A stretch of DNA of 64,000 nt, from NCBI GenBank assembly GCA_017792465.1, contig CP051234.1:4062501-4126500 (forward strand), written 5' to 3'. The translations under genes were made by a program, and so were the position numbers. The notes beneath the pieces are model-generated. The model made no database searches. It was not told the DNA's origin and saw only the letters and a program-made list of their open reading frames with translations. The stretch's first letter is position 1; every line of letters begins with the position of its first letter. The stretch is from Filomicrobium sp. (GTDB lineage: Bacteria > Pseudomonadota > Alphaproteobacteria > Rhizobiales > Hyphomicrobiaceae). Of the stretch, positions 1 through 64,000 are shown piece after piece.

Positions 1-43
1 ACGGTGAGATCGTCGATCAGCAGGAAATGGATCTCGACCGGGG

Positions 44-706
44 TTATTTGCCTTGAAATGAAATCCAGCGAAGGCGCGGCGGTGGCAATGCGTCTTCGTT
101 GCTCGCCTGGGCTCCATCATCGGGGGCCATCGTTTCGGCGGTCGCCGTCGTTGCGATCTCAGTTGTCGCCTTTTTCGCCGATAAATTGAGCTTCTCAAAA
201 CCTTCGGGAAGCCCGAACAAAATCGCTGCAACGATGGATACGATAAACGCCGTCACGAAGATCGTAATGGCGAACGAAGCTGCGGTGCGGAACATGATTG
301 AGCGGCGGCTGCGCTTTGACGATTTGAGCCAGCGTTCACGCGTTTCGGTTGGCGACAGCTTTGGTGCTCTTGCTTGAACCCCGATCAGGGTTTCATCGAG
401 GTGCGTTTCTGTTTGCGCCGGCACAGCATCGATATCTGGGGTTTCGTGAGCGCCATTTTCTTCTGCGGTGTCGCTCAGGTCCTCAGACCCGATGAAGGCG
501 AGTTCGTCATCGATGAAGTCTTCGAAGGTCTGGTGATCCGAGCCTGGTTTGGGCTGACGTGCCAGGATCACCGCGAGATCGCGCTCAAGCTGGAGTTCGC
601 CGGCGGGTTCGTTTGCAGAAGGATCGAGCTGAGCTGTGGCTGCCGCATTGACTGCCGCCTTGCCGGATTGCGATTGGCTCTTCAATCCAAGGGCTTGCAA
701 AATCAT
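44..706 (-). CDS. hypothetical single-pass membrane protein
   Basis: Not recognised. The product is about 220 residues. The first 120 are acidic and low in hydrophobics. A basic stretch (RWLKSSKRSRRS) then precedes one strong membrane segment (FAITIFVTAFIVSIVAAILF), followed by a short tail with many Ala, Thr and Glu. By the positive-inside rule the long N-terminal part should be cytoplasmic. I chose the ATG at 706; a GTG six codons upstream is also open and neither has a strong ribosome binding site. The gene is divergent from the NnrU-family gene at 1046. No enzymatic motif is visible, so only the topology is supported. Confidence 0.6.
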   Translation of the reverse strand: MILQALGLKSQSQSGKAAVNAAATAQLDPSANEPAGELQLERDLAVILARQPKPGSDHQTFEDFIDDELAFIGSEDLSDTAEENGAHETPDIDAVPAQTETHLDETLIGVQARAPKLSPTETRERWLKSSKRSRRSIMFRTAASFAITIFVTAFIVSIVAAILFGLPEGFEKLNLSAKKATTEIATTATAETMAPDDGAQASNEDALPPPRLRWISFQGK

Positions 707-1045
707 AGCACGGCCCGTCCGCACTTGTTGCCGTGCAGCCCAACCTGACTGTTTAGTCTTTTTGTCATTCGGGTCATTGGAGTGTCCCCCCCTCCTTGAG
801 ACCCAAGCCCACCGCTACTCAGGCTGAATGATCTTTGTTGATACGATCTTGGTTCGCCGGACCCTCCCCCGGCAGTTATGCACAGTATATTGCTAGATGC
901 GACCCTGCAACACTTGCATTTTGTTTTCTGCTCATTCGCCATTTCGGAAAAAGTGCCTGCGAGCCGATAAAATCCGGCAAATTGCGTGGCTAGAAAAGGC
1001 GTGGCATGACTACGCTTGATTTCACCACTTGGAGTGTTCCCAAAC
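707..1045. other. divergent intergenic region, no gene seen
   Basis: This stretch lies between the divergent starts at 706 (minus) and 1046 (plus). It is richer in A and T near 870-930 than its neighbours. Promoters for both genes must lie here, but I cannot place -35/-10 elements with confidence. Short open frames have no coding character. Confidence 0.5.
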
Positions 1046-1630
1046 ATGTTCTTGATGATCGTCGGACTGGTGGCGTTCTTTACCCTTCACCTGGTTCCTG
1101 CAAATCGCGAACTGCGTGATGGATTGGTCGCCAGGTTTGGCGAGGGGCCCTACAAAATCGGGTTTTCGATCCTGTCGTTGATCGCATTCGTCGTTATCAT
1201 TATGGGCTTCGCCAAGATGCAGGATCCGCATTACCTGGGATCGAAGAATCCAATTTTGTGGTATCCGCCGGTTTGGAGCCGGCATCTAGCCATGTTGTTG
1301 ATGCTGCCGGCCTTTATCGCGCTGGTCTCGGCTTATGTCCCGTCGCGTATCGGAGCGGTGCTGAAACACCCGATGCTTGTGGCGGTGAAAATCTGGGCGC
1401 TGGCTCACTTGCTTGCGAATGGCGATGCGGCGGGACTGGTGCTGTTCAGTTCGTTCCTGGCTTATGCGGTTTACGACCGGATCTCGCTGAAGCGGCGGGG
1501 CAATGTCGGCAAATCTGCTGCCGGCGTGTCGGTGATCAACGATGCGATCGTTGTCGGTATCGGGCTGACGCTCTTCATCCTGATGCTGTTTTACGGACAT
1601 CCGCTGCTGATCGGAAAGCCGGTCATCTAA
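1046..1630 (+). CDS. NnrU-family membrane protein
   Basis: About 194 residues and very hydrophobic, with roughly five membrane segments. The opening (MFLMIVGLVAFFTLHLVPA) carries the histidine of the family and is followed by conserved RELRDGLVARFGEGPYK, which continues into LSLIAFVVIIMGF. This matches NnrU proteins, related to 15-cis-zeta-carotene isomerase (Z-ISO) and first described next to nitrite/nitric oxide reductase genes of denitrifiers. The biochemical role of bacterial NnrU is unsettled and no denitrification genes are adjacent here. I chose the ATG at 1046 (GGAG at 1031) over a TTG ten codons upstream. Confidence 0.85.
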   Translation: MFLMIVGLVAFFTLHLVPANRELRDGLVARFGEGPYKIGFSILSLIAFVVIIMGFAKMQDPHYLGSKNPILWYPPVWSRHLAMLLMLPAFIALVSAYVPSRIGAVLKHPMLVAVKIWALAHLLANGDAAGLVLFSSFLAYAVYDRISLKRRGNVGKSAAGVSVINDAIVVGIGLTLFILMLFYGHPLLIGKPVI

Positions 1631-1735
1631 TTTCGTTGGGCGCACTGGCTCATCGCGGTTGTTGTCAGTGGCTGTCTGTCTCGGTGATCGCACCGCGGAG
1701 TGCGATGGCCTAATGTTGGACACCGCAATCAGGCG

Positions 1736-2467
1736 TCAAATCCAGTCCTTCGAGATCGACTGCTTGGTGACCCGGGGCAGGTCCTTTTGCAGGTCCTGCC
1801 ATAGGAGGTTTGCGGCCGCGATGCGTTCAGCGTCCGTTGCCGGGGCGGCATCGCGCCAGCCGAATTTGCGGCGCCTGGCGTAGAAGCGATAGTTATGTTC
1901 CTTGTCGAGAAATTCTCCCGCGTGGCGTGTGATCGGGCCTTCGTCGGGAAAGAAGTACATCTCGGTATAGCCGCGCATGGTTGGCTTCGTGCGGTTTGTC
2001 CCCTGCTCGTACCAATATTGCAGGAGCTGGTCTTGGAAGCGTGCCTGAACCGATTGGAACCACAGTGCGTGCTGGCCGTCGGGTAGCCAGTCATTGCCCT
2101 CGACATGCAGTCCTTCGGTCTTATGGCGGATTGTCAGAAAACCATAGAACACCAGGTCGTTCGATTGGGCATCGACGACGACGAGCGGCCAATGTCCTTC
2201 GATATGCTCCCGGCCGGCCAACAGGCGGCGAAGCGCCGGCGATAGAACAGGGATGCCGCCGACGATCAAACGCGCGAGCCGGTCTGATTGTTGGAGCAGC
2301 ACGGCAATGACCGGGATGATCGAGAGTTCGAAAATCTTGTATTTCTGGAGTAGCGGAAAATCGGAAATTAGTGCGTCGACCCAGTTCATCTGCGTGACGA
2401 CGACATAGCAGAGTCCGGCGACGGCTGAATGAACGAGGTAATGAACGGCTTGGTACTGTTGGTGCAT
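1736..2467 (-). CDS. hypothetical membrane protein
   Basis: Not recognised. From the ATG at 2467 the product is about 243 residues. Residues 1-70 contain two hydrophobic segments (one around VHSAVAGLCYVVVTQM, another around IFELSIIPVIAVLL). The remaining 170 residues look like a folded soluble domain rich in aromatic residues (a GHWPLVVVDA run, and YTEMYFFPDEGPITRHAGEF near the middle). The start lacks a good ribosome binding site; a TTG 22 codons upstream is also open. The gene runs head to tail behind the L,D-transpeptidase gene (same strand), with a terminator between them. Confidence 0.65.
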   Translation of the reverse strand: MHQQYQAVHYLVHSAVAGLCYVVVTQMNWVDALISDFPLLQKYKIFELSIIPVIAVLLQQSDRLARLIVGGIPVLSPALRRLLAGREHIEGHWPLVVVDAQSNDLVFYGFLTIRHKTEGLHVEGNDWLPDGQHALWFQSVQARFQDQLLQYWYEQGTNRTKPTMRGYTEMYFFPDEGPITRHAGEFLDKEHNYRFYARRRKFGWRDAAPATDAERIAAANLLWQDLQKDLPRVTKQSISKDWI

Positions 2468-2562
2468 GGGAAGACCGGGCCGGCTGGAATGAAATCGAAT
2501 CGACGTGGGTGGCGGGCAGACGTTGCCTTTCAACGAACAGGCTTTCGGCGCCTTTGAATAGC

Positions 2563-2594
2563 AAAAAGGGCGGCTTCGGAGAAACCACCCTTTT
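2563..2594 (-). terminator. terminator of the L,D-transpeptidase gene
   Basis: The inverted repeat AAAAGGG...CCCTTTT with an extra GG/CC pair lies 35-65 bases past the stop of the minus-strand gene at 2629. Read on the minus strand the stem is followed by T residues. Confidence 0.65.
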
Positions 2595-2628
2595 CAAGCA
2601 ATCCGATTTTGTACGTGGACGTCTTCGG

Positions 2629-4272
2629 TCAGCGCGTCGTGACGATCAGGTCAGTATATTCGCCCGTTTCGTAGCTCTTGCGCTCATCGGTGATGATGAT
2701 GGCGGAGCCTGGCTTGATTAGTTCTGCGATTGATTCAGCGACTTTCTGCGGGATCTTCACGCGGTCCAAAGCGTTGGCTGGCGTCTGAGCCGGCCAGGAG
2801 GCGTTGAGGATCGGTTCATTCCTGGTCTTCTTGCCTTTGCGGCTGCGCTTTTTTCTCAGCGTCGTGCGCGCAGCTGTAACGGCCTGCCAGTTAAGGTCGG
2901 CGCCGTCGGCTGTGTATTCGGTCGCGTGGAAGACCTGGGTGCCAAGCGGTGCTTCGGGATTGTCGAATTCGATGTCGGCCGTCAGGACCGGGTCGTAGCC
3001 CTGGCGCACATAGAGTTTGTTGTTGTGCTTCGACAGCAGGATCGTGATCGGACGCTGGCGGCGCTCGTAAGCCTTCTTGGCTTCCTTATGTTGCTTGCGC
3101 AGGTTCAAAAGTAGTTTTTGTGCAGCGACGTAGCGCTCTTTGAGTTCGTCGCGGCGTCCTTTGGCTTTCTCGACGGCGGCGTGGCGCTCGGCGATGAGTT
3201 TACCCAAGGCGGCCTTATCGGCCTTTGCCAGATCGATATCGTTGGCGTAGCGCAGCGCTTCGGCTTCCAGAGCATCTTCTTCCAAAGAGGCTTTCGCGCG
3301 GTCTTCGGAACTGGTGATGGCTGAAGCCTTCAGAATAAAGTCGCGGAAGTTGCGTTCAGAAGCGGCTAGAGCATTTTGAGCTGTCCTGAGGCGCTGTTCG
3401 ATCTTGCCGGCTTCGGGCTTCAGGAGCGCTTCGGCCTTATAGACTTCTCTCAGCTCTTCGTTGGCTGTCTTCAGTTCTTCGGCCGTCGACTTATGGGTTT
3501 CGTCGGCTTTCTGGATGTTTTTGTCGAGCAGATCGATTTCGCGACGACGATACGCGTCGAGGGCTGCGCGCGTGCGTTCGATGCCCGTGGGCAGTCCGAC
3601 AAACTCAGAAGCATTGGCAGGGGCGACGCCGAACAGCATGTCGGCGGCACTGGCACCCTTTTTTTCGGCGTTGCGGTCTTCGCTCGTCTCGATATAGGCG
3701 CTGGGATCGCCGGGTGGTAGCGGCTTCAAGAGCTTGGCGCTGCTGAAGGGCGTGGGCACCTCGGGTCCGTGCGTGACGATCACGCGGGTTCCCAGCTCGG
3801 TCAACGAGAATAGCGTTTTCGAGAAGCTGTACGGCAGGCGGATACAGCCGTGGGAGGCTGGATAGCCTGGAAGATTGCCGGCATGAAGCGCGACGCCCGA
3901 CCAGGTGATGCGCTGCATGTTCGGCATAGGTGCCGAGTTATAAAGGTTCGAATAGTGCTTGCGGCGCTTCTGCAGGATCGTGAAGACCCCGGTTGGCGTT
4001 CTGTGCCCGCGCGCGCCTGATGAAATCGGAGCTGAGGTGACTTTGCCGTGCTTGTCGAAGACGACGACGCGCTGCTTTTTCAGGGACACCATGAGGGTCA
4101 ACGGGCCCTCAGTGTTGCGCTGCTTCTTGGAAATAGACTTCTTGCTGTAGCTTCTGCGCTTTGCAGCATCGGCCGTTGTGGTCATAAGGCCAACGCTGAA
4201 AACAGCGAGAACCGCAATCGCAATGTGACTCAAGGAGCGCTTTGCAAAGTTCAATTCGGATGCCCTACGCAT
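2629..4272 (-). CDS. L,D-transpeptidase with coiled coil and second degenerate YkuD domain
   Basis: About 547 residues. An N-terminal export signal (around LSHIAIAVLAVFSVGLM) is followed by a YkuD catalytic domain (about residues 55-170) with HAGNLPGYPASHGCIRLP. The SHGCxR motif puts the nucleophile near Cys143. L,D-transpeptidases make 3-3 cross-links in peptidoglycan or attach proteins to it in the periplasm. Residues 210-390 form a long charged coiled coil rich in Lys, Glu and Ala. The last 150 residues resemble a second YkuD domain (ITILLSKHNNKLYVRQG near its start, GTQVFHATEY in the middle) without the SHGC motif, so probably inactive. The ATG at 4272 has GGAG five bases upstream; an earlier in-frame start has none. 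Confidence 0.85.
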   Translation of the reverse strand: MRRASELNFAKRSLSHIAIAVLAVFSVGLMTTTADAAKRRSYSKKSISKKQRNTEGPLTLMVSLKKQRVVVFDKHGKVTSAPISSGARGHRTPTGVFTILQKRRKHYSNLYNSAPMPNMQRITWSGVALHAGNLPGYPASHGCIRLPYSFSKTLFSLTELGTRVIVTHGPEVPTPFSSAKLLKPLPPGDPSAYIETSEDRNAEKKGASAADMLFGVAPANASEFVGLPTGIERTRAALDAYRRREIDLLDKNIQKADETHKSTAEELKTANEELREVYKAEALLKPEAGKIEQRLRTAQNALAASERNFRDFILKASAITSSEDRAKASLEEDALEAEALRYANDIDLAKADKAALGKLIAERHAAVEKAKGRRDELKERYVAAQKLLLNLRKQHKEAKKAYERRQRPITILLSKHNNKLYVRQGYDPVLTADIEFDNPEAPLGTQVFHATEYTADGADLNWQAVTAARTTLRKKRSRKGKKTRNEPILNASWPAQTPANALDRVKIPQKVAESIAELIKPGSAIIITDERKSYETGEYTDLIVTTR

Positions 4273-4715
4273 AATATCTCCGTCGTCATACCAATTTTGC
4301 AAAGTTCCTGAAGCGTCAGCAGCTTAATGCACTGTTTTCAGTAACAGCCGCGCATGATTCAGGTCATTGAATGTTCGGAATTTTCAGTGGGCCTTGGGCC
4401 GTCAGTGGCCTTAAGGGATACCAGAGGAAGGTTAACGGAAGCAACCAAATCGCATCATTTCTGGAACGGTTGCATTTGGCCTGTTGCAAGGTTTCCACGA
4501 CAAAAAATTGATCAACCAGCTGAAACGCTTGCAAATTAAGAGAATCGGCTCTAGCCGCGCTGGCGTCTTGCTTTTGTCGTGTGTAGTTTCGCGGCCCGGA
4601 CGTCGGTTTTGCATCGGATTGGCCTTCCCAAACTGCATTGCATTTCCGGTTGGGTGTTGCTGCAACGCGTAAGTGGCAGCGAGGCCAATCAGAGCAGGGA
4701 GATTAGGAACACTTT
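4273..4715. other. divergent intergenic region between L,D-transpeptidase gene and panB
   Basis: 443 bases without a credible gene. The stretch must hold the promoters for the two divergent genes. It is AT-richer than the flanks (for example around 4490-4545), but I cannot assign a specific site. Confidence 0.5.
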
Positions 4716-5612
4716 ATGTCATCGCAATCGTCTGTCGGATCGAGTTCCACGAAACGCCTGATGGCGCCGGATATCCTGGCGAAAAAGGGCGGCGAGCCGA
4801 TCGTGTCGTTGACGGCTTATCATGCGCATACGGCGGCCATTGCCGACAAGTTCTGCGATTTTCTTCTCGTCGGTGACAGCCTCGGCATGGTGATGCATGG
4901 GTACGAGACGACGGTGCCCGTGTCGCTCGATTTGATGATCATGCATGGCCGCGCGGTGGTTCGTGGCGCGCGGCGGGCGCTTGTCGTGGTCGATATGCCG
5001 TTCGGTTCCTATGAGGAAAGCCCCGAAGTTGCCTTTCGCAACGCAGCGCGGGTGATGAAGGAAACCGATTGCGGTGCGGTCAAGCTCGAAGGCGGCCGGC
5101 GGATGGGAGAGACGATCAACTACCTCGTCCAGCGCGGTATTCCGGTGATGGCCCATATCGGGCTGACGCCGCAGTCGATCAACGTTATCGGCGGGTTCAA
5201 GGCGCAGGGGCGCGAAGAGGCGCAGTGGGCGGCGATCGAAGAGGATGCCAAGATCGTCGCGGAAGCCGGCGCGTTTTCGGTCGTTCTGGAGGCGATGGCT
5301 GCGCCTCTTGCTGACCGGATCACCAAGGCTATTGCCATTCCAACGATCGGAATCGGTGCGTCTGCCGCCTGTGACGGGCAGATTCTGGTGATGGAGGACA
5401 TGCTGGGGCTGTCGCCACGGGTGCCAAAGTTCGTCAAGGAATTCGGCCAGATCGGCGACCTTATCGAGCGCGCAATCGGCGGCTATGCCGAGGAGGTAAA
5501 GGCGCGGACGTTCCCCGCTCCTGAGCATACTTATGCTATGAAAGAGGCTAATTCAGGCGGGGCAGCTGCCGGTAAGACAGCCTCTAAGAAGTCTAAAACC
5601 AGCGCCAAATAG
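4716..5612 (+). CDS. panB: 3-methyl-2-oxobutanoate hydroxymethyltransferase
   Basis: 298 residues, against about 260-270 for the family. PanB uses methylene-tetrahydrofolate to convert 2-oxoisovalerate to ketopantoate, the first committed step to pantothenate and CoA. The TIM-barrel signatures are in order: [44 protein letters not shown] with the catalytic glutamate, and [17 protein letters not shown]. The usual LTAYD of strand 1 reads LTAYHAH. A 20-residue Gly/Ala/Lys/Ser tail extends past the fold and explains the extra length. A GGAACA-type binding site precedes the ATG. No panC is adjacent. A small palindrome at 5642-5662 follows the stop. Confidence 0.95.
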
Positions 5613-5873
5613 CTGCCGTAATCCTGCGAGAGGGCATCGGGCCGGGCATGTGTCATGTCCGGTGCGGTCGTGTTCGTCGCAAAAACGGGGATTGCTTTGG
5701 CTGCCCAAGGCGTTATCACTCTGGCTTGGAAATAGACGCCAGCTCTGCAGTTTTGGCTCGCATCGTCCTGGGTCGGTGCCATGGAACGTCCATGGTGCTG
5801 AGAGTTCGGTTCGCGGCGAGCTTCTAGATGCAGGACGGGCGGCTTCGTCAAATCATCAGAAAAAAGAAGCGGC

Positions 5874-6716
5874 ATGGTCGACAGCAACGATAGTTTTCTA
5901 AGGGAAGTCAAAGAAGAGATTGACCGCGAGCGGCTCGAGAACATCTGGAAACAGTATGGCGGGCTGATTGTCGGGGCGGCGGCGTTAATCCTGATCACCG
6001 TTCTCGGGGTCCAGTTCTGGAACTGGAAAGTGCGCCAGCAAGAAGAGAAAGCGGGACTTGCCTATCAGAACGCTCTTGATCTGGTTTACGACAAGAAGCT
6101 CGATAAGGCGGTTCCGGCCTTCGAAGAAATCGAGAAGGATGCTCCCGCCGGCTATGCGGCGCTTGCCGATCTGCAGCTAGCCGCCAGCCTCTTGGAAGAG
6201 GGAAAGACTGCCGAAGCGCAGGCGAAATACGAAGAGCTGGCGAAAAACAGCAGCGCAGACGCGCTATTTGCGGGTTTTGCACAGCTCCAGGCTGCAGCCC
6301 TGCAGCTGGGCAAGGCTGACTTTACCGAGATGGAGAATCGGCTCAACGATCTTATTAAGGACGAGAATCCGTGGCGATTTAATGCAATGGAGCTTCTCGG
6401 AACGGCGGCGGTCGGCGCCAAGAAATATGCCAAGGCTCGGGAATTGTTCGAGAAAATCCTGACCGCGGAGAGTACGCCACCGGCCATGCGGCAGCGAGCG
6501 AATCTGCAGATGGCGCAGATCGTCATTCTTGAATCCGCAAGCGAGACGCCGGCTTCGGCGCCTGCGGTGGCTAAGGACGATAAGCCAGCTGGGGATACGG
6601 CCACGGAAACGACTTCGCCGCCGGACAAGGCAGAAGAAACCAAGCCGGAAGAGACCAAGGCGGAAGACAAGACGACCGAAGGGGCGACGGAACCGGGGAA
6701 TTCCAAGAGCCAGTAA
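5874..6716 (+). CDS. YfgM-like membrane-anchored tetratricopeptide protein
   Basis: 280 residues. A charged 27-residue cytoplasmic head (LREVKEEIDRERLENIWKQY) is followed by one membrane segment (GGLIVGAAALILITVLGVQF) and a periplasmic helical domain of TPR type (residues 60-215). The last 60 residues are a low-complexity Pro/Thr/Lys/Glu tail. The head-TM-TPR layout is that of E. coli YfgM, an accessory subunit of the SecYEG translocon that hands clients to periplasmic chaperones. The next two genes encode BamB and Der, exactly as in E. coli yfgM-bamB-der, which supports the assignment. The sequence is divergent, so the role is inferred from layout and neighbours. Confidence 0.8.
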   Translation: MVDSNDSFLREVKEEIDRERLENIWKQYGGLIVGAAALILITVLGVQFWNWKVRQQEEKAGLAYQNALDLVYDKKLDKAVPAFEEIEKDAPAGYAALADLQLAASLLEEGKTAEAQAKYEELAKNSSADALFAGFAQLQAAALQLGKADFTEMENRLNDLIKDENPWRFNAMELLGTAAVGAKKYAKARELFEKILTAESTPPAMRQRANLQMAQIVILESASETPASAPAVAKDDKPAGDTATETTSPPDKAEETKPEETKAEDKTTEGATEPGNSKSQ

Positions 6717-6788
6717 TTATTGGGCAAGGTCGAATTGGGGACCATTCAGGCGCTTTTCGGGCTTTTGCCGACGGAGGATGACGAGGGG

Positions 6789-8186
6789 ATGACGACGCGA
6801 GCACGACGTTCCGGAATCAAGGTGACTTCCGCGCTCATTGCCGGTTTCGCTGCCGTGTCTGTGTCGGCTTGTTCCGACAGTCTGCCCAGCCTGCCGAAGG
6901 TTCAGGATCTCAATCCATTCGCTGAAAAGCAGCAGCCGTTGCCGGGGCGCCGGTTGCCGGTTCTGCAGCTCAATGACAAGTCTGCGCCAGAACTCGCCGT
7001 CGCGGATGCTCCGATCGTGTTGCCGCCGCCTGTCGTCAATGATGAATGGGCGCAGCCGGGTGGCGTTGCCAGCAACGCGCCTGAACACCTGCTCATCAAC
7101 GCCGGCCTGAAGCAAGCCTGGAGTGCGGATGCCGGCACGGGGTCCAGTTCCGCCGGGCGCGTGATCGCTTCGCCTGTGGTCTATGGCGGCCGGGTCTTTA
7201 CGCTCGATGCAGCAAGCCAGGTCAGCGCCTTTTCAACCTCAGGCGGATCGGCCATCTGGCGCAAGTCTCTTGTTCCTGAGAACGAGGCCAAGGCCGGAAC
7301 CGGTTTCATGTCGTCGTTGAGCCTATCGTCGAGCGCGAAAGGCGGCTTCGGTGGCGGGTTGGCGGCTGAGAACGGCCGGCTTTATGCCGTAAGCGGCTTC
7401 GGCCACGTTGCGGCGATCGATCCGGCAACGGGTAAGGCTCTTTGGGAAAAGAACTTGGGCACGCCGGTCCGCGCCGCCCCGACAGTGGCTGGCGACAGGG
7501 TCTTCATTATCAGCATGGAAGGCCGGTTCTATTGCCTCAATGGCAATGACGGCAGTGAAATCTGGGTGGTTCGCGGGTTGCCGCAGAACTCCAGCATGGT
7601 CATGAACGTCAGCCCGGCCGTTTCCGGTGACATCGTCGCTGTGCCCTATCCGTCCGGGGATTTGCTTGCTCTGAGCGTGGCCGATGGATCCGCCAAATGG
7701 TCGGAAAACCTGTCGCGGACGCGGACGATCTCGCAGCTTGCTTCACTTCGCGACGCGGCGAGCCCGGCGATCAAGGACGGGATCGTTTTTGCGGTCGGCC
7801 ACTCCGGCCGCATGGTGGCGACCAAAGCTGCGACGGGTGAGCGTCTGTGGTCGCTCAATATCCCGGGGACGCAACGTCCATGGGTGGCGGGCGATACGGT
7901 ATTCGTCGTCGATACCGGCGGTCAGCTGATGGCTCTCGACCGCATTACCGGAAACACCAAGTGGACGGTGAACCTTTCGGGCGGCAAGAACTGGTCGGGG
8001 CCGACGCTGGCTGGTGGTGAGCTCTGGCTTGCTTCGGGTAAAGGCCAGCTTGTCGGTGTCGATGCGGCGACGGGCCGGGTCGTGACGACGAAGGATCTGG
8101 GCGGCAGCGTCTTCATTCCGCCGGTCGTCGCGCAGGGCCGGATGTACGTGCTTCGCGATGATGCGACGCTGCTGTCGCTGAACTGA
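6789..8186 (+). CDS. bamB: outer membrane assembly lipoprotein BamB-like PQQ beta-propeller
   Basis: About 465 residues. The N-terminus is a lipoprotein signal with lipobox VSAC, after which the chain has eight-bladed propeller repeats of PQQ type: AIDPATGKALWEKNL, CLNGNDGSEIW, ALSVADGSAKW, ATKAATGERLW, ALDRITGNTKW and GVDAATGRVV. BamB is the non-essential lipoprotein of the Bam complex that folds outer membrane beta-barrels. I chose the ATG at 6789 (GGAGG at 6773) because it gives a clean signal peptide; an upstream start at 6720 would add 23 residues before it. The position between a YfgM-like gene and der matches E. coli and separates it from PQQ dehydrogenases, which have catalytic motifs not seen here. 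Confidence 0.9.
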   Translation: MTTRARRSGIKVTSALIAGFAAVSVSACSDSLPSLPKVQDLNPFAEKQQPLPGRRLPVLQLNDKSAPELAVADAPIVLPPPVVNDEWAQPGGVASNAPEHLLINAGLKQAWSADAGTGSSSAGRVIASPVVYGGRVFTLDAASQVSAFSTSGGSAIWRKSLVPENEAKAGTGFMSSLSLSSSAKGGFGGGLAAENGRLYAVSGFGHVAAIDPATGKALWEKNLGTPVRAAPTVAGDRVFIISMEGRFYCLNGNDGSEIWVVRGLPQNSSMVMNVSPAVSGDIVAVPYPSGDLLALSVADGSAKWSENLSRTRTISQLASLRDAASPAIKDGIVFAVGHSGRMVATKAATGERLWSLNIPGTQRPWVAGDTVFVVDTGGQLMALDRITGNTKWTVNLSGGKNWSGPTLAGGELWLASGKGQLVGVDAATGRVVTTKDLGGSVFIPPVVAQGRMYVLRDDATLLSLN

Positions 8187-8422
8187 CGAGCAAATCTTCT
8201 ATCCTATTTGCAGTGCTCAACTGACTTATTTGTCGGCCTCGTGGCGGTCGACTACCGGGTTGTGACGGTGCGTGCGCTTCGATCTGGCTCGCTCAGGCCT
8301 CTGGCCTATTCGCCTCGACCGGCTGTTAGTGAACTGAATTCATGGCAAATGGTTTGACTGGCGGTTAGGGCATGTTGCGCAAGGCGATTGTGCTTGTGCC
8401 GCCGGCATGCAAATAGACGGCT

Positions 8423-9889
8423 ATGTCTGAACCCAGCGACGATTTCGACTTCGACCCCACAGCCCAACCCGAGCGGCCGACCATTGCCATTATCGGTCGT
8501 CCTAACGTTGGGAAATCCACGCTTTTCAACCGCCTCACCGGGCGGCCGACAGCACTTGTCTCGGATTTGCCGGGGCTGACGCGCGACCGGCGCGAAGGCG
8601 AAGCCGATCTGGGTGACCATAATGTCGTTCTGGTTGATACGGCCGGGCTTGAAGAAGCGGCCGCCGGTTCGATCCAGGCCAGGATGCGCGAACAATCCGA
8701 ACAGGCGATCCATGACGCCGATCTCATCTTGTTTGTGATCGACGCGCGGGATGGGATCACGCCGGCCGATGATGTCTTTGCGCGCATCGTCCGCGGCGCG
8801 GGCAAGCCCAGCATTCTGGTCGCGAACAAGTGCGAGGGGCGTGCCGGGCAGGATGGGTTTTACGAGGCCTATGAGCTTGGGCTGGGTGCGCCGATCCCGA
8901 TTTCGGCTGAGCACGGCGAAGGGATTGGTGAACTCGTCGGCGACATCATGGAGGCGCTGGGCCTGAAGCAGGAAGTGCGACAGCGCACGCGCGGGCGACG
9001 CCGTGGTGTCGATGCTGACGAGGAGCGCAAGGTCCGCGAAGAAGCGCGTCAGGCCGTGCTGGATCGGCCGTTGCGGGTCGCGATCGTCGGGCGGCCGAAT
9101 GCCGGCAAGTCGACGCTCGTTAACGCACTGATCGGTGAGGACCGGATGATCACCGGGCCGGAACCCGGATTGACGCGGGATTCCGTTTCCACCGATGTGA
9201 CGATCGACGGGCGGGACATCCGGCTATTCGACACGGCCGGCCTGCGCAAGAAGGCGCGCATCCATGAAAAGGCCGAGAAACTGTCGGCCAGCGATACGAT
9301 CCGCGCGATCCGTTTTTCGGAAGTCGTCGTCTTGATGATCGATGCGGATTGTCCGTTCGAGCACCAGGATCTGACGATTGCCGATATGGTCGAACGTGAG
9401 GGCCGGGCGCTCGTTATTGCGGTCAACAAATGGGATCTGGTTGCCGACAAGCAGGATCGTCTGAAGCTTTTGCGGGAGGCGGTGAAGGAACGCCTTTCGC
9501 AGGTGCCGGGCGTCAAAATGGTGACGATTTCGGCGATTGCTGAAAAGGGGCTTGAAGGCCTGATGCGGGCGGTCTTTGAAACGTACGAAACGTGGAACCG
9601 CCGCGTCTCGACGCCGGAGTTGAATGGCTGGCTGCAGGAAGCGGTTGCGCGCCATGCACCACCGGCTGTTGGCGGGCGTCGCATCAAGATCCGCTACATC
9701 ACACAGCCGTCTGCACGCCCCCCGACGTTCATTGCTTTTTGCTCACGTCCGGAACAATTACCGCGCAGCTATATTAAGTATTTGACTAACAGCTTAAGAG
9801 AGGCCTTCGGCTTGCCGGGTGTGCCGATTCGCCTCAATCTGAGGAAAGGCGAAAACCCATTTGCGTCATCGAAGCGTCGCAATCGGTGA
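8423..9889 (+). CDS. der: ribosome biogenesis GTPase Der (EngA)
   Basis: 488 residues with the two tandem GTPase domains unique to Der. Domain 1 has GRPNVGKST (residues 25-33), DTAGLEE and ANKCE. Domain 2 has GRPNAGKST, DTAGLRKKARI and NKWD, with SAIAEKGL as G5. The C-terminal KH-like domain ends in RIRL-type basic sequence. Der is needed for 50S subunit maturation. An 18-residue acidic head (SDDFDFDP) precedes domain 1. The G4 motif of domain 1 is NKCE rather than NKxD. The gene starts 236 bases after bamB, so it may have its own promoter. Confidence 0.97.
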   Translation: MSEPSDDFDFDPTAQPERPTIAIIGRPNVGKSTLFNRLTGRPTALVSDLPGLTRDRREGEADLGDHNVVLVDTAGLEEAAAGSIQARMREQSEQAIHDADLILFVIDARDGITPADDVFARIVRGAGKPSILVANKCEGRAGQDGFYEAYELGLGAPIPISAEHGEGIGELVGDIMEALGLKQEVRQRTRGRRRGVDADEERKVREEARQAVLDRPLRVAIVGRPNAGKSTLVNALIGEDRMITGPEPGLTRDSVSTDVTIDGRDIRLFDTAGLRKKARIHEKAEKLSASDTIRAIRFSEVVVLMIDADCPFEHQDLTIADMVEREGRALVIAVNKWDLVADKQDRLKLLREAVKERLSQVPGVKMVTISAIAEKGLEGLMRAVFETYETWNRRVSTPELNGWLQEAVARHAPPAVGGRRIKIRYITQPSARPPTFIAFCSRPEQLPRSYIKYLTNSLREAFGLPGVPIRLNLRKGENPFASSKRRNR

Positions 9890-10007
9890 TCATGGGATGC
9901 CGCTGATTTGGGTTGGGATGAAGTATCCTGCCATTGAGCGGGCAGGTCGCACAATCAGCCTGTGGCAGGAAATTAAGCTGGGTTTCCCAATTAGAGGCGA
10001 GTAACGA

Positions 10008-10310
10008 ATGAATAGCTTTTCACCGTCCTTTTTCGACCGTTCCGGCATTGTGGCTGCCGTGGTCCTGGGCCTTTCAGTGAGCGTGGCTTTGCCAGTTTCC
10101 AAGGCGTTCGCTCGGAAAGTGCCGGATCCGGTCAAGGTCGCATGCAGTGGCGATTACAAGAGATTCTGCGGCAAGTACAAGGTTGGCACTTCCAAGCTCG
10201 ACCAGTGCATGCGCGCCAACGGCAAACGTTTGTCGTCGGTCTGCGTGCGCTCGCTGGTCGACCATGGCATGGTGCCACGCAGCCTCTTGCGCAGGGCCCG
10301 TCAACGCTGA
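10008..10310 (+). CDS. small secreted cysteine-rich protein
   Basis: 100 residues. A signal peptide (GIVAAVVLGLSVSVALPVSKAFA) precedes a mature part of about 65 residues with four cysteines. The spacing CSGDYKRFCGKY, then LDQCMRANGKRLSSVC, resembles one cysteine-rich repeat of the GLG1/FGFR type (Pfam Cys_rich_FGFR), which occurs in small exported proteins of Hyphomicrobiales. The function of the bacterial forms is unknown. The binding site GAGG lies upstream of ATG 10008. A GC-rich hairpin at 10358 separates it from holC. Confidence 0.75.
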   Translation: MNSFSPSFFDRSGIVAAVVLGLSVSVALPVSKAFARKVPDPVKVACSGDYKRFCGKYKVGTSKLDQCMRANGKRLSSVCVRSLVDHGMVPRSLLRRARQR

Positions 10311-10357
10311 GGTTTCAAAACAGCGAAGGCGGCCGGAAGTGTTAGATTGATTGACGC

Positions 10358-10381
10358 GCGGCGCCTGGTAACGGGCGCCGC
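10358..10381 (+). terminator. GC-rich hairpin, possible weak terminator
   Basis: The perfect 8-bp stem GCGGCGCC/GGCGCCGC with an eight-base loop sits between the small cysteine-rich gene and holC. It is followed only by a short TTT, so termination would be weak. Confidence 0.4.
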
Positions 10382-10408
10382 GGCCGTTTCCAGCAGGGTA
10401 GTTGATCC

Positions 10409-10858
10409 GTGACGGACGTTCTTTTCTATCATCTCGAACATCAGCCGCTGGAACGCGTGCTGCCGAGCCTGCTTGAGAAGACGCTGGAGCGGGGATGGCG
10501 GGCGGTCGTTCGCTCGGGCAGCGAGGAGCGTTTGGAAGCGCTCGACATGGCGCTGTGGACTTATCGCGACGAGAGCTTCCTGCCGCATGGCTCGAAGAAA
10601 GACGGCAATGCGGATCTGCAGCCAATCTATCTGACGACCGATGAGGATGTGCCGAACGGTGCAGGCGTGTTGTTCCTGGTCGATGGCGCTGAGACCGAGG
10701 TCTATCATGGGTTCGTGCGGATCGTGTTGATGTTCGATGGGCGCGACGAGCATTCGGTGTCCAAGGCGCGCAAGCAATGGAAGGCGGCCAAGGCGGCTGA
10801 TTGCACGGTGACGTACTGGCAGCAAAATCCACGCGGCGGCTGGGAGAAGAAGGCGTGA
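10409..10858 (+). CDS. holC: DNA polymerase III chi subunit
   Basis: 149 residues, a normal length for chi. The opening TDVLFYHLEHQPLERVLPSL, continuing LLEKTLERGWRAVV, then LDMALWTYRDESFLPHG and the middle run VPNGAGVLFLVDGAE are characteristic. Chi links the clamp loader to single-stranded DNA-binding protein on the lagging strand. Translation begins at a GTG. In many alphaproteobacteria holC follows pepA; here it is followed 85 bases later by rlmJ on the same strand. Confidence 0.92.
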   Translation: MTDVLFYHLEHQPLERVLPSLLEKTLERGWRAVVRSGSEERLEALDMALWTYRDESFLPHGSKKDGNADLQPIYLTTDEDVPNGAGVLFLVDGAETEVYHGFVRIVLMFDGRDEHSVSKARKQWKAAKAADCTVTYWQQNPRGGWEKKA

Positions 10859-10943
10859 GCGGGTTTGCGTGGTGCGTGCTTGCGGCCAGTTCGGCTCGGC
10901 AGTCTACTGGTGCGGCGCAGCAAGTCTCGAAACGGGCTTGGTC

Positions 10944-11831
10944 ATGAACTACCGGCACGCTTTTCATGCCGGTAATTTTGCAGATGTTCTCAAGCATCTG
11001 ATCCTAGCGCGCATTATCGAGCACTTGAAAAAGAAGCCGGCGCCGTTCCGGATCATCGATACGCATGCCGGCATCGGGCTTTATGATCTTGGCTCGGATG
11101 AAGCTCGCCGCACGGGCGAATGGTACGAGGGTATCGGCCGTTTGATGAAGGCTGAGATTCCCCAGGATTTTAAGCCGATTTTCGCGCCCTATTTGCAAGC
11201 CGTTGCAGCAGCCAACGCGGGCGCGGATGTCTTGACTGGCGAAGAGGCAGTCGATCCGGGAGCGGGGCTCACGCTTTATCCTGGCAGCCCTGTTTTGGCG
11301 GCACTGTTGAAGCGTCGAGATGACGTGCTGATTGCCAACGAGCTGCATCCTGAAGACAATCTGGCGCTTAGCGATGCGCTCAAATCATTTCGCAATTGCA
11401 AAATCATGGGGCTCGATGGCTACGTCGTGCTGAAGTCGACACTGCCGCCAAAAGAACGCCGCGGGATCGTCTTGATCGATCCGCCGTTTGAGCAGGCTGG
11501 CGAATTTCAGCGACTGCTGCAGGCTCTTCGCCAAGGTGTTCAGCGTTTTGCGACCGGCATCTATCTTCTCTGGTATCCGATCAAGGATCCGCGGCCGATT
11601 GTTGCGTTTAAGAAGGAGCTTAGCGGTCTAGGATTGGCAAAGCTGTCGGCGGTCGAATTTTATCTGCGCGCGCCGACCGATCCTGATGTTCTAAACGGAC
11701 ACGGGCTTATCATGCTGAATGCGCCTTTTTCATTGGCGAGCGAGCTTGCGGCCTGCCTGCCGTTTCTTGTCGATGTTCTTGCGCAGGGCAAAGGCGCTTC
11801 GTTTCACATTGAGCAGATATCCGAAGCTTAG
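10944..11831 (+). CDS. rlmJ: 23S rRNA (adenine(2030)-N6)-methyltransferase
   Basis: About 295 residues. The RlmJ N-terminal signature MNYRHAFHAGNFADVLKHL starts at ATG 10944; 25 codons further upstream are open but not conserved. An SAM-binding start (IIDTHAGIGLYDL) and the catalytic motif IVLIDPPFEQ of N6-adenine methyltransferases are both present. RlmJ methylates A2030 of 23S rRNA on free RNA before ribosome assembly. Confidence 0.95.
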   Translation: MNYRHAFHAGNFADVLKHLILARIIEHLKKKPAPFRIIDTHAGIGLYDLGSDEARRTGEWYEGIGRLMKAEIPQDFKPIFAPYLQAVAAANAGADVLTGEEAVDPGAGLTLYPGSPVLAALLKRRDDVLIANELHPEDNLALSDALKSFRNCKIMGLDGYVVLKSTLPPKERRGIVLIDPPFEQAGEFQRLLQALRQGVQRFATGIYLLWYPIKDPRPIVAFKKELSGLGLAKLSAVEFYLRAPTDPDVLNGHGLIMLNAPFSLASELAACLPFLVDVLAQGKGASFHIEQISEA

Positions 11832-12018
11832 GTGCGGGTGGCTTTTGATCGCGTTGAGCATTGGCGCGGCTTCGTATCTTTGAAGCAACTTTTGCTTTGG
11901 AAAACGAACGTTGAGACAGATTTGCGTTCAATCTTGATTAGGCAAGCCCGCTTGCTTCCGGCATCGTGCACTCCATCCGGGGCCAAAGGGTCACCATACC
12001 GGTGAGGAGACAATAGAG

Positions 12019-12333
12019 ATGCGCAGTTTTTCGCAGAAAGCCAGTGCGCTTGGATTAGCGTTTTCGTTGGCGATCGCCTTCAGCGTGATTGGCACGCAGG
12101 CCGAAGCCAGAACTTGCTTCAAGAAGGCCGGCGAAGGTACGGCGAGCACGCTTGAAGGTGCCAAGTTCCAGGTCGATGAAGTTTTGTTGCAGGCGACCGA
12201 CTGGGGAGCCTGGGCTGAATGGATGTCGACGGGCAAGACGTCGGGCTACGACTTCGGCAAGCGCAAGTACAAATGCAAAAAGGGCGGACTTGGTTACAGC
12301 TGTGTCGGCCAAGCGACGATCTGCAAGAAGTAA
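12019..12333 (+). CDS. small secreted four-cysteine protein, family copy 1
   Basis: 104 residues, no family name known to me. A signal peptide (ALGLAFSLAIAFSVIGTQAEA) precedes a mature part of about 73 residues. Four cysteines fall as TCFKKAGEG near the start, then KYKCKKG, SCVGQATICKK. The same pattern (first Cys, an acidic-AK segment, GKxxxxKC, then CxAxxxxC at the end) recurs in the genes at 12403 and 13581, so the three look like paralogues. Disulfides in the periplasm are likely. A good binding site (GAGGAGA) precedes the ATG. Confidence 0.75.
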   Translation: MRSFSQKASALGLAFSLAIAFSVIGTQAEARTCFKKAGEGTASTLEGAKFQVDEVLLQATDWGAWAEWMSTGKTSGYDFGKRKYKCKKGGLGYSCVGQATICKK

Positions 12334-12402
12334 TCGTCAGTGTTGTTTTCGGGCCGGGTGGGTTCTGCGCGTGCAGACCGGCTGGCCTTTGGAGGTTTAG
12401 TG

Positions 12403-12657
12403 ATGAAAGTTCTGAAACTTATCGCTGTCGTTGGGCTTCTCTCTTTCGCGAGCAATGCGGCCATTGCCGGCAGCTGCGTCAAAGCGGGCGGCGAAGCAAC
12501 GATGCTGACCGAAGATCTGGCGAAGTTCATGGCTTCGGCAGCGCTCAAGAACCAGATGAGTGCGGACGGCTATAAGCCAGCTGGAAAAGTGATGATGAAG
12601 TGCGAAGCGGCAACTCTTGGCACGCACTGCGTCGCACATCAGCGGGCCTGCAAGTAG
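12403..12657 (+). CDS. small secreted four-cysteine protein, family copy 2
   Basis: 84 residues with a signal peptide (LKLIAVVGLLSFASNAAIAG). The mature part has SCVKAGGEA at its start, then GKVMMKCEAATLGTHCVAHQ and a closing RACK. It aligns with the upstream gene at 12019 in the placement of all four cysteines but is shorter by about 12 residues in the middle. The ATG at 12403 has GGAGG at 12391; earlier open codons lack a signal peptide. The two genes are only 69 bases apart and may share a transcript. Confidence 0.72.
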   Translation: MKVLKLIAVVGLLSFASNAAIAGSCVKAGGEATMLTEDLAKFMASAALKNQMSADGYKPAGKVMMKCEAATLGTHCVAHQRACK

Positions 12658-12669
12658 ACCGGCCATCTT

Positions 12670-12717
12670 AAGCGCCAACGGTTGCGGGCCGGATGACGGC
12701 CGGAACCACTGGCGCTT
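12670..12717. repeat. long interrupted hairpin
   Basis: AAGCGCCA pairs with TGGCGCTT, and inside this GGTT pairs with AACC and GGCCG with CGGCC. Together they form a 48-base stepped hairpin just past the 12403 gene. No T-run follows, so it is either an mRNA-stabilising structure or a degenerate terminator. Confidence 0.5.
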
Positions 12718-12910
12718 GGAGCCGTTAAGTCTTGTGACGCCAAGTGAAATTAATTGAGCAGACCGTTTTCAGCCGGTTCCGCGCAATCGTTAACAAGGCG
12801 ATTTAGTTGACGATTAGTTTACCCTGTTCGGTTTAGTTCAGAACAATGTACTGAGTTGCGTTATCATGCGCGGAGCGAACACAAGTCTTCGCGGGGTCAG
12901 GAGTTGAGTT

Positions 12911-13264
12911 ATGAAGTATTTCGTATTGGGCATTGCGGTTGCGCTGATGAGTTTCTCATTTGCGACGGTCGATGCCGACGCCGGTGAGCGCTACTACCGG
13001 GGTGAAGGCGGTCACAAGAGTTCTTCGAAGTATCGCAAAGGTCCGCGCGTCAAAGGATACGTTTCGCGCCGCGGCGGATATTCCTATTCCTACGAAGATT
13101 CCATCAACACCTATGGCAATTCGCGCAGCAAATACGGCGGCGTCAATGCTTGGCGGGATTCTGCGGCTGATCGTCAGACCGATTTTGGACCGTTCGACCA
13201 CGGTTTCTTCTTCGACAGCGCGACGGGCAGTGCATATGGCGGCAGTGCGCCTTACATGCACTAA
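12911..13264 (+). CDS. small secreted Gly/Tyr/Ser-rich protein
   Basis: 117 residues; not a named family. A signal peptide (MKYFVLGIAVALMSFSFATVDA) precedes a basic, Gly/Tyr/Ser-rich region (residues 25-75), then a conserved-looking tail with RQTDFGPFDHGFFFDSATG. Similar FGPFDxGFFFDS tails occur, to my recollection, in short exported proteins of this order. No cysteine pattern is shared with the neighbouring four-cysteine genes. A binding site AGGAG stands eight bases before the ATG. Confidence 0.68.
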   Translation: MKYFVLGIAVALMSFSFATVDADAGERYYRGEGGHKSSSKYRKGPRVKGYVSRRGGYSYSYEDSINTYGNSRSKYGGVNAWRDSAADRQTDFGPFDHGFFFDSATGSAYGGSAPYMH

Positions 13265-13580
13265 GGGCTCGTTGTTCCGAGCTGGTTTGATTGGCATTTC
13301 TCAGCCGATCGCCTGAATACGATATGCGTTGAGTTTCGAAGGGCTGCCGGTTGGCGGCCCTTTCCTCGTTTTGGGTCCTATGAGGTGTATTGCGCGGTCA
13401 TCGGCCTTCGTACTTCCGAGCTCACCGGCGCTCGGCAATGCCTTTTTCAGGGCGTGCGCGATGAAACTGTGTGCAACGGTCACAGGTTTGCGGAAATCGG
13501 ATTTTGCAGGCTAGGCATCGCGGCGCGGGATGCTTAGTGTCCGCTATGGTTAATATCCTTCAGTTTAGCACGAGTGTGCC
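13265..13580. other. intergenic region with terminator, no gene seen
   Basis: This 316-base stretch lies between two small secreted-protein genes on the same strand. The first hundred bases hold the hairpin listed at 13339. The rest probably contains the promoter of the gene at 13581; I see no convincing gene. Confidence 0.45.
13339..13366 (+). terminator. terminator after the 12911 gene
   Basis: The stem AAGGGCTGCC pairs with GGCGGCCCTT (one G-T pair) around the loop GGTT. The tail TTTCCTCGTTTT is imperfect, so the terminator is probably of moderate strength. Confidence 0.55.
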
Positions 13581-13877
13581 ATGCGCTTTCCGACAAAAAT
13601 CGCCGCCGCCATCGTTTTGACTTTGACTGCCTTCGCCGCAGTTTCGCCAGCCCAAGCCAAATGCACGCGGCTTGCCTTTTCGGTGAACGACTACGGCAAG
13701 AAGGGTCCGACCGAGGATGCCAAGAAGCTCCTCGATAAATACATCAAAGACTGGACGTCGGAACGCGGCATCAAGAACTACACGACCGGCAAGAAGGACG
13801 TGAAGTGCGAGCTGTTTCTCGACGTTATTGTATTCGACGAATACACCTGTCGCGCAGAGGCCAGCGTTTGCTGGTGA
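13581..13877 (+). CDS. small secreted four-cysteine protein, family copy 3
   Basis: 98 residues. The signal peptide (IAAAIVLTLTAFAAVSPAQA) is followed at once by KCTRLAF, then an AKKLLDKYIKDW helix, KKDVKCELF and YTCRAEASVCW. The order of features (first Cys, acidic-AK helix, GKKxxxKC, C-x-A-x-A-x-x-C end) matches the genes at 12019 and 12403, despite low identity. No strong ribosome binding site precedes the ATG. A good terminator follows at 13944. Function unknown. Confidence 0.7.
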   Translation: MRFPTKIAAAIVLTLTAFAAVSPAQAKCTRLAFSVNDYGKKGPTEDAKKLLDKYIKDWTSERGIKNYTTGKKDVKCELFLDVIVFDEYTCRAEASVCW

Positions 13878-13943
13878 ACGGTCCCGGCGGGTGGCGGCAC
13901 GAGAGCGCCTAACGCCTTCGGTCTGACGTTTCGACGCCCAATG

Positions 13944-13980
13944 AGCGCCCGTGGAGTTCTTCCAAGGGCGCTTTTTATTT
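13944..13980 (+). terminator. rho-independent terminator after the 13581 gene
   Basis: The stem AGCGCCC/GGGCGCT encloses a second stem TGGA/TCCA and is followed by TTTTATTTT. Confidence 0.8.
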
Positions 13981-14043
13981 TGTGCGGTGCGGTGTGAGTT
14001 GCTTCTCAGGTTTGCGGTGTCTGGAGCCGCTCAACTGCGCCCG

Positions 14044-14424
14044 TCAGGCCAGCGCGCGAATTTTCTCGCCGAGGGCGTCGATCTTGGGCAATAGCGTCTC
14101 GCGGTCGTAAGGCTTCAGGATGTAATCGTCGATGCCTTTGCGGTATGCGAGCGCAAGATCCTCGGGTTCGGCCTCGGTCGCGCAGTAGAGGATCTGCGGG
14201 AACGTTTCGCCGGGCAGATCTTTCAATGCGATCAGGAATTCGCTGGCGCTCATCGACGGCAGCTTCCAGTCAAGCAATACGATGTCAGGCATGTTCTGCT
14301 TGCAGTGTTCCAGGCCTTCTTCTGCCGTGACCGCGTCGACGACAACGTGATCTTTGCTCTCCAAGATCTTGCGGGCCACTTTCCGTATGACGTTGGAATC
14401 GTCGATCACAAGGCAGAAATACAT
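14044..14424 (-). CDS. single-domain response regulator (CheY-like receiver)
   Basis: About 126 residues: one receiver domain with no output domain. The acidic pair is CLVIDDSNVIRKVARKIL, the phospho-acceptor is Asp52 in VLLDWKLP, the switch Thr is in YCATEAEPED, and the conserved Lys is in YILKPYD. Its neighbour, 245 bases away and also on the minus strand, is chpT. A phosphotransferase partner is therefore plausible, but CpdR and DivK have different sequences and I do not assign either name. I chose the ATG at 14424 because the domain begins at once and GGGGG lies upstream; another ATG at 14460 would add 12 residues. Confidence 0.85.
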   Translation of the reverse strand: MYFCLVIDDSNVIRKVARKILESKDHVVVDAVTAEEGLEHCKQNMPDIVLLDWKLPSMSASEFLIALKDLPGETFPQILYCATEAEPEDLALAYRKGIDDYILKPYDRETLLPKIDALGEKIRALA

Positions 14425-14669
14425 AGCGCGCTGGCCCCCAATCGCCTGCTCGACACGCATTATGGATACGTGTGGTGCATGTTGAAAACGCGCATGTCCT
14501 CAGACAAGGTTGATTTGCTCGACCTTGTAATGATGAAGGACAAGAGGCGCGAATACCGGCGCTTGGACCGCCGGAACCTGATGAATACTGCACGGAAGGT
14601 GTTAAGGCCGGGTTTACTATCGTCCCGATACTGATAAACCTCAGCCAGAGCGCCCGTCGGCAGCCCTCC

Positions 14670-15305
14670 TCAGGGCTTGGCGGAGAGCAGAATGTCGTCG
14701 CCGTCTTTGAGGATTTCGATCGGCATACCGGTTTGGGCGGCCAGACGCCAAGTGTAATAGGCTTGGATATTCATGGCGTTAAGTTCGCCATCGCTGGTGC
14801 CGGCTACAATGTCGGTCAGGTATTGCGGCGGTCGGGCACCGGTGCCGGAGCAGCGGATAAGGAACGATGGGCTTTCCAGATCCCCTTCAATGGTGACCGT
14901 CAATTCTCCACCACGCGGCAGGGCGGTGACGGAGGCAGATAGCAAATTGAGCAGAAGCTTGACGTAGTCTTTGGCCATGTGGCCGGGGGCGCCCTGCCAG
15001 ACGAGCTTGTGTTTGCCTGACCCCAGATAGCCACGCGAGATGCTCTCAGCCATTGTCAGATCGATCTGGGCGCCGGCCGAACCGGCAGCACCGAAGGCAA
15101 AGCGGGCGAACTGAAGGCGAGCGGAGGCTTGTTCGGTGACGTTGCGGATCACGTCGAGCGCGTAGCTTTGCGCTTCCTTGTCGTCATCCTCGGCCAGGAT
15201 TTCCAGACCGTTATAGATTGCGCCGACAGGGCCGATCACGTCGTGGCAGATCTTGCTGGAAATCAGTGCAGCCAGTTCGAGGTCGGTCGGGTTGGTGATT
15301 GTCAT
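14670..15305 (-). CDS. chpT: histidine phosphotransferase ChpT
   Basis: 211 residues. A DHp-like helix carries the phospho-histidine in KICHDVIGPVGAIYNG (His21), followed by a degenerate ATPase-like fold (LNLLSASVTALPRGGELTV). This is the alphaproteobacterial ChpT family, which passes phosphate from hybrid kinase CckA to CtrA and CpdR and so links cell-cycle control to CtrA activity. Histidine and the following Asp are intact. The receiver gene downstream on the same strand may be part of the relay. Confidence 0.92.
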   Translation of the reverse strand: MTITNPTDLELAALISSKICHDVIGPVGAIYNGLEILAEDDDKEAQSYALDVIRNVTEQASARLQFARFAFGAAGSAGAQIDLTMAESISRGYLGSGKHKLVWQGAPGHMAKDYVKLLLNLLSASVTALPRGGELTVTIEGDLESPSFLIRCSGTGARPPQYLTDIVAGTSDGELNAMNIQAYYTWRLAAQTGMPIEILKDGDDILLSAKP

Positions 15306-15660
15306 GAACTTTGCGCCTTTTGCTCGCTGCGGTCTTTGCCGTCAGTTGTCTTGATCGATGCGGAAGGCTCTCTAACAGCCTGGACGCAACACAAACCGAG
15401 GACGCGCATCAGTCTCTTTGCGGTCTTTGATACATGCCGAATCTGCGCATGGGAAGCGTTGGCGGGCGCGGAAAGCCCGGAGTTGTGCCAGGACCGGCCC
15501 GGTGGCCACACTTTCGTAACAACTTCAGAGCAATGGTTGATGAAATGCACGATTCGCGCTTGCAGGCGCGCCGCAAGAGGCTGGAAGCCCGAATGACCGG
15601 GTCTGACAGCGGTGCTGAGACGTCTCGAACATAGATCTGGGACGGGGGGCTTTGCGGACT

Positions 15661-16662
15661 ATGTGGTGGATTCAGATGATGAATGCTTCAACGGCTGTGC
15701 GTCAGGCAGGTGGTTTAGGAGCGCGCAGCTTCGTCCGACGGCTTGTTTTGGGGATGGCCTTGTTGCCGTTTTCCGGCGTCATTGCAGGCCAGGCGCTGGC
15801 GCAAGACCAGCTACCATGGAAATCATCGCAAGCGGCTCAAAGCGACTACGATGTCTACCGCGAGCAGCCGCAAGGCGGTCAGGTCGAAGGTGGTGGTTAC
15901 GAACGCGGCCAGGATGGTCCTCCGACATACGTTCCGCCGCGGATGCGATACGACAGCGATCAGGGCGGCTCGTCGGGATATGGTTCGGGCAGCGCCTATA
16001 ACAACGGGCCGGATGTGCGTTCAAACCAGCGCGCTTACGTTCCGCAACGCGAAGATACTGCACCGCCGCGCGAATACGCGCCGCGCTATGACGATCGCGC
16101 CGATAACAGCCGCTACGAGCGCTACGAGCCACCGCGGCGGGAAGGCTACGAAGATTACCGCGAGCCAGATGCTCCGCCAGGGGCTTACAGCCAGGATGAG
16201 ATCCTCAACGCGGGCCACAGTTTCTTTGGCTCCCTCAGCCAGGGGCTGGCCAAGGTCATCGAAAAGGCTTTTGCAGAGCAAGGACACCCCAACGGCTATA
16301 TTCTTGGGGAAGATGCCGGCGGAGCGTTCATTGCGGGATTGAGGTACGGGGAAGGTAGGCTTTATACGCGTGACTACGGTTCGCGGAAGGTTTACTGGCA
16401 AGGGCCGACGGTCGGCTACGATTTCGGGGCTGAAGGCTCGAAGACGATGGTTCTGATTTACAACATGCACCATCCCAACCAGATCTACGGCCGTTTTGGC
16501 GGTGTACAAGGTGCAGCTTACGTTGTCGGAGGCGTTGGACTTCAGGTCATGAAACGCGATGATGTCACGCTGGCGCCAATTCGCACCGGCGTCGGGCTCC
16601 GCCTGGGTGCCAATGTCGGCTATTTGAAGTATACACGTTCACCGACCTGGAACCCGTTTTGA
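15661..16662 (+). CDS. EipA/DUF1134 family envelope protein
   Basis: About 333 residues. An N-terminal export signal (RLVLGMALLPFSGVIAG) is followed by a 120-residue region very rich in Tyr, Pro, Arg, Gln and Gly, with no fixed fold expected. The C-terminal 170 residues are the DUF1134 domain: LNAGHSFFGSLSQGLAKVIE, GRLYTRDYGSRKVYWQGPTV and GVGLRLGANVGYLKYT. Brucella EipA, the best-studied member, is a periplasmic protein needed for envelope integrity. It sits near chpT. The start could be 15661, 15676 or 15679. Confidence 0.88.
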   Translation: MWWIQMMNASTAVRQAGGLGARSFVRRLVLGMALLPFSGVIAGQALAQDQLPWKSSQAAQSDYDVYREQPQGGQVEGGGYERGQDGPPTYVPPRMRYDSDQGGSSGYGSGSAYNNGPDVRSNQRAYVPQREDTAPPREYAPRYDDRADNSRYERYEPPRREGYEDYREPDAPPGAYSQDEILNAGHSFFGSLSQGLAKVIEKAFAEQGHPNGYILGEDAGGAFIAGLRYGEGRLYTRDYGSRKVYWQGPTVGYDFGAEGSKTMVLIYNMHHPNQIYGRFGGVQGAAYVVGGVGLQVMKRDDVTLAPIRTGVGLRLGANVGYLKYTRSPTWNPF

Positions 16663-16804
16663 TCCAGCGGCCTTATAGGGGATACCTGAACGTCGATTAT
16701 GCGCGGGGTTGGAGCTGGAAGCTTTTCTGGCTCAACCTGACTGTTGGATAGGGTTGAGCCGAGCGTTCTGTCGCTGGGACACGAAGTTTGGAGACCGACG
16801 AGCG

Positions 16805-18394
16805 ATGACGATCGAGGCAGTCATGCATCTGGCGCTCGGCTTGCTGATCGCCGCGTTTGCCGGACTGCTGATTCTCCCAGCTTATCGGCGGCGGACCATC
16901 CGTCTGACGACGGAAGCCATCAAGCGCTCCATGCCGCTGACGGAAGCCGAAATTCGCGCCGACAAAGACAAGTTGCGCGCAGACTACGTGCTGTCGATCC
17001 ATAAGCTGGAAAGCAAGCTTGAGAAGGCGACGCTGGCGCATGCGCGCCAAAGGGTCGAGATCAATCGGCGCGACGCTGCTATCAGTGCGCTCGAAGGTGA
17101 ACTTGAGCAGTTGCGCGGGTCGCTCGAAGAACATGAAAACGCGCATCGGGTGCTCGAACAGACGATCATGGACCGGCTGCCGCGGGTGGAAAGCCGTCTG
17201 GCGGAAGCCCGCCGTCTGATTTTGCAGCGCGATCGGGAAATCGCTCAGCTTTCGCAGACCGCCGGCAAGCAAGGGCGCGCGCTCGAAGAAGCCAATCAGA
17301 TCAACACCAAGAGCCGTGACGAGATCTTGCGGCTCAACGCGGCAATATCGACGCGGGCGGCACGCGGTCGCGACAGCTATAGCGACGAGCGCCAGGATGG
17401 CGAACTTGCCCTGCGCACCGAGATTGAAACGTTGCGCGCCAAGACTCGCGAACAGTCGTCGATGATCGTACGCCTGCAGGGCCTTCTGGGGCGGACGGGT
17501 GCGCGCGTCGGCCTGGGTGGCGAGCGCAAGTCTGATGAAAACGGATATGCCGGCGGCGATACCGAGGGGTTGGCATTTCGCGATAAGGACGAAGAAATCG
17601 CCCGGCTTCGCGCAGAGCTGGCTGAGGTCGAGGCGACTTTGAGTTCGATGCAGATTTCGGCAGACTCGAAGCAGGAGACGGCGGCCAAGCTCGACTCCAA
17701 ACTGGTTGATTTGCGCCGCGAAAACGAGGAACAGCGCGGCCAGTTGCGCCGGCTTGAAGCGGAGCTATCTGCCTACAAGGATTCTGAGCGCTCAGACAAA
17801 GGGCTGCGCGAAGGTAAGACCGCCATGCGCGCCAAGATCGCGTCGCTTGAATCGCAGTCGAGTGAGCAATCTGAAACGATACAGCGGCTGCGCGCCGAAA
17901 TCGCAGCGGCCAATGAGCGGACGGCGCGTCAGGCGGCGCACTTTACCGAAGAATTGCGCCGGCTTGGCGCGGGTTCGTATCAGACGACGGCGAACGCGGC
18001 CGGGCGGCGAAACGACTATGCGCCGCGGCGTACTCTGACCGACCGTATCAGCGATGTCGGGACGTCCGGGGCCGGCGTTGAGGCCGAGGAGAACGGGCAG
18101 GTGGGAACGGTCGAAGCGCCTCGTGAAGGCGAGCGGTCATCGGGCTTCATGCGGGCTCTGGTGGGCGCTCGTGGCGGCGCATCGCAAGAGCCGCAACCGG
18201 TTCCGGCCGGTGGCACCGCTGCAGTTAGCGGGGCAGGTGCTCGTGCGGAGGTTGGCTCATCGGCCACCTCGCTCGATGATCTGCGTTCGGTTGGCGAAGG
18301 TCAGGGCCAGGCTGAAGATAGCGCTGAGCCAAAGCCAGCACCGCGCCGCGGCGGTCTTTTGGAGCGGATCACACGGGCCGACGGAGCCGAGTAG
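16805..18394 (+). CDS. membrane-anchored coiled-coil protein
   Basis: About 529 residues. One N-terminal membrane segment (MHLALGLLIAAFAGLLILPA) is followed by a basic stop-transfer run (YRRRTIRL) and then about 380 residues of almost continuous heptad-type sequence rich in Glu, Arg, Ala and Leu. The last 130 residues are Gly/Ala/Glu-rich and disordered. The positive-inside rule places the coiled coil in the cytoplasm. Similar proteins are common in this order but uncharacterised. I chose the ATG at 16805 (GGAG at 16790). An upstream open frame to 16709 has no conserved character. Confidence 0.72.
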   Translation: MTIEAVMHLALGLLIAAFAGLLILPAYRRRTIRLTTEAIKRSMPLTEAEIRADKDKLRADYVLSIHKLESKLEKATLAHARQRVEINRRDAAISALEGELEQLRGSLEEHENAHRVLEQTIMDRLPRVESRLAEARRLILQRDREIAQLSQTAGKQGRALEEANQINTKSRDEILRLNAAISTRAARGRDSYSDERQDGELALRTEIETLRAKTREQSSMIVRLQGLLGRTGARVGLGGERKSDENGYAGGDTEGLAFRDKDEEIARLRAELAEVEATLSSMQISADSKQETAAKLDSKLVDLRRENEEQRGQLRRLEAELSAYKDSERSDKGLREGKTAMRAKIASLESQSSEQSETIQRLRAEIAAANERTARQAAHFTEELRRLGAGSYQTTANAAGRRNDYAPRRTLTDRISDVGTSGAGVEAEENGQVGTVEAPREGERSSGFMRALVGARGGASQEPQPVPAGGTAAVSGAGARAEVGSSATSLDDLRSVGEGQGQAEDSAEPKPAPRRGGLLERITRADGAE

Positions 18395-18494
18395 GCTCTT
18401 GGCGAGTCAGCTCTAGTTCCCATCCCCGCATTGGAAATACAACTTCATTTCGACGACATTTGATCTGGGAGGGCGGGACGAGTTCGCCGCGGAT

Positions 18495-18983
18495 TCACTT
18501 GTCTGGGGTGAATCGGAAGCGGGATTTGATTGCGCCCGTCTCGGTGTCGATGACCAGGGCTTCCGTCTGGCCGCCGGTGTCGATATGAACGAGAATCCCA
18601 TTCGCGACCGGTGACATCGATTTGACGGTTGCTCCTTCGGGGAGCGATACGACGAATTCGGTGGTGCCGTTGCCTGCAGCACTGCCAGATTGCGCCGCCA
18701 GGTCGCTGCGGGTTGAGGTTGGTGTCTCAACACCCTGCTGGGCCCGCTTTTGGGTGTCGGCGACCGTTGTTTCAGCCGGTTGCAAGGCGAGGTAGGCTAT
18801 GCGACCGATGACGGTCGCAAAACCGAGGATCAGCACGGCACCCAAAGCGATGACCAGGATCTGCAGTCGGCGTACCGTTTCGGGCTGCTCGATCCATGAC
18901 GTGGAGGCTGGTTCGGCCTCGTTGCCGTCTGTTTCCGGCGCACTTTGGGAAGGTGGCACTTTGCTGGTCATCGGGTCTTCCAT
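18495..18983 (-). CDS. hypothetical single-pass membrane protein
   Basis: 162 residues. A soluble head of 40 residues is followed by one membrane segment (LQILVIALGAVLILGFATVI) and a periplasmic part of about 100 residues. The end has small beta-like motifs (FVVSLPEGATVKSMSPVANG, then VLVIDTETGAIKSR) similar in plan to DUF6476-type proteins of Rhodobacterales, in which a short propeller-like blade ends IFDxxTG. I do not claim family membership. It is divergent from the pseudouridine synthase gene with only 42 bases between the start codons. Confidence 0.65.
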   Translation of the reverse strand: MEDPMTSKVPPSQSAPETDGNEAEPASTSWIEQPETVRRLQILVIALGAVLILGFATVIGRIAYLALQPAETTVADTQKRAQQGVETPTSTRSDLAAQSGSAAGNGTTEFVVSLPEGATVKSMSPVANGILVHIDTGGQTEALVIDTETGAIKSRFRFTPDK

Positions 18984-19025
18984 GTCCCTTTCATCGGGTG
19001 CGCTAATATTTTGAGGACACTGCGC

Positions 19026-20051
19026 GTGAACGAAGTCTCGTGCGAAGCAACCGCTCAGGAAGAAGACGCAGGCGAACGTATCGACCGTTGGCTTGCCGGG
19101 CAGTTTCCGGAATTCAGCCGGTCGCGCATTCAGGCGCTGATCAAGGCGGGGGCTGTGTCGTCGAACGGCGGGACGATAGGCGACGCCAAGGAGCGGGTCA
19201 AACCGGGGCAGACCTATCAGATGGTGGTGCCGGAGGCGGTTGATCCGGAACCCAAGGGCGAAGACATCGCTCTAAGTGTCGTTTTCGAGGACGAGCATCT
19301 CATCGTTATCGACAAGCTGGCGGGTCTCGTCGTGCATCCGGCGCCTGGGCACAGCTCCGGCACGCTCGTCAACGCGCTCATCGCGCATTGTGGCGACAGC
19401 CTATCGGGTATTGGCGGCGTGAAACGGCCAGGGATCGTGCACCGGCTTGATAAGGAGACGTCTGGGCTTTTGGTGGTGGCAAAGACCGATCAGGCGCATC
19501 AGTCGCTGTCGGAGCAGTTCGCCGAGCATGGCCGGGACGGGCGTCTGCATCGGGCCTATCTGGCGCTGGCGTGGGGCGTCTTCGACCGGCCAAGTGGGGT
19601 GATCGATGCGCCGCTGGGGCGTAGTTCGTCCAATCGCCTGAAGATGGCGGTTGTTCCCGAAGCGGCCGGCCGGTTTGCGCGGACGCATTATCACGCGCTG
19701 GAAACCTTTCAGGATGCCGACGGACAGGACGCCGTCTCATTGCTGCGGCTAGAGCTGGAAACGGGCCGAACCCATCAGATCCGCGTGCACCTGGCGCATG
19801 TCCGGCATCCCGTGTTGGGAGACCCGGTCTATGGCACGGGTTTCAAGGCAAGCTCCAGGCGGCTTGGCGATGCGGCCCGGGCAGAGCTGGCCAAGCTGAA
19901 GCGCCAGGCGCTGCACGCGGCTGAGCTGGGTTTTGAGCACCCTGTGACGGGGGAAGACCTCGAGTTCGAAAGCGAACTGCCTGACGATATGGCCCGCCTT
20001 GTCAGCGCTCTGGAAGAGGCTGAAAAGCCAGATAAACCCACAGCCGACTGA
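19026..20051 (+). CDS. rluD: RluA-family pseudouridine synthase (RluD-like)
   Basis: About 341 residues. An N-terminal S4 RNA-binding domain ([20 protein letters not shown], then [11 protein letters not shown]) is followed by the RluA catalytic domain with the Asp motif [19 protein letters not shown] and the [14 protein letters not shown] motif. In E. coli RluD makes the pseudouridines of helix 69 of 23S rRNA (1911, 1915, 1917). The length and the presence of S4 fit RluD better than RluA. I chose a GTG at 19026 with GAGGA eight bases upstream; an ATG earlier in the frame would start inside the divergent gene. Confidence 0.9.
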
Positions 20052-20316
20052 ACCGATTGGCCCTTCATCACGTTAAGTTCTCGAAAACGCGATCAATCGT
20101 GGTTTGCCCTGCGGGCGTGCGGGTTCTTAAAAGAGAAGTGTGTAGGGATTTATGAAGGTTACATTTATGCCGCTCTGTAATGAAATGGCCACAATTGTGT
20201 AGCTTTCTGTCCGGCTGCTTTCAGCACAGGTTTGAACTCTGACCCATGCAGCCTGCGGTTCGTATCTCTTTGCCGGGATGCGGAACGTTGAGGTCAGGTT
20301 GATAGCGAGGTTAACG

Positions 20317-21216
20317 ATGGCGACGAAAACTCTTCCTAGTGTCGGATCCGGTTCTGTCGGGCTGTCGCGTTATCTCGACGAAATCCGCAAGTTTCCAATG
20401 CTGGAGCCGGATGAGGAATACATGCTGGCGAAAAGCTGGCAGCAGCATACCGACAGCGAAGCCGCCCACAAGCTGGTGACGTCGCACCTTCGTTTGGTGG
20501 CGCGCATTGCGATGGGCTATCGCGGCTACGGCTTGCCGATCGGCGAAGTCATCTCAGAAGGTAACGTTGGTCTGATGCAGGCGGTGAAGCGGTTCGATCC
20601 GGATCGCGGTTTCCGTCTGGCGACGTATGCCATGTGGTGGATCCGTGCGTCGATCCAGGAATACATCCTGCGTTCGTGGTCGCTCGTGAAGATGGGTACG
20701 ACGGCGGCGCAAAAGAAGCTGTTCTTCAACCTGCGCCGCGCCAAGTCGCAGTTGCAGGCGCTCGATGACGGCGACCTGAAGCCGGAACACGTGGAAGCGA
20801 TCGCGACCAAGCTTGGTGTCAGCGAAGACGATGTCATTTCGATGAACCGCCGTCTGGGTGGAGACTCGTCGCTGAACGCTCCGCTGCGCGCGGATGCCGA
20901 AGCGGGTGGCGAGTGGCAGGACTGGCTGGTCGACGATACGCCCGACCAGGAAACGCAGCTTGCCGAAAGCGAAGAACTGGTTCGCCGCCGCGAGTATCTG
21001 TCGTCGGCACTCAGCACGTTGAACGAGCGCGAGCGGCGTATTTTCGAAGCACGTCGTTTGCAGGACGATCCGCTGACGCTGGAAGACTTGTCTTCCGAGT
21101 TCGGTGTGTCGCGCGAGCGTATCCGGCAGATCGAAGTGCGCGCCTTTGAGAAGGTTCAAAAGGCGGTGCAGTCGGAAGCTAAGCGCAGCGAAGCTCCTGC
21201 GGCGGCTCAGCCGTAA
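20317..21216 (+). CDS. rpoH: RNA polymerase sigma-32 factor
   Basis: 299 residues. Region 2 has GLMQAVKRFDPDRGFRLATY and MWWIRASIQEYILRSW; the RpoH box reads AAQKKLFFNLRRAK; region 4.2 has LSSEFGVSRERIRQIEVRAF. The RpoH box distinguishes heat-shock sigma from RpoD. RpoH directs transcription of chaperones and proteases. Many Hyphomicrobiales carry more than one rpoH copy; I cannot tell from this window. The start at 20317 has GAGG upstream. Adjacent upstream bases (20052-20316) must contain its promoter; downstream is a strong terminator. Confidence 0.96.
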   Translation: MATKTLPSVGSGSVGLSRYLDEIRKFPMLEPDEEYMLAKSWQQHTDSEAAHKLVTSHLRLVARIAMGYRGYGLPIGEVISEGNVGLMQAVKRFDPDRGFRLATYAMWWIRASIQEYILRSWSLVKMGTTAAQKKLFFNLRRAKSQLQALDDGDLKPEHVEAIATKLGVSEDDVISMNRRLGGDSSLNAPLRADAEAGGEWQDWLVDDTPDQETQLAESEELVRRREYLSSALSTLNERERRIFEARRLQDDPLTLEDLSSEFGVSRERIRQIEVRAFEKVQKAVQSEAKRSEAPAAAQP

Positions 21217-21257
21217 GCTGGCTGGCGCGACGGAAACGTCGATATCGTTCTATGATG

Positions 21258-21288
21258 AAGCGAGGGATCAAGCGTCCCTCGCTTTTTT
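21258..21288 (+). terminator. rho-independent terminator of rpoH
   Basis: A perfect 10-bp stem AAGCGAGGGA/TCCCTCGCTT encloses the loop TCAAGCG and runs into a T stretch. It ends 24 bases before the next start codon. Confidence 0.92.
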
Positions 21289-21311
21289 CGTTTGGGACAA
21301 AAAGGGTTGCG

Positions 21312-21590
21312 ATGAGCGCCGTGTTTGGCGTCTTGGCAGTTGTACTTTGGCTTGCTGTCATTGTTCGCCAGGGTAAGCGAAGAAATGAATTCATTGCTCT
21401 CTTAGAGCAGCATGCCCCTGAGAAAGTACTCAGCTTCAAGGGGCGGATCGGTCGGAATGGACTGGCTGGTCATTTCCAGACGGGCAATCCTCAGTTGGAC
21501 CGAACTTTTAAGCGCTTCCAAGACGAGGTCGTTCTTCTTCGTTTTCTAACGATCGCATCTTTTTTCGCGGCGATCTTGATGCCGTGGTAG
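21312..21590 (+). CDS. small membrane protein
   Basis: About 92 residues; not recognised. One N-terminal membrane segment (VFGVLAVVLWLAVIV), a charged soluble middle (KRRNEFIALLEQHAPEKVLS) and a second hydrophobic end (FLTIASFFAAILM). The ATG at 21312 follows AAAAGGG by several bases; earlier codons lie inside the rpoH terminator and are unlikely to be translated. The gene is separated from rpoH by that terminator, so it should have its own promoter or depend on read-through. Confidence 0.5.
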   Translation: MSAVFGVLAVVLWLAVIVRQGKRRNEFIALLEQHAPEKVLSFKGRIGRNGLAGHFQTGNPQLDRTFKRFQDEVVLLRFLTIASFFAAILMPW

Positions 21591-22674
21591 TTGTCGAGTG
21601 GAACAAGTTTTTGTTGGCGCGTTTGCAAACTTGGCACGGGCGTCATCCCGCCGAAGGGCGGTATCCGTCCACGTTGGAAGAAATTGCAGACCGTTTCAAC
21701 GATACCGGAGTGGATAGATCCCGCACCGTTGCCCGCCTGACCAAAATTCCAGCAAACTCGCTGGCAGCCTGCCTAATCTCGATTCATAAGTCCAAAAGTA
21801 TGGTTTGACGGCAACGCCCTGGAACGATTGCGGAACGTCAAGGCCGGTTCTGTTACAAATTCATCGTAAGAATCAATTAACTTTTGACTTGCGAGAGGTT
21901 GGGTCCTCTCCGGGCTTTCGAGACACACTTTCGTGTCTTGCAAAGATCGCCGCGTGCGCGTCGGACCGAAAGGGGCAACATGCCCTTACCGTTTTTTGAG
22001 CCAGGCAATAAGATCGCCGGCCTCAGCTGGCAAAGACCCGAACGAGCTTGGATGGAGCCGTTCAATAGCGGTCTTGTCAGCAGCAAAAACGTTCCTCTCG
22101 TAAATGAGCCATCCCGGACAATCTCAACATCGCTGAGCTCATCGTCACTGCCCGGTCACGGCAGCGAACGCAATCGCGTTTGCGCTTTGATGATCAGGCG
22201 ACGGCGTGTCGAGCGAAGTCGCGTTCAGGTCGATGTCGAGCACCCTACTCGAAGACGGAGCGGCCCATGCTGAAGCGCCTCCTTCCCCGAACGGTTCCGG
22301 TCCAGTTGAAGCGCAGTACGAGTTTCCTACGCACTCCTGTCGATACCGACCGAACGTTTTTACTTCTGTGGCGCCTCAGACTCCATCATCCTCCAAGTCC
22401 TACTTAAGTGAGCCCTAGCTGGCGGCCGGGTGCGACGGCAACGCCAGCCACAGCGGAATAAAAAAGGCCTGTCCCATTCTTGAGTTGGGATAGGCCTTTG
22501 TTTTTTATTGGTTCCACACTTCCTAAAGTCGTGTGGAGACGGTGACACCAAGCCAACCGCTGAGAATTTGGGGTCCGCATTTTCAGCCAACATTCGGCAG
22601 GCCGATGTTGGGCTGTGCTACTCACCAGCGTTGGCGCAGATGCTTTTGGAGCATTGCGCCGGCGCGAGCAGCAA
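21591..22674. other. gene-free kilobase downstream of rpoH
   Basis: No open frame here has convincing coding character. The stretch holds a small hairpin (AGACAC/GTGTCT at 21921-21938) and ends with the bidirectional terminator at 22463. Possible contents are a decayed gene, an untranslated RNA ending at that terminator, or both. Nothing more specific can be supported. Confidence 0.5.
22461..22509. terminator. bidirectional rho-independent terminator
   Basis: The 14-bp stem AAAGGCCTGTCCCA pairs with TGGGATAGGCCTTT (one G-T pair) and has A-runs before and T-runs after, so it works on both strands. On the minus strand it ends amiC transcription, 176 bases past its stop. Confidence 0.88.
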
Positions 22675-23985
22675 TCACTCGATGCCGGCGAGGATTGGCA
22701 TGCGGGCGGCCTGGTGGCTGAAGTAGTTATCAACCGCGGTGACGATGCCGCCGCTGACTTCACTGCGCCAGCTTTCCGACTTGAGCCGCTTGGCGTCGGC
22801 CTTGTTGGTCACGTAAGCGAGTTCGATCAGGACCGACGGGACCAACTGGGTCTTCAGTACCTTGAAGCCTGCCGTGCGGTGCGGCGTCGAGCGGAAGTTC
22901 GTCTTCGATCCCATGAAGCGGACGACCGAACGTGAGAACAAGTCGGTGCGGACTTCGGTGGCGCGGGCATCCATCCGGGCGAGATCCGAAAGCAGGTCTT
23001 CGACGATGTTGCGGTCTTTCTTGCCGATGCCGGCAAAACGCTCTTTGGAAACCCTGACGCGGCCTGCCGTCTTCACGGCGGAGGCTTTCAGTCTTTTCGC
23101 CATTGATGGACGAAGCGAATAGATGGTTGCGCCGCTTGCAGACGAGCGTGCGTAGTCGGCGTGAATGGCGATGAACAGCGCGGCTTTTTTGCGCTCGGCG
23201 AAATCGCGACGCTCACTCAGCGGAATGAAGGTGTCGTCTTCGCGGGTCATCAGGACTTCATAGCGGCCCGTCGCCTGGAGTTTCTTGCGCAGCGTGAGGG
23301 CAAAGGCCAAAACGACGTTCTTTTCAACAGCTCCGTTCTTGACTGCGCCGCTGTCATGTCCGCCGTGTCCAGGATCCAGAACGATGAGCGGTTTGGCGCG
23401 ACGCTTGTTGAGCGTTGCAACGGTTTCGGCAGCGCGCGGCATTGGTGGTTGCAGGCCGCTGGCACCCAAGCCGGCCGGTTTTGCGAAGGGGGCATCCTCA
23501 AGCTTGCGGGCGATCGTTGGAGCTGGCTGCGGGCCAACCAAAGGCACGATATCGAGGCTCAGGAGATAACCCTTGCCCGAGCGCTCGAGCTTCGAGCTTT
23601 CGACGACGACGGGCTCGGTGACGTTGATGACAACGCGCGACTTGCCTTTGCCGGCCTTCCCACCGTGAAAGCCGCTGACCAGGCCGACGGGCCCGGATTT
23701 CGGCAGTGGTGGAAGCTGCAAGCTCACTTCGCCCATCTCGACGACAACGCGGTTGGGCTTCGAAAGTGCGATGATGTGAAAGTCCGTGCGCTTTGCCAAA
23801 GCGACGATGAAGCGAGTCTTCTTTTTGATCGCAACACCGGCTGGCTTATTGGCGCCATCCAGACTCGTCTTTGCGGCCGAGGCCGTCGTCGGTGCAAAAC
23901 CGATGACGCCAGCAGCCAGCGTTAATGCGGCAAGCAAGCGGGTAGCGTGCGCGCAGTTAAGCGCACGCTTTGCATTTAGACCCAT
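22675..23985 (-). CDS. amiC: N-acetylmuramoyl-L-alanine amidase with AMIN domain
   Basis: 436 residues. A signal peptide (LLAALTLAAGVIGFAPTTASA) leads to an AMIN-type beta domain (residues 55-150), which targets such enzymes to the division site. The Amidase_3 domain follows, with zinc ligands His207 in VLDPGHGGHDSGA, Glu221 in AVEKNVV and His275 in FIAIHAD. It cleaves the peptide stem from N-acetylmuramic acid during daughter-cell separation. A second catalytic Glu (VLIELAYVTN) is present. In many alphaproteobacteria amiC is divergent from rne; here no rne lies upstream of 23985. Confidence 0.93.
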   Translation of the reverse strand: MGLNAKRALNCAHATRLLAALTLAAGVIGFAPTTASAAKTSLDGANKPAGVAIKKKTRFIVALAKRTDFHIIALSKPNRVVVEMGEVSLQLPPLPKSGPVGLVSGFHGGKAGKGKSRVVINVTEPVVVESSKLERSGKGYLLSLDIVPLVGPQPAPTIARKLEDAPFAKPAGLGASGLQPPMPRAAETVATLNKRRAKPLIVLDPGHGGHDSGAVKNGAVEKNVVLAFALTLRKKLQATGRYEVLMTREDDTFIPLSERRDFAERKKAALFIAIHADYARSSASGATIYSLRPSMAKRLKASAVKTAGRVRVSKERFAGIGKKDRNIVEDLLSDLARMDARATEVRTDLFSRSVVRFMGSKTNFRSTPHRTAGFKVLKTQLVPSVLIELAYVTNKADAKRLKSESWRSEVSGGIVTAVDNYFSHQAARMPILAGIE

Positions 23986-24190
23986 GTCGGTTGACCCCCG
24001 TCTACGCGAATAGGCTTGTACTGTTTCTAGAGGATCACAGTCAGCTCAGAAAATGGCCAAATCCAGGAAGGGATCGGGCGCTGTTGTGATTTTGTCTCGA
24101 AGTCGTGAAGATTTCGTTAAGATTAATGAGATCCTAACCGTTTCTTTGGCGCGGCATTTGATCTGCCGCAAACGCGATACCGACGCTCGG

Positions 24191-24646
24191 CTATTTTGCC
24201 CAACGCTTCAGGGCTGCGGTATCGGTCTCGCGGGCGTCGACCCAATCGGCTGTGCCGTCAGGCCGGGCCTCTTTCTTCCAGAACGGTGCCTGCGACTTCA
24301 GATAGTCCATCAGGAATTCAGCGGCTTCGAAAGCGGCGTGGCGATGGGCGGACGCGGTGATGACCAGGACGATGTTGGCGCCGGGTTTGAGTTCGCCGAT
24401 GCGGTGAATGATGAGACTTGCCGATAACGGCCAGCGTTCTGCGGCTTCGGCTTCGACGCGGGCGAGTTCGGCTTCGGTCATGCCGGGATAGTGTTCGAGC
24501 GTCATGGTTGAGATCGCTTCGTCACCGGCTGTGCCGCGCACGGTTCCCGTAAAGGTGACGATGGCGCCGATGTCGGTTCTGCCGGCCGTGATCGCTGCCA
24601 TTTCGGCGCTGATATCGAAGTCTTCGGCTTGAACGCGGACGCCCAT
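24191..24646 (-). CDS. moaE: molybdopterin synthase catalytic subunit
   Basis: 151 residues. Motifs include GAIVTFTGTVRG, LEHYPGMTEAELARVEAEA, LIIHRIGELKPG and FLMDYLKSQAPFWKKE, which carries the active-site lysines. MoaE with MoaD adds the dithiolene sulfurs to precursor Z in molybdenum cofactor synthesis. The ATG lies three bases after the moaD stop and its binding site (GGAGG) is inside moaD, so the two are translated together. Confidence 0.96.
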   Translation of the reverse strand: MGVRVQAEDFDISAEMAAITAGRTDIGAIVTFTGTVRGTAGDEAISTMTLEHYPGMTEAELARVEAEAAERWPLSASLIIHRIGELKPGANIVLVITASAHRHAAFEAAEFLMDYLKSQAPFWKKEARPDGTADWVDARETDTAALKRWAK

Positions 24647-24649
24647 GTT

Positions 24650-24952
24650 TCAGCCTCCGGTTACCGGCGGGAAGAAGGCGATTTCGGCGGCGCCGGCGAT
24701 TTTTGCGTCGGAGCGGGCGTGGGTTTGGTCTATGGCGACGCGGATGACGTCGGCGCGGGCAAATGCGGCCTCATAATTCTCGCCGCGGGCTTTCAGCCAG
24801 TCGATTAGGTCGGCGACGGTTTCGATTTTCGCCGGCAAGGACGCCACTTCATCAGCGGTGCCGACTTTTTCGCGAACCCAGGCGAAATAGCGCAACGTAA
24901 CGGTGCGTTCATCGGCGTCTGTGGGCTTCGAAGCCTGGCTGAGGGTTGTCAT
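24650..24952 (-). CDS. moaD: molybdopterin synthase sulfur carrier subunit
   Basis: About 100 residues of ubiquitin-like fold. It begins after a 16-residue head with VTLRYFAWVREKVG, has VADLIDWLKARG, and ends in the required Gly-Gly (AEIAFFPPVTGG), which is thiocarboxylated by MoeB. It is the partner of the next gene, moaE. The start at 24952 lies 11 bases after the pgsA stop. A longer upstream frame reads through pgsA and was rejected. Confidence 0.94.
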   Translation of the reverse strand: MTTLSQASKPTDADERTVTLRYFAWVREKVGTADEVASLPAKIETVADLIDWLKARGENYEAAFARADVIRVAIDQTHARSDAKIAGAAEIAFFPPVTGG

Positions 24953-24962
24953 CGCTTTGGGT

Positions 24963-25544
24963 TCAACTCCGGTTGTCTTCACGGCTGTCGGCAGCTGCGG
25001 CGTGGCGGACAGCGGCGAGCAGATAATCGCTGCCAGTCCAGAGGGTAAGCAGTGCGGCCATCCAGAGCAAGACGAGGCCGCATAGGGTCGTACCGGGAAG
25101 ATGGGGCTCGATGGCCGGGGCGGCAATAAGGAGCGCCAGGGCGATCATCTGGATTGCGGTTTTCCATTTGGCAAGATTGGTCACGCGGACCTTGACGTCG
25201 AGCGTGGCGAGATATTCGCGCAGACCGGACACCAGGATTTCGCGCGACAGAATGATAAGCGCGGCAAACAGGTGCAGGCTGGGCAGGGTGCCGTCTGCGA
25301 CCAGCATCAGCAGGGCGGCCGCGACCAGCAGCTTGTCGGCGATCGGATCGAGCATCGCGCCGAATTCGGTATGCATCTGCCAGCTGCGCGCGAGGTGTCC
25401 GTCGAGCCAGTCTGTGAATGAGGCGACAGCAAAAATCGCGAGCGCTGTGAACCGGGCGGTCGAGCCGTCGAGGAAATACATCGCGAAGACGAATGCAGGG
25501 ACCGCAAAGATGCGTCCGACGGTCAGGATATTGGGCAGGTTCAT
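24963..25544 (-). CDS. pgsA: CDP-diacylglycerol-glycerol-3-phosphate 3-phosphatidyltransferase
   Basis: 193 residues with four to six membrane segments. The CDP-alcohol phosphotransferase signature D-x2-D-G-x2-A-R-x8-G-x3-D-x3-D is seen from DWLDGHLARSWQMHTEFG to MLDPIADKLL. PgsA makes phosphatidylglycerol phosphate, the precursor of phosphatidylglycerol and cardiolipin. It is first in an apparent pgsA-moaD-moaE operon. The order uvrC-pgsA-moaD-moaE is conserved in many Hyphomicrobiales; here a small secreted-protein gene with its own terminator stands between uvrC and pgsA. Confidence 0.95.
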   Translation of the reverse strand: MNLPNILTVGRIFAVPAFVFAMYFLDGSTARFTALAIFAVASFTDWLDGHLARSWQMHTEFGAMLDPIADKLLVAAALLMLVADGTLPSLHLFAALIILSREILVSGLREYLATLDVKVRVTNLAKWKTAIQMIALALLIAAPAIEPHLPGTTLCGLVLLWMAALLTLWTGSDYLLAAVRHAAAADSREDNRS

Positions 25545-25731
25545 CGCGCTGGTCAGTGCTGCTCGTGGTGGAAGGCGGGTGGCTGCGGCCGGATGTTGGT
25601 CAAGAGGCTTTGGCAGTCCGGCGCTTAGTGTGGATTTGATTTGAAGGTCAATGCCATATCCGCGGACCGGCGTCAGGGTGCAACTGGAAAAATTCTACTT
25701 GGCCGAATGCATCACCGGGGCGCTTGCGCAC

Positions 25732-25761
25732 GAAAAAGCCCCGGAGCAACGCCCCGGGGCC
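25732..25761 (-). terminator. terminator of the small basic secreted-protein gene
   Basis: The stem GCCCCGG/CCGGGGC is followed on the minus strand by TTTTT. It lies 33 bases past the stop at 25794 and 190 bases before pgsA. Confidence 0.82.
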
Positions 25762-25793
25762 TTTGTCTCGTCGAGCATTGCGCTCGTGCCAGC

Positions 25794-26135
25794 TCAATAG
25801 CAACCGCGGCGGCGCATGCATTTGCGATAACGCCAGCCATATCCGTGGCGGTCACGGCAGATGCGATGGCGGACGGTGCAGCGGCGATAGCGGCGATGGC
25901 GGTGGCAAGCGCCTTTGTGGCGGTGCAGGGCTCTGTAACCGAGCCCACGGACGTATCCGCGGCGCACTCTGCAATGCCAGCCGTGCGTTTTCTGGACCAG
26001 GCTTGGAGCGATGGTCTGCGCGATTTTCGGGCTGTTCAATCCCGGTGCCGAAACTACGGCAGCCTCAGTCGGTGCATTCGCACTCATAGCGAAGGCAACG
26101 AATAAAGCTGCCAGGAATAGTCCGAGTTTTTTCAT
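25794..26135 (-). CDS. small secreted basic Arg/His/Cys-rich protein
   Basis: About 113 residues. A clear signal peptide (KLGLFLAALFVAFAMSANA) precedes a short linker. The last 65 residues are extremely rich in Arg, His, Tyr and Cys (about 20 Arg and six Cys), in patterns such as CRVRRGYVRGLGYR, CHRHRRYRRC, CRDRHGYGWRYRKC and a final RRRGCY. Two or three degenerate repeats of CxxxRxRRGYxxR seem present. Short secreted proteins with this composition are annotated as hypothetical in Hyphomicrobiales. Metal or nucleic-acid binding is possible but unproven. The ATG at 26135 has GGAGAG upstream; a strong terminator follows, so it is its own transcription unit within the uvrC-pgsA cluster. Confidence 0.72.
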   Translation of the reverse strand: MKKLGLFLAALFVAFAMSANAPTEAAVVSAPGLNSPKIAQTIAPSLVQKTHGWHCRVRRGYVRGLGYRALHRHKGACHRHRRYRRCTVRHRICRDRHGYGWRYRKCMRRRGCY

Positions 26136-26298
26136 TGGTCGTCTCTCCAAATCTAGCCGGCTTCATGCCTAGCCTGATTATGCCATTGCGGCAATATCGA
26201 GGGTGTTCCGTGGCTTAACACATCGTAATGATAGGGTTTTGGGGCCTGAACGGCGCATGAACGGATATGTCTTAAACGTTCAAGTTGATGATTAGGCG

Positions 26299-28338
26299 TC
26301 AATTCTTCTTGTCGTGGAAAAAGTCATAAATCTTCTGGGCCATCTCGGCGGAAATGCCGGAGACGGCTTTCAGATCCTCCAGTCCGGCGCGGGAGACGGC
26401 CTTTGCCGATCCGAAATGGCGCAGTAGCGAACGCCGTCTGGTCGGGCCAATGCCCGCAATGTCGTCGAGCGGGTTGGCGCTCATCGATTTGGCGCGTTTG
26501 GCGCGGTGCGTTCCGATGGCGAAACGGTGGGCTTCGTCGCGCAGGCGCTGAACGAAGTAGAGAACCGGATCGCGGGGTTCGAGCATTCTGGGCCGTGCCA
26601 GCCCGGGGATGTGGAAGTGTTCGCGCCCGGCATCGCGGTCGGGGCCTTTGGCGACGCCGATCAGGGCGATGTCGGTGATGCCCAATTCGGCAAAGACTTC
26701 ATTGGCGACGGCGAGCTGGCCCGCACCACCGTCGACGAGGACGAGATCGGGCCGGGCGGGTACGACCCTATCATCAGCCAGTTCTTCAGGTGTTGGCTCA
26801 GGCGGGGCGATTTCCGTTGAGTCGGTTTGCGGCTGTTCGGCAGGAATGTTCGATGGTTCGGGGTTGGCCGGGGTTTCTGCGACGAGGCGTTTGAACCTGC
26901 GGGTCAAGACTTCGCGCATCATGGCGTAGTCGTCGCCGGGCGTGAGGCTGGCGGACTTGATGTTGAACTTGCGGTACTGGTTTTTGGCGAAACCTTCGGG
27001 GCCCGCAACGATCATCGCGCCAACAGCATCGGTGCCGGAGATGTGCGAGTTGTCGTAGACTTCGATACGCTGCGGCGGGCGCGGAAGATCGAACCGCTCG
27101 GCGATCCCCTTCATCAATTCGGCCTGTGAGGCGGTCTCGGCCATCTTGCGCAACAGCGCCTCGCGGGCGTTGCTTTGGGCGTGGGCGACGAGGTCTTTCT
27201 TCGCGCCGCGCTTGGGGGTTGCGATCTCGACTTTGCGGGATGCCTTGGTACTCAAGGCTTCGGCCATCAGATCGGCTTCGGGGAGGTCATGCGAGGTGAG
27301 GACGAGGCGCGGAATCGGCTTGTCGTCGTAGAACTGGGCGATGAAGGATGCGAGGATTTCGTCCGGGTTCAACGACCGGTCGGCGCGTGGGAAATAGGCG
27401 CGGTTGCCCCAGTTCTGCCCGGTGCGGAAGAAGAACACCTGGATGCAGGTCTGGCCGCCTTCCTGGTGGGCGGCGAAGACATCCGCTTCCTCGATGCCAT
27501 CGGCGCTGATCGATTGACCGGCGGTGACATGGGCCAGGGCCCAGAGGCGGTTGCGGTAGTTGGCAGCGCGTTCGAATTCGAGCTTCTCGGCGGCCTCTTC
27601 CATCAACTGCTGATATTTCTGGCGCACGCTTTGGCTTTCGCCGCGCAGGAAGCGGACGGCTTCATCGACGCTTTTGCTGTAGTCCTCAAGGCTGATTTCG
27701 CCGGTGCAGGGCCCGGAGCAGCGCTTGATCTGCCAGAGCATGCAGGGGCGGGTGCGGCTCTCATAATCGCTGTCGGAACATGTGCGCAGGAGAAACACGC
27801 GCTGCAGCATGGTCAGCGTGCGGTTGACGGCGCCGGCTGAAGCGAATGGGCCGAAGTAGTCGCCTTTGCGGTTTCGTGCGCCGCGGTGTTTCAAAATCCG
27901 CGGCGCGTCGTGGTCGCGCGCGACAAGGATATAGGGGAACGATTTGTCGTCCCGCATCAAGACGTTGAAGCGGGGACGGAAGCGCTTGATGAGGTTGGCT
28001 TCCAGCAGCAGCGCTTCGGCTTCGGTGGCGACGGTGACGAACTCCATCGAGGCGGTCTGCGAAATCATGCGCGCGATGCGGTTGGTATGGCCGCCCAGGC
28101 GTGCGTAATTCGACACGCGTGCCTTCAGCGATCGCGCTTTGCCGACGTAGATAACGTCGCCATCGGTGTTGAGCATGCGGTAGACGCCCGGTGCGGATGG
28201 CAACGTTTTCAGGTATCCGGCGATGACCTGCGGGCCGGTTATGGGCGCTTCTTGCACCGCATCGGCAGTCGCTTCCGCGCCGGTTGCGCCGTCGTGGTCG
28301 CGCAACGGTATCGTTTCTGGTTCTTTGGTTTTTGCCAT
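26299..28338 (-). CDS. uvrC: UvrABC system protein C
   Basis: 679 residues, slightly long for the family. An unstructured head of about 45 residues precedes the GIY-YIG nuclease domain ([20 protein letters not shown]), which makes the 3' cut. The UVR motif ([20 protein letters not shown]) binds UvrB. The RNase-H-like domain ([19 protein letters not shown]) makes the 5' cut. Two helix-hairpin-helix motifs end the chain ([20 protein letters not shown]). An insert of Pro/Glu/Thr around residue 500 ([20 protein letters not shown]) extends the RNase-H part. It performs dual incision in nucleotide excision repair. Confidence 0.97.
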
Positions 28339-28505
28339 GGGGCGAAGATTGGCTGCTTGCGGCTTAGCGTCAAGCCTTGTGGGATGGCGCTGATTTGCGT
28401 CTTCTGTCTTTCAAGCACGGAGCTACAGTTGAAGCCTGGAAAGCCGCAAAACAGCCTGATTACTGGCGTTTTTGAACGACCTAGAACGTACAGGAATCCC
28501 TTTTT

Positions 28506-29540
28506 ATGCTCGCTTCAAGGTATTTGATAGCGCTGGGCATTGCACTGGTCTTTTCGCCAGGCCCACTGATGGCCCAATCGCCGGTTTCAGCCGTACCCGG
28601 GCTGGCTGCGCCTGTTGTGCGTGGCCCGGCGACGCGCGGCCAGGGGACATCTGAATTCGCCAACGAGCAGGCCATCCTGCGCTTCATGAACGATTACCGC
28701 GAGGCCAAGACGCCGGACAAAGTGCCCGGGGCCGTCAAGGCGATGGTCCGAAACGGGGTTTTGAAGGATCCTGAAAAAGCCGGCGTCTATACCGGTTTTA
28801 TTGCTGGGGTTCTTGGCGAAAACCAAATCGAAGCGCCGCGGCTGGTAGGCGAGATGTTTCCGATGCCGCCGGTTGAGCAGGTCGTGCTGATCAAGGCGAT
28901 TGCGTATTCGGGTCTGCCCAACTGGAAAGATATCATGGGGCAGTTCGTCGAGCGGATGCCGGCACGCAAGGTTCTCGTCGAGAAGCTCCTTTTTGGGGAC
29001 GGCAAGACGCTCGATAAACTCAGTATGGACGATCCTTATGTCATCGACGTTCACTGGGGCTATTACTTCGCAACCGGTGGATGGCAGCCGGCGATCCGCA
29101 TCATCTCGGCGCTGGTTTGGGCGGATGACGAAGACGACATCGAGAAGCTGACCATTGGGTCGATGGCGAAATGGACGCTGGCGAGTAATGCCGCGCGCGA
29201 TAAGAACCTGTTGGATCTCGCCAAGGTTCAGATGAATTACCAGAAACCTAAAGTTCGCAAGGAATTGCGGGAGGTGATCGAGGCGGCTGAGCTCTACGAA
29301 ATCGGCCGGCTACGGGAAAACGCTTTGAAGCGGATCGATACGCTGCGGGCCGGTGGCCCGAAGAGCGCGCGGGACTGGACCAAATACGGCAACTATGGAA
29401 CGACCGCACTGGCGCTTGGATGCGTCGTTGCCAGCGTGTTGGGGCAGGTCCAGTTCGGCATCCCGTGTGTCGTTGGCGGGGCGCTTTCGACGGCGGCCGT
29501 GAAATACCTCGGACCCGATGGCGGCAGCGCCAGTCAGTAG
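28506..29540 (+). CDS. secreted or membrane-attached protein of unknown function
   Basis: 344 residues. A signal peptide (YLIALGIALVFSPGPLMAQ) leads to a largely helical domain (residues 50-290), perhaps with armadillo- or TPR-like short helices (AVKAMVRNGVLKDPEKAGVY, then LVGEMFPMPPVEQVVLIKAI). Near the end is a hydrophobic, Gly-rich segment (GTTALALGCVVASVLGQV) that could span a membrane. No catalytic motif is seen and I do not recognise the family. It is divergent from uvrC. A small hairpin (GGTCGG/CCGACC, 29552-29573) follows the stop. Confidence 0.7.
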   Translation: MLASRYLIALGIALVFSPGPLMAQSPVSAVPGLAAPVVRGPATRGQGTSEFANEQAILRFMNDYREAKTPDKVPGAVKAMVRNGVLKDPEKAGVYTGFIAGVLGENQIEAPRLVGEMFPMPPVEQVVLIKAIAYSGLPNWKDIMGQFVERMPARKVLVEKLLFGDGKTLDKLSMDDPYVIDVHWGYYFATGGWQPAIRIISALVWADDEDDIEKLTIGSMAKWTLASNAARDKNLLDLAKVQMNYQKPKVRKELREVIEAAELYEIGRLRENALKRIDTLRAGGPKSARDWTKYGNYGTTALALGCVVASVLGQVQFGIPCVVGGALSTAAVKYLGPDGGSASQ

Positions 29541-29596
29541 GCCAGTCAATAGGTCGGCGAAGCTAGCCCGACCCTGGTGGGACTGTTGTCGCTGCT

Positions 29597-30157
29597 TCAG
29601 GCCCTCTTTGAACGCCTTTGCTTTACCAGCGCGGCCAGGCGCGCGTCGGACTTCTTCTTCTTTTTGGTTTTGAGTGTCGGGCGCGGCGTTGCGGCCGAAC
29701 GATCGACCGGGATTTTCGCTCGTCGCGAATCCGGTCCATCGTCAGAGATTTCGACGCGGGGTTTGAGCTTGGAATAGCTCATCGGGGTCTGAAAAAGGAC
29801 GAAGGTCAAGTCGCCGACTTTGGGCCGAAACAGGTTGGTGAAGAATTCCTGCGACACGGCTTTGGCCGCGGTGACACGATGGCCGCCATCAATGACCACC
29901 CAGTTTCCGAGGGCGCCGACGCGGCAGATGATCGGTTCAAGACTCGAGTATCCGTTGCGGCGGATGGCTTCGACCAGTCTTTGCAGGCGTGGGCTGTTCT
30001 GGCGCTCGAAATGTTTGAGCGGGACGGATTCGATCAGCTCGATGGGGACTTCGACTTCGGCGATGCCTTCAGTGAAATCGATTTCGTCAATATCGGAAGC
30101 AGATCTTATGCGTGTGAGTTTTGGAATCTTGCCGACCGTAACGCTTCGATAGTCCAT
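29597..30157 (-). CDS. stand-alone ParB/sulfiredoxin-like domain protein
   Basis: 186 residues. The middle is a ParB N-terminal domain: a head with IAEVEVPIELIESVPLKHFE, then RLQRLVEAIRRNGYSSLEPI and the motif WVVIDGGHRVTAAKAV, which matches the nucleotide-binding (DGxHRxxAA) loop of ParB/Srx folds. The downstream helix-turn-helix of chromosomal ParB is missing. Instead the last 45 residues are basic and disordered (TLKTKKKKKSDARLAALV, KQRRSKRA). So it is not the partition protein ParB. Such single-domain forms include DndB-like, nuclease and CTPase types; the function is unknown. It converges with the gene at 28506. No partner genes are adjacent. Confidence 0.75.
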   Translation of the reverse strand: MDYRSVTVGKIPKLTRIRSASDIDEIDFTEGIAEVEVPIELIESVPLKHFERQNSPRLQRLVEAIRRNGYSSLEPIICRVGALGNWVVIDGGHRVTAAKAVSQEFFTNLFRPKVGDLTFVLFQTPMSYSKLKPRVEISDDGPDSRRAKIPVDRSAATPRPTLKTKKKKKSDARLAALVKQRRSKRA

Positions 30158-30318
30158 GCGTGGCCGCCTCCCGCCTCTTACCCGTTGTTTTTTGCCAATG
30201 GCCGAATTCAGCTATCTACATGATTTTGGCGAAAGTGATGAGAGGTTTCGTGCGTTCCGCGAAATGTTCGGTGGGCAACATTGCTCGATAGCGTACGCAA
30301 GACAGCATTTTGCCAAGT

Positions 30319-30347
30319 AAAACGGCAGGCCCTGGGTGAGCCTGCCG
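30319..30347 (-). terminator. terminator of the glucosaminidase-like gene
   Basis: The stem CGGCAGGC/GCCTGCCG with a nine-base loop is followed by TTTT on the minus strand, about 55-80 bases past the stop at 30401. Confidence 0.7.
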
Positions 30348-30400
30348 CGTGGAAACTGTCGTTTTGGATCTAATGCTTGCGTGCCAACGAGGGCAGAGCG

Positions 30401-31570
30401 TCATTTTTCGGGGCAAAGCTCGAAGGCTTTATCTAGCGCCGCAGTGGGGCTGTCGAACTCGCCGATTGTCGAGCCGCCTTTGGCATAGGCTGCGATATAG
30501 GCGTCAGCTTCGCGTTTTTCTTTGCCGGCATGCACGTCAAGCACGGTGAAGTTGGTCATGCCGTCGCCGGGCGCCTTGATGATGATGGCTTTGGCGCCAC
30601 CGTAGCTTGCGGTCCAGACGCGGCATTTGCCTTGGGCGGGTTTTAATTCGGCAGCGTTTGCAGCGCCGCCGGCCATGGCTGTCTTGGTCGTCTTTGCAGA
30701 TTGATCAGCTGGTGGCGTATCGGCTTGCTCGGTGCCAAGCGTCGGCGTCTTTTCGGCGGCCGTCTGAGCGGCTTTCGAAAGGCCGGTCAGTGAGCCAGCT
30801 CCAAGTCCCGAACGATTGTCTTCGGGGTTGAGAACCGTGGCGCCTGCGACGGCAACTTTTTGCTGTTGTTGTTTTGGCTGTTGCTGGCTGGCAGTTGCAG
30901 CGACGTTGGTCTTGGTTCCGCGCGCCTTGGCGATCAGTCCGGGGTTCGGGTCGGGCGCATTGCAGAACGACCGATTGAACGCGTTGGCGATGGCCTGGAT
31001 GTCGTCGGAATAGCGGCGGTCGCTCGGGGCCCATTGGCTGGTCAAATGCGTGAAGGTCATCGGGCCGCGGATCGAGCGCTGGAATTTGGCCAGCACCTGC
31101 CATTCCTGGACTTTGCGCGTGCGCTCGGCGACAGGATTATCGATGTGGGTGCCGGTATACATCAAGACGTGTTCGAGATGGGCGCGCACGCCGTCGGAGA
31201 CTGTTCTAAAGCGCTCGCCTTTGACACCGCCGCCTGTCGCGCCAAGTCCTGCGAAGTTGAACTGTCTGGCGTCGACGTCGCCGGTATAGCGCAGCGTGTC
31301 GGTCTCGACGACCATCTGGAAGAATGCGATGTCCCAACGCACGCCCAGGTCTTCGCCGTGGCGCATGTAAAGCATCGCGAGATCATCGTAGTTGCGATTG
31401 AGCGATGGATTGCGCGATTTGATGAAGCTCTGCAGGCGGCCAGGCGTCGCGCAGGCGGGGACCTTATTGGAATTTGAAACTTTGATCGGCGGCAGCTGGG
31501 CTGCAGCGGCCGGCAAGGAAATCACGGCGATCGCAGCGGCGAGAACGTAAGTTCCAATTCGGCTTAGCAT
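30401..31570 (-). CDS. secreted glucosaminidase-domain protein
   Basis: 389 residues. A signal peptide (IGTYVLAAAIAVISLPAAA) precedes a glucosaminidase (GH73-like) domain, residues 40-200. It has AMLYMRHGEDLGVRWDIAFF followed by QMVVETDTLRYTGDV with the expected catalytic glutamate, NFAGLGATGG, and FRTVSDGVRAHLEHVLMYTG. GH73-type enzymes cut glucosaminyl bonds of peptidoglycan. A Gln/Ala/Thr-rich linker (residues 205-315) leads to a C-terminal region of about 75 residues (GKCRVWTASYGGAKAIIIKA, ending AALDKAFELCPEK), also with two Cys, which may bind a substrate or fold as a SPOR-like domain. A good binding site (GAAGGTGA) precedes the ATG. Confidence 0.85.
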   Translation of the reverse strand: MLSRIGTYVLAAAIAVISLPAAAAQLPPIKVSNSNKVPACATPGRLQSFIKSRNPSLNRNYDDLAMLYMRHGEDLGVRWDIAFFQMVVETDTLRYTGDVDARQFNFAGLGATGGGVKGERFRTVSDGVRAHLEHVLMYTGTHIDNPVAERTRKVQEWQVLAKFQRSIRGPMTFTHLTSQWAPSDRRYSDDIQAIANAFNRSFCNAPDPNPGLIAKARGTKTNVAATASQQQPKQQQQKVAVAGATVLNPEDNRSGLGAGSLTGLSKAAQTAAEKTPTLGTEQADTPPADQSAKTTKTAMAGGAANAAELKPAQGKCRVWTASYGGAKAIIIKAPGDGMTNFTVLDVHAGKEKREADAYIAAYAKGGSTIGEFDSPTAALDKAFELCPEK

Positions 31571-31828
31571 GGGTCACCTTCGGACAGAACTGACGATGAA
31601 GCGGCGGATGGGACACAGCTCAAAGTCATAATTCGTTAAGTTTAACGGTTGGTTTACGCATCTTGCGGCGGCCTGATTCATTATGCAGCACAACTGAAGT
31701 GCCGAATTAATGGGGCGCCATTTTGGGCAGCCTTGGGAGGAAATGTGGCAGGTGACGATTTCGTGGGGCTTATCAAGACCGCGAAAGTCAATTCTTCTGG
31801 GAATTCTGTAAAGAACTTGATTGTCCGA

Positions 31829-32572
31829 TTACAGGAGATGTTGGCCACTATCCAGGGTGATCATCTGACCTGTCATCGACGGGCACGCCAAGATCAGACG
31901 CACGGCTGCGGTGATCTCATCCAGGCCACAGGGCCGATGCAGCGGTGTTGCGGCAACTTCGGCGGCAAAGTCTTCCGGGCTCTGATGGACGCTTTGCAAG
32001 GTCGGACCTGGCGCGATGGCGTTGACGCGAATGCGGGGCGCGAGGGTCTGGGCCAGCGTCTGGGTTGCCGTCAGAAGAGCCGATTTCGATAGCGTGTAGG
32101 AAAAGAATTCCGGGCGAGGCCGCAGGACGCGCTGATCGATGATGTTGATGATGTTGCCGGTGGCGTCGCTCGGCAATTGATTGGCAAGATAGGACGCCAG
32201 AAAGACCGGGGCCCGTAGGTTCGTATTCATATGGGCGTCCCAGACCTCGGCGCTGAGGCCTCGGGGGAGGTCTTCAAAGAAGGCCGAGGCGTTATTCACA
32301 AGACAAGTGGGTCGCACGTCGAGCTTGTCGCATTTGGCGATCAGTCTGCTGTGGGCGGCCGGGTCTGCCAAATCGCATTGGATCGTCTTGGCTTCCCCGC
32401 CTTTCGCGAGAATTTCGTCCGCCAGCCGTTCGGCGTCTTCACACGAGGCGTTGTGATGGATCACGACTTGCCAGCCATCGTCCGCCAGAGCCAGCGCTAT
32501 CGCCTTGCCGATGCGGCGCGCGGCTCCTGTAATCAAGGCGGTCCGGTTGGAACGTGAAGTGGGTTCAGACAT
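31829..32572 (-). CDS. SDR-family oxidoreductase, pteridine-reductase-like
   Basis: About 247 residues. The Rossmann motif is LITGAARRIGKAIALALA, the NNAG motif reads LVNNASAF, and the catalytic YxxxK is FSYTLSKSAL. The TGAxRRIG form of the nucleotide-binding loop and the late PLHRPCGLDEI are typical of FolM/PTR1-type pteridine reductases, which supply dihydro- or tetrahydro-pterins. Substrate is inferred only by resemblance; other short-chain dehydrogenases share parts. The ATG at 32572 begins at a conserved region; a frame extends 11 codons further upstream. Confidence 0.8.
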   Translation of the reverse strand: MSEPTSRSNRTALITGAARRIGKAIALALADDGWQVVIHHNASCEDAERLADEILAKGGEAKTIQCDLADPAAHSRLIAKCDKLDVRPTCLVNNASAFFEDLPRGLSAEVWDAHMNTNLRAPVFLASYLANQLPSDATGNIINIIDQRVLRPRPEFFSYTLSKSALLTATQTLAQTLAPRIRVNAIAPGPTLQSVHQSPEDFAAEVAATPLHRPCGLDEITAAVRLILACPSMTGQMITLDSGQHLL

Positions 32573-32970
32573 GCTTGTTCGAGTCGTTTCCTGATTTCGG
32601 TGCATAAGGCCAACGCCGGACTGCTTCTTATCGCTTTAGCGCTCTACATGTCTGGTTCTTCGAAGGAATCAGAACTACTGCCTTAAATTTATGCATTTCG
32701 CTCATTTTGTTGGCATCTCTGAAGATTCGAGCGGGCGATAATTTGATGCAAACTGCGGAACATTTGTTCATACAGCCGAAGTTGTTGCGGTTTGACTACA
32801 TGTGCTTGGGCTAACGTCTCCAGAAAGCACTTGGTTGTTGTGAATCGCTGAGGGATAGCGTTCCTTATCGTCATCCGGTGTCACTGCGAACACCAGAGTT
32901 AAATTCAACTAGGTTCTGCTCGGTGCAGGCCAACCGAACGACATATAGTGCGAAACGGGGGTTCAATAGA
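32573..32970. other. intergenic region upstream of the porin gene
   Basis: 398 bases between the divergent SDR gene and the porin gene. The stretch is AT-richer than the flanks and probably contains a long leader and promoter for the porin. I see no gene in it. Confidence 0.5.
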
Positions 32971-33756
32971 ATGAAAACGAAACTGGGGCTCATGAGTTCT
33001 GCGATTGCCTTGGCATTCGCTGGCGCAGTGGCAGCTACTCCGGCTACTGCTGGTGACATCTTCAACCGCGAAGCTGGCAGCATCAAGGACGCGCCAATGG
33101 AATCTGGCCGTTCGCTTGAGTGGTCGGTGAACGGCGGCTTCATGACCGATTACGTCTTCCGCGGTTACTCGCAGAACGACGAAAATCCATCTTACTTCGT
33201 CGGCGCAGATCTCTCCTACGGGATCGCTTACGTCGGTATCTGGGGCGCCAAGGTTGACCAGTTCTTCACGGCTTCGGATTTCGAATACGACATCTACGGC
33301 GGCATCAAGCCGAAGCTCGGTCCGGTCGAATTCGACCTCGGTGTGATCTACTACGGTTATGCCAACCAGACCGCTACGGTTGACGTCGACTACTGGGAAT
33401 TCAAGGTCGGTGCCAGCACCGAATTCAACAAGCTGTCGGCTGGCGTGACGTACTACTACTCGCCTGAGTACACCTTCGAGACCGGTGAATCGCATACGGT
33501 TGAAGGTTCGTTGGGTTATGCCTTCCCGAAGGTTTGGATCTTTGATCCGTCCATCGACGGCACGATCGGTTACAACGACGTCGACCTGCTTGGTGATTAC
33601 ACCTACTGGAACGTCGGTCTGTCGCTGGCAGTTGAAAAGCTGACCTTCGACTTCCGTTACTGGGATACGGATGTTGACAACGACGGCGCCGGCTCCACGG
33701 GCAACAACCTTGCCGACGAGCGCTTCGTCTTCACGACGACTGTCGCACTTCCATAA
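32971..33756 (+). CDS. TorF-family putative porin
   Basis: About 261 residues. A signal peptide (LMSSAIALAFAGAVAATPATA) leads to a beta-rich chain: WSVNGGFMTDYVFRGYSQND, ENPSYFVGADLSYGIAYVGI, DFEYDIYGGIKPKLGPVEFD, and many alternating Tyr/Phe strands to the end. This matches the TorF putative-porin family (formerly TIGR02001), whose members are predicted outer-membrane channels. The chain ends with a C-terminal aromatic-containing strand (RFVFTTTVALP). The codon usage (mostly strongly biased codons such as GGC, GTC, TAC) suggests high expression. A strong terminator follows at 33854. Confidence 0.88.
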   Translation: MKTKLGLMSSAIALAFAGAVAATPATAGDIFNREAGSIKDAPMESGRSLEWSVNGGFMTDYVFRGYSQNDENPSYFVGADLSYGIAYVGIWGAKVDQFFTASDFEYDIYGGIKPKLGPVEFDLGVIYYGYANQTATVDVDYWEFKVGASTEFNKLSAGVTYYYSPEYTFETGESHTVEGSLGYAFPKVWIFDPSIDGTIGYNDVDLLGDYTYWNVGLSLAVEKLTFDFRYWDTDVDNDGAGSTGNNLADERFVFTTTVALP

Positions 33757-33853
33757 TCTGAGATCCCCCAAGGGGGCGGGCAGCATTTCCTCGGAAAGCT
33801 CCCGCCTCGTGAATACTCGACAAGTGTGATTTCGCGCTACGTCGAACGGTTTG

Positions 33854-33880
33854 AACCGGAGCCTTCGGGCTCCGGTTTTT
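33854..33880 (+). terminator. rho-independent terminator of the porin gene
   Basis: A perfect 10-bp stem AACCGGAGCC/GGCTCCGGTT closes the very stable TTCG tetraloop and runs into TTTTT. Confidence 0.93.
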
Positions 33881-33932
33881 TGTTGTCTGGCTAGTGGAGA
33901 ATGCTGTGCAGCCGGGTGAGTTCTTTCCAAGG

Positions 33933-33948
33933 TTAATGGAATGTTAAG
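33933..33948 (+). promoter_or_regulatory. CtrA-like box (TTAA-N7-TTAAG)
   Basis: TTAA, seven bases, TTAAG is one base from the alphaproteobacterial CtrA consensus TTAA-N7-TTAAC. It lies about 105 bases before the start of the gene at 34053. CtrA would be active in this organism, since chpT is present. A single near-match is weak evidence. Confidence 0.4.
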
Positions 33949-34052
33949 AGGATCATAACAGGCTGTTACCAGCCGGTTTATTCATGAAGCCGAACACTTC
34001 GACAGGCTGGTGGCGGAACTGACTTCGCATCCTGTCAATCAAGGTCATCGTC

Positions 34053-34619
34053 ATGCAATCTGTTGATCCATTCATGTCTTCGGCGCTGGGCGTTTTCCAA
34101 ACAACTGCCAGTCTGAATGCGCCCGACCGGTCAGCTCCACAAACTCAGCCTGAAACAAGCGGCATCGTTCCTGGCATCAACGCGGCGGCGACGGGCAGCG
34201 CTGCTGCCTCATCGCTTGCCGAGAATTTCTTCAGCGTGAATTACGTGGATGCGAACGAAATCAAGATGCAGCTTTTTGAAAGGCTTGGCGGAGAGCTCGG
34301 CCTTGATATGAATGACTATGATGATCTCAGCAATTATGCCCGTGATCTTCGCCATGCCGTACAAGGTTTGCTTCGCGAGGATGGCGGAGAGGACCTCTTG
34401 AACGAAATCGAGCAGGATCTGGGATTGGACAAGCTGGGTGTGTCAATTGATGATGTTATCAATGCGATCGATAACCCGGATGGTGCTGCGGACGACAAGC
34501 TGACAGAAGCCATCAAGGCCGAGTACAAGATTGATCTCAATAAAGATCGCGAAGCCAAGGAACTGACTGAGAAGACTCTGCAGGTTGATGACCTGGGTCT
34601 TTACAGTATTCGTTCCTGA
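34053..34619 (+). CDS. hypothetical acidic protein
   Basis: 188 residues; not recognised. The first 60 are low-complexity Ala/Ser/Thr/Pro/Gln without a signal peptide. Residues 60-150 are acidic and helical (MQLFERLGGELGLDMNDYDD, then LLNEIEQDLGLDKLGVSIDD), with a repeated LGLD-type pattern. An in-frame M at residue 8 is also possible. The gene may be controlled by the CtrA-like box upstream. The low-complexity head and acidic helices resemble rod-, needle- or hook-associated cap proteins only superficially. Confidence 0.6.
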   Translation: MQSVDPFMSSALGVFQTTASLNAPDRSAPQTQPETSGIVPGINAAATGSAAASSLAENFFSVNYVDANEIKMQLFERLGGELGLDMNDYDDLSNYARDLRHAVQGLLREDGGEDLLNEIEQDLGLDKLGVSIDDVINAIDNPDGAADDKLTEAIKAEYKIDLNKDREAKELTEKTLQVDDLGLYSIRS

Positions 34620-35515
34620 AGAGATCTGGAAAGTTCCAATCTAAGAAGAGGCCGCTACCGCTAGGTTGTGAACTTGGTCGTGGTTGCGGAACTGGCTTTG
34701 CCGCTCCTCCAAAATTTTTGCGCTTTTTACTCGCTGATTTTATTCTTCGGGGTTGATGGGCCGCTAGGCTTCGCCATCGATTTTCGAACTTGAGCCAAAT
34801 GCTTCTGGTTTTTTGGGGGCCTGGTCGGGTCCGGCCAGAGTGCTGCGGAGCCCGGATTCGAATGAGCACAGGCTAGTCATGCGGCTTTGAGCGGCGAGGA
34901 GATCGCGGCGTGCCTGTTTATGCTTCGGTTGTTCGAGCTGCATCGCTGGCGATTACTTTGCTTTATTGTGCATACCTTTGACAGAGTTCCCCTGAATGTC
35001 TCCGCAATTCTATTCGGTCGGTGCAGCTTTAGAGGTGGTTGCTGATTGTCACAATCCTGCAAACGAAGTCGGTTCGTCGACAAACTCGTTCCGGTCAACT
35101 GCATTTGGGCTGCCGCTGCTTCTATTCAGAAGATTCGGATTGTCAAACCTTCGTCATGGTGGGGGTATAAATGGAGGCTTGCTGGGGTTTGTCCATTCCC
35201 AGTGAGCACTTTATGAGTGCCCGATATTACCGAGTGGAAGCCTTGCCCTCTCTGGCGCCGCTCGTCGGGGCCAGCTTGACGCTTTTGTGCGGCATACCCC
35301 GCTTGCCGAAAAATTGTGTTCGAGCTGGCCTCCTCCTTTCTGGTTTCTGATTTTCCGACATCCTTTGCAGTTGCCAGGTGGTTTGGGCGCCGTGCTGCTC
35401 ATCTTTCGTGCGGGCGGAGCTTCTTTTTCGCGTTTTCCCCAATTGCGGCGTAGTGGCTGTTGCCGATTGCGCCATGACTCACCTATCACCTGTAAGGTGG
35501 TGCGGAGGGATTTGG
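34620..35515. other. gene-free stretch with no strong signal
   Basis: About 900 bases with lower GC and many TG/TT dinucleotides. Open frames of 60-110 codons exist on both strands but carry no signal peptide, motif or binding site I would accept. It could be a decayed locus. Confidence 0.5.
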
Positions 35516-36283
35516 ATGGCGTTCATTATCGGAGTGGCTTTCGCCATACTTCTCATCGCCGTCATGATGGATAACCAACCTGAAGGCGGCGGTCGGCAAT
35601 TGAAGGATGTGGTTGTCGAAAATCAACCGGATCGCGCCTGCCCGTTCGGCTATAAGATGGCATGGCTGGCGGTTCGCACCGACGATCCGTCGACATTGGT
35701 TCGTAAACTCCACTTGGCCAATGCGGTCCCAGCCAATTGGAATTCCGGCATCGGCGCTGTTTACGACGATAAGCTCGGACCTTCGCATGTCTTTGTGACG
35801 CCGCCTGTCGATGGATGGACGTTCGTTGTTGGTCTCGGCTTGCCGCATCCGGTCAACGAGCGCTTTATCGATAAGCTGACGCCGCTGTTGCTGTCGCTGG
35901 GAAAAGACTATCCGGAGGCGCAGTATTTCTTCACCTATCCGCTGATTGATTTCTTTGCCTGGGCCCGCGTTGTCAACGGCAAGCTGACGCGGGCTTTCGC
36001 TGTCAACGACGAAGGCGTTGTCTGGAACAAGGGCCGCATCACGCGCGCTGAAAGATCGCTCGGGCTCAGACTGTTCGAGTTGCGTGGGGTCGAAGAGCGT
36101 CACGGCGACGCCGGCGGCGGACTGGTTTTGTATCCGACCGAAGATCACGTGATGCAGATTGCGCGCAATTGGAGTCTCGATCCAATTCGTCTCGATGAAA
36201 TCGAGGTGGCAGCGGGGGCAGGTCTTTTGGCGCCGGTTCCGGCACACTGGTCGCCGGAGCGTCGTCGCAAATCGGCGGCCTGA
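35516..36283 (+). CDS. hypothetical membrane-anchored protein
   Basis: About 255 residues; not recognised. A single N-terminal membrane segment (AFIIGVAFAILLIAVMM) is followed by a soluble domain of alternating helix and strand (FGYKMAWLAVRTDDPSTLV, HVFVTPPVDGWTFVVGLGLP, and YFFTYPLIDFFAWARVVNG near the middle). The ATG at 35516 has a perfect GGAGGG six bases upstream, so the 46 upstream codons in the same frame are not translated. No partner genes are nearby. Confidence 0.7.
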   Translation: MAFIIGVAFAILLIAVMMDNQPEGGGRQLKDVVVENQPDRACPFGYKMAWLAVRTDDPSTLVRKLHLANAVPANWNSGIGAVYDDKLGPSHVFVTPPVDGWTFVVGLGLPHPVNERFIDKLTPLLLSLGKDYPEAQYFFTYPLIDFFAWARVVNGKLTRAFAVNDEGVVWNKGRITRAERSLGLRLFELRGVEERHGDAGGGLVLYPTEDHVMQIARNWSLDPIRLDEIEVAAGAGLLAPVPAHWSPERRRKSAA

Positions 36284-37257
36284 ATATTTTCTTGCGAGAT
36301 TTTTTGGAGGTTGAGCCTGAGCTCAATGGCGCTCGACAAGCCATTGAGAGAAATGGGCCGCGCCGTTATTGGCGGCATCGTATTGTCTGGAATTTTGCGA
36401 ACGGACACAGCCGTATTCGTCAGTATTCCAAATTCGATGTTCCGCCTTCTAATTCTTTTTTGTTTCAGGCCGCGCGAACCAGAGGCCGTGCAATAGATTT
36501 GCGACGGTGAATTGGGAAGATCAGAATTGTTGCCTGTCTTGTTTTGCTCGCTTCAATTGCGGCTGAGGCCTTAATGTTGCGCAAGGTGTGAGGCAGTAGG
36601 GAATGGCTCATTCCTGCACTTTTGATTTTTGCACGCGTTGTTTTTGGCCTATTGAGCATCGCCATCGAGGTCAAGCGTGCGGAAAGCGAAAAGTTATTCG
36701 CACTTTCTGGGATTCCCGGAAATTGCACGGTCGCAGCAGTCTTGTTTTCGGTGAATTTGGCTTTGGCGATTGCCCCGGGTTCTCGCGGAAGCGTGGCGTC
36801 TGTTGGGTTGGCTTCTTGTAACTTATTGTTGTTGCTGCTCTTGTTTGTGGCGTCGGTGTAGGTTCCGTCATCTCCTGGTTTTTGGAGGCCAAGCGTTAGC
36901 AGCGCTATGAATGGAGCTATAAAGAATCCAACTTTTCTACGCGACTGCATCGCCGTCATCCAATCTGTGCGGTTGCCAAAGGTGGTGTTTAATAAGCAGT
37001 TTAGTGAAGGTTAGTGTGCAAACTATATTGAGGCTGTGCAGTTAATAAGGGCTGAAAGGCTGACGCGTTTTGGGTTGTTTTTGAAAAATCTATTGTCGGT
37101 TTTTTGTTTGATGTGGGTACGGACTAAACAGCTATTACCGCACTTTAAGCTCTGTATATGCTCGGGAATACTAGAGCAGGCGGCAGCGGTCGTGCGTCGG
37201 GGCCCTCGCGCGGACACGAAGGTCATTCGAAGATCTGATCGGTTTTTTTTTATCTAA
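36284..37257. other. gene-poor stretch
   Basis: About 970 bases. A minus-strand frame at 36465-36959 begins with a plausible signal (VGFFIAPFIALLTLGLQ) but then turns into low-complexity Asn/Thr/Ala/Lys sequence with no recognisable fold. I record it as doubtful and do not call it a gene. The rest is AT-rich with no evident feature. Confidence 0.45.
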
Positions 37258-37641
37258 TTAGGCGGCGGGCGAGCCAACAATTGCTGCCATCTGCAACGCT
37301 ATCATGCGATCGATTACGCCTTCGAATGGCACTGTGAAAATGCTCAGACCGCGCGGATCTTCGCTCCAGGCTTTTAGAGCGTCTGAAAAATCATCCGGTG
37401 GGTCGGCTTCGCCGGTCAATTCGCGGACGGTTTCTGCGAAGGCTTTTTCGCTCATCGGGACGAACGGAATGGTGACGACATCAACGTCGCCTGACGGGCT
37501 GTGTCGCGGGGCTTTGTAGACGCTGAAGCAGATGATGTGATTGCCATCGCCGCAGGTGGCAACGGCACCGATGACAATGCGCGAGGTTTCAAAACCTGTT
37601 GGCGCTTTGTAGCTCCATTCCTGTCCAGCTGCGAACTTCAT
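37258..37641 (-). CDS. conserved hypothetical protein
   Basis: 127 residues of soluble alpha/beta composition (an opening KFAAGQEWSYKAPTGFETSR, then IVIGAVATCGDGNHIICFSV). It begins at an ATG with GGAG seven bases upstream. The composition and codon pattern are those of a real gene. No domain is recognised. It runs codirectionally behind the gene at 37737, with about 95 bases between. Confidence 0.68.
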   Translation of the reverse strand: MKFAAGQEWSYKAPTGFETSRIVIGAVATCGDGNHIICFSVYKAPRHSPSGDVDVVTIPFVPMSEKAFAETVRELTGEADPPDDFSDALKAWSEDPRGLSIFTVPFEGVIDRMIALQMAAIVGSPAA

Positions 37642-37736
37642 TGGTCCACTCCCGCGATGAGGGCAACGCCCGTTTGCGGCGAAGGTACAACCGCAGATGT
37701 GGCAACACTAGAGGAGGGGGGCTGAGTTATCCCCCT

Positions 37737-38498
37737 TCATTCAGAGGTTTTTACTGCTGGGCTCCAGGACAGTCCGCCGGGCCGGATTGCTTCCAGGTCC
37801 GGGGGAGAAACTTGCACGGCGTCGGTCGGTTGTGGCGCAAAAAATGCCTTTGATGGGGCTGCGGTCGCTGTGCCCGGATTGACTGGACGCACGGGGGAGA
37901 TCGAACCTGTTGTGATGTTCGAGGCGCCGGGGCCCGGGTTCTGCGGGGTTTTTGCGAAGCGCTCTTCGTTGAACTCGGTTCGCTCGGCTGTCGACCGGGT
38001 CGATGGGGTGTCCAGGGTCTGCGTGGCCTGCTGCCGGGGGCCGGAGAAGACGGCCTCCTCGACGAACTGCCAGAAACCGACAGCGTGCCAGAAGGCGACG
38101 CCGGCAAAAAATCCGATGCAGGCATAGAGGATGCCCCGGCCTGAGCCTCTTTTTGCAGGTTCGTAAGTTTCGGTGTCGTCGTGGAACTGGTCCGGCTCGG
38201 GTGCGTGCAGAGTCGGTGAAAACTCCCGCGAACCGGTTGTTCGCTCCGCCGATGTCGCTTGGCTCAAGGACGGGCGAGCCTTTGCCACGATCGAGGGCGC
38301 GCGCGGTGCATCGCCTGAATTTTGTTCGAATGGCCAAGGATTTGGCTGAGGCACAGGCGGCGGTTCCGTTTGGCGCGACGGTTTGAGGCCCTCCAGGGAC
38401 GGCGGTTTGGGTTCAGGATTTTGCACCGGGCGGAAGCGGGGCGGATCGGTCTTTGATTGGGTCTGCCGCCAACGCTGGCCTTTGGTTGCCTCGGTCAT
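37737..38498 (-). CDS. hypothetical single-pass membrane protein
   Basis: About 253 residues. A long Pro/Gln/Arg-rich cytoplasmic head (110 residues, with PPRFRPVQNPEPKPPSLEG) is followed by a membrane segment (GILYACIGFFAGVAFWHAVG, then FWQFVEEAVF) and a Pro/Thr/Ser-rich C-terminus. The ATG at 38498 has GAGGAG five bases upstream. Three frames are open across this region because of its GC-rich, low-complexity content, but only this frame gives a real membrane segment and a good start. Confidence 0.65.
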   Translation of the reverse strand: MTEATKGQRWRQTQSKTDPPRFRPVQNPEPKPPSLEGLKPSRQTEPPPVPQPNPWPFEQNSGDAPRAPSIVAKARPSLSQATSAERTTGSREFSPTLHAPEPDQFHDDTETYEPAKRGSGRGILYACIGFFAGVAFWHAVGFWQFVEEAVFSGPRQQATQTLDTPSTRSTAERTEFNEERFAKTPQNPGPGASNITTGSISPVRPVNPGTATAAPSKAFFAPQPTDAVQVSPPDLEAIRPGGLSWSPAVKTSE

Positions 38499-38718
38499 TC
38501 GTACTCCTCGCCTGCTCATGGGCCGGCGTCTTTGTGCTCCGGAAATCGGAGACAGAATCAGCTGGCTTCCAGTCTGCGCGAAGTTCTTGATGAGTCACAA
38601 GAATTGCCAGGCCACAGCGAATCACTGTGCGCAGCGTATCCACAGGAGGAAATCGCCCAATCAGGCGCGCCGCTGCGGTCGCTGCAGAATTCTGCCGTCT
38701 CTAGGAGTTGCGAGGTTT

Positions 38719-38777
38719 GGCCCGGCCTTTGGCAAATGGGCGTTCACCCAAGGCCGGGCCGGAGCCGGTTCTTTTTT
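38719..38777 (+). other. strong hairpin with downstream T-run
   Basis: The perfect 11-bp stem GGCCCGGCCTT/AAGGCCGGGCC lies in the gap between two divergently spaced minus genes. A T-run (CTTTTTTG) follows on the plus strand about ten bases after the stem. If it terminates anything it would be a plus-strand transcript starting in 38500-38700, where I see no gene. Confidence 0.4.
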
Positions 38778-38795
38778 GTGAAGCCTGTATTGCGC

Positions 38796-39533
38796 TTAGC
38801 GTACGGGCGGCACGTACATGCGCTTGGCGCTGCAAAGACGTCGCTGGTCTTCGTTGCGCCCGCAGGCTTGCGGGTTGCCGTCTTTCGAGACGCAGATGCG
38901 AACTTCGCGCAAGCGGTTGCCGGGGCCGCCGCAGGTGACGGCCATCATGTCGGGGCGCAGACCGATCACAGAGTTGGCGGCGATGAATTCGTCAACCAGG
39001 GTTTCAGGCGAGACCATCTGCGGTTTTTGCGGATGCACGTAGCGCTGCGGGATTTTGATCTTGCGATAGATGTTCCGCGACAGGCCGAAGTAGCCGTCCG
39101 GTCTCAGGCCCGAACAGGTGCCGTGCTTTTTATACTCGTGAATGATGAGGCCGGTGCTTGGCATGATGTCGAGCATGCCGTTTATGACCCGCTTGGGAAC
39201 GAAGGGTTTGAAATCGGTCCAGCACCGCTCGGGGTAGCCTTTGGCGTACTGCGGCCATAGACCGTGGAGGACGAAGGCATAGCCGCGCTGTCCAGGCTTG
39301 CGGTTGCATTGGGTGTCGTTGCGGCGTTGCTTGACCTGGGCGGCGCAGTGGGTCGGCGACCAGGATAGGACGAGCGTGTAGTAGTCGAACTCGCCGGGCT
39401 TGTGGTCGCGCTGCCGCTCTTTGCTGCCGTACGAATTGCCGCCGTAGCGTTGCGCCAAAGACTGGTCGGCCGGCAGGGCGATGAGGCCCGCCAAGAGCAG
39501 TCCAAGAGCAATTGAAAACATTCGCCAGGGCAT
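38796..39533 (-). CDS. secreted ribonuclease T2
   Basis: About 245 residues. A signal peptide (FSIALGLLLAGLIALPADQS) precedes a T2 domain with conserved segment 1 HGLWPQYAKG and segment 2 HEYKKHGTCSG, both carrying the catalytic histidines. Cysteines (for example ERCW, GTCSG, CGGPG, CGRNE, LCSAK) can form the family disulfides. RNase T2 enzymes are non-specific endoribonucleases, normally extracellular or periplasmic. The ATG at 39533 has GGAG ten bases upstream. Confidence 0.93.
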   Translation of the reverse strand: MPWRMFSIALGLLLAGLIALPADQSLAQRYGGNSYGSKERQRDHKPGEFDYYTLVLSWSPTHCAAQVKQRRNDTQCNRKPGQRGYAFVLHGLWPQYAKGYPERCWTDFKPFVPKRVINGMLDIMPSTGLIIHEYKKHGTCSGLRPDGYFGLSRNIYRKIKIPQRYVHPQKPQMVSPETLVDEFIAANSVIGLRPDMMAVTCGGPGNRLREVRICVSKDGNPQACGRNEDQRRLCSAKRMYVPPVR

Positions 39534-39673
39534 AAAGCTATTCTCCGGTCTTGTTCGTCGATGATGCGTCCGGCACCATAATGTCATGATGTGGCAAAGC
39601 AAACGCTGATTGGGCAGCGCTGCAGCACAGGATATTCGTTATTCGGGCAAAGTCTGCGAGGCGCTGAGGCAGT

Positions 39674-41068
39674 CTAGAGGTTCGCAAACCGGTCGATTAT
39701 GCGAGCCCAGCTGCGGGTGCCTTTCTTGAAGCTCTTCAGATTGTACTTCTCGTTGGGCGAGTGGATGCGGTCATCTTCGAGACCGAAGCCGATCAGCAGG
39801 CTATCCATGCCAAGCGCCGCCTTGAAATCGGTGACGATGGGGATCGAGGCGCCGCAGCCCATGAGGACGGCGGGCTTGCCCCATTCGTCTTCGAGTGCTT
39901 CGGCAGCGGCCGCCATCGTCGGCGTATCGGTATCGAAGCCGACGGCTGCAGAGCCATGGCCGCCGCGGAACTCGACCGTGCAATCTTCAGGGATGCGGTC
40001 CTTTACGAAATCCTTGATCGATTGAATTGCCGCGTCCGGGTCCTGCCCGGGAACAAGCCGGCAGGTGATTTTAACGCTGGCTTCGGCCGGGATGATCGTC
40101 TTGGTTCCTGCCCCTTGATAGCCGCCGGTGATGCCGTTGAATTCGAGCGTCGGACGCGACCAGAGTTGCTCCAGCGGCTGGCGGTTCTTTTCGCCGGCAG
40201 GTTCGGACAGTCCGACGGGGCCGAGGAAATCATCGAGGCTGAAGCCGATGGCCTGCCATTGCTTGAGCTGTTTGGCGGACGGCTTTTTCACGCCATCATA
40301 AAAGCCCGGGATGGTGATGCGGCCCTTGGCGTCGTGCATGGCGCCGCAAATGCCGGTCAGGACGCGGATCGGGTTTGCGGCAAGTCCGCCATAGAGGCCG
40401 GAATGCAGATCGCGACCGGGACCATTGACGATGACTTCCACGCCGGCAAGTCCGCGCAGCATGGTGGTGATAGCCGGCGTGTCGCGATCCCATTGGCCAG
40501 TGTCGCAAACGAGAACGAGATCGGCCTTGATCTTCTTGCCGTGCTTTTTCAGGAAGCCTGGCAGCGATGGCGAACCGCATTCTTCTTCGCCTTCGAGCAT
40601 GACGGTGACGTTGATGGGAAGTTCGCCATCGACCGCCATATAGGCGCGGGCGGCTTCGAGGAAGGTCATCAACTGGCCTTTGTTGTCCTCGGCTCCGCGC
40701 GCGATGATGACCTTGCCGTTGCCTTTTTCGCTGGCGATGCGCGGCTCGAAGGGTGGGGATGTCCAAAGCTCCAGCGGATCGGGCGGCTGGACGTCGTAAT
40801 GGCCGTAAAAGAGGACGTGGGGTTTCTTCGGGTCGGGCTTTTGATGGTTCTTGGCAACGACGATCGGGTGGCCGGTTGTCGGGACGACGTCCGCATCAAA
40901 TCCGATCGAGCCAAGCGTTTTCGCGCACCAGTCGGCGGCGCGCTGGCATTCCTTGGCGAAGGCCGGGTCGGTCGAGATGCTGGGGATTGAAAGCAGTTCG
41001 AAAAGCCGGTCGAGGCTTTCGTTATGGGAGGCATCGATCTGTTTGAGAACTTTTGGCAGGTTGGTCAT
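39674..41068 (-). CDS. M20-family metallopeptidase (dipeptidase)
   Basis: About 464 residues. The two-metal site of M20 peptidases is seen: His and Asp in [11 protein letters not shown], the bridging Asp in GAEDNKGQ, the catalytic and metal Glu pair in [10 protein letters not shown], and later ligands in LVCDTGQW. The dimerisation (lid) domain lies about residues 190-350 (with [14 protein letters not shown]). Proteins of this subgroup hydrolyse dipeptides or N-acyl amino acids; the substrate is unknown. The ATG at 41068 starts a conserved region; a TTG frame extends 27 codons upstream. Confidence 0.92.
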
Positions 41069-41453
41069 TCGGATTGTGTGTCTCGGTTGGCGGGATTGGC
41101 GACTGGGTCGGATGCGTTGCGGGGACATTAGGACACCCGGGGCGTGCAAGTCACGAGCCTCCTCGCGTCTGAGGCCTACGATGTTGCATTCTCAACCAAA
41201 TGAAGCGCGTTGTGGCGGGCGAGCGAATATGGTGTGTCTGGTGGCGAAGGCGCCGCGGGGGGCGGGTTTCGGCGATATTGTGCGCGAAGGCGTTGGCTTC
41301 ATGTGTTTTGGCAGCGTTTCGAATTGTTGAACGGGACCCTGGATCGAAAAGCCACCTGTTAGAACGCTTGCTTGGCTGTTAAGCCGGTCGCAGGCAATGG
41401 GTGGCGCCGATCGGCTCGGTGCTGCTTTTAAATCGATGAAGGAGCATGACGGC
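41069..41453. other. divergent intergenic region before ppdK
   Basis: 385 bases between the M20 gene (minus) and ppdK (plus). It must hold both promoters. I see no gene or strong palindrome. Confidence 0.45.
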
Positions 41454-44162
41454 ATGGCCAACGTTGCACCTGAGGGAAGCGCGAAACTCGTTTATCTTTT
41501 CGCCGCCGGACAGACAGACGGGCGGGCGGATTTGCGCGATCTTCTGGGCGGCAAGGGCGCTAATCTTGCCGAGATGGCAAACCTCGGCCTTCCGGTGCCG
41601 GCCGGCTTCACCATCACGACGGAAGTCTGCAAGGCTTATTACGACAACGGTGAAGTTTTGCCGGAGGTCCTTCGCGGGCAGGTCGAAGACGCGCTCGCGA
41701 AGGTCGGTAAGGTCGTCGGGATGACGTTTGGTGATCCGGCTAACCCGCTTCTGCTTTCGGTACGTTCGGGAGCGCGAGCGTCGATGCCGGGGATGATGGA
41801 TACGATCCTCAACCTCGGGCTCAATGATGCAACGGTCGAGGGGCTTGCGAAGCGCTCAGGCGATGCGCGGTTTGCCTACGACAGCTACCGGCGTTTCATT
41901 CAGATGTATTCGGATGTCGTGCTTGGGGTCGATCACGGCGTCTTCGAGGACATCCTTGAGAATTACAAAAACCTCAACGGATTTTCTTTCGATCCGGAAC
42001 TGACCGCGGATGACTGGCTCGATGTCATCGACCAGTTCAAGGACGCTGTCCAAACCGATCTGAAAAAGCCGTTTCCGCAGGATACGTCCGAGCAGCTGTG
42101 GGGCGCGATCGCGGCGGTCTTCGGGTCGTGGCAGACGCAACGTGCGAAGACGTACCGACGGTTGCAGCAGATTTCCGATGACTGGGGCACGGCGGTCAAC
42201 GTGCAGGCGATGGTGTTCGGCAACATGGGCGACACCAGTGCAACCGGCGTTGCGTTCACGCGCAACCCATCGACGGGCGCGAAGGAGGTCTACGGCGAGT
42301 ATCTCGTCAACGCGCAAGGTGAGGATGTGGTCGCGGGCATTCGCACGCCACAGCCGCTGACCGAGCAGGCGCGTCTGGAGGCCGGTGAGACGTTGCCGTC
42401 GCTGGAAGCCTTGATGCCGGAGACGTTCAAAGAATTGCTGGCCGTCTTTGACAAGCTCGAAAAGCACTATCGCGATATGCAGGACATCGAGTTCACCATC
42501 CAGGTGGGCAAGCTCTTCATGCTGCAGACCCGTTCGGGTAAGCGCACGACGGAAGCGGGCCTGACGATCGCAAAGGATATGGCGGCCGAGGGTCTGATTA
42601 CGCGCGAGGAAGCGGTGTTGCGCGTTGAGCCTGCCGGTCTCGACCAGCTCTTGCATCCGCGGATCGATGACGAGGCCGAGAAGGTCATCGTTGCGACGGG
42701 ACTTCCGGCTTCGCCTGGAGCGGCGGCCGGTGAAATCGTGTTCTTCGCTGATGAAGCAGAAGAACTCGGCAACAAAGGCCGCGACGTTATTCTCGTACGT
42801 ATGGAAACAAGCCCCGAAGACATTCACGGGATGCACGCGGCCGTTGGTATTTTGACAGCGCGCGGCGGAATGACGAGCCATGCTGCTGTCGTTGCGCGTG
42901 GTATGGGCCGGCCCTGTGTGTCGGGGGCGGGCTCGTTGCGGATTGACGCGCAAGCCGGTGTCATGAAGGTCGGCGCCAAGACGTTCAAGAAAGGCGCTTT
43001 CATCACCATCGATGGCACGACCGGGCAGGTGCTCGAAGGCCAGGCGAAGATGAAGCAGCCGGAACTTTCCGGCGCGTTCGGCCAGTTGATGGAGTGGGCC
43101 GACGAGTTCCGCAAGCTTGGTGTGAGAGCCAACGCGGATAACGGCCGTGACGCGCGGCAGGCGTTGCATTTCGGTGCGGAAGGCATCGGGCTTTGCCGCA
43201 CGGAGCATATGTTCTTTGAGGAAGACCGCATTCTGGCGATGCGTGAAATGATCTGCTCGGATACGGAGGCGGGCCGGCGGAAAGCGCTGGCTGAAATCCT
43301 GCCGATGCAGCGCAGCGATTTCGAAGAGATGTTCGAGATCATGGCGGGGTTGCCGGTGACGATCCGCTTGCTCGATCCGCCGCTGCATGAGTTCCTGCCG
43401 CACGAAGAGAAAGAGACGGCGCAGGTTGCCGAAGCACTCGGCATCGACGTTGATAAACTGAAAGCCCGCGTCGGAGAGCTTTCCGAGTTTAACCCGATGC
43501 TTGGGTTCAGGGGCTGCCGGTTGGCGATCCGTTATCCGGAAATCACCGAGATGCAGGCACGGGCGATTTTCGAGGCGGCGGTCAATGTCGAAAAGGCAAC
43601 CGGTAAGCCGGTGCGCCCGGAGGTGATGATCCCGCTCGTCATTTATCGCGAGGAGTTCGATATCCTGGCGAATGTAATCCGAGAGGCGGCTAGGGCTGTC
43701 GAAGCTGAGACCGGACATAAGCTCACCTACGATATCGGTACGATGGTGGAGCTGCCGCGCTGTTCGCTCAAGGCCGATGAGATCGCTGAAGGGGAACTGG
43801 GTGCAGAGTTCTTCTCGTTCGGAACCAACGATCTGACGCAGACGTGTCTGGGTTTGTCGCGCGATGACGCGGGGCCAATTCTGCAGACCTATCTGGAGCG
43901 CAAGATTTTCGAAGTCGATCCGTTCGTTTCGATCGATGTTTCAGGTGTCGGCGAGTTGGTCGAGATCGGGACCGAGCGCGGCCGACGGGTGAAGCCAGAT
44001 CTCAAGATCGGGATCTGTGGGGAGCATGGCGGCGATCCGGATTCGGTGGCGTTCTGTGAAAAGGCGGGGCTGGATTATGTGTCGTGCTCGCCGTTTCGGG
44101 TGCCGGTTGCGCGGCTTGCGGCGGCGCAGGCGGTATTGCGTGCGAAATCGAAGTCGGCGTGA
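41454..44162 (+). CDS. ppdK: pyruvate, phosphate dikinase
   Basis: About 902 residues, full length for bacterial PPDK. The order is an ATP-grasp nucleotide domain (LLGGKGANLAEMANLGLPVP near the start), a swivelling phosphohistidine domain with GGMTSHAAVVARGMG, whose His takes the phosphate, and a PEP/pyruvate TIM barrel with CGEHGGDPDSV and MVELPRCSLKADEIA. The enzyme interconverts pyruvate, ATP and phosphate with PEP, AMP and pyrophosphate, and usually feeds gluconeogenesis. I chose ATG 41454 (GGAG nine bases before); two earlier ATGs are possible. No PPDK regulatory protein is adjacent. Confidence 0.96.
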   Translation: MANVAPEGSAKLVYLFAAGQTDGRADLRDLLGGKGANLAEMANLGLPVPAGFTITTEVCKAYYDNGEVLPEVLRGQVEDALAKVGKVVGMTFGDPANPLLLSVRSGARASMPGMMDTILNLGLNDATVEGLAKRSGDARFAYDSYRRFIQMYSDVVLGVDHGVFEDILENYKNLNGFSFDPELTADDWLDVIDQFKDAVQTDLKKPFPQDTSEQLWGAIAAVFGSWQTQRAKTYRRLQQISDDWGTAVNVQAMVFGNMGDTSATGVAFTRNPSTGAKEVYGEYLVNAQGEDVVAGIRTPQPLTEQARLEAGETLPSLEALMPETFKELLAVFDKLEKHYRDMQDIEFTIQVGKLFMLQTRSGKRTTEAGLTIAKDMAAEGLITREEAVLRVEPAGLDQLLHPRIDDEAEKVIVATGLPASPGAAAGEIVFFADEAEELGNKGRDVILVRMETSPEDIHGMHAAVGILTARGGMTSHAAVVARGMGRPCVSGAGSLRIDAQAGVMKVGAKTFKKGAFITIDGTTGQVLEGQAKMKQPELSGAFGQLMEWADEFRKLGVRANADNGRDARQALHFGAEGIGLCRTEHMFFEEDRILAMREMICSDTEAGRRKALAEILPMQRSDFEEMFEIMAGLPVTIRLLDPPLHEFLPHEEKETAQVAEALGIDVDKLKARVGELSEFNPMLGFRGCRLAIRYPEITEMQARAIFEAAVNVEKATGKPVRPEVMIPLVIYREEFDILANVIREAARAVEAETGHKLTYDIGTMVELPRCSLKADEIAEGELGAEFFSFGTNDLTQTCLGLSRDDAGPILQTYLERKIFEVDPFVSIDVSGVGELVEIGTERGRRVKPDLKIGICGEHGGDPDSVAFCEKAGLDYVSCSPFRVPVARLAAAQAVLRAKSKSA

Positions 44163-44214
44163 GGGTTGCGAATGGACTTTCCGCGGCTCTCATTTTTGCG
44201 GCCCGTGGCGGTTG

Positions 44215-44430
44215 TTAGCGTCGCCGCGATGTCCGCTCTTGCCGGACGATTTCCAGACGCCGCTTCAAGGCCGACTTGAAGCGTTCGGAGATTGCGTCGT
44301 TGGGGTCGTAGAACGCGCTATCGAGATCATCGACACAAAATTTAAGTGTCCCGTCTTCACCTCGCTGGGCGCGGACTGCAAAGGCATTCGTGCCGATCTG
44401 GATCGTCTTTGAATGTTTGGTCACGGCCAT
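44215..44430 (-). CDS. small hypothetical protein
   Basis: 71 residues; not recognised. It is basic at both ends (KRRLEIVRQERTSRRR) with a central segment (LKFCVDDLDSAFYDPNDAIS). No signal peptide or strong ribosome binding site. It converges with ppdK and lies 52 bases after its stop. Confidence 0.45.
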   Translation of the reverse strand: MAVTKHSKTIQIGTNAFAVRAQRGEDGTLKFCVDDLDSAFYDPNDAISERFKSALKRRLEIVRQERTSRRR

Positions 44431-44671
44431 TGGCCACGGGCACTCTAGGTTTCAGATTTTCAATGAGTGATGATCGCTGCTCTCGTGCGCCGAGACAATT
44501 CGCGGTCTGAGAAAATCAGAAACTACGCGCAGCGTTGCAAGGGCGGTAAAAAGCCCGTTTTCGCAGCCAAACTACGACTTATTTTTTCCGTCGGCGGGAA
44601 TGACATTTGTCATTTGAAGGAAACCCTGCCGCAATCGGATGTACGCAGCGACCGCGGGATGTCAGGCGGGT

Positions 44672-44899
44672 TCAATACCAGTTCTTATCTTCGTCATCCA
44701 AGGACGGCCGCTTTGGGCGCGGACCGGTATGGTGGGGCAACAGCGCCAAAACAATGATGAGCGGCGGGAAGACGAAGCACCATCCCATCCAGAAGGAATA
44801 GTCGCGGTTCTTGTAACCAGCGATGCCGCCAGCAATTGCGGCCGCCAGGGTGGCTGTCGCACCCCAGATTACGATCCAAGTTACCGCTGAGTTACCCAT
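44672..44899 (-). CDS. small two-helix membrane protein
   Basis: About 75 residues. Two hydrophobic helices (TWIVIWGATATLAAAIAGGI and FWMGWCFVFPPLIIVLALL) are joined by a short charged turn. The tail is charged (PKRPSLDDEDKNWY). The start at the ATG 44899 follows a weak binding site; a TTG lies 7 codons upstream. Not recognised. Confidence 0.55.
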   Translation of the reverse strand: MGNSAVTWIVIWGATATLAAAIAGGIAGYKNRDYSFWMGWCFVFPPLIIVLALLPHHTGPRPKRPSLDDEDKNWY

Positions 44900-44990
44900 T
44901 TCCGACCATTGCTTTCTCAACCGGCTCGGGGAGCCTCAATTGCAATGTAGATGTTTTCGTCACACTACAGCAAATGGACAATAATTGTGG

Positions 44991-45020
44991 CGGGCGCAAG
45001 TACAAGAGGACCTGCGCCCG
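44991..45020. terminator. hairpin after the Clp-N/coiled-coil gene
   Basis: CGGGCGCA pairs with TGCGCCCG. It lies 50-80 bases past the minus-strand stop at 45069. T residues follow only on the plus strand (TTTTG), so the direction is uncertain. Confidence 0.45.
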
Positions 45021-45068
45021 TTTTGAATTGCTGAATTGAACAGTTACGAAATGCTTGTGATCGGTCGA

Positions 45069-46931
45069 TCAGGAGGTTTCGGCGTTCAGAGATTGCAGTT
45101 CCTGTTCGACTTTGCGGGCTTGCGAGGGCCAGCTCGTGCCGATCCAGTCGTCGGTGCCGAAGAGCCAGTACCAGAAGCGGTTGCGGCGGTGATAACGCTC
45201 GACGGTGGCGCGATACATGCCATCCATGCGTTCGGAGAGGAATTCGAGGCGCTCCAGGGGCGCGTCGTTATCGGCGTCGAGCTGGGTGAGGCGGGTCGCG
45301 ATGGTGTTCATGTCGCTTACTGACTCGCTGCGCCACTGGTCGATTGCTCCGGCCAGAGTGTGCTGATTGGCGTTCAATTTGGTGATCGCTTCATGCACTT
45401 CGCTCAACTCGCGAACGGCTGTCTCGCGGCCTTCAGCGGCTTCCTGGCCATGGCGGATCGACATGGTTTCCAGAGATTCCAGTTTGAGACCGATATCGGT
45501 GCGGCTCGCCTGCATATCCTGGGTGAGTTGCGAAATCGCAGCGATGCGCTGTTGCAGGCTGTTGTCGAGGTGGGCCAGCGAATTGGCATTTGCCGTCAGG
45601 GCCTGTGCGGTCTGCTGCGACAGGCTTTTGACTTCGTTGGTCAAGGTGTCGGACTGATGCTGCATGTTGGCGAAGCGATTGGTCAGACCGGCTTCGAGAT
45701 TGTCGATGCGGGTCGTGATCTCGGAGATCGTCTGGGTGCTGTCGCCGGTGCTCAGAAGGGCGGTTTCGATGTCGTTGAGGCGGCCTTCGATGGGGACGAG
45801 ATCTACGCTGACGCTGCCGCCTTGGGTGAGCAGGTTTTCGATCTGGCGCAGCCGCTCGTCCGAAACGCCGGAGCCGGCTCCTTCGCGCATGAGGGCTTCG
45901 AGCTGATCGAGGCGGGCTTCGAGCGGTGAGAGGTCGATGCCGCCAGACTCGTAGGCCGTCTGCAGGCGCTTATCCATCTCTTCCAGGCGCTGCGAGAGAA
46001 GCGAGGCTTCCTCGGAGAGTTGAGTGATCCTGGCGATCAAGGAGCGTTCGATGTTGCCGAGTTGCTCGGCTGTGCGGTGATGGGTTTGATCGTCGCCGCG
46101 GCTACTGGAGACGGTCTGTTCGAGAGAAACGAAACGGCCCGACAGATCATCGGCGAGGCGACCGGTATCGTCACGAAGCGACATGACCAGCTTTTCGAGC
46201 GCGGCCAGGCGCTGGTTCTGGACCATGTCGGTGTGGCTCTGGACGACCTGCTGGCGGTAGACCGGGGCCTCCATCACCGCATACTCATCGTAGTAGGCCG
46301 GACGGATGGCGCGGCGTGGAGGCTCAACGGGAGCGCCGAGGAAGGCTGCATCCGGCAGGGTCTGATAAGACGATCCGCTGTGCGCGCCTTCCGACATCAA
46401 GCCCGGGCGATGGCGATGCAGGAGCTGGAGGCCGGGCAATTCGGGCTGCACTTCGAGGAAAACGTGCAACAGATCGCCGACGCCGGCTGGGCGGTTGCGC
46501 GTTGCGGCGAACTTGGAGGCGGCTTTCAAAGCTTGTTCGAAGGCGGCGGAGCGGCGGGGCTTTGTTTGGCCATTGGTCGGCGCGATGGGGATTTCGCTGG
46601 CGATATAGAGGCCGGCTTCGCGGCGCAGGCTGGCGTCGCGGATGCCGTGCTTTTCCAGGACTTCGGCGGCGTCATCGATGCGGGTCAGCGCATATAGGAG
46701 GTGTTCGATGCGGACGTCGCCGGAGCGGTGAGCCAGCGCGATATCGAAGGCGTGGTTGCAGCAGGCAAGGAGCGTCTCATCGACCCAGATAGGTGCGTGC
46801 GGATCAGAGGCGCCCGGATAGCCCTCGTCGAAATCCCGCGTGCCATTGGGAGAGAGTTCGTAGGATCCGCGCTCACTGCCGCTGCGGGATTGCGGTGTCC
46901 GCAGATCGAGATCCCCACCTCGGTAGCTCAT
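45069..46931 (-). CDS. Clp-N-like domain fused to long coiled coil
   Basis: 620 residues. Residues 48-170 resemble the Clp N-domain (two four-helix repeats): LLACCNHAFDIALAHRSGD, RIEHLLYALTRIDDAAEVLE and a second repeat AFEQALKAASKFAATRNRPA that leads to VGDLLHVFLE. No AAA+ ATPase follows. Instead residues 245-560 form a coiled coil with regular Leu/Ile/Thr heptads. A C-terminal Trp-rich segment (RFWYWLFGTDDWIGTSWPSQ) could bind a membrane. Clp N-domains bind adaptors and substrates, so this may be an adaptor or scaffold. A good AAGGAG lies upstream of the ATG. Confidence 0.75.
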   Translation of the reverse strand: MSYRGGDLDLRTPQSRSGSERGSYELSPNGTRDFDEGYPGASDPHAPIWVDETLLACCNHAFDIALAHRSGDVRIEHLLYALTRIDDAAEVLEKHGIRDASLRREAGLYIASEIPIAPTNGQTKPRRSAAFEQALKAASKFAATRNRPAGVGDLLHVFLEVQPELPGLQLLHRHRPGLMSEGAHSGSSYQTLPDAAFLGAPVEPPRRAIRPAYYDEYAVMEAPVYRQQVVQSHTDMVQNQRLAALEKLVMSLRDDTGRLADDLSGRFVSLEQTVSSSRGDDQTHHRTAEQLGNIERSLIARITQLSEEASLLSQRLEEMDKRLQTAYESGGIDLSPLEARLDQLEALMREGAGSGVSDERLRQIENLLTQGGSVSVDLVPIEGRLNDIETALLSTGDSTQTISEITTRIDNLEAGLTNRFANMQHQSDTLTNEVKSLSQQTAQALTANANSLAHLDNSLQQRIAAISQLTQDMQASRTDIGLKLESLETMSIRHGQEAAEGRETAVRELSEVHEAITKLNANQHTLAGAIDQWRSESVSDMNTIATRLTQLDADNDAPLERLEFLSERMDGMYRATVERYHRRNRFWYWLFGTDDWIGTSWPSQARKVEQELQSLNAETS

Positions 46932-47275
46932 CTTGTCAACTCCTTAACTTACGCAGTGCCGCAGACTTCGCGGCTGGTACTTTGTTGTGTCGCGAGGCGG
47001 CGGCGCGCTTCACTGTCGCGTCCTTCGGGCCTCTTCTTCAAGCGCGGTCTGGAGCGCTTATACCCCCTCAAGAATACTTCCGCTCATCTTTGCCGGCTCC
47101 AGAATAACGCTTTGTACGCTGAGGTGCGAGCAATTGCGCGCTTCTTTGTCCGCTTTGGTCAATTTCGGAAAGCGCCTCAGTATCAATCACTTATTTTGGT
47201 GAAGAAACTTGAAACATGTGTCCGTGGCGGACTTTTGTCTTAACCAATGTTGGGGTTTGGGCGCTTTTTTACTGG
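46932..47275. other. intergenic region, no gene seen
   Basis: 344 bases between the Clp-N/coiled-coil gene start and the end of the minus-strand SOS-type gene. It should contain the promoter for the former. No gene, repeat or clear operator is visible. Confidence 0.45.
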
Positions 47276-47956
47276 CTAAAACAGTTTTCCCTGCACGGGT
47301 TCCTGGATTTCAGGGCGGTCATTGTGCGGATTATTGAGATCTTTCGAGACGGCGATGATTTCGAGCGAGCCATCGGGTACCGGCTTCAGAAATGGCTCAA
47401 GGCCGACGGATGAGCCCGGTGTGCAATCGAGCCAGATCTCATAGTCTTCAGGGGCTAGGATGACAGGCATACGGTCGTGGATCTTGGTCATTTCCGTGTT
47501 CGGCTTTGTCGTCAGGATCGCCATCGTATCGATTTCGCTGCCGTCGGGGCCGAGCCAGTGGTCCCAAACGCCGGCAAATCCCATCATTTCCCCGGACTTG
47601 AAGCTGATCATGTGGGGCTGCTTGCTGCCGGGCTTACCGGTCCATTCATAAAAGGCATCGGCGGGTATGATGCAGCGGCGATGGCGCATGGACGCGCGAA
47701 ACGACGGTTTCACGGTGGCGGTCTCAGCGCGCGCGTTGATCAGCGTCGAGAGTTTGGTGGGGTCTTTGGCCCATGAGGGGATGAGGCCCCAACGCACCAA
47801 AGCGAGTTCGCGGGCGCCGGAATGGGTGGTGCGGACAATGGCGACGGGTTCGGTCGGGGCGATGTTATACCTTGGCGGGAATTCGGCTTCGTTGGTGTAG
47901 CCAAACATGTCGCGGACGGCTTCGGGCGGAGATGTGAGGGAATAGCGCGAGCACAT
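47276..47956 (-). CDS. SOS response-associated peptidase (HMCES/YedK family)
   Basis: About 226 residues. The chain starts MCSRYSLT, so after removal of Met the catalytic Cys2 is N-terminal. The other active-site elements follow in order: NARAET, DAFYEW and IHDRMPVIL. HMCES/YedK proteins crosslink through Cys2 to abasic sites in single-stranded DNA and shield them from cleavage. Translation from 47956 is certain because of the Cys2 rule; a longer frame runs upstream to 48238 but is not used. It is divergent from the NUDIX gene. Confidence 0.93.
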   Translation of the reverse strand: MCSRYSLTSPPEAVRDMFGYTNEAEFPPRYNIAPTEPVAIVRTTHSGARELALVRWGLIPSWAKDPTKLSTLINARAETATVKPSFRASMRHRRCIIPADAFYEWTGKPGSKQPHMISFKSGEMMGFAGVWDHWLGPDGSEIDTMAILTTKPNTEMTKIHDRMPVILAPEDYEIWLDCTPGSSVGLEPFLKPVPDGSLEIIAVSKDLNNPHNDRPEIQEPVQGKLF

Positions 47957-48028
47957 GAACGACGAGTTCCATTTAGGTCTTGGGCGCTTCCAGTGTGCCA
48001 TCTGGCGCCGTTTGCTGAAAGGCTTGGG

Positions 48029-48475
48029 ATGAAAGAGGCGCCATATGGGGCGAGCATGATCGTCTTCAATGGAGACGCGGTGTTGCTCGTCAAGCGGGGC
48101 AGGCCTCCGCTGCAAGGGGTCTGGAGCCTGCCGGGCGGGAAGCTGGAACCTGGTGAAACGAGCGTGGAAGCCGCGTTGCGGGAGGTTTTCGAAGAAACCG
48201 GGATACGGCCGCGGCTGGCTGGGTTTCTTACACAACACGAAGTGCGCCGGTTTGGGAGTTCCGCTGCGGTCGTTGGCGGTAATGGCCGAGAAAAAGCCGG
48301 GGAATATCTGCTTGATGTCTACTATGGGCAGGCAGATTCGCGTTTAGTTCGCGCAGGCGACGATGCGGAATGCGCGCGATTTGTCGAACTTGCCGGGCTT
48401 GGCTCAATGGAGCTGACCGAAGGGGCCGAAGCCCTCATCCTTGAGGCTGCCTCACTTTTGGCCGAGAAGCCTTGA
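48029..48475 (+). CDS. NUDIX hydrolase
   Basis: About 148 residues. The NUDIX box G-x5-E-x7-REUxEExGU is complete: GGKLEPGETSVEAAL followed by REVFEETGI. The fold opens VLLVKRGRPPLQGVWSLPGG. The likely substrate class is a nucleoside diphosphate derivative, but cannot be specified. The start is ATG 48029 (AAAGG upstream), with a later internal ATG. It is divergent from the HMCES-type gene and 82 bases ahead of the TIGR02301 gene, an arrangement that recurs in the order. Confidence 0.88.
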   Translation: MKEAPYGASMIVFNGDAVLLVKRGRPPLQGVWSLPGGKLEPGETSVEAALREVFEETGIRPRLAGFLTQHEVRRFGSSAAVVGGNGREKAGEYLLDVYYGQADSRLVRAGDDAECARFVELAGLGSMELTEGAEALILEAASLLAEKP

Positions 48476-48557
48476 AGAGATCGGGCCAGGGTCTCGGGCC
48501 AGACATTTAATGGGTTCGAAGCACTTTCGACGCTTCGGTGGAACGATCAGGGGATCC

Positions 48558-49037
48558 ATGACGGACACGCGAAAACAGCCGGCAGGGCGGATTGGAGGTT
48601 TCGAGACCGCCGGCCGCGGAAAAGCCTCTGGCGCGCGGATTTGTGATGTCCTGCGGGCGATTGTTTTGGCCGTTATCCTATCGAGCGGCACGGCGTTGTC
48701 AGGTTTTGAAACACGGGCGTTCGCAGAAGAGCAGGCGGTCAAGCCTTACGACACCAAACTTCTGAGACTCACCGAGATTATCGGCGCGGTGCATTATCTG
48801 CGTGAACTTTGCGGTTCGGGCGATGGTCAGCTCTGGCGCGATCAGATGCGCGGCATTCTCAAGGCAGAAGGCGGGACCGCGTTAAGGCGGGCTCGTCTGT
48901 CCCGCAGCTTCAACAAGGGCTATCAAAGCTACAGCCGGACCTACAAGGTTTGCACGGCATCCGCAAAGACCGCGATTGAGCGGTTTCTCGACGAAGGCAC
49001 CGAAATCGCCGAAGACCTCGTCAAGAATAACCCCTGA
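48558..49037 (+). CDS. TIGR02301-family exported protein
   Basis: About 159 residues. A long N-region (35 residues) and hydrophobic signal (AIVLAVILSSGTALSGFETR) precede a compact helical domain: LRLTEIIGAVHYLRELCGS, then WRDQMRGILKAEGGTALRRA, SFNKGYQSYSRTYKVCTASA. The two cysteines and the YLRELC signature are typical of TIGR02301, an alphaproteobacterial family of unknown function often following a NUDIX gene. ATG 48558 begins the natural product. Confidence 0.82.
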   Translation: MTDTRKQPAGRIGGFETAGRGKASGARICDVLRAIVLAVILSSGTALSGFETRAFAEEQAVKPYDTKLLRLTEIIGAVHYLRELCGSGDGQLWRDQMRGILKAEGGTALRRARLSRSFNKGYQSYSRTYKVCTASAKTAIERFLDEGTEIAEDLVKNNP

Positions 49038-49220
49038 CTGGTTCCCGTCCTGAGGCGTCTTGCGGGCGCGGGCGGCGCGGCCGGCATTAATCTTTTGGTA
49101 ACGATTTAGGATGAACGCGCGGCGTGCGCCTTCAGTCGGCGGGTCCATGCTAGTTTTTTCAAACAGGCGCGGATTTTGCATTTCCGCCCATAGTTTCAAT
49201 TTGAGAATGAAAGCCGACCC

Positions 49221-49478
49221 ATGCAGCTCAGCGAAGATCGCCATTCGACAGACGATAGCCTCCTTGCTCTCGACCTCATTCGGGCAGCATGGGAACGCGG
49301 TGAAGAAAGCGGTGTGCCGCAGGAGCTGATGGCTTATGCCGCCGTTTTCTCCGGCATGCGGGATCTGGTTACGATCTTCGGCGAAAAAGCTGCTGCCGAG
49401 ATGGCGCGTAATCTTGAAGCGCGCATTCGTCAGGGCGAGTTTTCAAAGCCTAACGATGACAACGGCGTCGTTCATTAA
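49221..49478 (+). CDS. small conserved hypothetical protein
   Basis: 85 residues of regular helix-forming sequence (LLALDLIRAAWERGEESGVP, then FGEKAAAEMARNLEARIRQG). No signal peptide, membrane segment or Cys pattern. The ATG has a fair binding site upstream. It is likely a real gene on composition but function unknown. A near-match to a CtrA box (TTAA, seven bases, GTAAC) lies at 49087, about 130 bases upstream. Confidence 0.6.
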   Translation: MQLSEDRHSTDDSLLALDLIRAAWERGEESGVPQELMAYAAVFSGMRDLVTIFGEKAAAEMARNLEARIRQGEFSKPNDDNGVVH

Positions 49479-49593
49479 TCGCCAAAGCTCTGCGCTTGGG
49501 AATTGATGGTTGATAGGTTCAGTGCCCGCGGGGTGTGCTGCCAGAGCCAGGCTGCCGGAAACGGCAGATCCTGGCTTTTCTTATTTCTTGGGC

Positions 49594-50259
49594 TTATTTC
49601 AGGGCGACGACGGCAAGCTGGTAGGCGATTTCGCCGATCAGGACGAGGCCGAAGACGATGAGCGCCAGTCCGGCAATTCTGTTGATGAGCGTCAGGCGCT
49701 CGAAGGAAATTCGGCTGCGCAGCCGGGCGACGACGTATGATAGGCCGACCCACCAGCTCAGCGAGCCGACCATGATTGCGGCGACCATGAGGAGGGCTTC
49801 GACGGGGCCGGTGACCTCAACGAATGTCGAGATGCCGCCGAAGATTGCGAAGAGGCCGAGGACTGCGCCGGGATTGGTGACGGTCAGGAAGAACGTTTTT
49901 GGCACATCCCAGAGGTAAGCCAGCATCGAGCTTTTGCCATTTGCTTCGGTGGCGTTCTGATCGATGGTCGGGACGGTGATGTAGAGCCGCCAACCGAACG
50001 CGAGCAGGACGAGGCCGCCGACAATCTGGATGGTTTGGCGGTGATAGTCGATTGCGCCGGAGATGGCGCCGACACCCATTGCGGCCAGCAACGCAACCAG
50101 CCCGTCGCCTAGGACAGCGCCGAGGCCCGCGGCAATCCCGCCCCAAAGACCGCGCGCGATGGCGCGCTGGATGCACAGAATGTTGACGGGTCCGACCGGT
50201 GCGGCCACAAGGATGCCAATAACAAATCCGACAGGCAGGACGAGCGGATTGGGGAGCAT
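49594..50259 (-). CDS. LysE/RhtB-family exporter
   Basis: 221 residues with six membrane helices. The LysE signature is at the start: GFVIGILVAAPVGPVNILCI followed by QRAIARGLWGGIAAGLGAVL. The central charged loop (TVPTIDQNATEANGKSS) is typical. Family members export amino acids or analogues; the substrate cannot be predicted. A strong GGGGAGG stands eight bases before the ATG. Confidence 0.9.
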   Translation of the reverse strand: MLPNPLVLPVGFVIGILVAAPVGPVNILCIQRAIARGLWGGIAAGLGAVLGDGLVALLAAMGVGAISGAIDYHRQTIQIVGGLVLLAFGWRLYITVPTIDQNATEANGKSSMLAYLWDVPKTFFLTVTNPGAVLGLFAIFGGISTFVEVTGPVEALLMVAAIMVGSLSWWVGLSYVVARLRSRISFERLTLINRIAGLALIVFGLVLIGEIAYQLAVVALK

Positions 50260-50487
50260 CGTTTAAGCCTCCCCGCTGTTATTGTCGGCGACGCCGTGCT
50301 GCCACCTTAATCTGGCAGCAACGATCCGGTCCTGGCTGGAGTCGGTTGAGGCTAGGCGGAGGGAAGCGTGTTGGCAGGTTTTTGGCAGGGCAATTGGCAA
50401 TCGGCTGCCATGTGGACGAACCTGCTGCGCGACCGGCTTATTGTTGAGGCGCGATGGCCAGGCGGTGGCGTGGTTTGTCTCAGTCGT

Positions 50488-51165
50488 ATGCAACATCTCC
50501 CCCATTTCTTGGCACGCGTCAGCTTCTGGCAAAGCGCCGCGACGCGGGCATTGGTAGTCACGGTTGTCGGGCTTGTCCATTGTCTGGCGCAATCTTACCC
50601 CGCGGTTGCGGGTGATGCGGTCCATAGATGGCGTGTCGCAGATGCCGGCAAATCAGCGTCGCAACCGGCGGTCACGGTGCCTGAGGTGGCGCGGCCCAAG
50701 CAAATCGATTTGGACGAATTGCCGATCCCCGTGCAGGAGATGCGCGACGCCATACTGGTCGCCGTCGAGAGCGGTGACATCGACGAATTGCGCACAGCGA
50801 TCGAGTGGAATGAGCTCCGGCCGGAGTTTCAGGTTCCACGCGAAGAAGATCCGATTGAGTTTTGGCGGAAGACCTCAAAAGACGGCAAGGGCGCAGAAAT
50901 TCTTGAAATACTGGGCAAACTGTTGGAGGCGGGTCCGGCCAGCCTACCGATTGGCCGCGATTTTGAGAACAACGCGGTCTATGTCTGGCCCTACCTGTCT
51001 GAGGTTGCGGCCAAGAGCCTGAGTGAGGACGACAAGACCGAGCTCGCCAAGCTGATGCCGAAGGAAACGGTCGAAGATTTTACCAAAAGCGGGAAATGGC
51101 CCTGGTACCGTCTGGCGATTGGGGCCGACGGCACATGGCACATTTTTTCGAAAGCGGCAGAATAG
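50488..51165 (+). CDS. conserved exported protein of unknown function
   Basis: About 225 residues from ATG 50488. A hydrophobic segment (TRALVVTVVGLVHCLAQ) acts as a signal or anchor. The rest has the look of an all-alpha domain with a C-terminal beta hairpin (PIPVQEMRDAILVAVESGDI, NAVYVWPYLSEVAAKSLSED and WYRLAIGADGTWHIFS at the very end). A longer upstream frame starting at 50368 gives no better start. Function unknown; I have seen similar unnamed proteins in this order. Confidence 0.65.
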   Translation: MQHLPHFLARVSFWQSAATRALVVTVVGLVHCLAQSYPAVAGDAVHRWRVADAGKSASQPAVTVPEVARPKQIDLDELPIPVQEMRDAILVAVESGDIDELRTAIEWNELRPEFQVPREEDPIEFWRKTSKDGKGAEILEILGKLLEAGPASLPIGRDFENNAVYVWPYLSEVAAKSLSEDDKTELAKLMPKETVEDFTKSGKWPWYRLAIGADGTWHIFSKAAE

Positions 51166-51393
51166 TTCTGTTTCGTGAAGTATGCATTTGCAAGTCCTTG
51201 CAAAACATCGATAAAAAATCTGATGTCAGAGCAGTGTTTGCAAGTGTTTCAGAGTGTTGATGTGCGACCTATTTTCCTCTCATTCTCATAGGCTTGCGTC
51301 TTTTCGTTAATCATGGTTGTTGGCGCCGTTTTCCGGGCGTAGCGCGTTTTGTCGATGGCCCGGTCATCGTGAAAAAATGAGGGGTCAGAGCAC

Positions 51394-52170
51394 ATGTTGA
51401 GGCTGTTCGGAGTCTTGCTTGCTGCCGTCGTGCTGTGGGCGCCTGTCGGCGCGCAGGCTGCACCAGACGGTTATCGTGATTACAGCAGCAATCCTTATGA
51501 CAATTCATATAGGAGCACCTTCTACGGCAACAAAAAATACTATGGTTATTCTGGCAATAAAAAATCCTACCAGGATAATTCATACGGCAAGAAGAAGTAC
51601 AAGAAGTCGTCGTCCAAGTATTCGAAAAAGGTTCGGAGCGGCGGAGCACGGCCCTACATCGTTCCGAAGAAGCCGGGAATCGTCAAATTCCGCCGCGGCT
51701 ACAAGGCCGGCAGCATCGTTATCGATACGGCTGGGCGCAGGCTTTATTACGTCGTCTCGAAGAGTAAAGCCTATAGCTATCCGATCGCGGTTGGAAAGCC
51801 TGGGTTTGCCTGGACGGGTACGAAGCGAATCTCGGCAAAGAAGGATTGGCCGGATTGGCGGCCGCCGAAGGAAATGCGCCAGCGTACGCCTGGTCTGCCG
51901 GAACTGATGAAGGGCGGCGTCAACAATCCGCTCGGCGCCAAAGCGCTTTATCTGGGCTCATCGCTTTATCGTATCCACGGGACGAACAACGTTAAGTCGA
52001 TTGGGACGGCGTCGTCTTCGGGTTGCTTCCGTATGTCGAACGGTCACGTCGCGCATCTTTCCAGAATTGCGAAGGTCGGGACGACGGTGCATGTGGTTCG
52101 GAGCTTGAAGTCGGGAGGCAAGAAGAAACGCTATTATTCGAAGCGCTACCGCAAGAATAAGAGCGGTTAA
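51394..52170 (+). CDS. L,D-transpeptidase, second copy
   Basis: 258 residues. A signal peptide (RLFGVLLAAVVLWAPVGAQA) leads to a Tyr/Lys/Ser-rich linker (residues 28-85), then a YkuD domain: GSIVIDTAGRRLYYVVSK near its start, YRIHGTNNVKSIGTASSSGC at the active site with the conserved SSGCFRMSN motif, and GTTVHVVR at the end. The cysteine nucleophile and the paired His are intact. Typical work is 3-3 cross-linking or protein anchoring in peptidoglycan. Unlike the gene at 2629 there is only one YkuD domain. A strong terminator follows at 52251. Confidence 0.92.
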   Translation: MLRLFGVLLAAVVLWAPVGAQAAPDGYRDYSSNPYDNSYRSTFYGNKKYYGYSGNKKSYQDNSYGKKKYKKSSSKYSKKVRSGGARPYIVPKKPGIVKFRRGYKAGSIVIDTAGRRLYYVVSKSKAYSYPIAVGKPGFAWTGTKRISAKKDWPDWRPPKEMRQRTPGLPELMKGGVNNPLGAKALYLGSSLYRIHGTNNVKSIGTASSSGCFRMSNGHVAHLSRIAKVGTTVHVVRSLKSGGKKKRYYSKRYRKNKSG

Positions 52171-52250
52171 GTCTTCGAACTTTTCTTGGCCTGCTAGGTC
52201 GACAAACTATTGGGCTTGGCTACAGGGCTCGATAAATCAAAGCAAAATGA

Positions 52251-52291
52251 AGAAAGGGTGGCTGCGGGAAACAGCCACCCTTTCTCGTTTT
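52251..52291 (+). terminator. rho-independent terminator of the L,D-transpeptidase gene
   Basis: The 14-bp stem AGAAAGGGTGGCTG/CAGCCACCCTTTCT with a seven-base loop is followed by CGTTTTTT. It also lies past the nadQ stop on the minus strand, where the T tract is weaker. Confidence 0.92.
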
Positions 52292-52342
52292 TTAATATTC
52301 ATTCGACTGATTGAGGTGCTGAGCGCTGGGCGCACACTGCGA

Positions 52343-53461
52343 TCAGCTTCGACCGAGCTTGATGCGCACGCCGGGGGCGGGGCGTTCCAGAAGAACTTCG
52401 CGGCGGAAACGGAACAGCTTGGCGGGCCGGCCGCCCGTGCGCGTTTTTACTTCTCCGGTCGGTTCGACCAAGCCTGCGCTTTCGACCAAGCGTCGGAAGT
52501 TCTGCTTATGCAGATGCGGACCGAGGATCGCTTCCACGTGTTTTTGCAATTCGAACAACGTGAATTCTGCCGGCATCAATTCGAAAATGACGGGGCGATA
52601 CTTGATCTTGGCGCGGACGCGGCCGATTGCGGTTGCCAGAACGCGCCGGTGATCGAAACGCATCGAAGCGCCGACTGTGGGGGTGTTACCACTGACGACA
52701 GCTGCAGATTCCGGGCGGTCACGGCGGGCTTCTGCGACGAGGCCTGCTTCGTAAAGCAGTTCGTAGCGCTCCAAGACTTTCTCTTCGTCCCAGGCGGCGC
52801 CATCCAATCCGAAGCAGATGCGGGCGCGCTGGCGGCGGTCGAGTGGCCGGGCGGGTGATGTTCTGGCGTTGGGGCTGTCGATCCAGCGCTGAAGTTCAGG
52901 CGCAATCACCTTCTCGATGATTTCCGGGCAGCCTTTGCGCCAATCTTCCCAGGGGAAATAGTGATACCAGCTGCGCCACAAGCCGGCGCGCAGGTTGTCG
53001 ATATCGCTGACGCGCGTGAGCGCCAGATAGCCGATTGATACGACATGCGGACTGGTGTCGCCGGGTTGGGCGTGACGACCGCGGTCGCCGAACGTGTAGA
53101 GTTGTTCGACGTATCCCAGATCGATGTCGGTTTGTTCCTTGACCCAAGAGCGCAGGCCGATTTCAAGCGTGCGATGGTCGAATGGAGAAAACGGGCCGTA
53201 GGGCAATCCATCGGCGCCGTTGGTTTCGTTCTGGTTGCGCACAACGAGCACGACGGGCTCGTCGTTCGACACCGATACGATGGCAGCGTTTAGCCCGATT
53301 TCGACCGGTGTCGCTTCGAGCGATCGCCCCGGACTGCGGATTTCTCGTGAAATCGGCTCGGCAAATTCGGCACTTAGATTAACAGTCGTCGTCACGGCGA
53401 GAACCTCCGTGTCGGTAGTGACGCGGCGAGCCTGATTGGCTAGCGGCGTTGGTTCCGACAT
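52343..53461 (-). CDS. nadQ: NadQ-type NAD biosynthesis regulator (Nudix sensor plus winged helix)
   Basis: 372 residues. Residues 50-190 are a Nudix-like fold (IGLNAAIVSVSNDEPVVLVV) in which the catalytic REUxEE box is degenerate (it reads LRSWVKEQTDIDL), so it should sense rather than cleave a ligand. The C-terminal 110 residues are the winged helix of the NrtR/NadQ class: FTLFELQKHVEAILGPHLHK, QNFRRLVESAGLVEPTGEVK, then GGRPAKLFRF. In comparative-genomics work NadQ represses nadABC in Hyphomicrobiales. That operon is 6 kb downstream, behind two identical-core palindromes at 59430 and 59520. Effector unknown from sequence. Confidence 0.8.
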   Translation of the reverse strand: MSEPTPLANQARRVTTDTEVLAVTTTVNLSAEFAEPISREIRSPGRSLEATPVEIGLNAAIVSVSNDEPVVLVVRNQNETNGADGLPYGPFSPFDHRTLEIGLRSWVKEQTDIDLGYVEQLYTFGDRGRHAQPGDTSPHVVSIGYLALTRVSDIDNLRAGLWRSWYHYFPWEDWRKGCPEIIEKVIAPELQRWIDSPNARTSPARPLDRRQRARICFGLDGAAWDEEKVLERYELLYEAGLVAEARRDRPESAAVVSGNTPTVGASMRFDHRRVLATAIGRVRAKIKYRPVIFELMPAEFTLFELQKHVEAILGPHLHKQNFRRLVESAGLVEPTGEVKTRTGGRPAKLFRFRREVLLERPAPGVRIKLGRS

Positions 53462-53691
53462 AGCTCGCGATCATGCCCGCTAGAAGCGGCCCCCCAAACA
53501 CAATCAGCCCCCAAATAATTGAACTCAATGCGCTTTCCCGTCCGAGCTACGTTTTAGCGCATAAAAATATTTATGGGCCGATCATGGCGAATTTCGGAAA
53601 ATTAAAAGTTCGAAATGAGAACGCCCCGGGCTCGATTGCGCCACAATTGGCAAAATCGTGCCACTTCGTTCATGCGAAGTGGGCTGACGGA

Positions 53692-54348
53692 TTAGCCCGC
53701 TGAGAGGAGCTGGAAGCGTTTAAGAAAGCTTGCTTGAGCCTCTGCGGCGGGCATCGGACGTAGCTTTTTCAGCTCCTCTGAGAGGTTCTCGCCGATGCCG
53801 TTCGGGGAGCCGAAAAAGTTTAGCGCTTCGTTCTTGGCGAAGCCTGCCAGGACGGTTGCTTCAAAGTAAGCGGCGATGTGATCGGCGGCTTTGATTTCTA
53901 TAGAGATTTCGTTTGGGAGTTCTTTTGGCAATTCGAAGCGCTGGTGGATGGCTTCGAGGAGGCGGATCTCGAAGGCTTTGTAGTCGAGGCCGATGGCGTT
54001 CTTGAACGGTGAAATGAGATCGCCGACGACGTATTCGGCGGCATCGTGCAGCAGTGCCGCAAGGCGCCAGTGCGAGGGCCAATCGGTATTTCTCTCCGAG
54101 GCGATGGCTTCAACAATCAAAACGTGCTGCGCGACCGAGAGTGCGTGGTCACCGAGTGTCTGGCCGTTCCAGCGCGCGACGCGGGCGAGACCGTGGGCGA
54201 TGTCGTCGATTTCGATATCGGCGGGATCGGGATCAAGCAGGTCGAGACGGCGGCCGGACAGCATGCGTTGCCAGGCGCGCGGTGCGCTGCTGGCGTCAGT
54301 TTGCCGGGCTGCCGCGGGCTGTTGAATGGATACGTTCTGATTCTTCAT
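53692..54348 (-). CDS. HD-domain hydrolase (YfbR-like)
   Basis: 218 residues. Metal site His and His-Asp pairs appear as HALSVAQHVLIVEAIA and AALLHDAAEYVVGDLISPFK, with a late Asp in AADHIAAYFEA. This is the HD family of YfbR-type 5'-nucleotidases acting on deoxynucleoside monophosphates, though exact substrate is inferred. Its ATG overlaps the tag stop by four bases (ATGA), so it is the last member of a coupled ygfZ-tag-HD unit. Confidence 0.85.
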   Translation of the reverse strand: MKNQNVSIQQPAAARQTDASSAPRAWQRMLSGRRLDLLDPDPADIEIDDIAHGLARVARWNGQTLGDHALSVAQHVLIVEAIASERNTDWPSHWRLAALLHDAAEYVVGDLISPFKNAIGLDYKAFEIRLLEAIHQRFELPKELPNEISIEIKAADHIAAYFEATVLAGFAKNEALNFFGSPNGIGENLSEELKKLRPMPAAEAQASFLKRFQLLSAG

Positions 54349-54977
54349 TTGGCGAGTTTAGCGCGCGCCTGCAATTCGGCACAGGGGGTATGGCGGTGGC
54401 ACGCCAGCAGATGATCGTTGACCATCCCAACAGACTGCATGAAGGCGTAAGCTGTTGTCGGGCCGACAAAACGAAAGCCGCGCTTTTTAAGTTCCTTCGA
54501 CATGCGTTTTGAAATTTCTGTCTGGGCCGGAACGTCGGAAAAGTTCTTCCACTTATTCGCTTTCGGCGGGTCATCAAGCATGCCCCAAAGGAAGCCGCTG
54601 AAACTTTCACGTTCGGAAATCGCGAGAAAGGCTTTGGCGTTGTCGATGGTGGCGTCGATCTTCAGGCGGTTGCGGATGATGCTGGCGTCGGCCATCAGGC
54701 GCGCGCGGTCTTTGTCGGTGAAGCGGGCGATCATTTCGGGCTCGAAACCTTTGAAGGCTTTGCGGAAGTTGTCGCGCTTCTTGAGGATCGTCAGCCAGGA
54801 TAGTCCCGACTGGAAACCCTCTAGGATCAGTTTTTCGAACAGCGCGCGATCATCGAACTGGGGCACGCCCCATTCGGTGTCGTGATAGGCGGAATAGATC
54901 GGCGTCTCGATCCCGCCCCAGGGGCAGCGGATCGGTTGATCTTCCGAATGAGGAGCGGGCGTTTTCGCGGCGCTCAC
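54345..54977 (-). CDS. tag: DNA-3-methyladenine glycosylase I
   Basis: About 210 residues. The zinc snap of Tag is complete: N-terminal Cys in IRCPWGG, His in YHDTEWG, and CHRHTPC near the end. The base-binding region (GFQSGLSWLTILKKRDNFRK) is conserved. The enzyme removes 3-methyladenine from alkylated DNA. A GTG start at 54977 overlaps the ygfZ stop by four bases. An ATG further upstream inside ygfZ is possible but less likely. Translational coupling to ygfZ and the following HD gene is expected. Confidence 0.93.
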   Translation of the reverse strand: MSAAKTPAPHSEDQPIRCPWGGIETPIYSAYHDTEWGVPQFDDRALFEKLILEGFQSGLSWLTILKKRDNFRKAFKGFEPEMIARFTDKDRARLMADASIIRNRLKIDATIDNAKAFLAISERESFSGFLWGMLDDPPKANKWKNFSDVPAQTEISKRMSKELKKRGFRFVGPTTAYAFMQSVGMVNDHLLACHRHTPCAELQARAKLAK

Positions 54978-55873
54978 GCTTTGGCATCCGCTTCGGGCGG
55001 AAACTTGAAGGTGGCCCATTGTGGCAGCGCGATTTCAATCTGGGCGTCTCCTGCGGAGAGCTTTTCGCCCTTGGCGAGCGTCTCGGCTGCACGGTCTAGA
55101 CGCAGCATGGCAAGTCCGCGATTTTCACAAACCGTGCCGAGCGATCCAATCGCAACGATACCCGCCGTGATGTCGCTGCCGCCTGGTGGCAAAGCTTTGT
55201 CACCGGTGATTGGCACGACGCGTTTGCGGACCGTTGAGCGGTGCTGCATGCGGCTCACCACTTCCTGCCCGACGTAGCACCCTTTGTTGAAGGAGACGCT
55301 GCCGAGTTGATCGTAAAGCGCTTCGTGCGGGAAGGTATCGCCGAGAGGGAAGTCCTTGCCGGCTTCAGGTATGCCGAGCGCAATGCGGCGGGCGTCGTAG
55401 GAAGGTTCGCTGGCGGCATCGGCATCCAGCTTTTTCAAGGCGCTGTCGTTGGTGAGCGTCATCAAGAGGCGCACGCCCAAGTCGCCCTGGCGCGGATCGT
55501 TGAAACAGATGCAGTCGAGGCTGCCTGCGGCTTCGCACGGGTTCGAGCCCCAGACCGCAGCGACCGTATAGTCGGCGCTGGCATCGGTGATGGTGACATC
55601 GGCGCGCAATTTATACATCGTCAACCGCTTGAGGAGTTCTGCGACGTGGCCCTTGTCGGTCTCGATCAAATAGCCGCCGTCAGCGGGCACGACGAAGAAA
55701 TCGAATAGGATTTTTCCCTGCGGGCTCAACAGGCCGGTGTGCAGGCCCGTGCCTTCGGCACCGAGCTGGTCCATGTCGGCGGTGATGATGCCCTGCAGGA
55801 ACTTTTGCGCATCCTTGCCGGTGACTTTGAGCACGCCCCGGTTGGGCAGTAGCGCGATTTTCAGATCGGACAT
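54974..55873 (-). CDS. ygfZ: folate-binding Fe-S cluster assembly protein YgfZ
   Basis: About 299 residues of aminomethyltransferase-like fold. The diagnostic motif KGCYVGQEVVSRMQHR is present with its cysteine. An opening KIALLPNRGVLKVTGKDAQK leads to FLQGIITADM. YgfZ helps assemble or repair [4Fe-4S] clusters in a folate-dependent manner; NadA downstream (another transcription unit) needs such a cluster. The ATG at 55873 has AAAGG upstream. It is divergent from the dihydroorotase with 106 bases between. Confidence 0.94.
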   Translation of the reverse strand: MSDLKIALLPNRGVLKVTGKDAQKFLQGIITADMDQLGAEGTGLHTGLLSPQGKILFDFFVVPADGGYLIETDKGHVAELLKRLTMYKLRADVTITDASADYTVAAVWGSNPCEAAGSLDCICFNDPRQGDLGVRLLMTLTNDSALKKLDADAASEPSYDARRIALGIPEAGKDFPLGDTFPHEALYDQLGSVSFNKGCYVGQEVVSRMQHRSTVRKRVVPITGDKALPPGGSDITAGIVAIGSLGTVCENRGLAMLRLDRAAETLAKGEKLSAGDAQIEIALPQWATFKFPPEADAKA

Positions 55874-55979
55874 TTGGCAGCCTTTCGGGTTCGATGGCTT
55901 GCGGTTCGTACCAGACTTAACTAAGCGGGAGGCGAAACGGGTGCAAGGAGCGCCGAAATTTCTGTGAGGGAGCCGCAGC

Positions 55980-57308
55980 ATGCCTGAGACCTATGACCTG
56001 ATCATCAAGGGCGGAACGGTCGTCAACCAGGATGGTATGGGCGCGCGCGATATCGGCATTAGCGGCGGGCGGATCATGGCGCTGGGCGACTTGTCGGGGG
56101 CGAGCGCGGGAGAAGTTCTCGATGCCAAGGGGCTGACGATCCTGCCGGGCGTGATCGACAGTCAGGTGCATTTCCGCGAGCCGGGCATGACCCACAAGGA
56201 AGACCTTGAAACGGGGTCGCGCGGGGCGGTTCTGGGCGGCGTGACGACCGTTTTCGAGATGCCGAACACCAATCCCAATACCACCACGCCCGAATTGCTG
56301 GCCGACAAGGTGAAGGCCGCGCATCACCGCATGTTCTGCGATTTTGCGTTCTACGTCGGGGGGACGGAAGACAACGTCGATGACATCCCGGAACTGGAGC
56401 GTCTGCCAGGCTCGGCAGGCATTAAAGTGTTCATCGGCTCGTCGACGGGGACGCTGCTGGTAGATAAGCCTGCCGTGCTTGATGCGATCATTGCCAAGAT
56501 TTCGCGGCGTGCGGCGTTTCACTGCGAGGACGAGGGGCGGCTCAATCAGCGCAAGGATCTGCGCGTCGAAGGCGATCCCTCCTCGCATCCGGTGTGGCGC
56601 GACGAGATCGCGGCGCTGATGGCGACCAAGCAGCTTGTCGGGCTGGCGGAGAAATATGGCAAGCGGGTGCATGTGCTGCACGTTTCGACGGCGATCGAAA
56701 TGGAGTTCCTGGCGCATCACAAGGAGTGGGCGAGCGTCGAGGTGACGCCGCATCATCTCACCTTGGTTGCGCCGGAGTGCTACGAGCGGCTTGGCACCTA
56801 TTGTCAGATGAACCCGCCGGTGCGCGATGCGGCCAACCAGGCAGGCATCTGGGCGGGTCTCGCGAATGGAGTCGTTGACGTTCTGGGCTCAGATCACGCG
56901 CCGCACACGCGCGAAGAAAAGGACCACGCCTATCCCGCGTCGCATTCGGGGATGACGGGCGTGCAGACGCTGCTGCCGATCATGCTCGATCACGTCAACG
57001 CCGGACGGTTGAGCCTGGAGCGGCTCGTTGATCTGACGGGGCACGGGCCGCAGCGCTTGTTTGGATTGCGCGGCAAGGGGCGCATCGCGGTTGGCTATGA
57101 CGCCGACTTGGCAATCGTCGATATGAAGCGGACCGAGACGATCAAGAACGAACAGGTGGCGAGCCGCGCGGGCTGGACGCCTTATGACGGTAAACAGGTC
57201 ACCGGCTGGCCGGTCGGCACGTTCGTGCGCGGCACGAAAGTGATGTGGGACGGGGAGATATTAGGGGCTGCTGTCGGCGAGGCCGCGCGGTTTAATGAGG
57301 GGAGTTGA
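55980..57308 (+). CDS. pyrC: dihydroorotase-like amidohydrolase
   Basis: 442 residues, type I dihydroorotase/allantoinase fold. Metal ligands present: His64 in QVHFREPG, the lysine that is carbamylated in GIKVFIGSSTG, His in AFHCEDEG and HVLHVSTA, and the catalytic Asp in LGSDHAPHTREEK. The first His of the usual HxH is Gln62 (DSQVHFREPG). The REPG and SDHAPH motifs are those of dihydroorotase, the third step of pyrimidine synthesis. Without pyrB beside it the specificity is not proven. A binding site GGGAG precedes the ATG. Confidence 0.87.
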   Translation: MPETYDLIIKGGTVVNQDGMGARDIGISGGRIMALGDLSGASAGEVLDAKGLTILPGVIDSQVHFREPGMTHKEDLETGSRGAVLGGVTTVFEMPNTNPNTTTPELLADKVKAAHHRMFCDFAFYVGGTEDNVDDIPELERLPGSAGIKVFIGSSTGTLLVDKPAVLDAIIAKISRRAAFHCEDEGRLNQRKDLRVEGDPSSHPVWRDEIAALMATKQLVGLAEKYGKRVHVLHVSTAIEMEFLAHHKEWASVEVTPHHLTLVAPECYERLGTYCQMNPPVRDAANQAGIWAGLANGVVDVLGSDHAPHTREEKDHAYPASHSGMTGVQTLLPIMLDHVNAGRLSLERLVDLTGHGPQRLFGLRGKGRIAVGYDADLAIVDMKRTETIKNEQVASRAGWTPYDGKQVTGWPVGTFVRGTKVMWDGEILGAAVGEAARFNEGS

Positions 57309-57317
57309 GGTGGGGAG

Positions 57318-57941
57318 CTATTGTACTTCGCAGCGGTGAAATTCTACGAGTGCTTTTTTGTGTGGCTTCATGCGCTCAAAGAATTCGTCGGAGCAGAAAT
57401 AATCAAATGCGAATGGGTCGCCGCCTCCGCCGTACTTGCCGATACCGCCGCGCCACAAATGATGCCCTTCAATCATCGACGACTTGAGCACAATTGGACC
57501 AGACGCCGATAATTGTCCGCCACCGGTTATGTCGGTTTTGCCTATTCCATCAGCAAAGCGCGTCTTCTCAATAATAATTGACCCTCGCAAGGCAGTCGTG
57601 ACATGCAGAAGATAGAATGGCCTCTCGTCAGTCATGGCATCTTTGAGTCTGACGCGGATGGGAATGAAGTTGTGACGTCCAGGCTCAAGCCCTTCAACTA
57701 AATTGCGGACTTCCTCATCGATATGCCAAGGGAATACAGCTCCACCCCAAATTGGGGAGATGTCTTGTCCTTTCGCGCATTCGACAACATACGGGTCAGG
57801 TTTTCGATTCAATATGTCCTCGTCGACCTTCTCTCCCCGCCAAATTGGTCCAAGGAACGCGTTGCGAAGCGCCTTATCCTGATCAATGAGGGGGTATACT
57901 GTCGCCTTGGTGCTCCGGTTCGGTTTGAGATGAAACGGCAT
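57318..57941 (-). CDS. Imm11-like (DUF1629) immunity-type protein
   Basis: 207 residues. The last 90 residues have the pattern of Imm11/DUF1629 proteins: FYLLHVTTALRGSIIIEKTR, an IVLKSSMIEGHHLWRGGIGK block and FFERMKPHKKALVEFHRCEV after FDYFCSDE. Imm11 members protect cells from polymorphic toxins and are often orphaned when the toxin gene is lost. No toxin gene is seen nearby. GC is lower than in the flanks, and the gene stands between pyrC and a palindromic repeat, so it looks like an acquired cassette. It converges with pyrC with only 9 bases between stops. Confidence 0.65.
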   Translation of the reverse strand: MPFHLKPNRSTKATVYPLIDQDKALRNAFLGPIWRGEKVDEDILNRKPDPYVVECAKGQDISPIWGGAVFPWHIDEEVRNLVEGLEPGRHNFIPIRVRLKDAMTDERPFYLLHVTTALRGSIIIEKTRFADGIGKTDITGGGQLSASGPIVLKSSMIEGHHLWRGGIGKYGGGGDPFAFDYFCSDEFFERMKPHKKALVEFHRCEVQ

Positions 57942-58263
57942 AGTTTCACTACCTTTCGTCCTCGCGTCTCGGCGTTAAACTGCGGTGCCGATAACGCAGG
58001 ATTTTTCCTAAGCTGTGCAAGTCATGCTGCCAACAAGAGGTCCTGACGAGATTGATAGAGGCTTGGACGGATCCCGCCCTTCGGCGGGATGACGGTTGGT
58101 GGTGGTCGAGAACGGTGAGATCTCTCCAATCGCGATGTTGATCTTCGAACGTCATCCCCGCGTCCATGCGAAGCATGGCTTCGCCATGACGGCGGCGATC
58201 TACCCACGCCAACATTTTTGCGCCGTGTTGGACCAAATTCCTGCCCTGCCTATCGCATCCGTC
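57942..58263. other. intergenic stretch with palindromic repeat
   Basis: Between two minus-strand genes. Positions 58050-58200 hold the repeat unit listed separately; the rest has no gene. Confidence 0.45.
58050..58200. repeat. palindromic intergenic repeat element
   Basis: Two hairpins lie head to tail. ATCCCGCC pairs with GGCGGGAT around CTTC (58071-58090), and CCATGC with GCATGG around GAA (58164-58178). The flanks GATGACGG and CGTCATCCCC are inverted relative to each other. Such short palindromic units with ATCCCGCC...GGCGGGATGACG are widespread between genes in this order, to my recollection. I cannot count copies elsewhere from this window. Confidence 0.55.
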
Positions 58264-58521
58264 CTACTTGTTCTTCTGTGAGTTTCGCTCGCTGATGAGG
58301 CGTCCGGTGTATTCCAGTATTACTTTTCCGGCGATCCGAGTGTCGCCGGTGTATGGTGCCGGCAAGGCTTGCTTTACAAGTTCGTAGAACTTATTGGCTT
58401 TCACCTTATTCTCGTCCGTTTCGCCTTTTGCAAAAATGTCCCTGCCGAACGCATTTAGTGCCGGATCTGTGAAAACCTCGGCGGTCAGTTCTGCTATCTG
58501 CTGTTTTGACAGCTTTCCCAT
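58264..58521 (-). CDS. small hypothetical protein
   Basis: About 85 residues, all-helical and charged (LSKQQIAELTAEVFTDPALN, then KANKFYELVKQALPAPYTGD). No export signal. The ATG at 58521 starts a continuous frame; a few codons upstream are open. Not recognised. It belongs to the accessory patch with the Imm11-like gene. Confidence 0.5.
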   Translation of the reverse strand: MGKLSKQQIAELTAEVFTDPALNAFGRDIFAKGETDENKVKANKFYELVKQALPAPYTGDTRIAGKVILEYTGRLISERNSQKNK

Positions 58522-58626
58522 GAATAGTTCGGGTATGCTTCGTCTCCAGACCATGTATTTGGTGCCCGCAGTTCAAGCCTACCTGATAGAAACCGCTGCT
58601 TCGATTTGTGGAGCGCTCCGCACCCA

Positions 58627-59154
58627 TCAGCGTTCCGATTTTAGTGGTGGTTTTTGCTGGGCTGCGTTTGCGGTTGTTGCTGCGTCCTGGGTTGCCCCTC
58701 CGGCGCTTGCCATGCGCAATTGAAACGCGCCGGCGTTCTCGTTGGCAGCGGCGTCGATCATGCCGCCGATGGGGCCGAGCACGCTGCCCGGAATGACGCT
58801 ATCGCCGCGCGGTTCGACGACGAGATCGTAGGTCTGTCCTGCCACCGCGTTGAGGTTGACCTTGTATTCGCCGGGATAGGACCAGGCCGACGCGGCAATG
58901 ACGTTTTGTCCAGCGGGAACGTGGAAGGACGATGTCGCGCCAGTCCAAACGTCGGTCATCTTCTTGCCGTTGACCGTGATCGTTGCGGGTGCGCCGGAGT
59001 ACATCAAGGCGTTTGTCCGCGAGACTTTCACCCGCGCTTGGCCGGCTGGAATTGCGCCCGTCACGATATCGGCATCACCCGGCGCGCCTGCGCAGGCTGA
59101 GACCAGTAGCGCGGCTGTAACCGCCAGGACGACCTGCTTTAAATGATCGAACAT
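58627..59154 (-). CDS. lipoprotein of unknown function
   Basis: 175 residues. The lipobox is VSAC (LAVTAALLVSACAGAPG). The mature part is a beta-rich domain (RVKVSRTNALMYSGAPATIT, then SSFHVPAGQNVIAASAWSY and EYKVNLNAVAGQTYDLVVEP) similar in plan to DUF2846-like carbohydrate-binding or beta-sandwich domains, ending in an Ala/Thr/Gln-rich tail. No enzymatic residues are visible. Envelope attachment is likely; role unknown. Confidence 0.72.
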   Translation of the reverse strand: MFDHLKQVVLAVTAALLVSACAGAPGDADIVTGAIPAGQARVKVSRTNALMYSGAPATITVNGKKMTDVWTGATSSFHVPAGQNVIAASAWSYPGEYKVNLNAVAGQTYDLVVEPRGDSVIPGSVLGPIGGMIDAAANENAGAFQLRMASAGGATQDAATTANAAQQKPPLKSER

Positions 59155-59429
59155 ATCTCCCCCTCACCGCAGCCTTAAAATTCGGTGGATGCTGCGCGTG
59201 GTTATAAGGGATGCGGGCGGAGGATGCTACTTATGGTGGTTGGGGTTTTTGCCGCGGTTGAAGCAAAGCTGTGCATGGAAAGTCCGTGCTGATGGCTTGG
59301 CGATGAATGCGGTTTTTATGACGGCTCGCACCGCCTGCGCATGGCGGCTTTCGCGACTGGCACTGCAACAGATTTTTGAAATCGACTGGAAATTCTGGGC
59401 CGAACGCCCTATATTGGATACGTAAATCA

Positions 59430-59446
59430 ATGCTCCGTTTGAGCAT
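59430..59446. promoter_or_regulatory. NadQ-type operator, distal copy
   Basis: The palindrome ATGCTC-CGTTT-GAGCAT has six-base arms around five bases. It differs from the proximal copy in one spacer base only. The two centres are 92 bases apart. Binding by the regulator at 52343 is inferred from the family. Confidence 0.7.
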
Positions 59447-59519
59447 AACAAGTTAACCACGTTGGCCGCTGAGCCCGAAGGGACGTTGTAGAAGGCGGCC
59501 GCCGCAGAGTCTGCAATAG

Positions 59520-59540
59520 ATATGCTCAGTTTGAGCATAT
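59520..59540. promoter_or_regulatory. NadQ-type operator, proximal copy
   Basis: A perfect palindrome with nine-base arms, ATATGCTCA and its reverse complement, around GTT. It lies 374 bases before the nadA start. It probably overlaps the nadA promoter. Confidence 0.78.
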
Positions 59541-59583
59541 TAGATATGGCGAAAGGCGGACGGTGTCAACGGTCAAGTGTCCA

Positions 59584-59660
59584 ATGGCGGAGGCACGCGA
59601 CGCCGAAGGGACCTGAGAGCGAAGGGACGCCATGGCAAAGGCGCGTAACGGCGAATGGAC
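59584..59660 (+). repeat. imperfect direct repeat in the nadA leader
   Basis: Two 29-base copies begin at 59584 and 59632 (48 bases apart, a multiple of three), each opening ATGGC and ending GGAC, matching at about 22 of 29 positions. Each copy could begin a very short reading frame (10 codons at 59584, 29 codons at 59632), each with some purine-rich sequence before it. Whether these are translated is unknown. Confidence 0.45.
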
Positions 59661-59823
59661 GGGAGAAGGTCTTCGGTCGGCCTTTGCAAGTGGTGGAGCC
59701 AAGCAGATGACGTTGCGTTGAGGTAATGCGCGCCGATTCGAGGTTGGGCGACGGAATTAACGACGAGAGGGCCGCAAGATCCAGCAGCGGCTTTTCGACA
59801 AGGAAGCAAACAGAAAAGGCTAA

Positions 59824-59840
59824 CGCATCGTGTCGATGCG
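59824..59840 (+). other. hairpin in the nadA leader
   Basis: CGCATCG and CGATGCG form a perfect seven-base stem with loop TGT, 74 bases before the nadA start. No T-run follows. Could be part of a structured leader. Confidence 0.5.
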
Positions 59841-59913
59841 CCAATCAAAGCCTTCGCAGACAGTTTCAGCGCCACACCAGCGGACGGCGCAGATCATGAG
59901 AAAGGAGTTCCGC

Positions 59914-60981
59914 ATGGACAATATCGAGCTTCGCAACGAAAGCCCGAGCCACGGCGAAACCCGGAAATTCGAGCCGCTTCCGCGGCCTTCCCTGGAGTTT
60001 ACTCCAGAGGTCGAAGCAGAAACGCGCCACCTTTATGAGCGCGTGAAGCATGTCGTGACGCCGATGGAATGGCCGCACTATGCGCCGCTCATCAAGGCGA
60101 TCAACGACCTGAAGAAAGAGCGCAACGCCGTCATCCTGGCGCATAACTACATGACGCCGGAAGTCTTCCACTGCGTGGGCGATTTCCAGGGCGACAGCCT
60201 GCAGCTGGCGAAAGAAGCCGGCAAGGTCGATGCGGATGTGATCGTGCAGGCCGGCGTTCACTTCATGGCGGAAACGTCAAAGCTGATGAACCCGGACAAG
60301 ACGGTTCTCATTCCAGACCTTGAGGCGGGCTGTTCGCTTGCCTCGTCGATCACGGCTGAAGACGTCCGGCAGCTGCGCAAAGCCTATCCGGGCGTGCCGA
60401 TCGTCACCTATGTGAACACGAGTGCGGCGGTGAAAGCCGAATGCGATATCTGCTGCACGTCGTCGAACGCGGTGAAGGTCGTCGAGAGCCTGGGCGCGCC
60501 ACGCGTGTTGTGCATTCCCGATGAGTATCTGGCGAAGTACGTTCAGACGCAGACCGACGTCGAGATCATTTCCTGGAAAGGCCACTGTGAGGTGCACAAG
60601 CTCTTTTCGGCCGAAGAGATTGAGACCATGCGGGAAGCCGAGCCGGGCTTGAAAGTGATCGCGCATCCGGAGTGTCCTCCAGAGGTGATCGAGGTTGCCG
60701 ACTTCACGGGTTCGACGTCGGGCATGATCAACTGGACCAAGGATAACAAGCCGGCAAAGGTGATGCTTGTCACCGAGTGTTCGATGTCTTCGAACGTCGC
60801 CGCCGAGCTGCCGGAGACGGAGTTCATCCGGCCCTGCAACCTGTGCCCGCATATGAAGCGCATCAGCCTTGAGAAGATCTTGGATTCGCTTCTTTACATG
60901 CAGCACGAAGTTACCGTCGATCCGGACGTTGCGCAGCGCGCGCGACTGGCGGTCGAACGGATGGTCAATCTGACGAACTGA
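59914..60981 (+). CDS. nadA: quinolinate synthase
   Basis: About 355 residues. NadA condenses iminoaspartate with dihydroxyacetone phosphate to quinolinate using a [4Fe-4S] cluster. The three cluster cysteines are in [20 protein letters not shown] and [10 protein letters not shown]. Substrate motifs include [22 protein letters not shown] and [12 protein letters not shown] 48-residue head precedes the first repeat. The ATG at 59914 has AAAGGAG six bases before it; a frame upstream to 59830 is rejected. It heads the nadA-nadB-nadC operon; the palindromes at 59430 and 59520 are the likely operators. Confidence 0.97.
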
Positions 60982-60997
60982 TTGATACGCAGAACGA

Positions 60998-61023
60998 CCC
61001 GCGCCGGGATCCTTCGGCGCGGG
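60998..61023 (+). other. intercistronic hairpin between nadA and nadB
   Basis: CCCGCGCCG and CGGCGCGGG form a nine-base stem with an eight-base loop. No T-run, so it is more likely an mRNA stability or processing element than a terminator. Confidence 0.55.
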
Positions 61024-61080
61024 GGATGCGTTTGATTGGCGGAAGCATCGAGGCTTGGCCAATCCGATTGTGAGGACCTC

Positions 61081-62748
61081 ATGGCACGACTTCTTCAAGA
61101 GAAGGCATTGATCGCCGGGTTCGAAGATCCGAAGGGATCGTTCGGGCCGGGGGATATCGTCGTTGTGGGGGCTGGTCTGGCTGGGCTGTTCACGGCTTTG
61201 AAACTGGCACCGCTGCCGGTGACGGTTATTTCCCCGGCGCCGCTGGGCGAAGGTGCATCGAGTGTCTGGGCGCAAGGCGGGATCGCGGCAGCCGTCGGTG
61301 AAGGCGATACGCCGGACGCGCATGCGACCGATACGATTGCGGCGGGTGCCGGTCTCGTTAAAGACTTTGTTGCCAAGACAATTACCGGCGAAGCGCCCGA
61401 TCGTATCCGCGATCTTCTGCGCTATGGGGTTCCGTTCGACAAAAGCCTCGAAGGGTACTTTGTTTTGTCCAAGGAAGCGGCGCATTCGGCCAAGCGGGTC
61501 GTGCGCGTTTCGGGTGACCGAGCGGGCGCTGCGATCATGCAGGCGCTCATCGCGCAGGTTCGCCGGACGCCATCGATCCGCGTGCTTGAAGGTTTCGAAG
61601 CGGAAGACCTGATCGTTGAAGACGGCCGCATTGCTGGCGTTCGTCTTATTCGCGGAGCGCAGCGCGGTAACGGCACCTACAAGCTGTTGCCGGCTGCCGG
61701 AGTCGTATTCGCGACGGGCGGGATCGGCGGGCTTTATAACGTCACGACGAACCCGGCTTATGCCCGCGGCGAAGCGTTGGCGATTGCGGCTCGGGCCGGT
61801 GCGATTATCGCGGATGCCGAATTCGTGCAGTTTCACCCGACGGCACTTGATGTCGGTCAGGACCCAGCACCACTGGCGACCGAAGCGTTGCGCGGTGAAG
61901 GTTCGATCCTCGTCAATGGTGACGGGCATCGCTTCATGAAAGATTTGCATGCCGACGCCGAACTTGCGCCGAGAGATATCGTGGCGCGTGGGGTCTTCGC
62001 TGAGATCGCTGCCGGACGTGGCGTCTATCTGGATTGCCGCGAGGCCATCGGCGCGGACTTCGCCAAGCGGTTCCCAACCGTCTATGGCTATTGCGTCGAA
62101 GCCGGGCTCGATCCGCAGCATGATTTGTTGCCGGTGGCGCCGGCCGCGCACTACCACATGGGCGGTATCGCGACTGACCTTAAAGGACGATCGAGCGTCG
62201 AAGGATTATGGGCGGTCGGTGAGGTGGCCTGTACGGGTCTGCATGGCGGCAACAGGCTCGCGTCCAACTCGCTTCTCGAAGCGGTGGTGATCGCGGCGCG
62301 CGCGGCGGCGGACATCGCGAAGCTTGCTGACGGCGCCGAGGATCTTGGACCGGTTGCGTTGACGCGCTTTGAAGATCTCAAGATCGCCAACAAGGCGCAG
62401 CGTGGTGAGTTGCTCGAAGAAATTCGCATCATTATGAGCCGCGATGCCGGCGTCATTCGCGACCGTGCCGGATTGCGGCGGGCGTTCAACCGTCTCACCA
62501 GGATCGAGCAGGCCGGCAACGGCGATCTGGTGCTTGCCAACATGGCGTTGGCGGCTCGGTTTGTTGTCGGCTCGGCGCTCAAGCGGCGCGAAAGCCGAGG
62601 TGCGCATTTTCGTAGCGATTATCCGCAGACCGAGGCCTATGCGCGGCATTCCCTTCTGCGGTTGGGTGATCTCGAAGAACTCTATCAATGCACGCGCAAT
62701 AGCGAGATCGATTGCGACGGCGAAGAAGCAACCGTTTGGGCGCAATGA
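61081..62748 (+). CDS. nadB: L-aspartate oxidase
   Basis: About 555 residues, normal for NadB. The FAD site is VVVGAGLAGLFTAL. Substrate elements are GASSVWAQGGIAAAVGEGD, FATGGIGGLYNVTTNP, FVQFHPTALDVGQDPAPLA and AHYHMGGIATDL. The succinate dehydrogenase/fumarate reductase C-terminal domain follows. It oxidises aspartate to iminoaspartate for NadA. The start at ATG 61081 follows GAGGA. Its stop overlaps the nadC start (ATGA). Confidence 0.97.
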   Translation: MARLLQEKALIAGFEDPKGSFGPGDIVVVGAGLAGLFTALKLAPLPVTVISPAPLGEGASSVWAQGGIAAAVGEGDTPDAHATDTIAAGAGLVKDFVAKTITGEAPDRIRDLLRYGVPFDKSLEGYFVLSKEAAHSAKRVVRVSGDRAGAAIMQALIAQVRRTPSIRVLEGFEAEDLIVEDGRIAGVRLIRGAQRGNGTYKLLPAAGVVFATGGIGGLYNVTTNPAYARGEALAIAARAGAIIADAEFVQFHPTALDVGQDPAPLATEALRGEGSILVNGDGHRFMKDLHADAELAPRDIVARGVFAEIAAGRGVYLDCREAIGADFAKRFPTVYGYCVEAGLDPQHDLLPVAPAAHYHMGGIATDLKGRSSVEGLWAVGEVACTGLHGGNRLASNSLLEAVVIAARAAADIAKLADGAEDLGPVALTRFEDLKIANKAQRGELLEEIRIIMSRDAGVIRDRAGLRRAFNRLTRIEQAGNGDLVLANMALAARFVVGSALKRRESRGAHFRSDYPQTEAYARHSLLRLGDLEELYQCTRNSEIDCDGEEATVWAQ

Positions 62749-63629
62749 GTTCGAAAACTTCACATCGCTCAAAGATGGTGCTGTCGCCCCTGCCGCGTGG
62801 CCTCGTTGACAAAGCTGTCGAGGCTGCACTTGCCGAAGACCTCGGCTTGGCCGGTGACATCACGACGGATGCGTGTGTGCCTGCCGATGCGCGCGCGGTT
62901 GCCGTAGTTGCGGCGCGGCGACCGGGGGTGATCTCAGGACTACAGCTGGCAGAAGCAGCGTTCAAAGCAATTGATGCCAGTGTGGAGTTTGAGACTGTTC
63001 TCAAGGATGGCGCACAAGCTGCTCCCGGAGACGAGGTCGCGCGCATTTCCGGCAAGGCGCGGGCGTTGCTGACGGCGGAACGCGTGGCGCTCAATTTCAT
63101 GGGCCGCATGAGCGGGATCGCGACGCTGACGCGGTCTTATGTTGAAGCGATTACGGGAACGGGCGCATTCATTGCCGACACGCGCAAGACGACCCCGGGT
63201 TTACGCGCGTTCGAGAAATATGCAGTTCGCTGCGGCGGCGGGCACAATCACCGAACCGGGCTGTTCGATGCGATCCTGATCAAGGACAATCATATCGTGG
63301 CGGCGGGCGGTGCAGCGCAGGCGATCAAGGCGGCGCGCGCCCATGGCGGGCATATGGTGAAGATCGAGATCGAGGTCGATACGCTCGATCAGCTTCGCGC
63401 GGTTTTGCCGTTCGGTCCGGATGTTGTTTTGCTCGACAACATGTCTCTTGATGAGTTGCGCGAAGCTGTTTCGCTTGCCAAGGGCCAAGCGCTTCTTGAA
63501 GCCTCAGGCGGGGTCAATCTCGAGACCGTACGCGGCATCGCTGAAACGGGGGTCGATCTCATTTCGGTCGGTGCGTTGACGCATTCCGCACCGGTACTTG
63601 ATCTCGGGCTTGATTTCAAGTCGGCTTGA
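62745..63629 (+). CDS. nadC: nicotinate-nucleotide diphosphorylase (carboxylating)
   Basis: About 294 residues. Quinolinate phosphoribosyltransferase motifs: ADTRKTTPGLRAFEKYAVR, CGGGHNHRTGLFDAILIKDN with the catalytic RHNHR-type basic residues, LLDNMSLDELREAVSLA and ISVGALTHSAPVLD. It makes NaMN from quinolinate and PRPP. The ATG overlaps the nadB stop by four bases, so translation is coupled. Confidence 0.97.
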   Translation: MSSKTSHRSKMVLSPLPRGLVDKAVEAALAEDLGLAGDITTDACVPADARAVAVVAARRPGVISGLQLAEAAFKAIDASVEFETVLKDGAQAAPGDEVARISGKARALLTAERVALNFMGRMSGIATLTRSYVEAITGTGAFIADTRKTTPGLRAFEKYAVRCGGGHNHRTGLFDAILIKDNHIVAAGGAAQAIKAARAHGGHMVKIEIEVDTLDQLRAVLPFGPDVVLLDNMSLDELREAVSLAKGQALLEASGGVNLETVRGIAETGVDLISVGALTHSAPVLDLGLDFKSA

Positions 63630-63659
63630 GCGCGGGTGCGCCTTTTCCAACTTGATTGT

Positions 63660-64000
63660 TCATCGTTTCGGTGCGGCGGCACGTAGTAACCGGTCGTTGA
63701 TTGCGCCGCCGATGCCTGTCCATGGAATCGGCATCGCAGCAATCGAACCGCAGCCGGCGCTATCAAGCTCTCGCAGTGCAGAAAATAGATTGGCTGCGGC
63801 TTCCCTGAGATCTCCCGCCTCGCTCAGGTTGATGACGGGACCGCTGCTTGGCGGAACGTCGGGGCCGAATGCGAGGAGGGCTTCACCGGGTTCTGGGCGA
63901 TCGACGTTGAGGCGCAGGCGGGCCTTTGGCGCATAGTGGCTTGAAAGCTGTCCTGGTGCAGAAGGCGCGTGATCGTTTGAGACCTGACCGATGGCCACAG
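63660..64000 (-). CDS. Sua5-type L-threonylcarbamoyladenylate synthase, C-terminal part (cut by window edge)
   Basis: Only the last 113 or so residues are inside the window; the start lies beyond 64000. The visible part is the Sua5-specific C-terminal domain: APGQLSSHYAPKARLRLN, then ALLAFGPDVP, LSEAGDLREAAANLFSALRE and IPWTGIGGAINDRLLRAAA. Sua5 forms the intermediate for t6A37 on tRNAs that read ANN codons. The YrdC domain cannot be checked here. The gene converges with nadC with 30 bases between. Confidence 0.85.
   Translation of the reverse strand, partial: VAIGQVSNDHAPSAPGQLSSHYAPKARLRLNVDRPEPGEALLAFGPDVPPSSGPVINLSEAGDLREAAANLFSALRELDSAGCGSIAAMPIPWTGIGGAINDRLLRAAAPKR

Follow-up and report, generated by a model that had tools for sequence, protein, structure and literature searches.

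What controls NAD synthesis in this Filomicrobium, in which nadA, nadB and nadC lie in that order 3' of two nearly identical palindromes? The window analysed here is a stretch of 64,000 nucleotides (contig CP051234.1), and all three genes in it exceeded their family cut-offs (Table 1). The likeliest start of nadA is the ATG at 59914, a choice decided by the Shine-Dalgarno sequence AAGGAG at 59902. Our analysis indicates that the organism's own NAD-making genes are very probably controlled by a NadQ-type repressor via two matching sites, termed O1 and O2.

Table 1. Coordinates of the regulator gene, leader elements and nadABC genes in the window.
Feature	Position	Strand	Basis or remark
nadQ	52343–53461	−	Nudix-like N-terminal part and NrtR-type winged helix; phmmer, PF21906
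Predicted sigma-70-type promoter, TGGAAA-17-TATATT	59387–59415	+	Consensus scan
Operator O1	59430–59446		Exact core ATGCTC-N5-GAGCAT; spans roughly +8 to +24 from the predicted start
Possible leader-hairpin remnant	GGCCGC 59464–59469, GCGGCC 59495–59500	+	By eye, without T-run, not significant
Operator O2	59520–59540		Perfect palindrome, nine-base arms; matches strict family motif
Long nadA leader after O2	59541–59913	+	Length compared with genus relatives
nadA, quinolinate synthase	59914–60981	+	NF006878, 367 bits (cut-off 294)
nadB, L-aspartate oxidase	61036–62748 (open frame limits)	+	NF005701, 722.7 bits (cut-off 528)
nadC, nicotinate-nucleotide diphosphorylase	62712–63629 (open frame limits)	+	TIGR00078, 332.9 bits (cut-off 198.4)

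The identification of the minus-strand gene as nadQ is well supported by protein comparisons, because the closest solved structures to its product are PDB 7q91–7q94, deposited as 'NADQ transcription factor' (phmmer, E 9.1e-87, residues 57–371). The winged helix of the NrtR/NadQ class that had been proposed for this gene was recovered as PF21906 (80.3 bits; cut-off 27), and the protein was the sole one found in the genome with this domain. Its homologue in Sinorhizobium meliloti is annotated 'NAD regulator', while the NtrR/NrtR equivalog model scored 75.3 bits, below its cut-off of 400. The Nudix-box segment reads lrswvkeqt in the window protein and lrewiheqt in the solved NadQ (alignment with 7q91), and Pfam reported no Nudix family in the product. 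The proposal of a Nudix-like domain lacking its catalytic glutamates thus held in part: of the residues that we take to be the Nudix-box glutamates, one is retained and the others are missing. The signal sensed by NadQ is probably ATP, as the regulator is reportedly ATP-responsive, going by the title of Minazzato et al. 2022. We found no site at up to one mismatch in the nadQ locus itself (L008) that would point to autoregulation.

The perfect palindrome expected at 59520 and its near-identical copy at 59430 were both present. O2 reads ATATGCTCA-GTT-TGAGCATAT, and O1 reads ATGCTC-CGTTT-GAGCAT with arms of six bases; the 17-base cores differ at a single base, and their starts are separated by 92 bp. 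A scan of the 4,470,904-bp genome for ATGCTC-N5-GAGCAT returned these two sites before nadA and none elsewhere, against a chance expectation of ~0.3 per genome (12 fixed bases, simple arithmetic). Among the matches listed, six had one mismatch, and all five examined (L003–L007) lay within open frames 100 aa or longer; with five of six in open frames and the sixth outside the comparison, further targets in the genome were rejected. Matches with up to two mismatches numbered 220 in the genome versus 58 for the reversed control, and those with up to three numbered 56 in the window versus a shuffle mean of 32.4; such loose matches carry little weight, because the pattern becomes common once more mismatches are allowed. 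The NadQ (COG4111) regulon is described in PMC5343134 with the motif ttATRCTCannntGAGYATaa and nadABC as the core target. O2 fits the strict core of this motif and O1 deviates from it at the inner A.

Of 60 family genomes, 14 contained the strict motif and none its reversed control, and 15 of the 16 strict-motif sites in family genomes lay within 400 nt before nadA. At least one site accompanied 116 of 120 distinct nadA loci (177 sites versus 0 reversed-pattern matches), counts that are not independent since the loci share ancestry. As the NadQ target, nadABC is well supported. The original prediction had called this control 'predicted'; the target stands, and the wording is outdated, as solved structures exist and an ATP response of the regulator is announced in the title of Minazzato et al. 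2022.

Twin sites were present in 61 of the 120 distinct loci. This recurrence, together with the spacing of 92–95 bp that six of the eight site-bearing genus members keep, could suggest that NadQ binds O1 and O2 cooperatively, through contact or a DNA loop, at a set helical phase. The remaining two genus members have spacings of 145 and 59 bp, however, the 61 loci together range from 32 to 145 bp, and 14 Rhizobiaceae-type loci carry one operator. The distance of 92 bp given originally is correct, but with a helical repeat of 10.5 bp it makes 8.8 turns and not nine. Across the 61 loci a period of 10.5 bp showed no phasing (Rayleigh p ~0.12); at 10.0 and 10.2 bp the p values were 0.024 and 0.031, uncorrected with seven periods tried, so weak phasing is possible. 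Helical phasing is thus not supported across the twin-site loci, the idea that binding spans a fixed number of turns was not borne out, and we regard phased cooperativity as improbable.

We consider it reasonably probable that NadQ instead represses nadABC through two separate operators in a transcribed leader. The predicted promoter would place the transcription start near 59422. O1 begins 14 nt past the predicted −10 box, so both operators would lie in the transcribed leader. NadQ on O1 would hinder initiation or promoter clearance, and NadQ on O2 (at about +100) would form a second, separate roadblock for the elongating polymerase. The promoter scan of the window was barely above chance (1 match versus 0.4 expected). 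Of the family's 31 twin-site loci, 19 have a −10-like hexamer 19–21 nt before the O1 core, as in the window, and 12 have none at these positions, the background being 0.7% per position. Outside the family the hexamer occurs at 19–21 nt in 3 of 30 twin-site loci and at 9–11 nt in 10 of 30. When all twin loci were averaged, the best −10 scores fell inside the operators and not upstream, which counts against the proposed promoter. A conserved −10-like element precedes the one operator of the 14 Rhizobiaceae-type loci by 39–40 nt.

From the O2 core to the nadA ATG the window has 375 nt, versus 17–130 nt (projected) in seven genus relatives. We rejected this leader as a repeated element, the genome having no other copy of it, and as a structured RNA (59540–59930: z −1.35, with 10 of 100 shuffles equal or better). 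Searching 59447–59930 in eight other genus genomes gave no match, and Rfam gave none at gathering scores for window positions 52000–64000 and six relatives. The window leader also yielded no hairpin call (fold z −0.72) and no plus-strand match to an intrinsic terminator before O2.

The leaders of relatives are arranged differently. The last operator follows the end of a hairpin by 14–20 nt (median 18) in 99 of 116 nadA leaders, compared with 14.7% in shuffles and 15–38 of 116 in shifted windows. No other spacing measured in the leader is as tight as that between hairpin and operator (interquartile range 17–18). Within the next 9 nt, at least five T follow in 47 of the 99 and at least four in 76, and a stricter terminator score was reached in 34 of 116 leaders versus 0.7% in shuffles. 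The hairpin arms co-vary; this was assessed by permuting arm partners, because variable loops had misplaced left arms in the alignment. For two short leaders with clear hairpins, the fold of each alone is no better than that of shuffles (L087, z −1.04; L100, z −0.80). By these sequence features, the stable GC hairpin and T-run make up a putative terminator-like element before the last operator. Among single-site loci with the hairpin, a degenerate O1 with up to three mismatches was found in 20 of 47, whereas the reversed control matched in 8 of 47, so these matches are partly chance. As a separate observation, an extra strict site in G053:C57 has no adjoining hairpin.

Two other roles for this hairpin were weighed. 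The last operator might cover a second promoter of its own, the hairpin merely terminating transcription that arrives from upstream. A hairpin with T-run before a promoter is a common arrangement, and a −10-like hexamer does overlap the operator (offset −1, mean 4.18 of 6 matches, proximal site), but this hexamer belongs to the NadQ motif, and a hairpin arm occupies the place ~17 nt upstream where a −35 would be expected and none is conserved. Reading Rhizobiaceae loci by eye showed, in several of them, a separate hairpin 5' of the conserved TTG...CTAA(A/G)T element, and the hairpin-to-operator distance is tighter than an upstream terminator requires; we therefore hold a second promoter to be unlikely. 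The hairpin could also be an mRNA-stabilising or translation-related element unlinked to NadQ, since in Rhizobiaceae-type loci it starts 6–8 nt past the −10-like element, near the predicted 5' end, and the window's genus retains the stem in six of eight leaders with sites, five of these six having at most two T in the next 9 nt. Its distance to the operator is nevertheless tighter than any other measured in the leader, and the operator-less leaders L055 and L088 lack a comparable hairpin followed by a T-run, a four-pair CGGC/GCCG stem being all that L055 has, which makes an unlinked role rather doubtful as well.

The hairpin at a fixed distance from the operator hints at an undescribed way to stop transcription. 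In many relatives the leader has a GC-rich hairpin, frequently followed by a T-run, and its end lies ~18 nt ahead of the last operator. A NadQ-stalled polymerase would therefore stand at or beside the T-run and might be released there. We tentatively propose that in Hyphomicrobiales and neighbouring Alphaproteobacteria NadQ may control nadABC by roadblock-assisted intrinsic termination, the window's genus having kept the operators and lost the T-run. Leader-bound NadQ would halt RNA polymerase just after the terminator hairpin is made; with the hairpin's 3' foot ~18 bp before the operator, operator occupancy would set the efficiency of an RNA terminator, which would take over Mfd's clearing of the stalled polymerase. 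In the window's own genus, a plain double roadblock is likelier than hairpin-coupled release, because the T-run is missing there.

The NadQ–nadABC circuit itself is of a known, ordinary type. Regulator family, palindrome motif and nadABC target are shared between the window and the NadQ regulon of PMC5343134 and 7q91–7q94. The window protein also shares the C-terminal winged helix PF21906 with the NrtR regulators of NAD genes, whose N-terminal part and motif differ from those of NadQ (PMC5343134). What appears to be new is the predicted placement of both operators in the transcribed leader and the near-fixed distance of the hairpin from the last operator; twin leader operators, a position past the −10 and a fixed-distance hairpin go without mention in the passages of PMC5343134 on NadQ. 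As proposed here for NadQ, DNA-bound LacI, CcpA and CodY stall polymerase downstream of a promoter, and the passages on these roadblocks in PMC4132739 describe removal of the stalled polymerase mainly by Mfd and greater readthrough at short spacing. In contrast to these systems, the relatives' nadA leaders have a terminator-like hairpin at the predicted stall point. Like attenuators with a leader terminator, these leaders have a hairpin and T-run 3' of the promoter and 5' of the gene, but we found no alternative antiterminator, and it is a DNA operator that the hairpin has as its fixed partner. The open-access papers listed included none on a terminator in the nadABC leader, on a nadA attenuator in Rhizobium or on EcoRI roadblock distance, and the titles listed on roadblocks and terminators did not name NadQ.

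The circuit extends the link of NadQ with de novo NAD synthesis to a further genus. If true, the hairpin-operator module of the relatives would unite two textbook mechanisms, roadblocking by a repressor and intrinsic termination, within a single control element, and operators ~18 bp past terminators would be worth seeking elsewhere.

No NrtR-type winged helix other than that of the nadQ product was found in the genome, and among solved structures those of NadQ (7q91-7q94) are closest to this protein. Its Sinorhizobium meliloti homologue (55.5% identity) is annotated 'NAD regulator' and encoded near an HD hydrolase and YgfZ; the window nadQ is preceded by genes for a methyladenine glycosylase and a YfbR-like HD protein, and YgfZ is also encoded in the window. 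The nadA, nadB, and nadC products scored above family cut-offs. The excerpted text of PMC5343134 defines NadQ, with the motif ttATRCTCannntGAGYATaa and nadABC as its core target. The nadQ-nadABC circuit belongs to an already known type of regulation, and the wording of the original prediction, which called this control "predicted", is out of date. A plasmid collection contained NadQ-like proteins in 256 records, 176 of them from Rhizobium, which could represent paralogues of the regulator encoded on the chromosome. A small protein encoded elsewhere in the window matched the Imm11 immunity family barely above the cut-off (23.7 bits vs 22.1).

Coordinates of the features discussed, in window positions
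Feature	Position	Strand
nadQ	52343-53461	-
Small protein with Imm11 match	57318-57941	-
Predicted promoter TGGAAA-17-TATATT	59387-59415	
Operator O1	59430-59446	
GGCCGC/GCGGCC pair	59464/59495	
(C/G)CGAAGGGAC, three copies	59475-59628	
Operator O2	59520-59540	
Leader between O2 and nadA	59541-59913	
nadA, likeliest ATG	59914	

The two palindromes claimed before nadA-nadB-nadC are real and lie where they had been placed. Scanning the genome for ATGCTC-N5-GAGCAT returned two exact copies in 4.47 Mb, both before nadA; looser versions of the core are common and carry no evidential weight. The strict motif occurred in 14 of 60 Hyphomicrobiaceae genomes (reversed-pattern control, 0 of 60), and 15 of its 16 sites there lay within 400 nt before nadA, the exception being in G053. 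We collected nadA loci from 80 named contigs and from genomes at genus, family, and order level; nadA was present in 143 of 170 loci, and removal of 23 near-duplicates left 120. Allowing at most one mismatch, 119 loci with at least 300 nt upstream had two sites (60), one site (55), or none (4), and one extra locus with a shorter upstream region had two. Altogether, 177 sites were counted across nadA loci and no reversed-pattern match.

Intact nadA was not found in 22 of the 60 family genomes, and the nadA family model gave no match in the nine of these searched with it. The operator core was present in one of the nine, and a NadQ homologue was kept in all six covered by the NadQ search. On these counts, the operator goes with nadA and not with NadQ alone. 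A NadQ homologue (49-69% identity), with neither nadA nor operator core found, was seen for L024 (G011), L034 (G022), L035 (G017), L037 (G010), and genomes G013 and G020. Within the window's genus, L121 (G008) showed no operator in the 406 nt upstream of nadA up to the locus end; visual inspection of this region showed the inverted repeat GACACC...GGTGTC, which suggests an inserted element.

Six genomes of the genus had O1-O2 distances of 92, 92, 92, 93, 94, and 95 bp; the distance was 145 bp in G003 and 59 bp in G007. Over all 61 twin-site loci, it ranged from 32 to 145 bp, a period of 10.5 bp gave no helical phase (p about 0.12), and the fixed-phase cooperativity proposed between the two sites is thus not supported. 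Phase at 10.0 and 10.2 bp gave uncorrected p values of 0.024 and 0.031 over the same loci; weak phasing is conceivable.

Between 59150 and 59950, a single promoter-like match was found (chance expectation 0.4), and O1 starts 14 nt downstream of it. A -10-like hexamer (background rate 0.7% per position) started 19-21 nt before the O1 core in 19 of 31 family twin-site loci and in 3 of the 30 others (L038 and, both named Hyphomicrobium, L039 and L042); 10 of these 30 had it 9-11 nt before the core, one helical turn closer. Averaging all twin loci hid this signal, and the top -10 scores then fell inside the operators. In 14 Rhizobiaceae-type loci, the distance from a conserved CTAA(A/G)T, preceded by TTGnA as read by eye, to the single operator downstream is 39-40 nt. 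If this element serves as promoter, it is too far off for the operator to cover, which makes a roadblock the natural reading.

When leaders were lined up on the last operator, the one nearest nadA, a GC-rich inverted repeat followed by T's appeared ahead of it. Searching for stems of at least five pairs ending 14-22 nt before the operator, we found one ending at 14-20 nt in 99 of 116 loci and at 17-19 nt in 80, counts that do not represent independent events since nadA loci share ancestry. Controls gave 14.7% for dinucleotide shuffles and 15-38 of 116 for windows shifted by 30-80 nt. The 9 nt after the hairpin held at least four T's in 76 of the 99 and at least five in 47. Loops are variable and stem sequences differ between loci; for the 37 with no CCGG in the right arm, pairing between the arms of the same locus summed to 173, compared with 128 (sd 5.9, maximum 151) in 2000 partner permutations, indicating that the arms co-vary as in an RNA hairpin. 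The hairpin-operator distance was by far the tightest (interquartile range 17-18, against 64-92 for O1-O2 and 18.5-36 for O2-start codon). At the level of sequence, these leaders establish a hairpin, a T-run, and an operator at a fixed distance from each other. No hairpin was called in 17 loci, nine of them twin-site, the window included, and eight single-site; in four of the latter (L053, L070, L072, and L108), a -10-like box stands, by eye, about 4 nt or less from the operator. The operator-less leaders L055 and L088 had no comparable hairpin with T-run, L055 having a four-pair stem. Counting against the hairpin, the short leaders L087 (z -1.04) and L100 (z -0.80) were no more stable than shuffles when folded alone; L169 was more stable (z -3.43).

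The window leader had no + strand terminator match, no called hairpin, and a fold z of -0.72, and on these results lacks the terminator; the GGCCGC/GCGGCC pair may be a hairpin remnant. The stem is kept in six of eight genus leaders with sites, followed within 9 nt by at most two T's in five and by four in L166. From the O2 core to nadA, the window has 375 nt, as against 17-130 nt (projected starts) in seven genus relatives. By eye, one or two inverted repeats resembling CCAACACC...GTGTTGG can be made out between O2 and nadA in L167, L168, and L169, which come from three genus relatives.

Most likely, NadQ would hinder initiation or promoter clearance when bound to O1 and block the elongating polymerase when bound to O2. 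The front edge of RNA polymerase lies some 14-18 bp ahead of its active site, dimensions that would place the RNA end of a NadQ-halted polymerase at or just before the T-run. Our searches of open-access literature listings returned no paper on coupling between a NadQ roadblock and a terminator hairpin. For LacI, the excerpted text of PMC4132739 describes removal of the roadblocked polymerase mainly by Mfd and more readthrough at short promoter-roadblock spacing. A terminator hairpin at the stall point would offer a solution to this, and we infer a possible coupling of the NadQ roadblock to hairpin termination in relatives whose leaders carry the hairpin.
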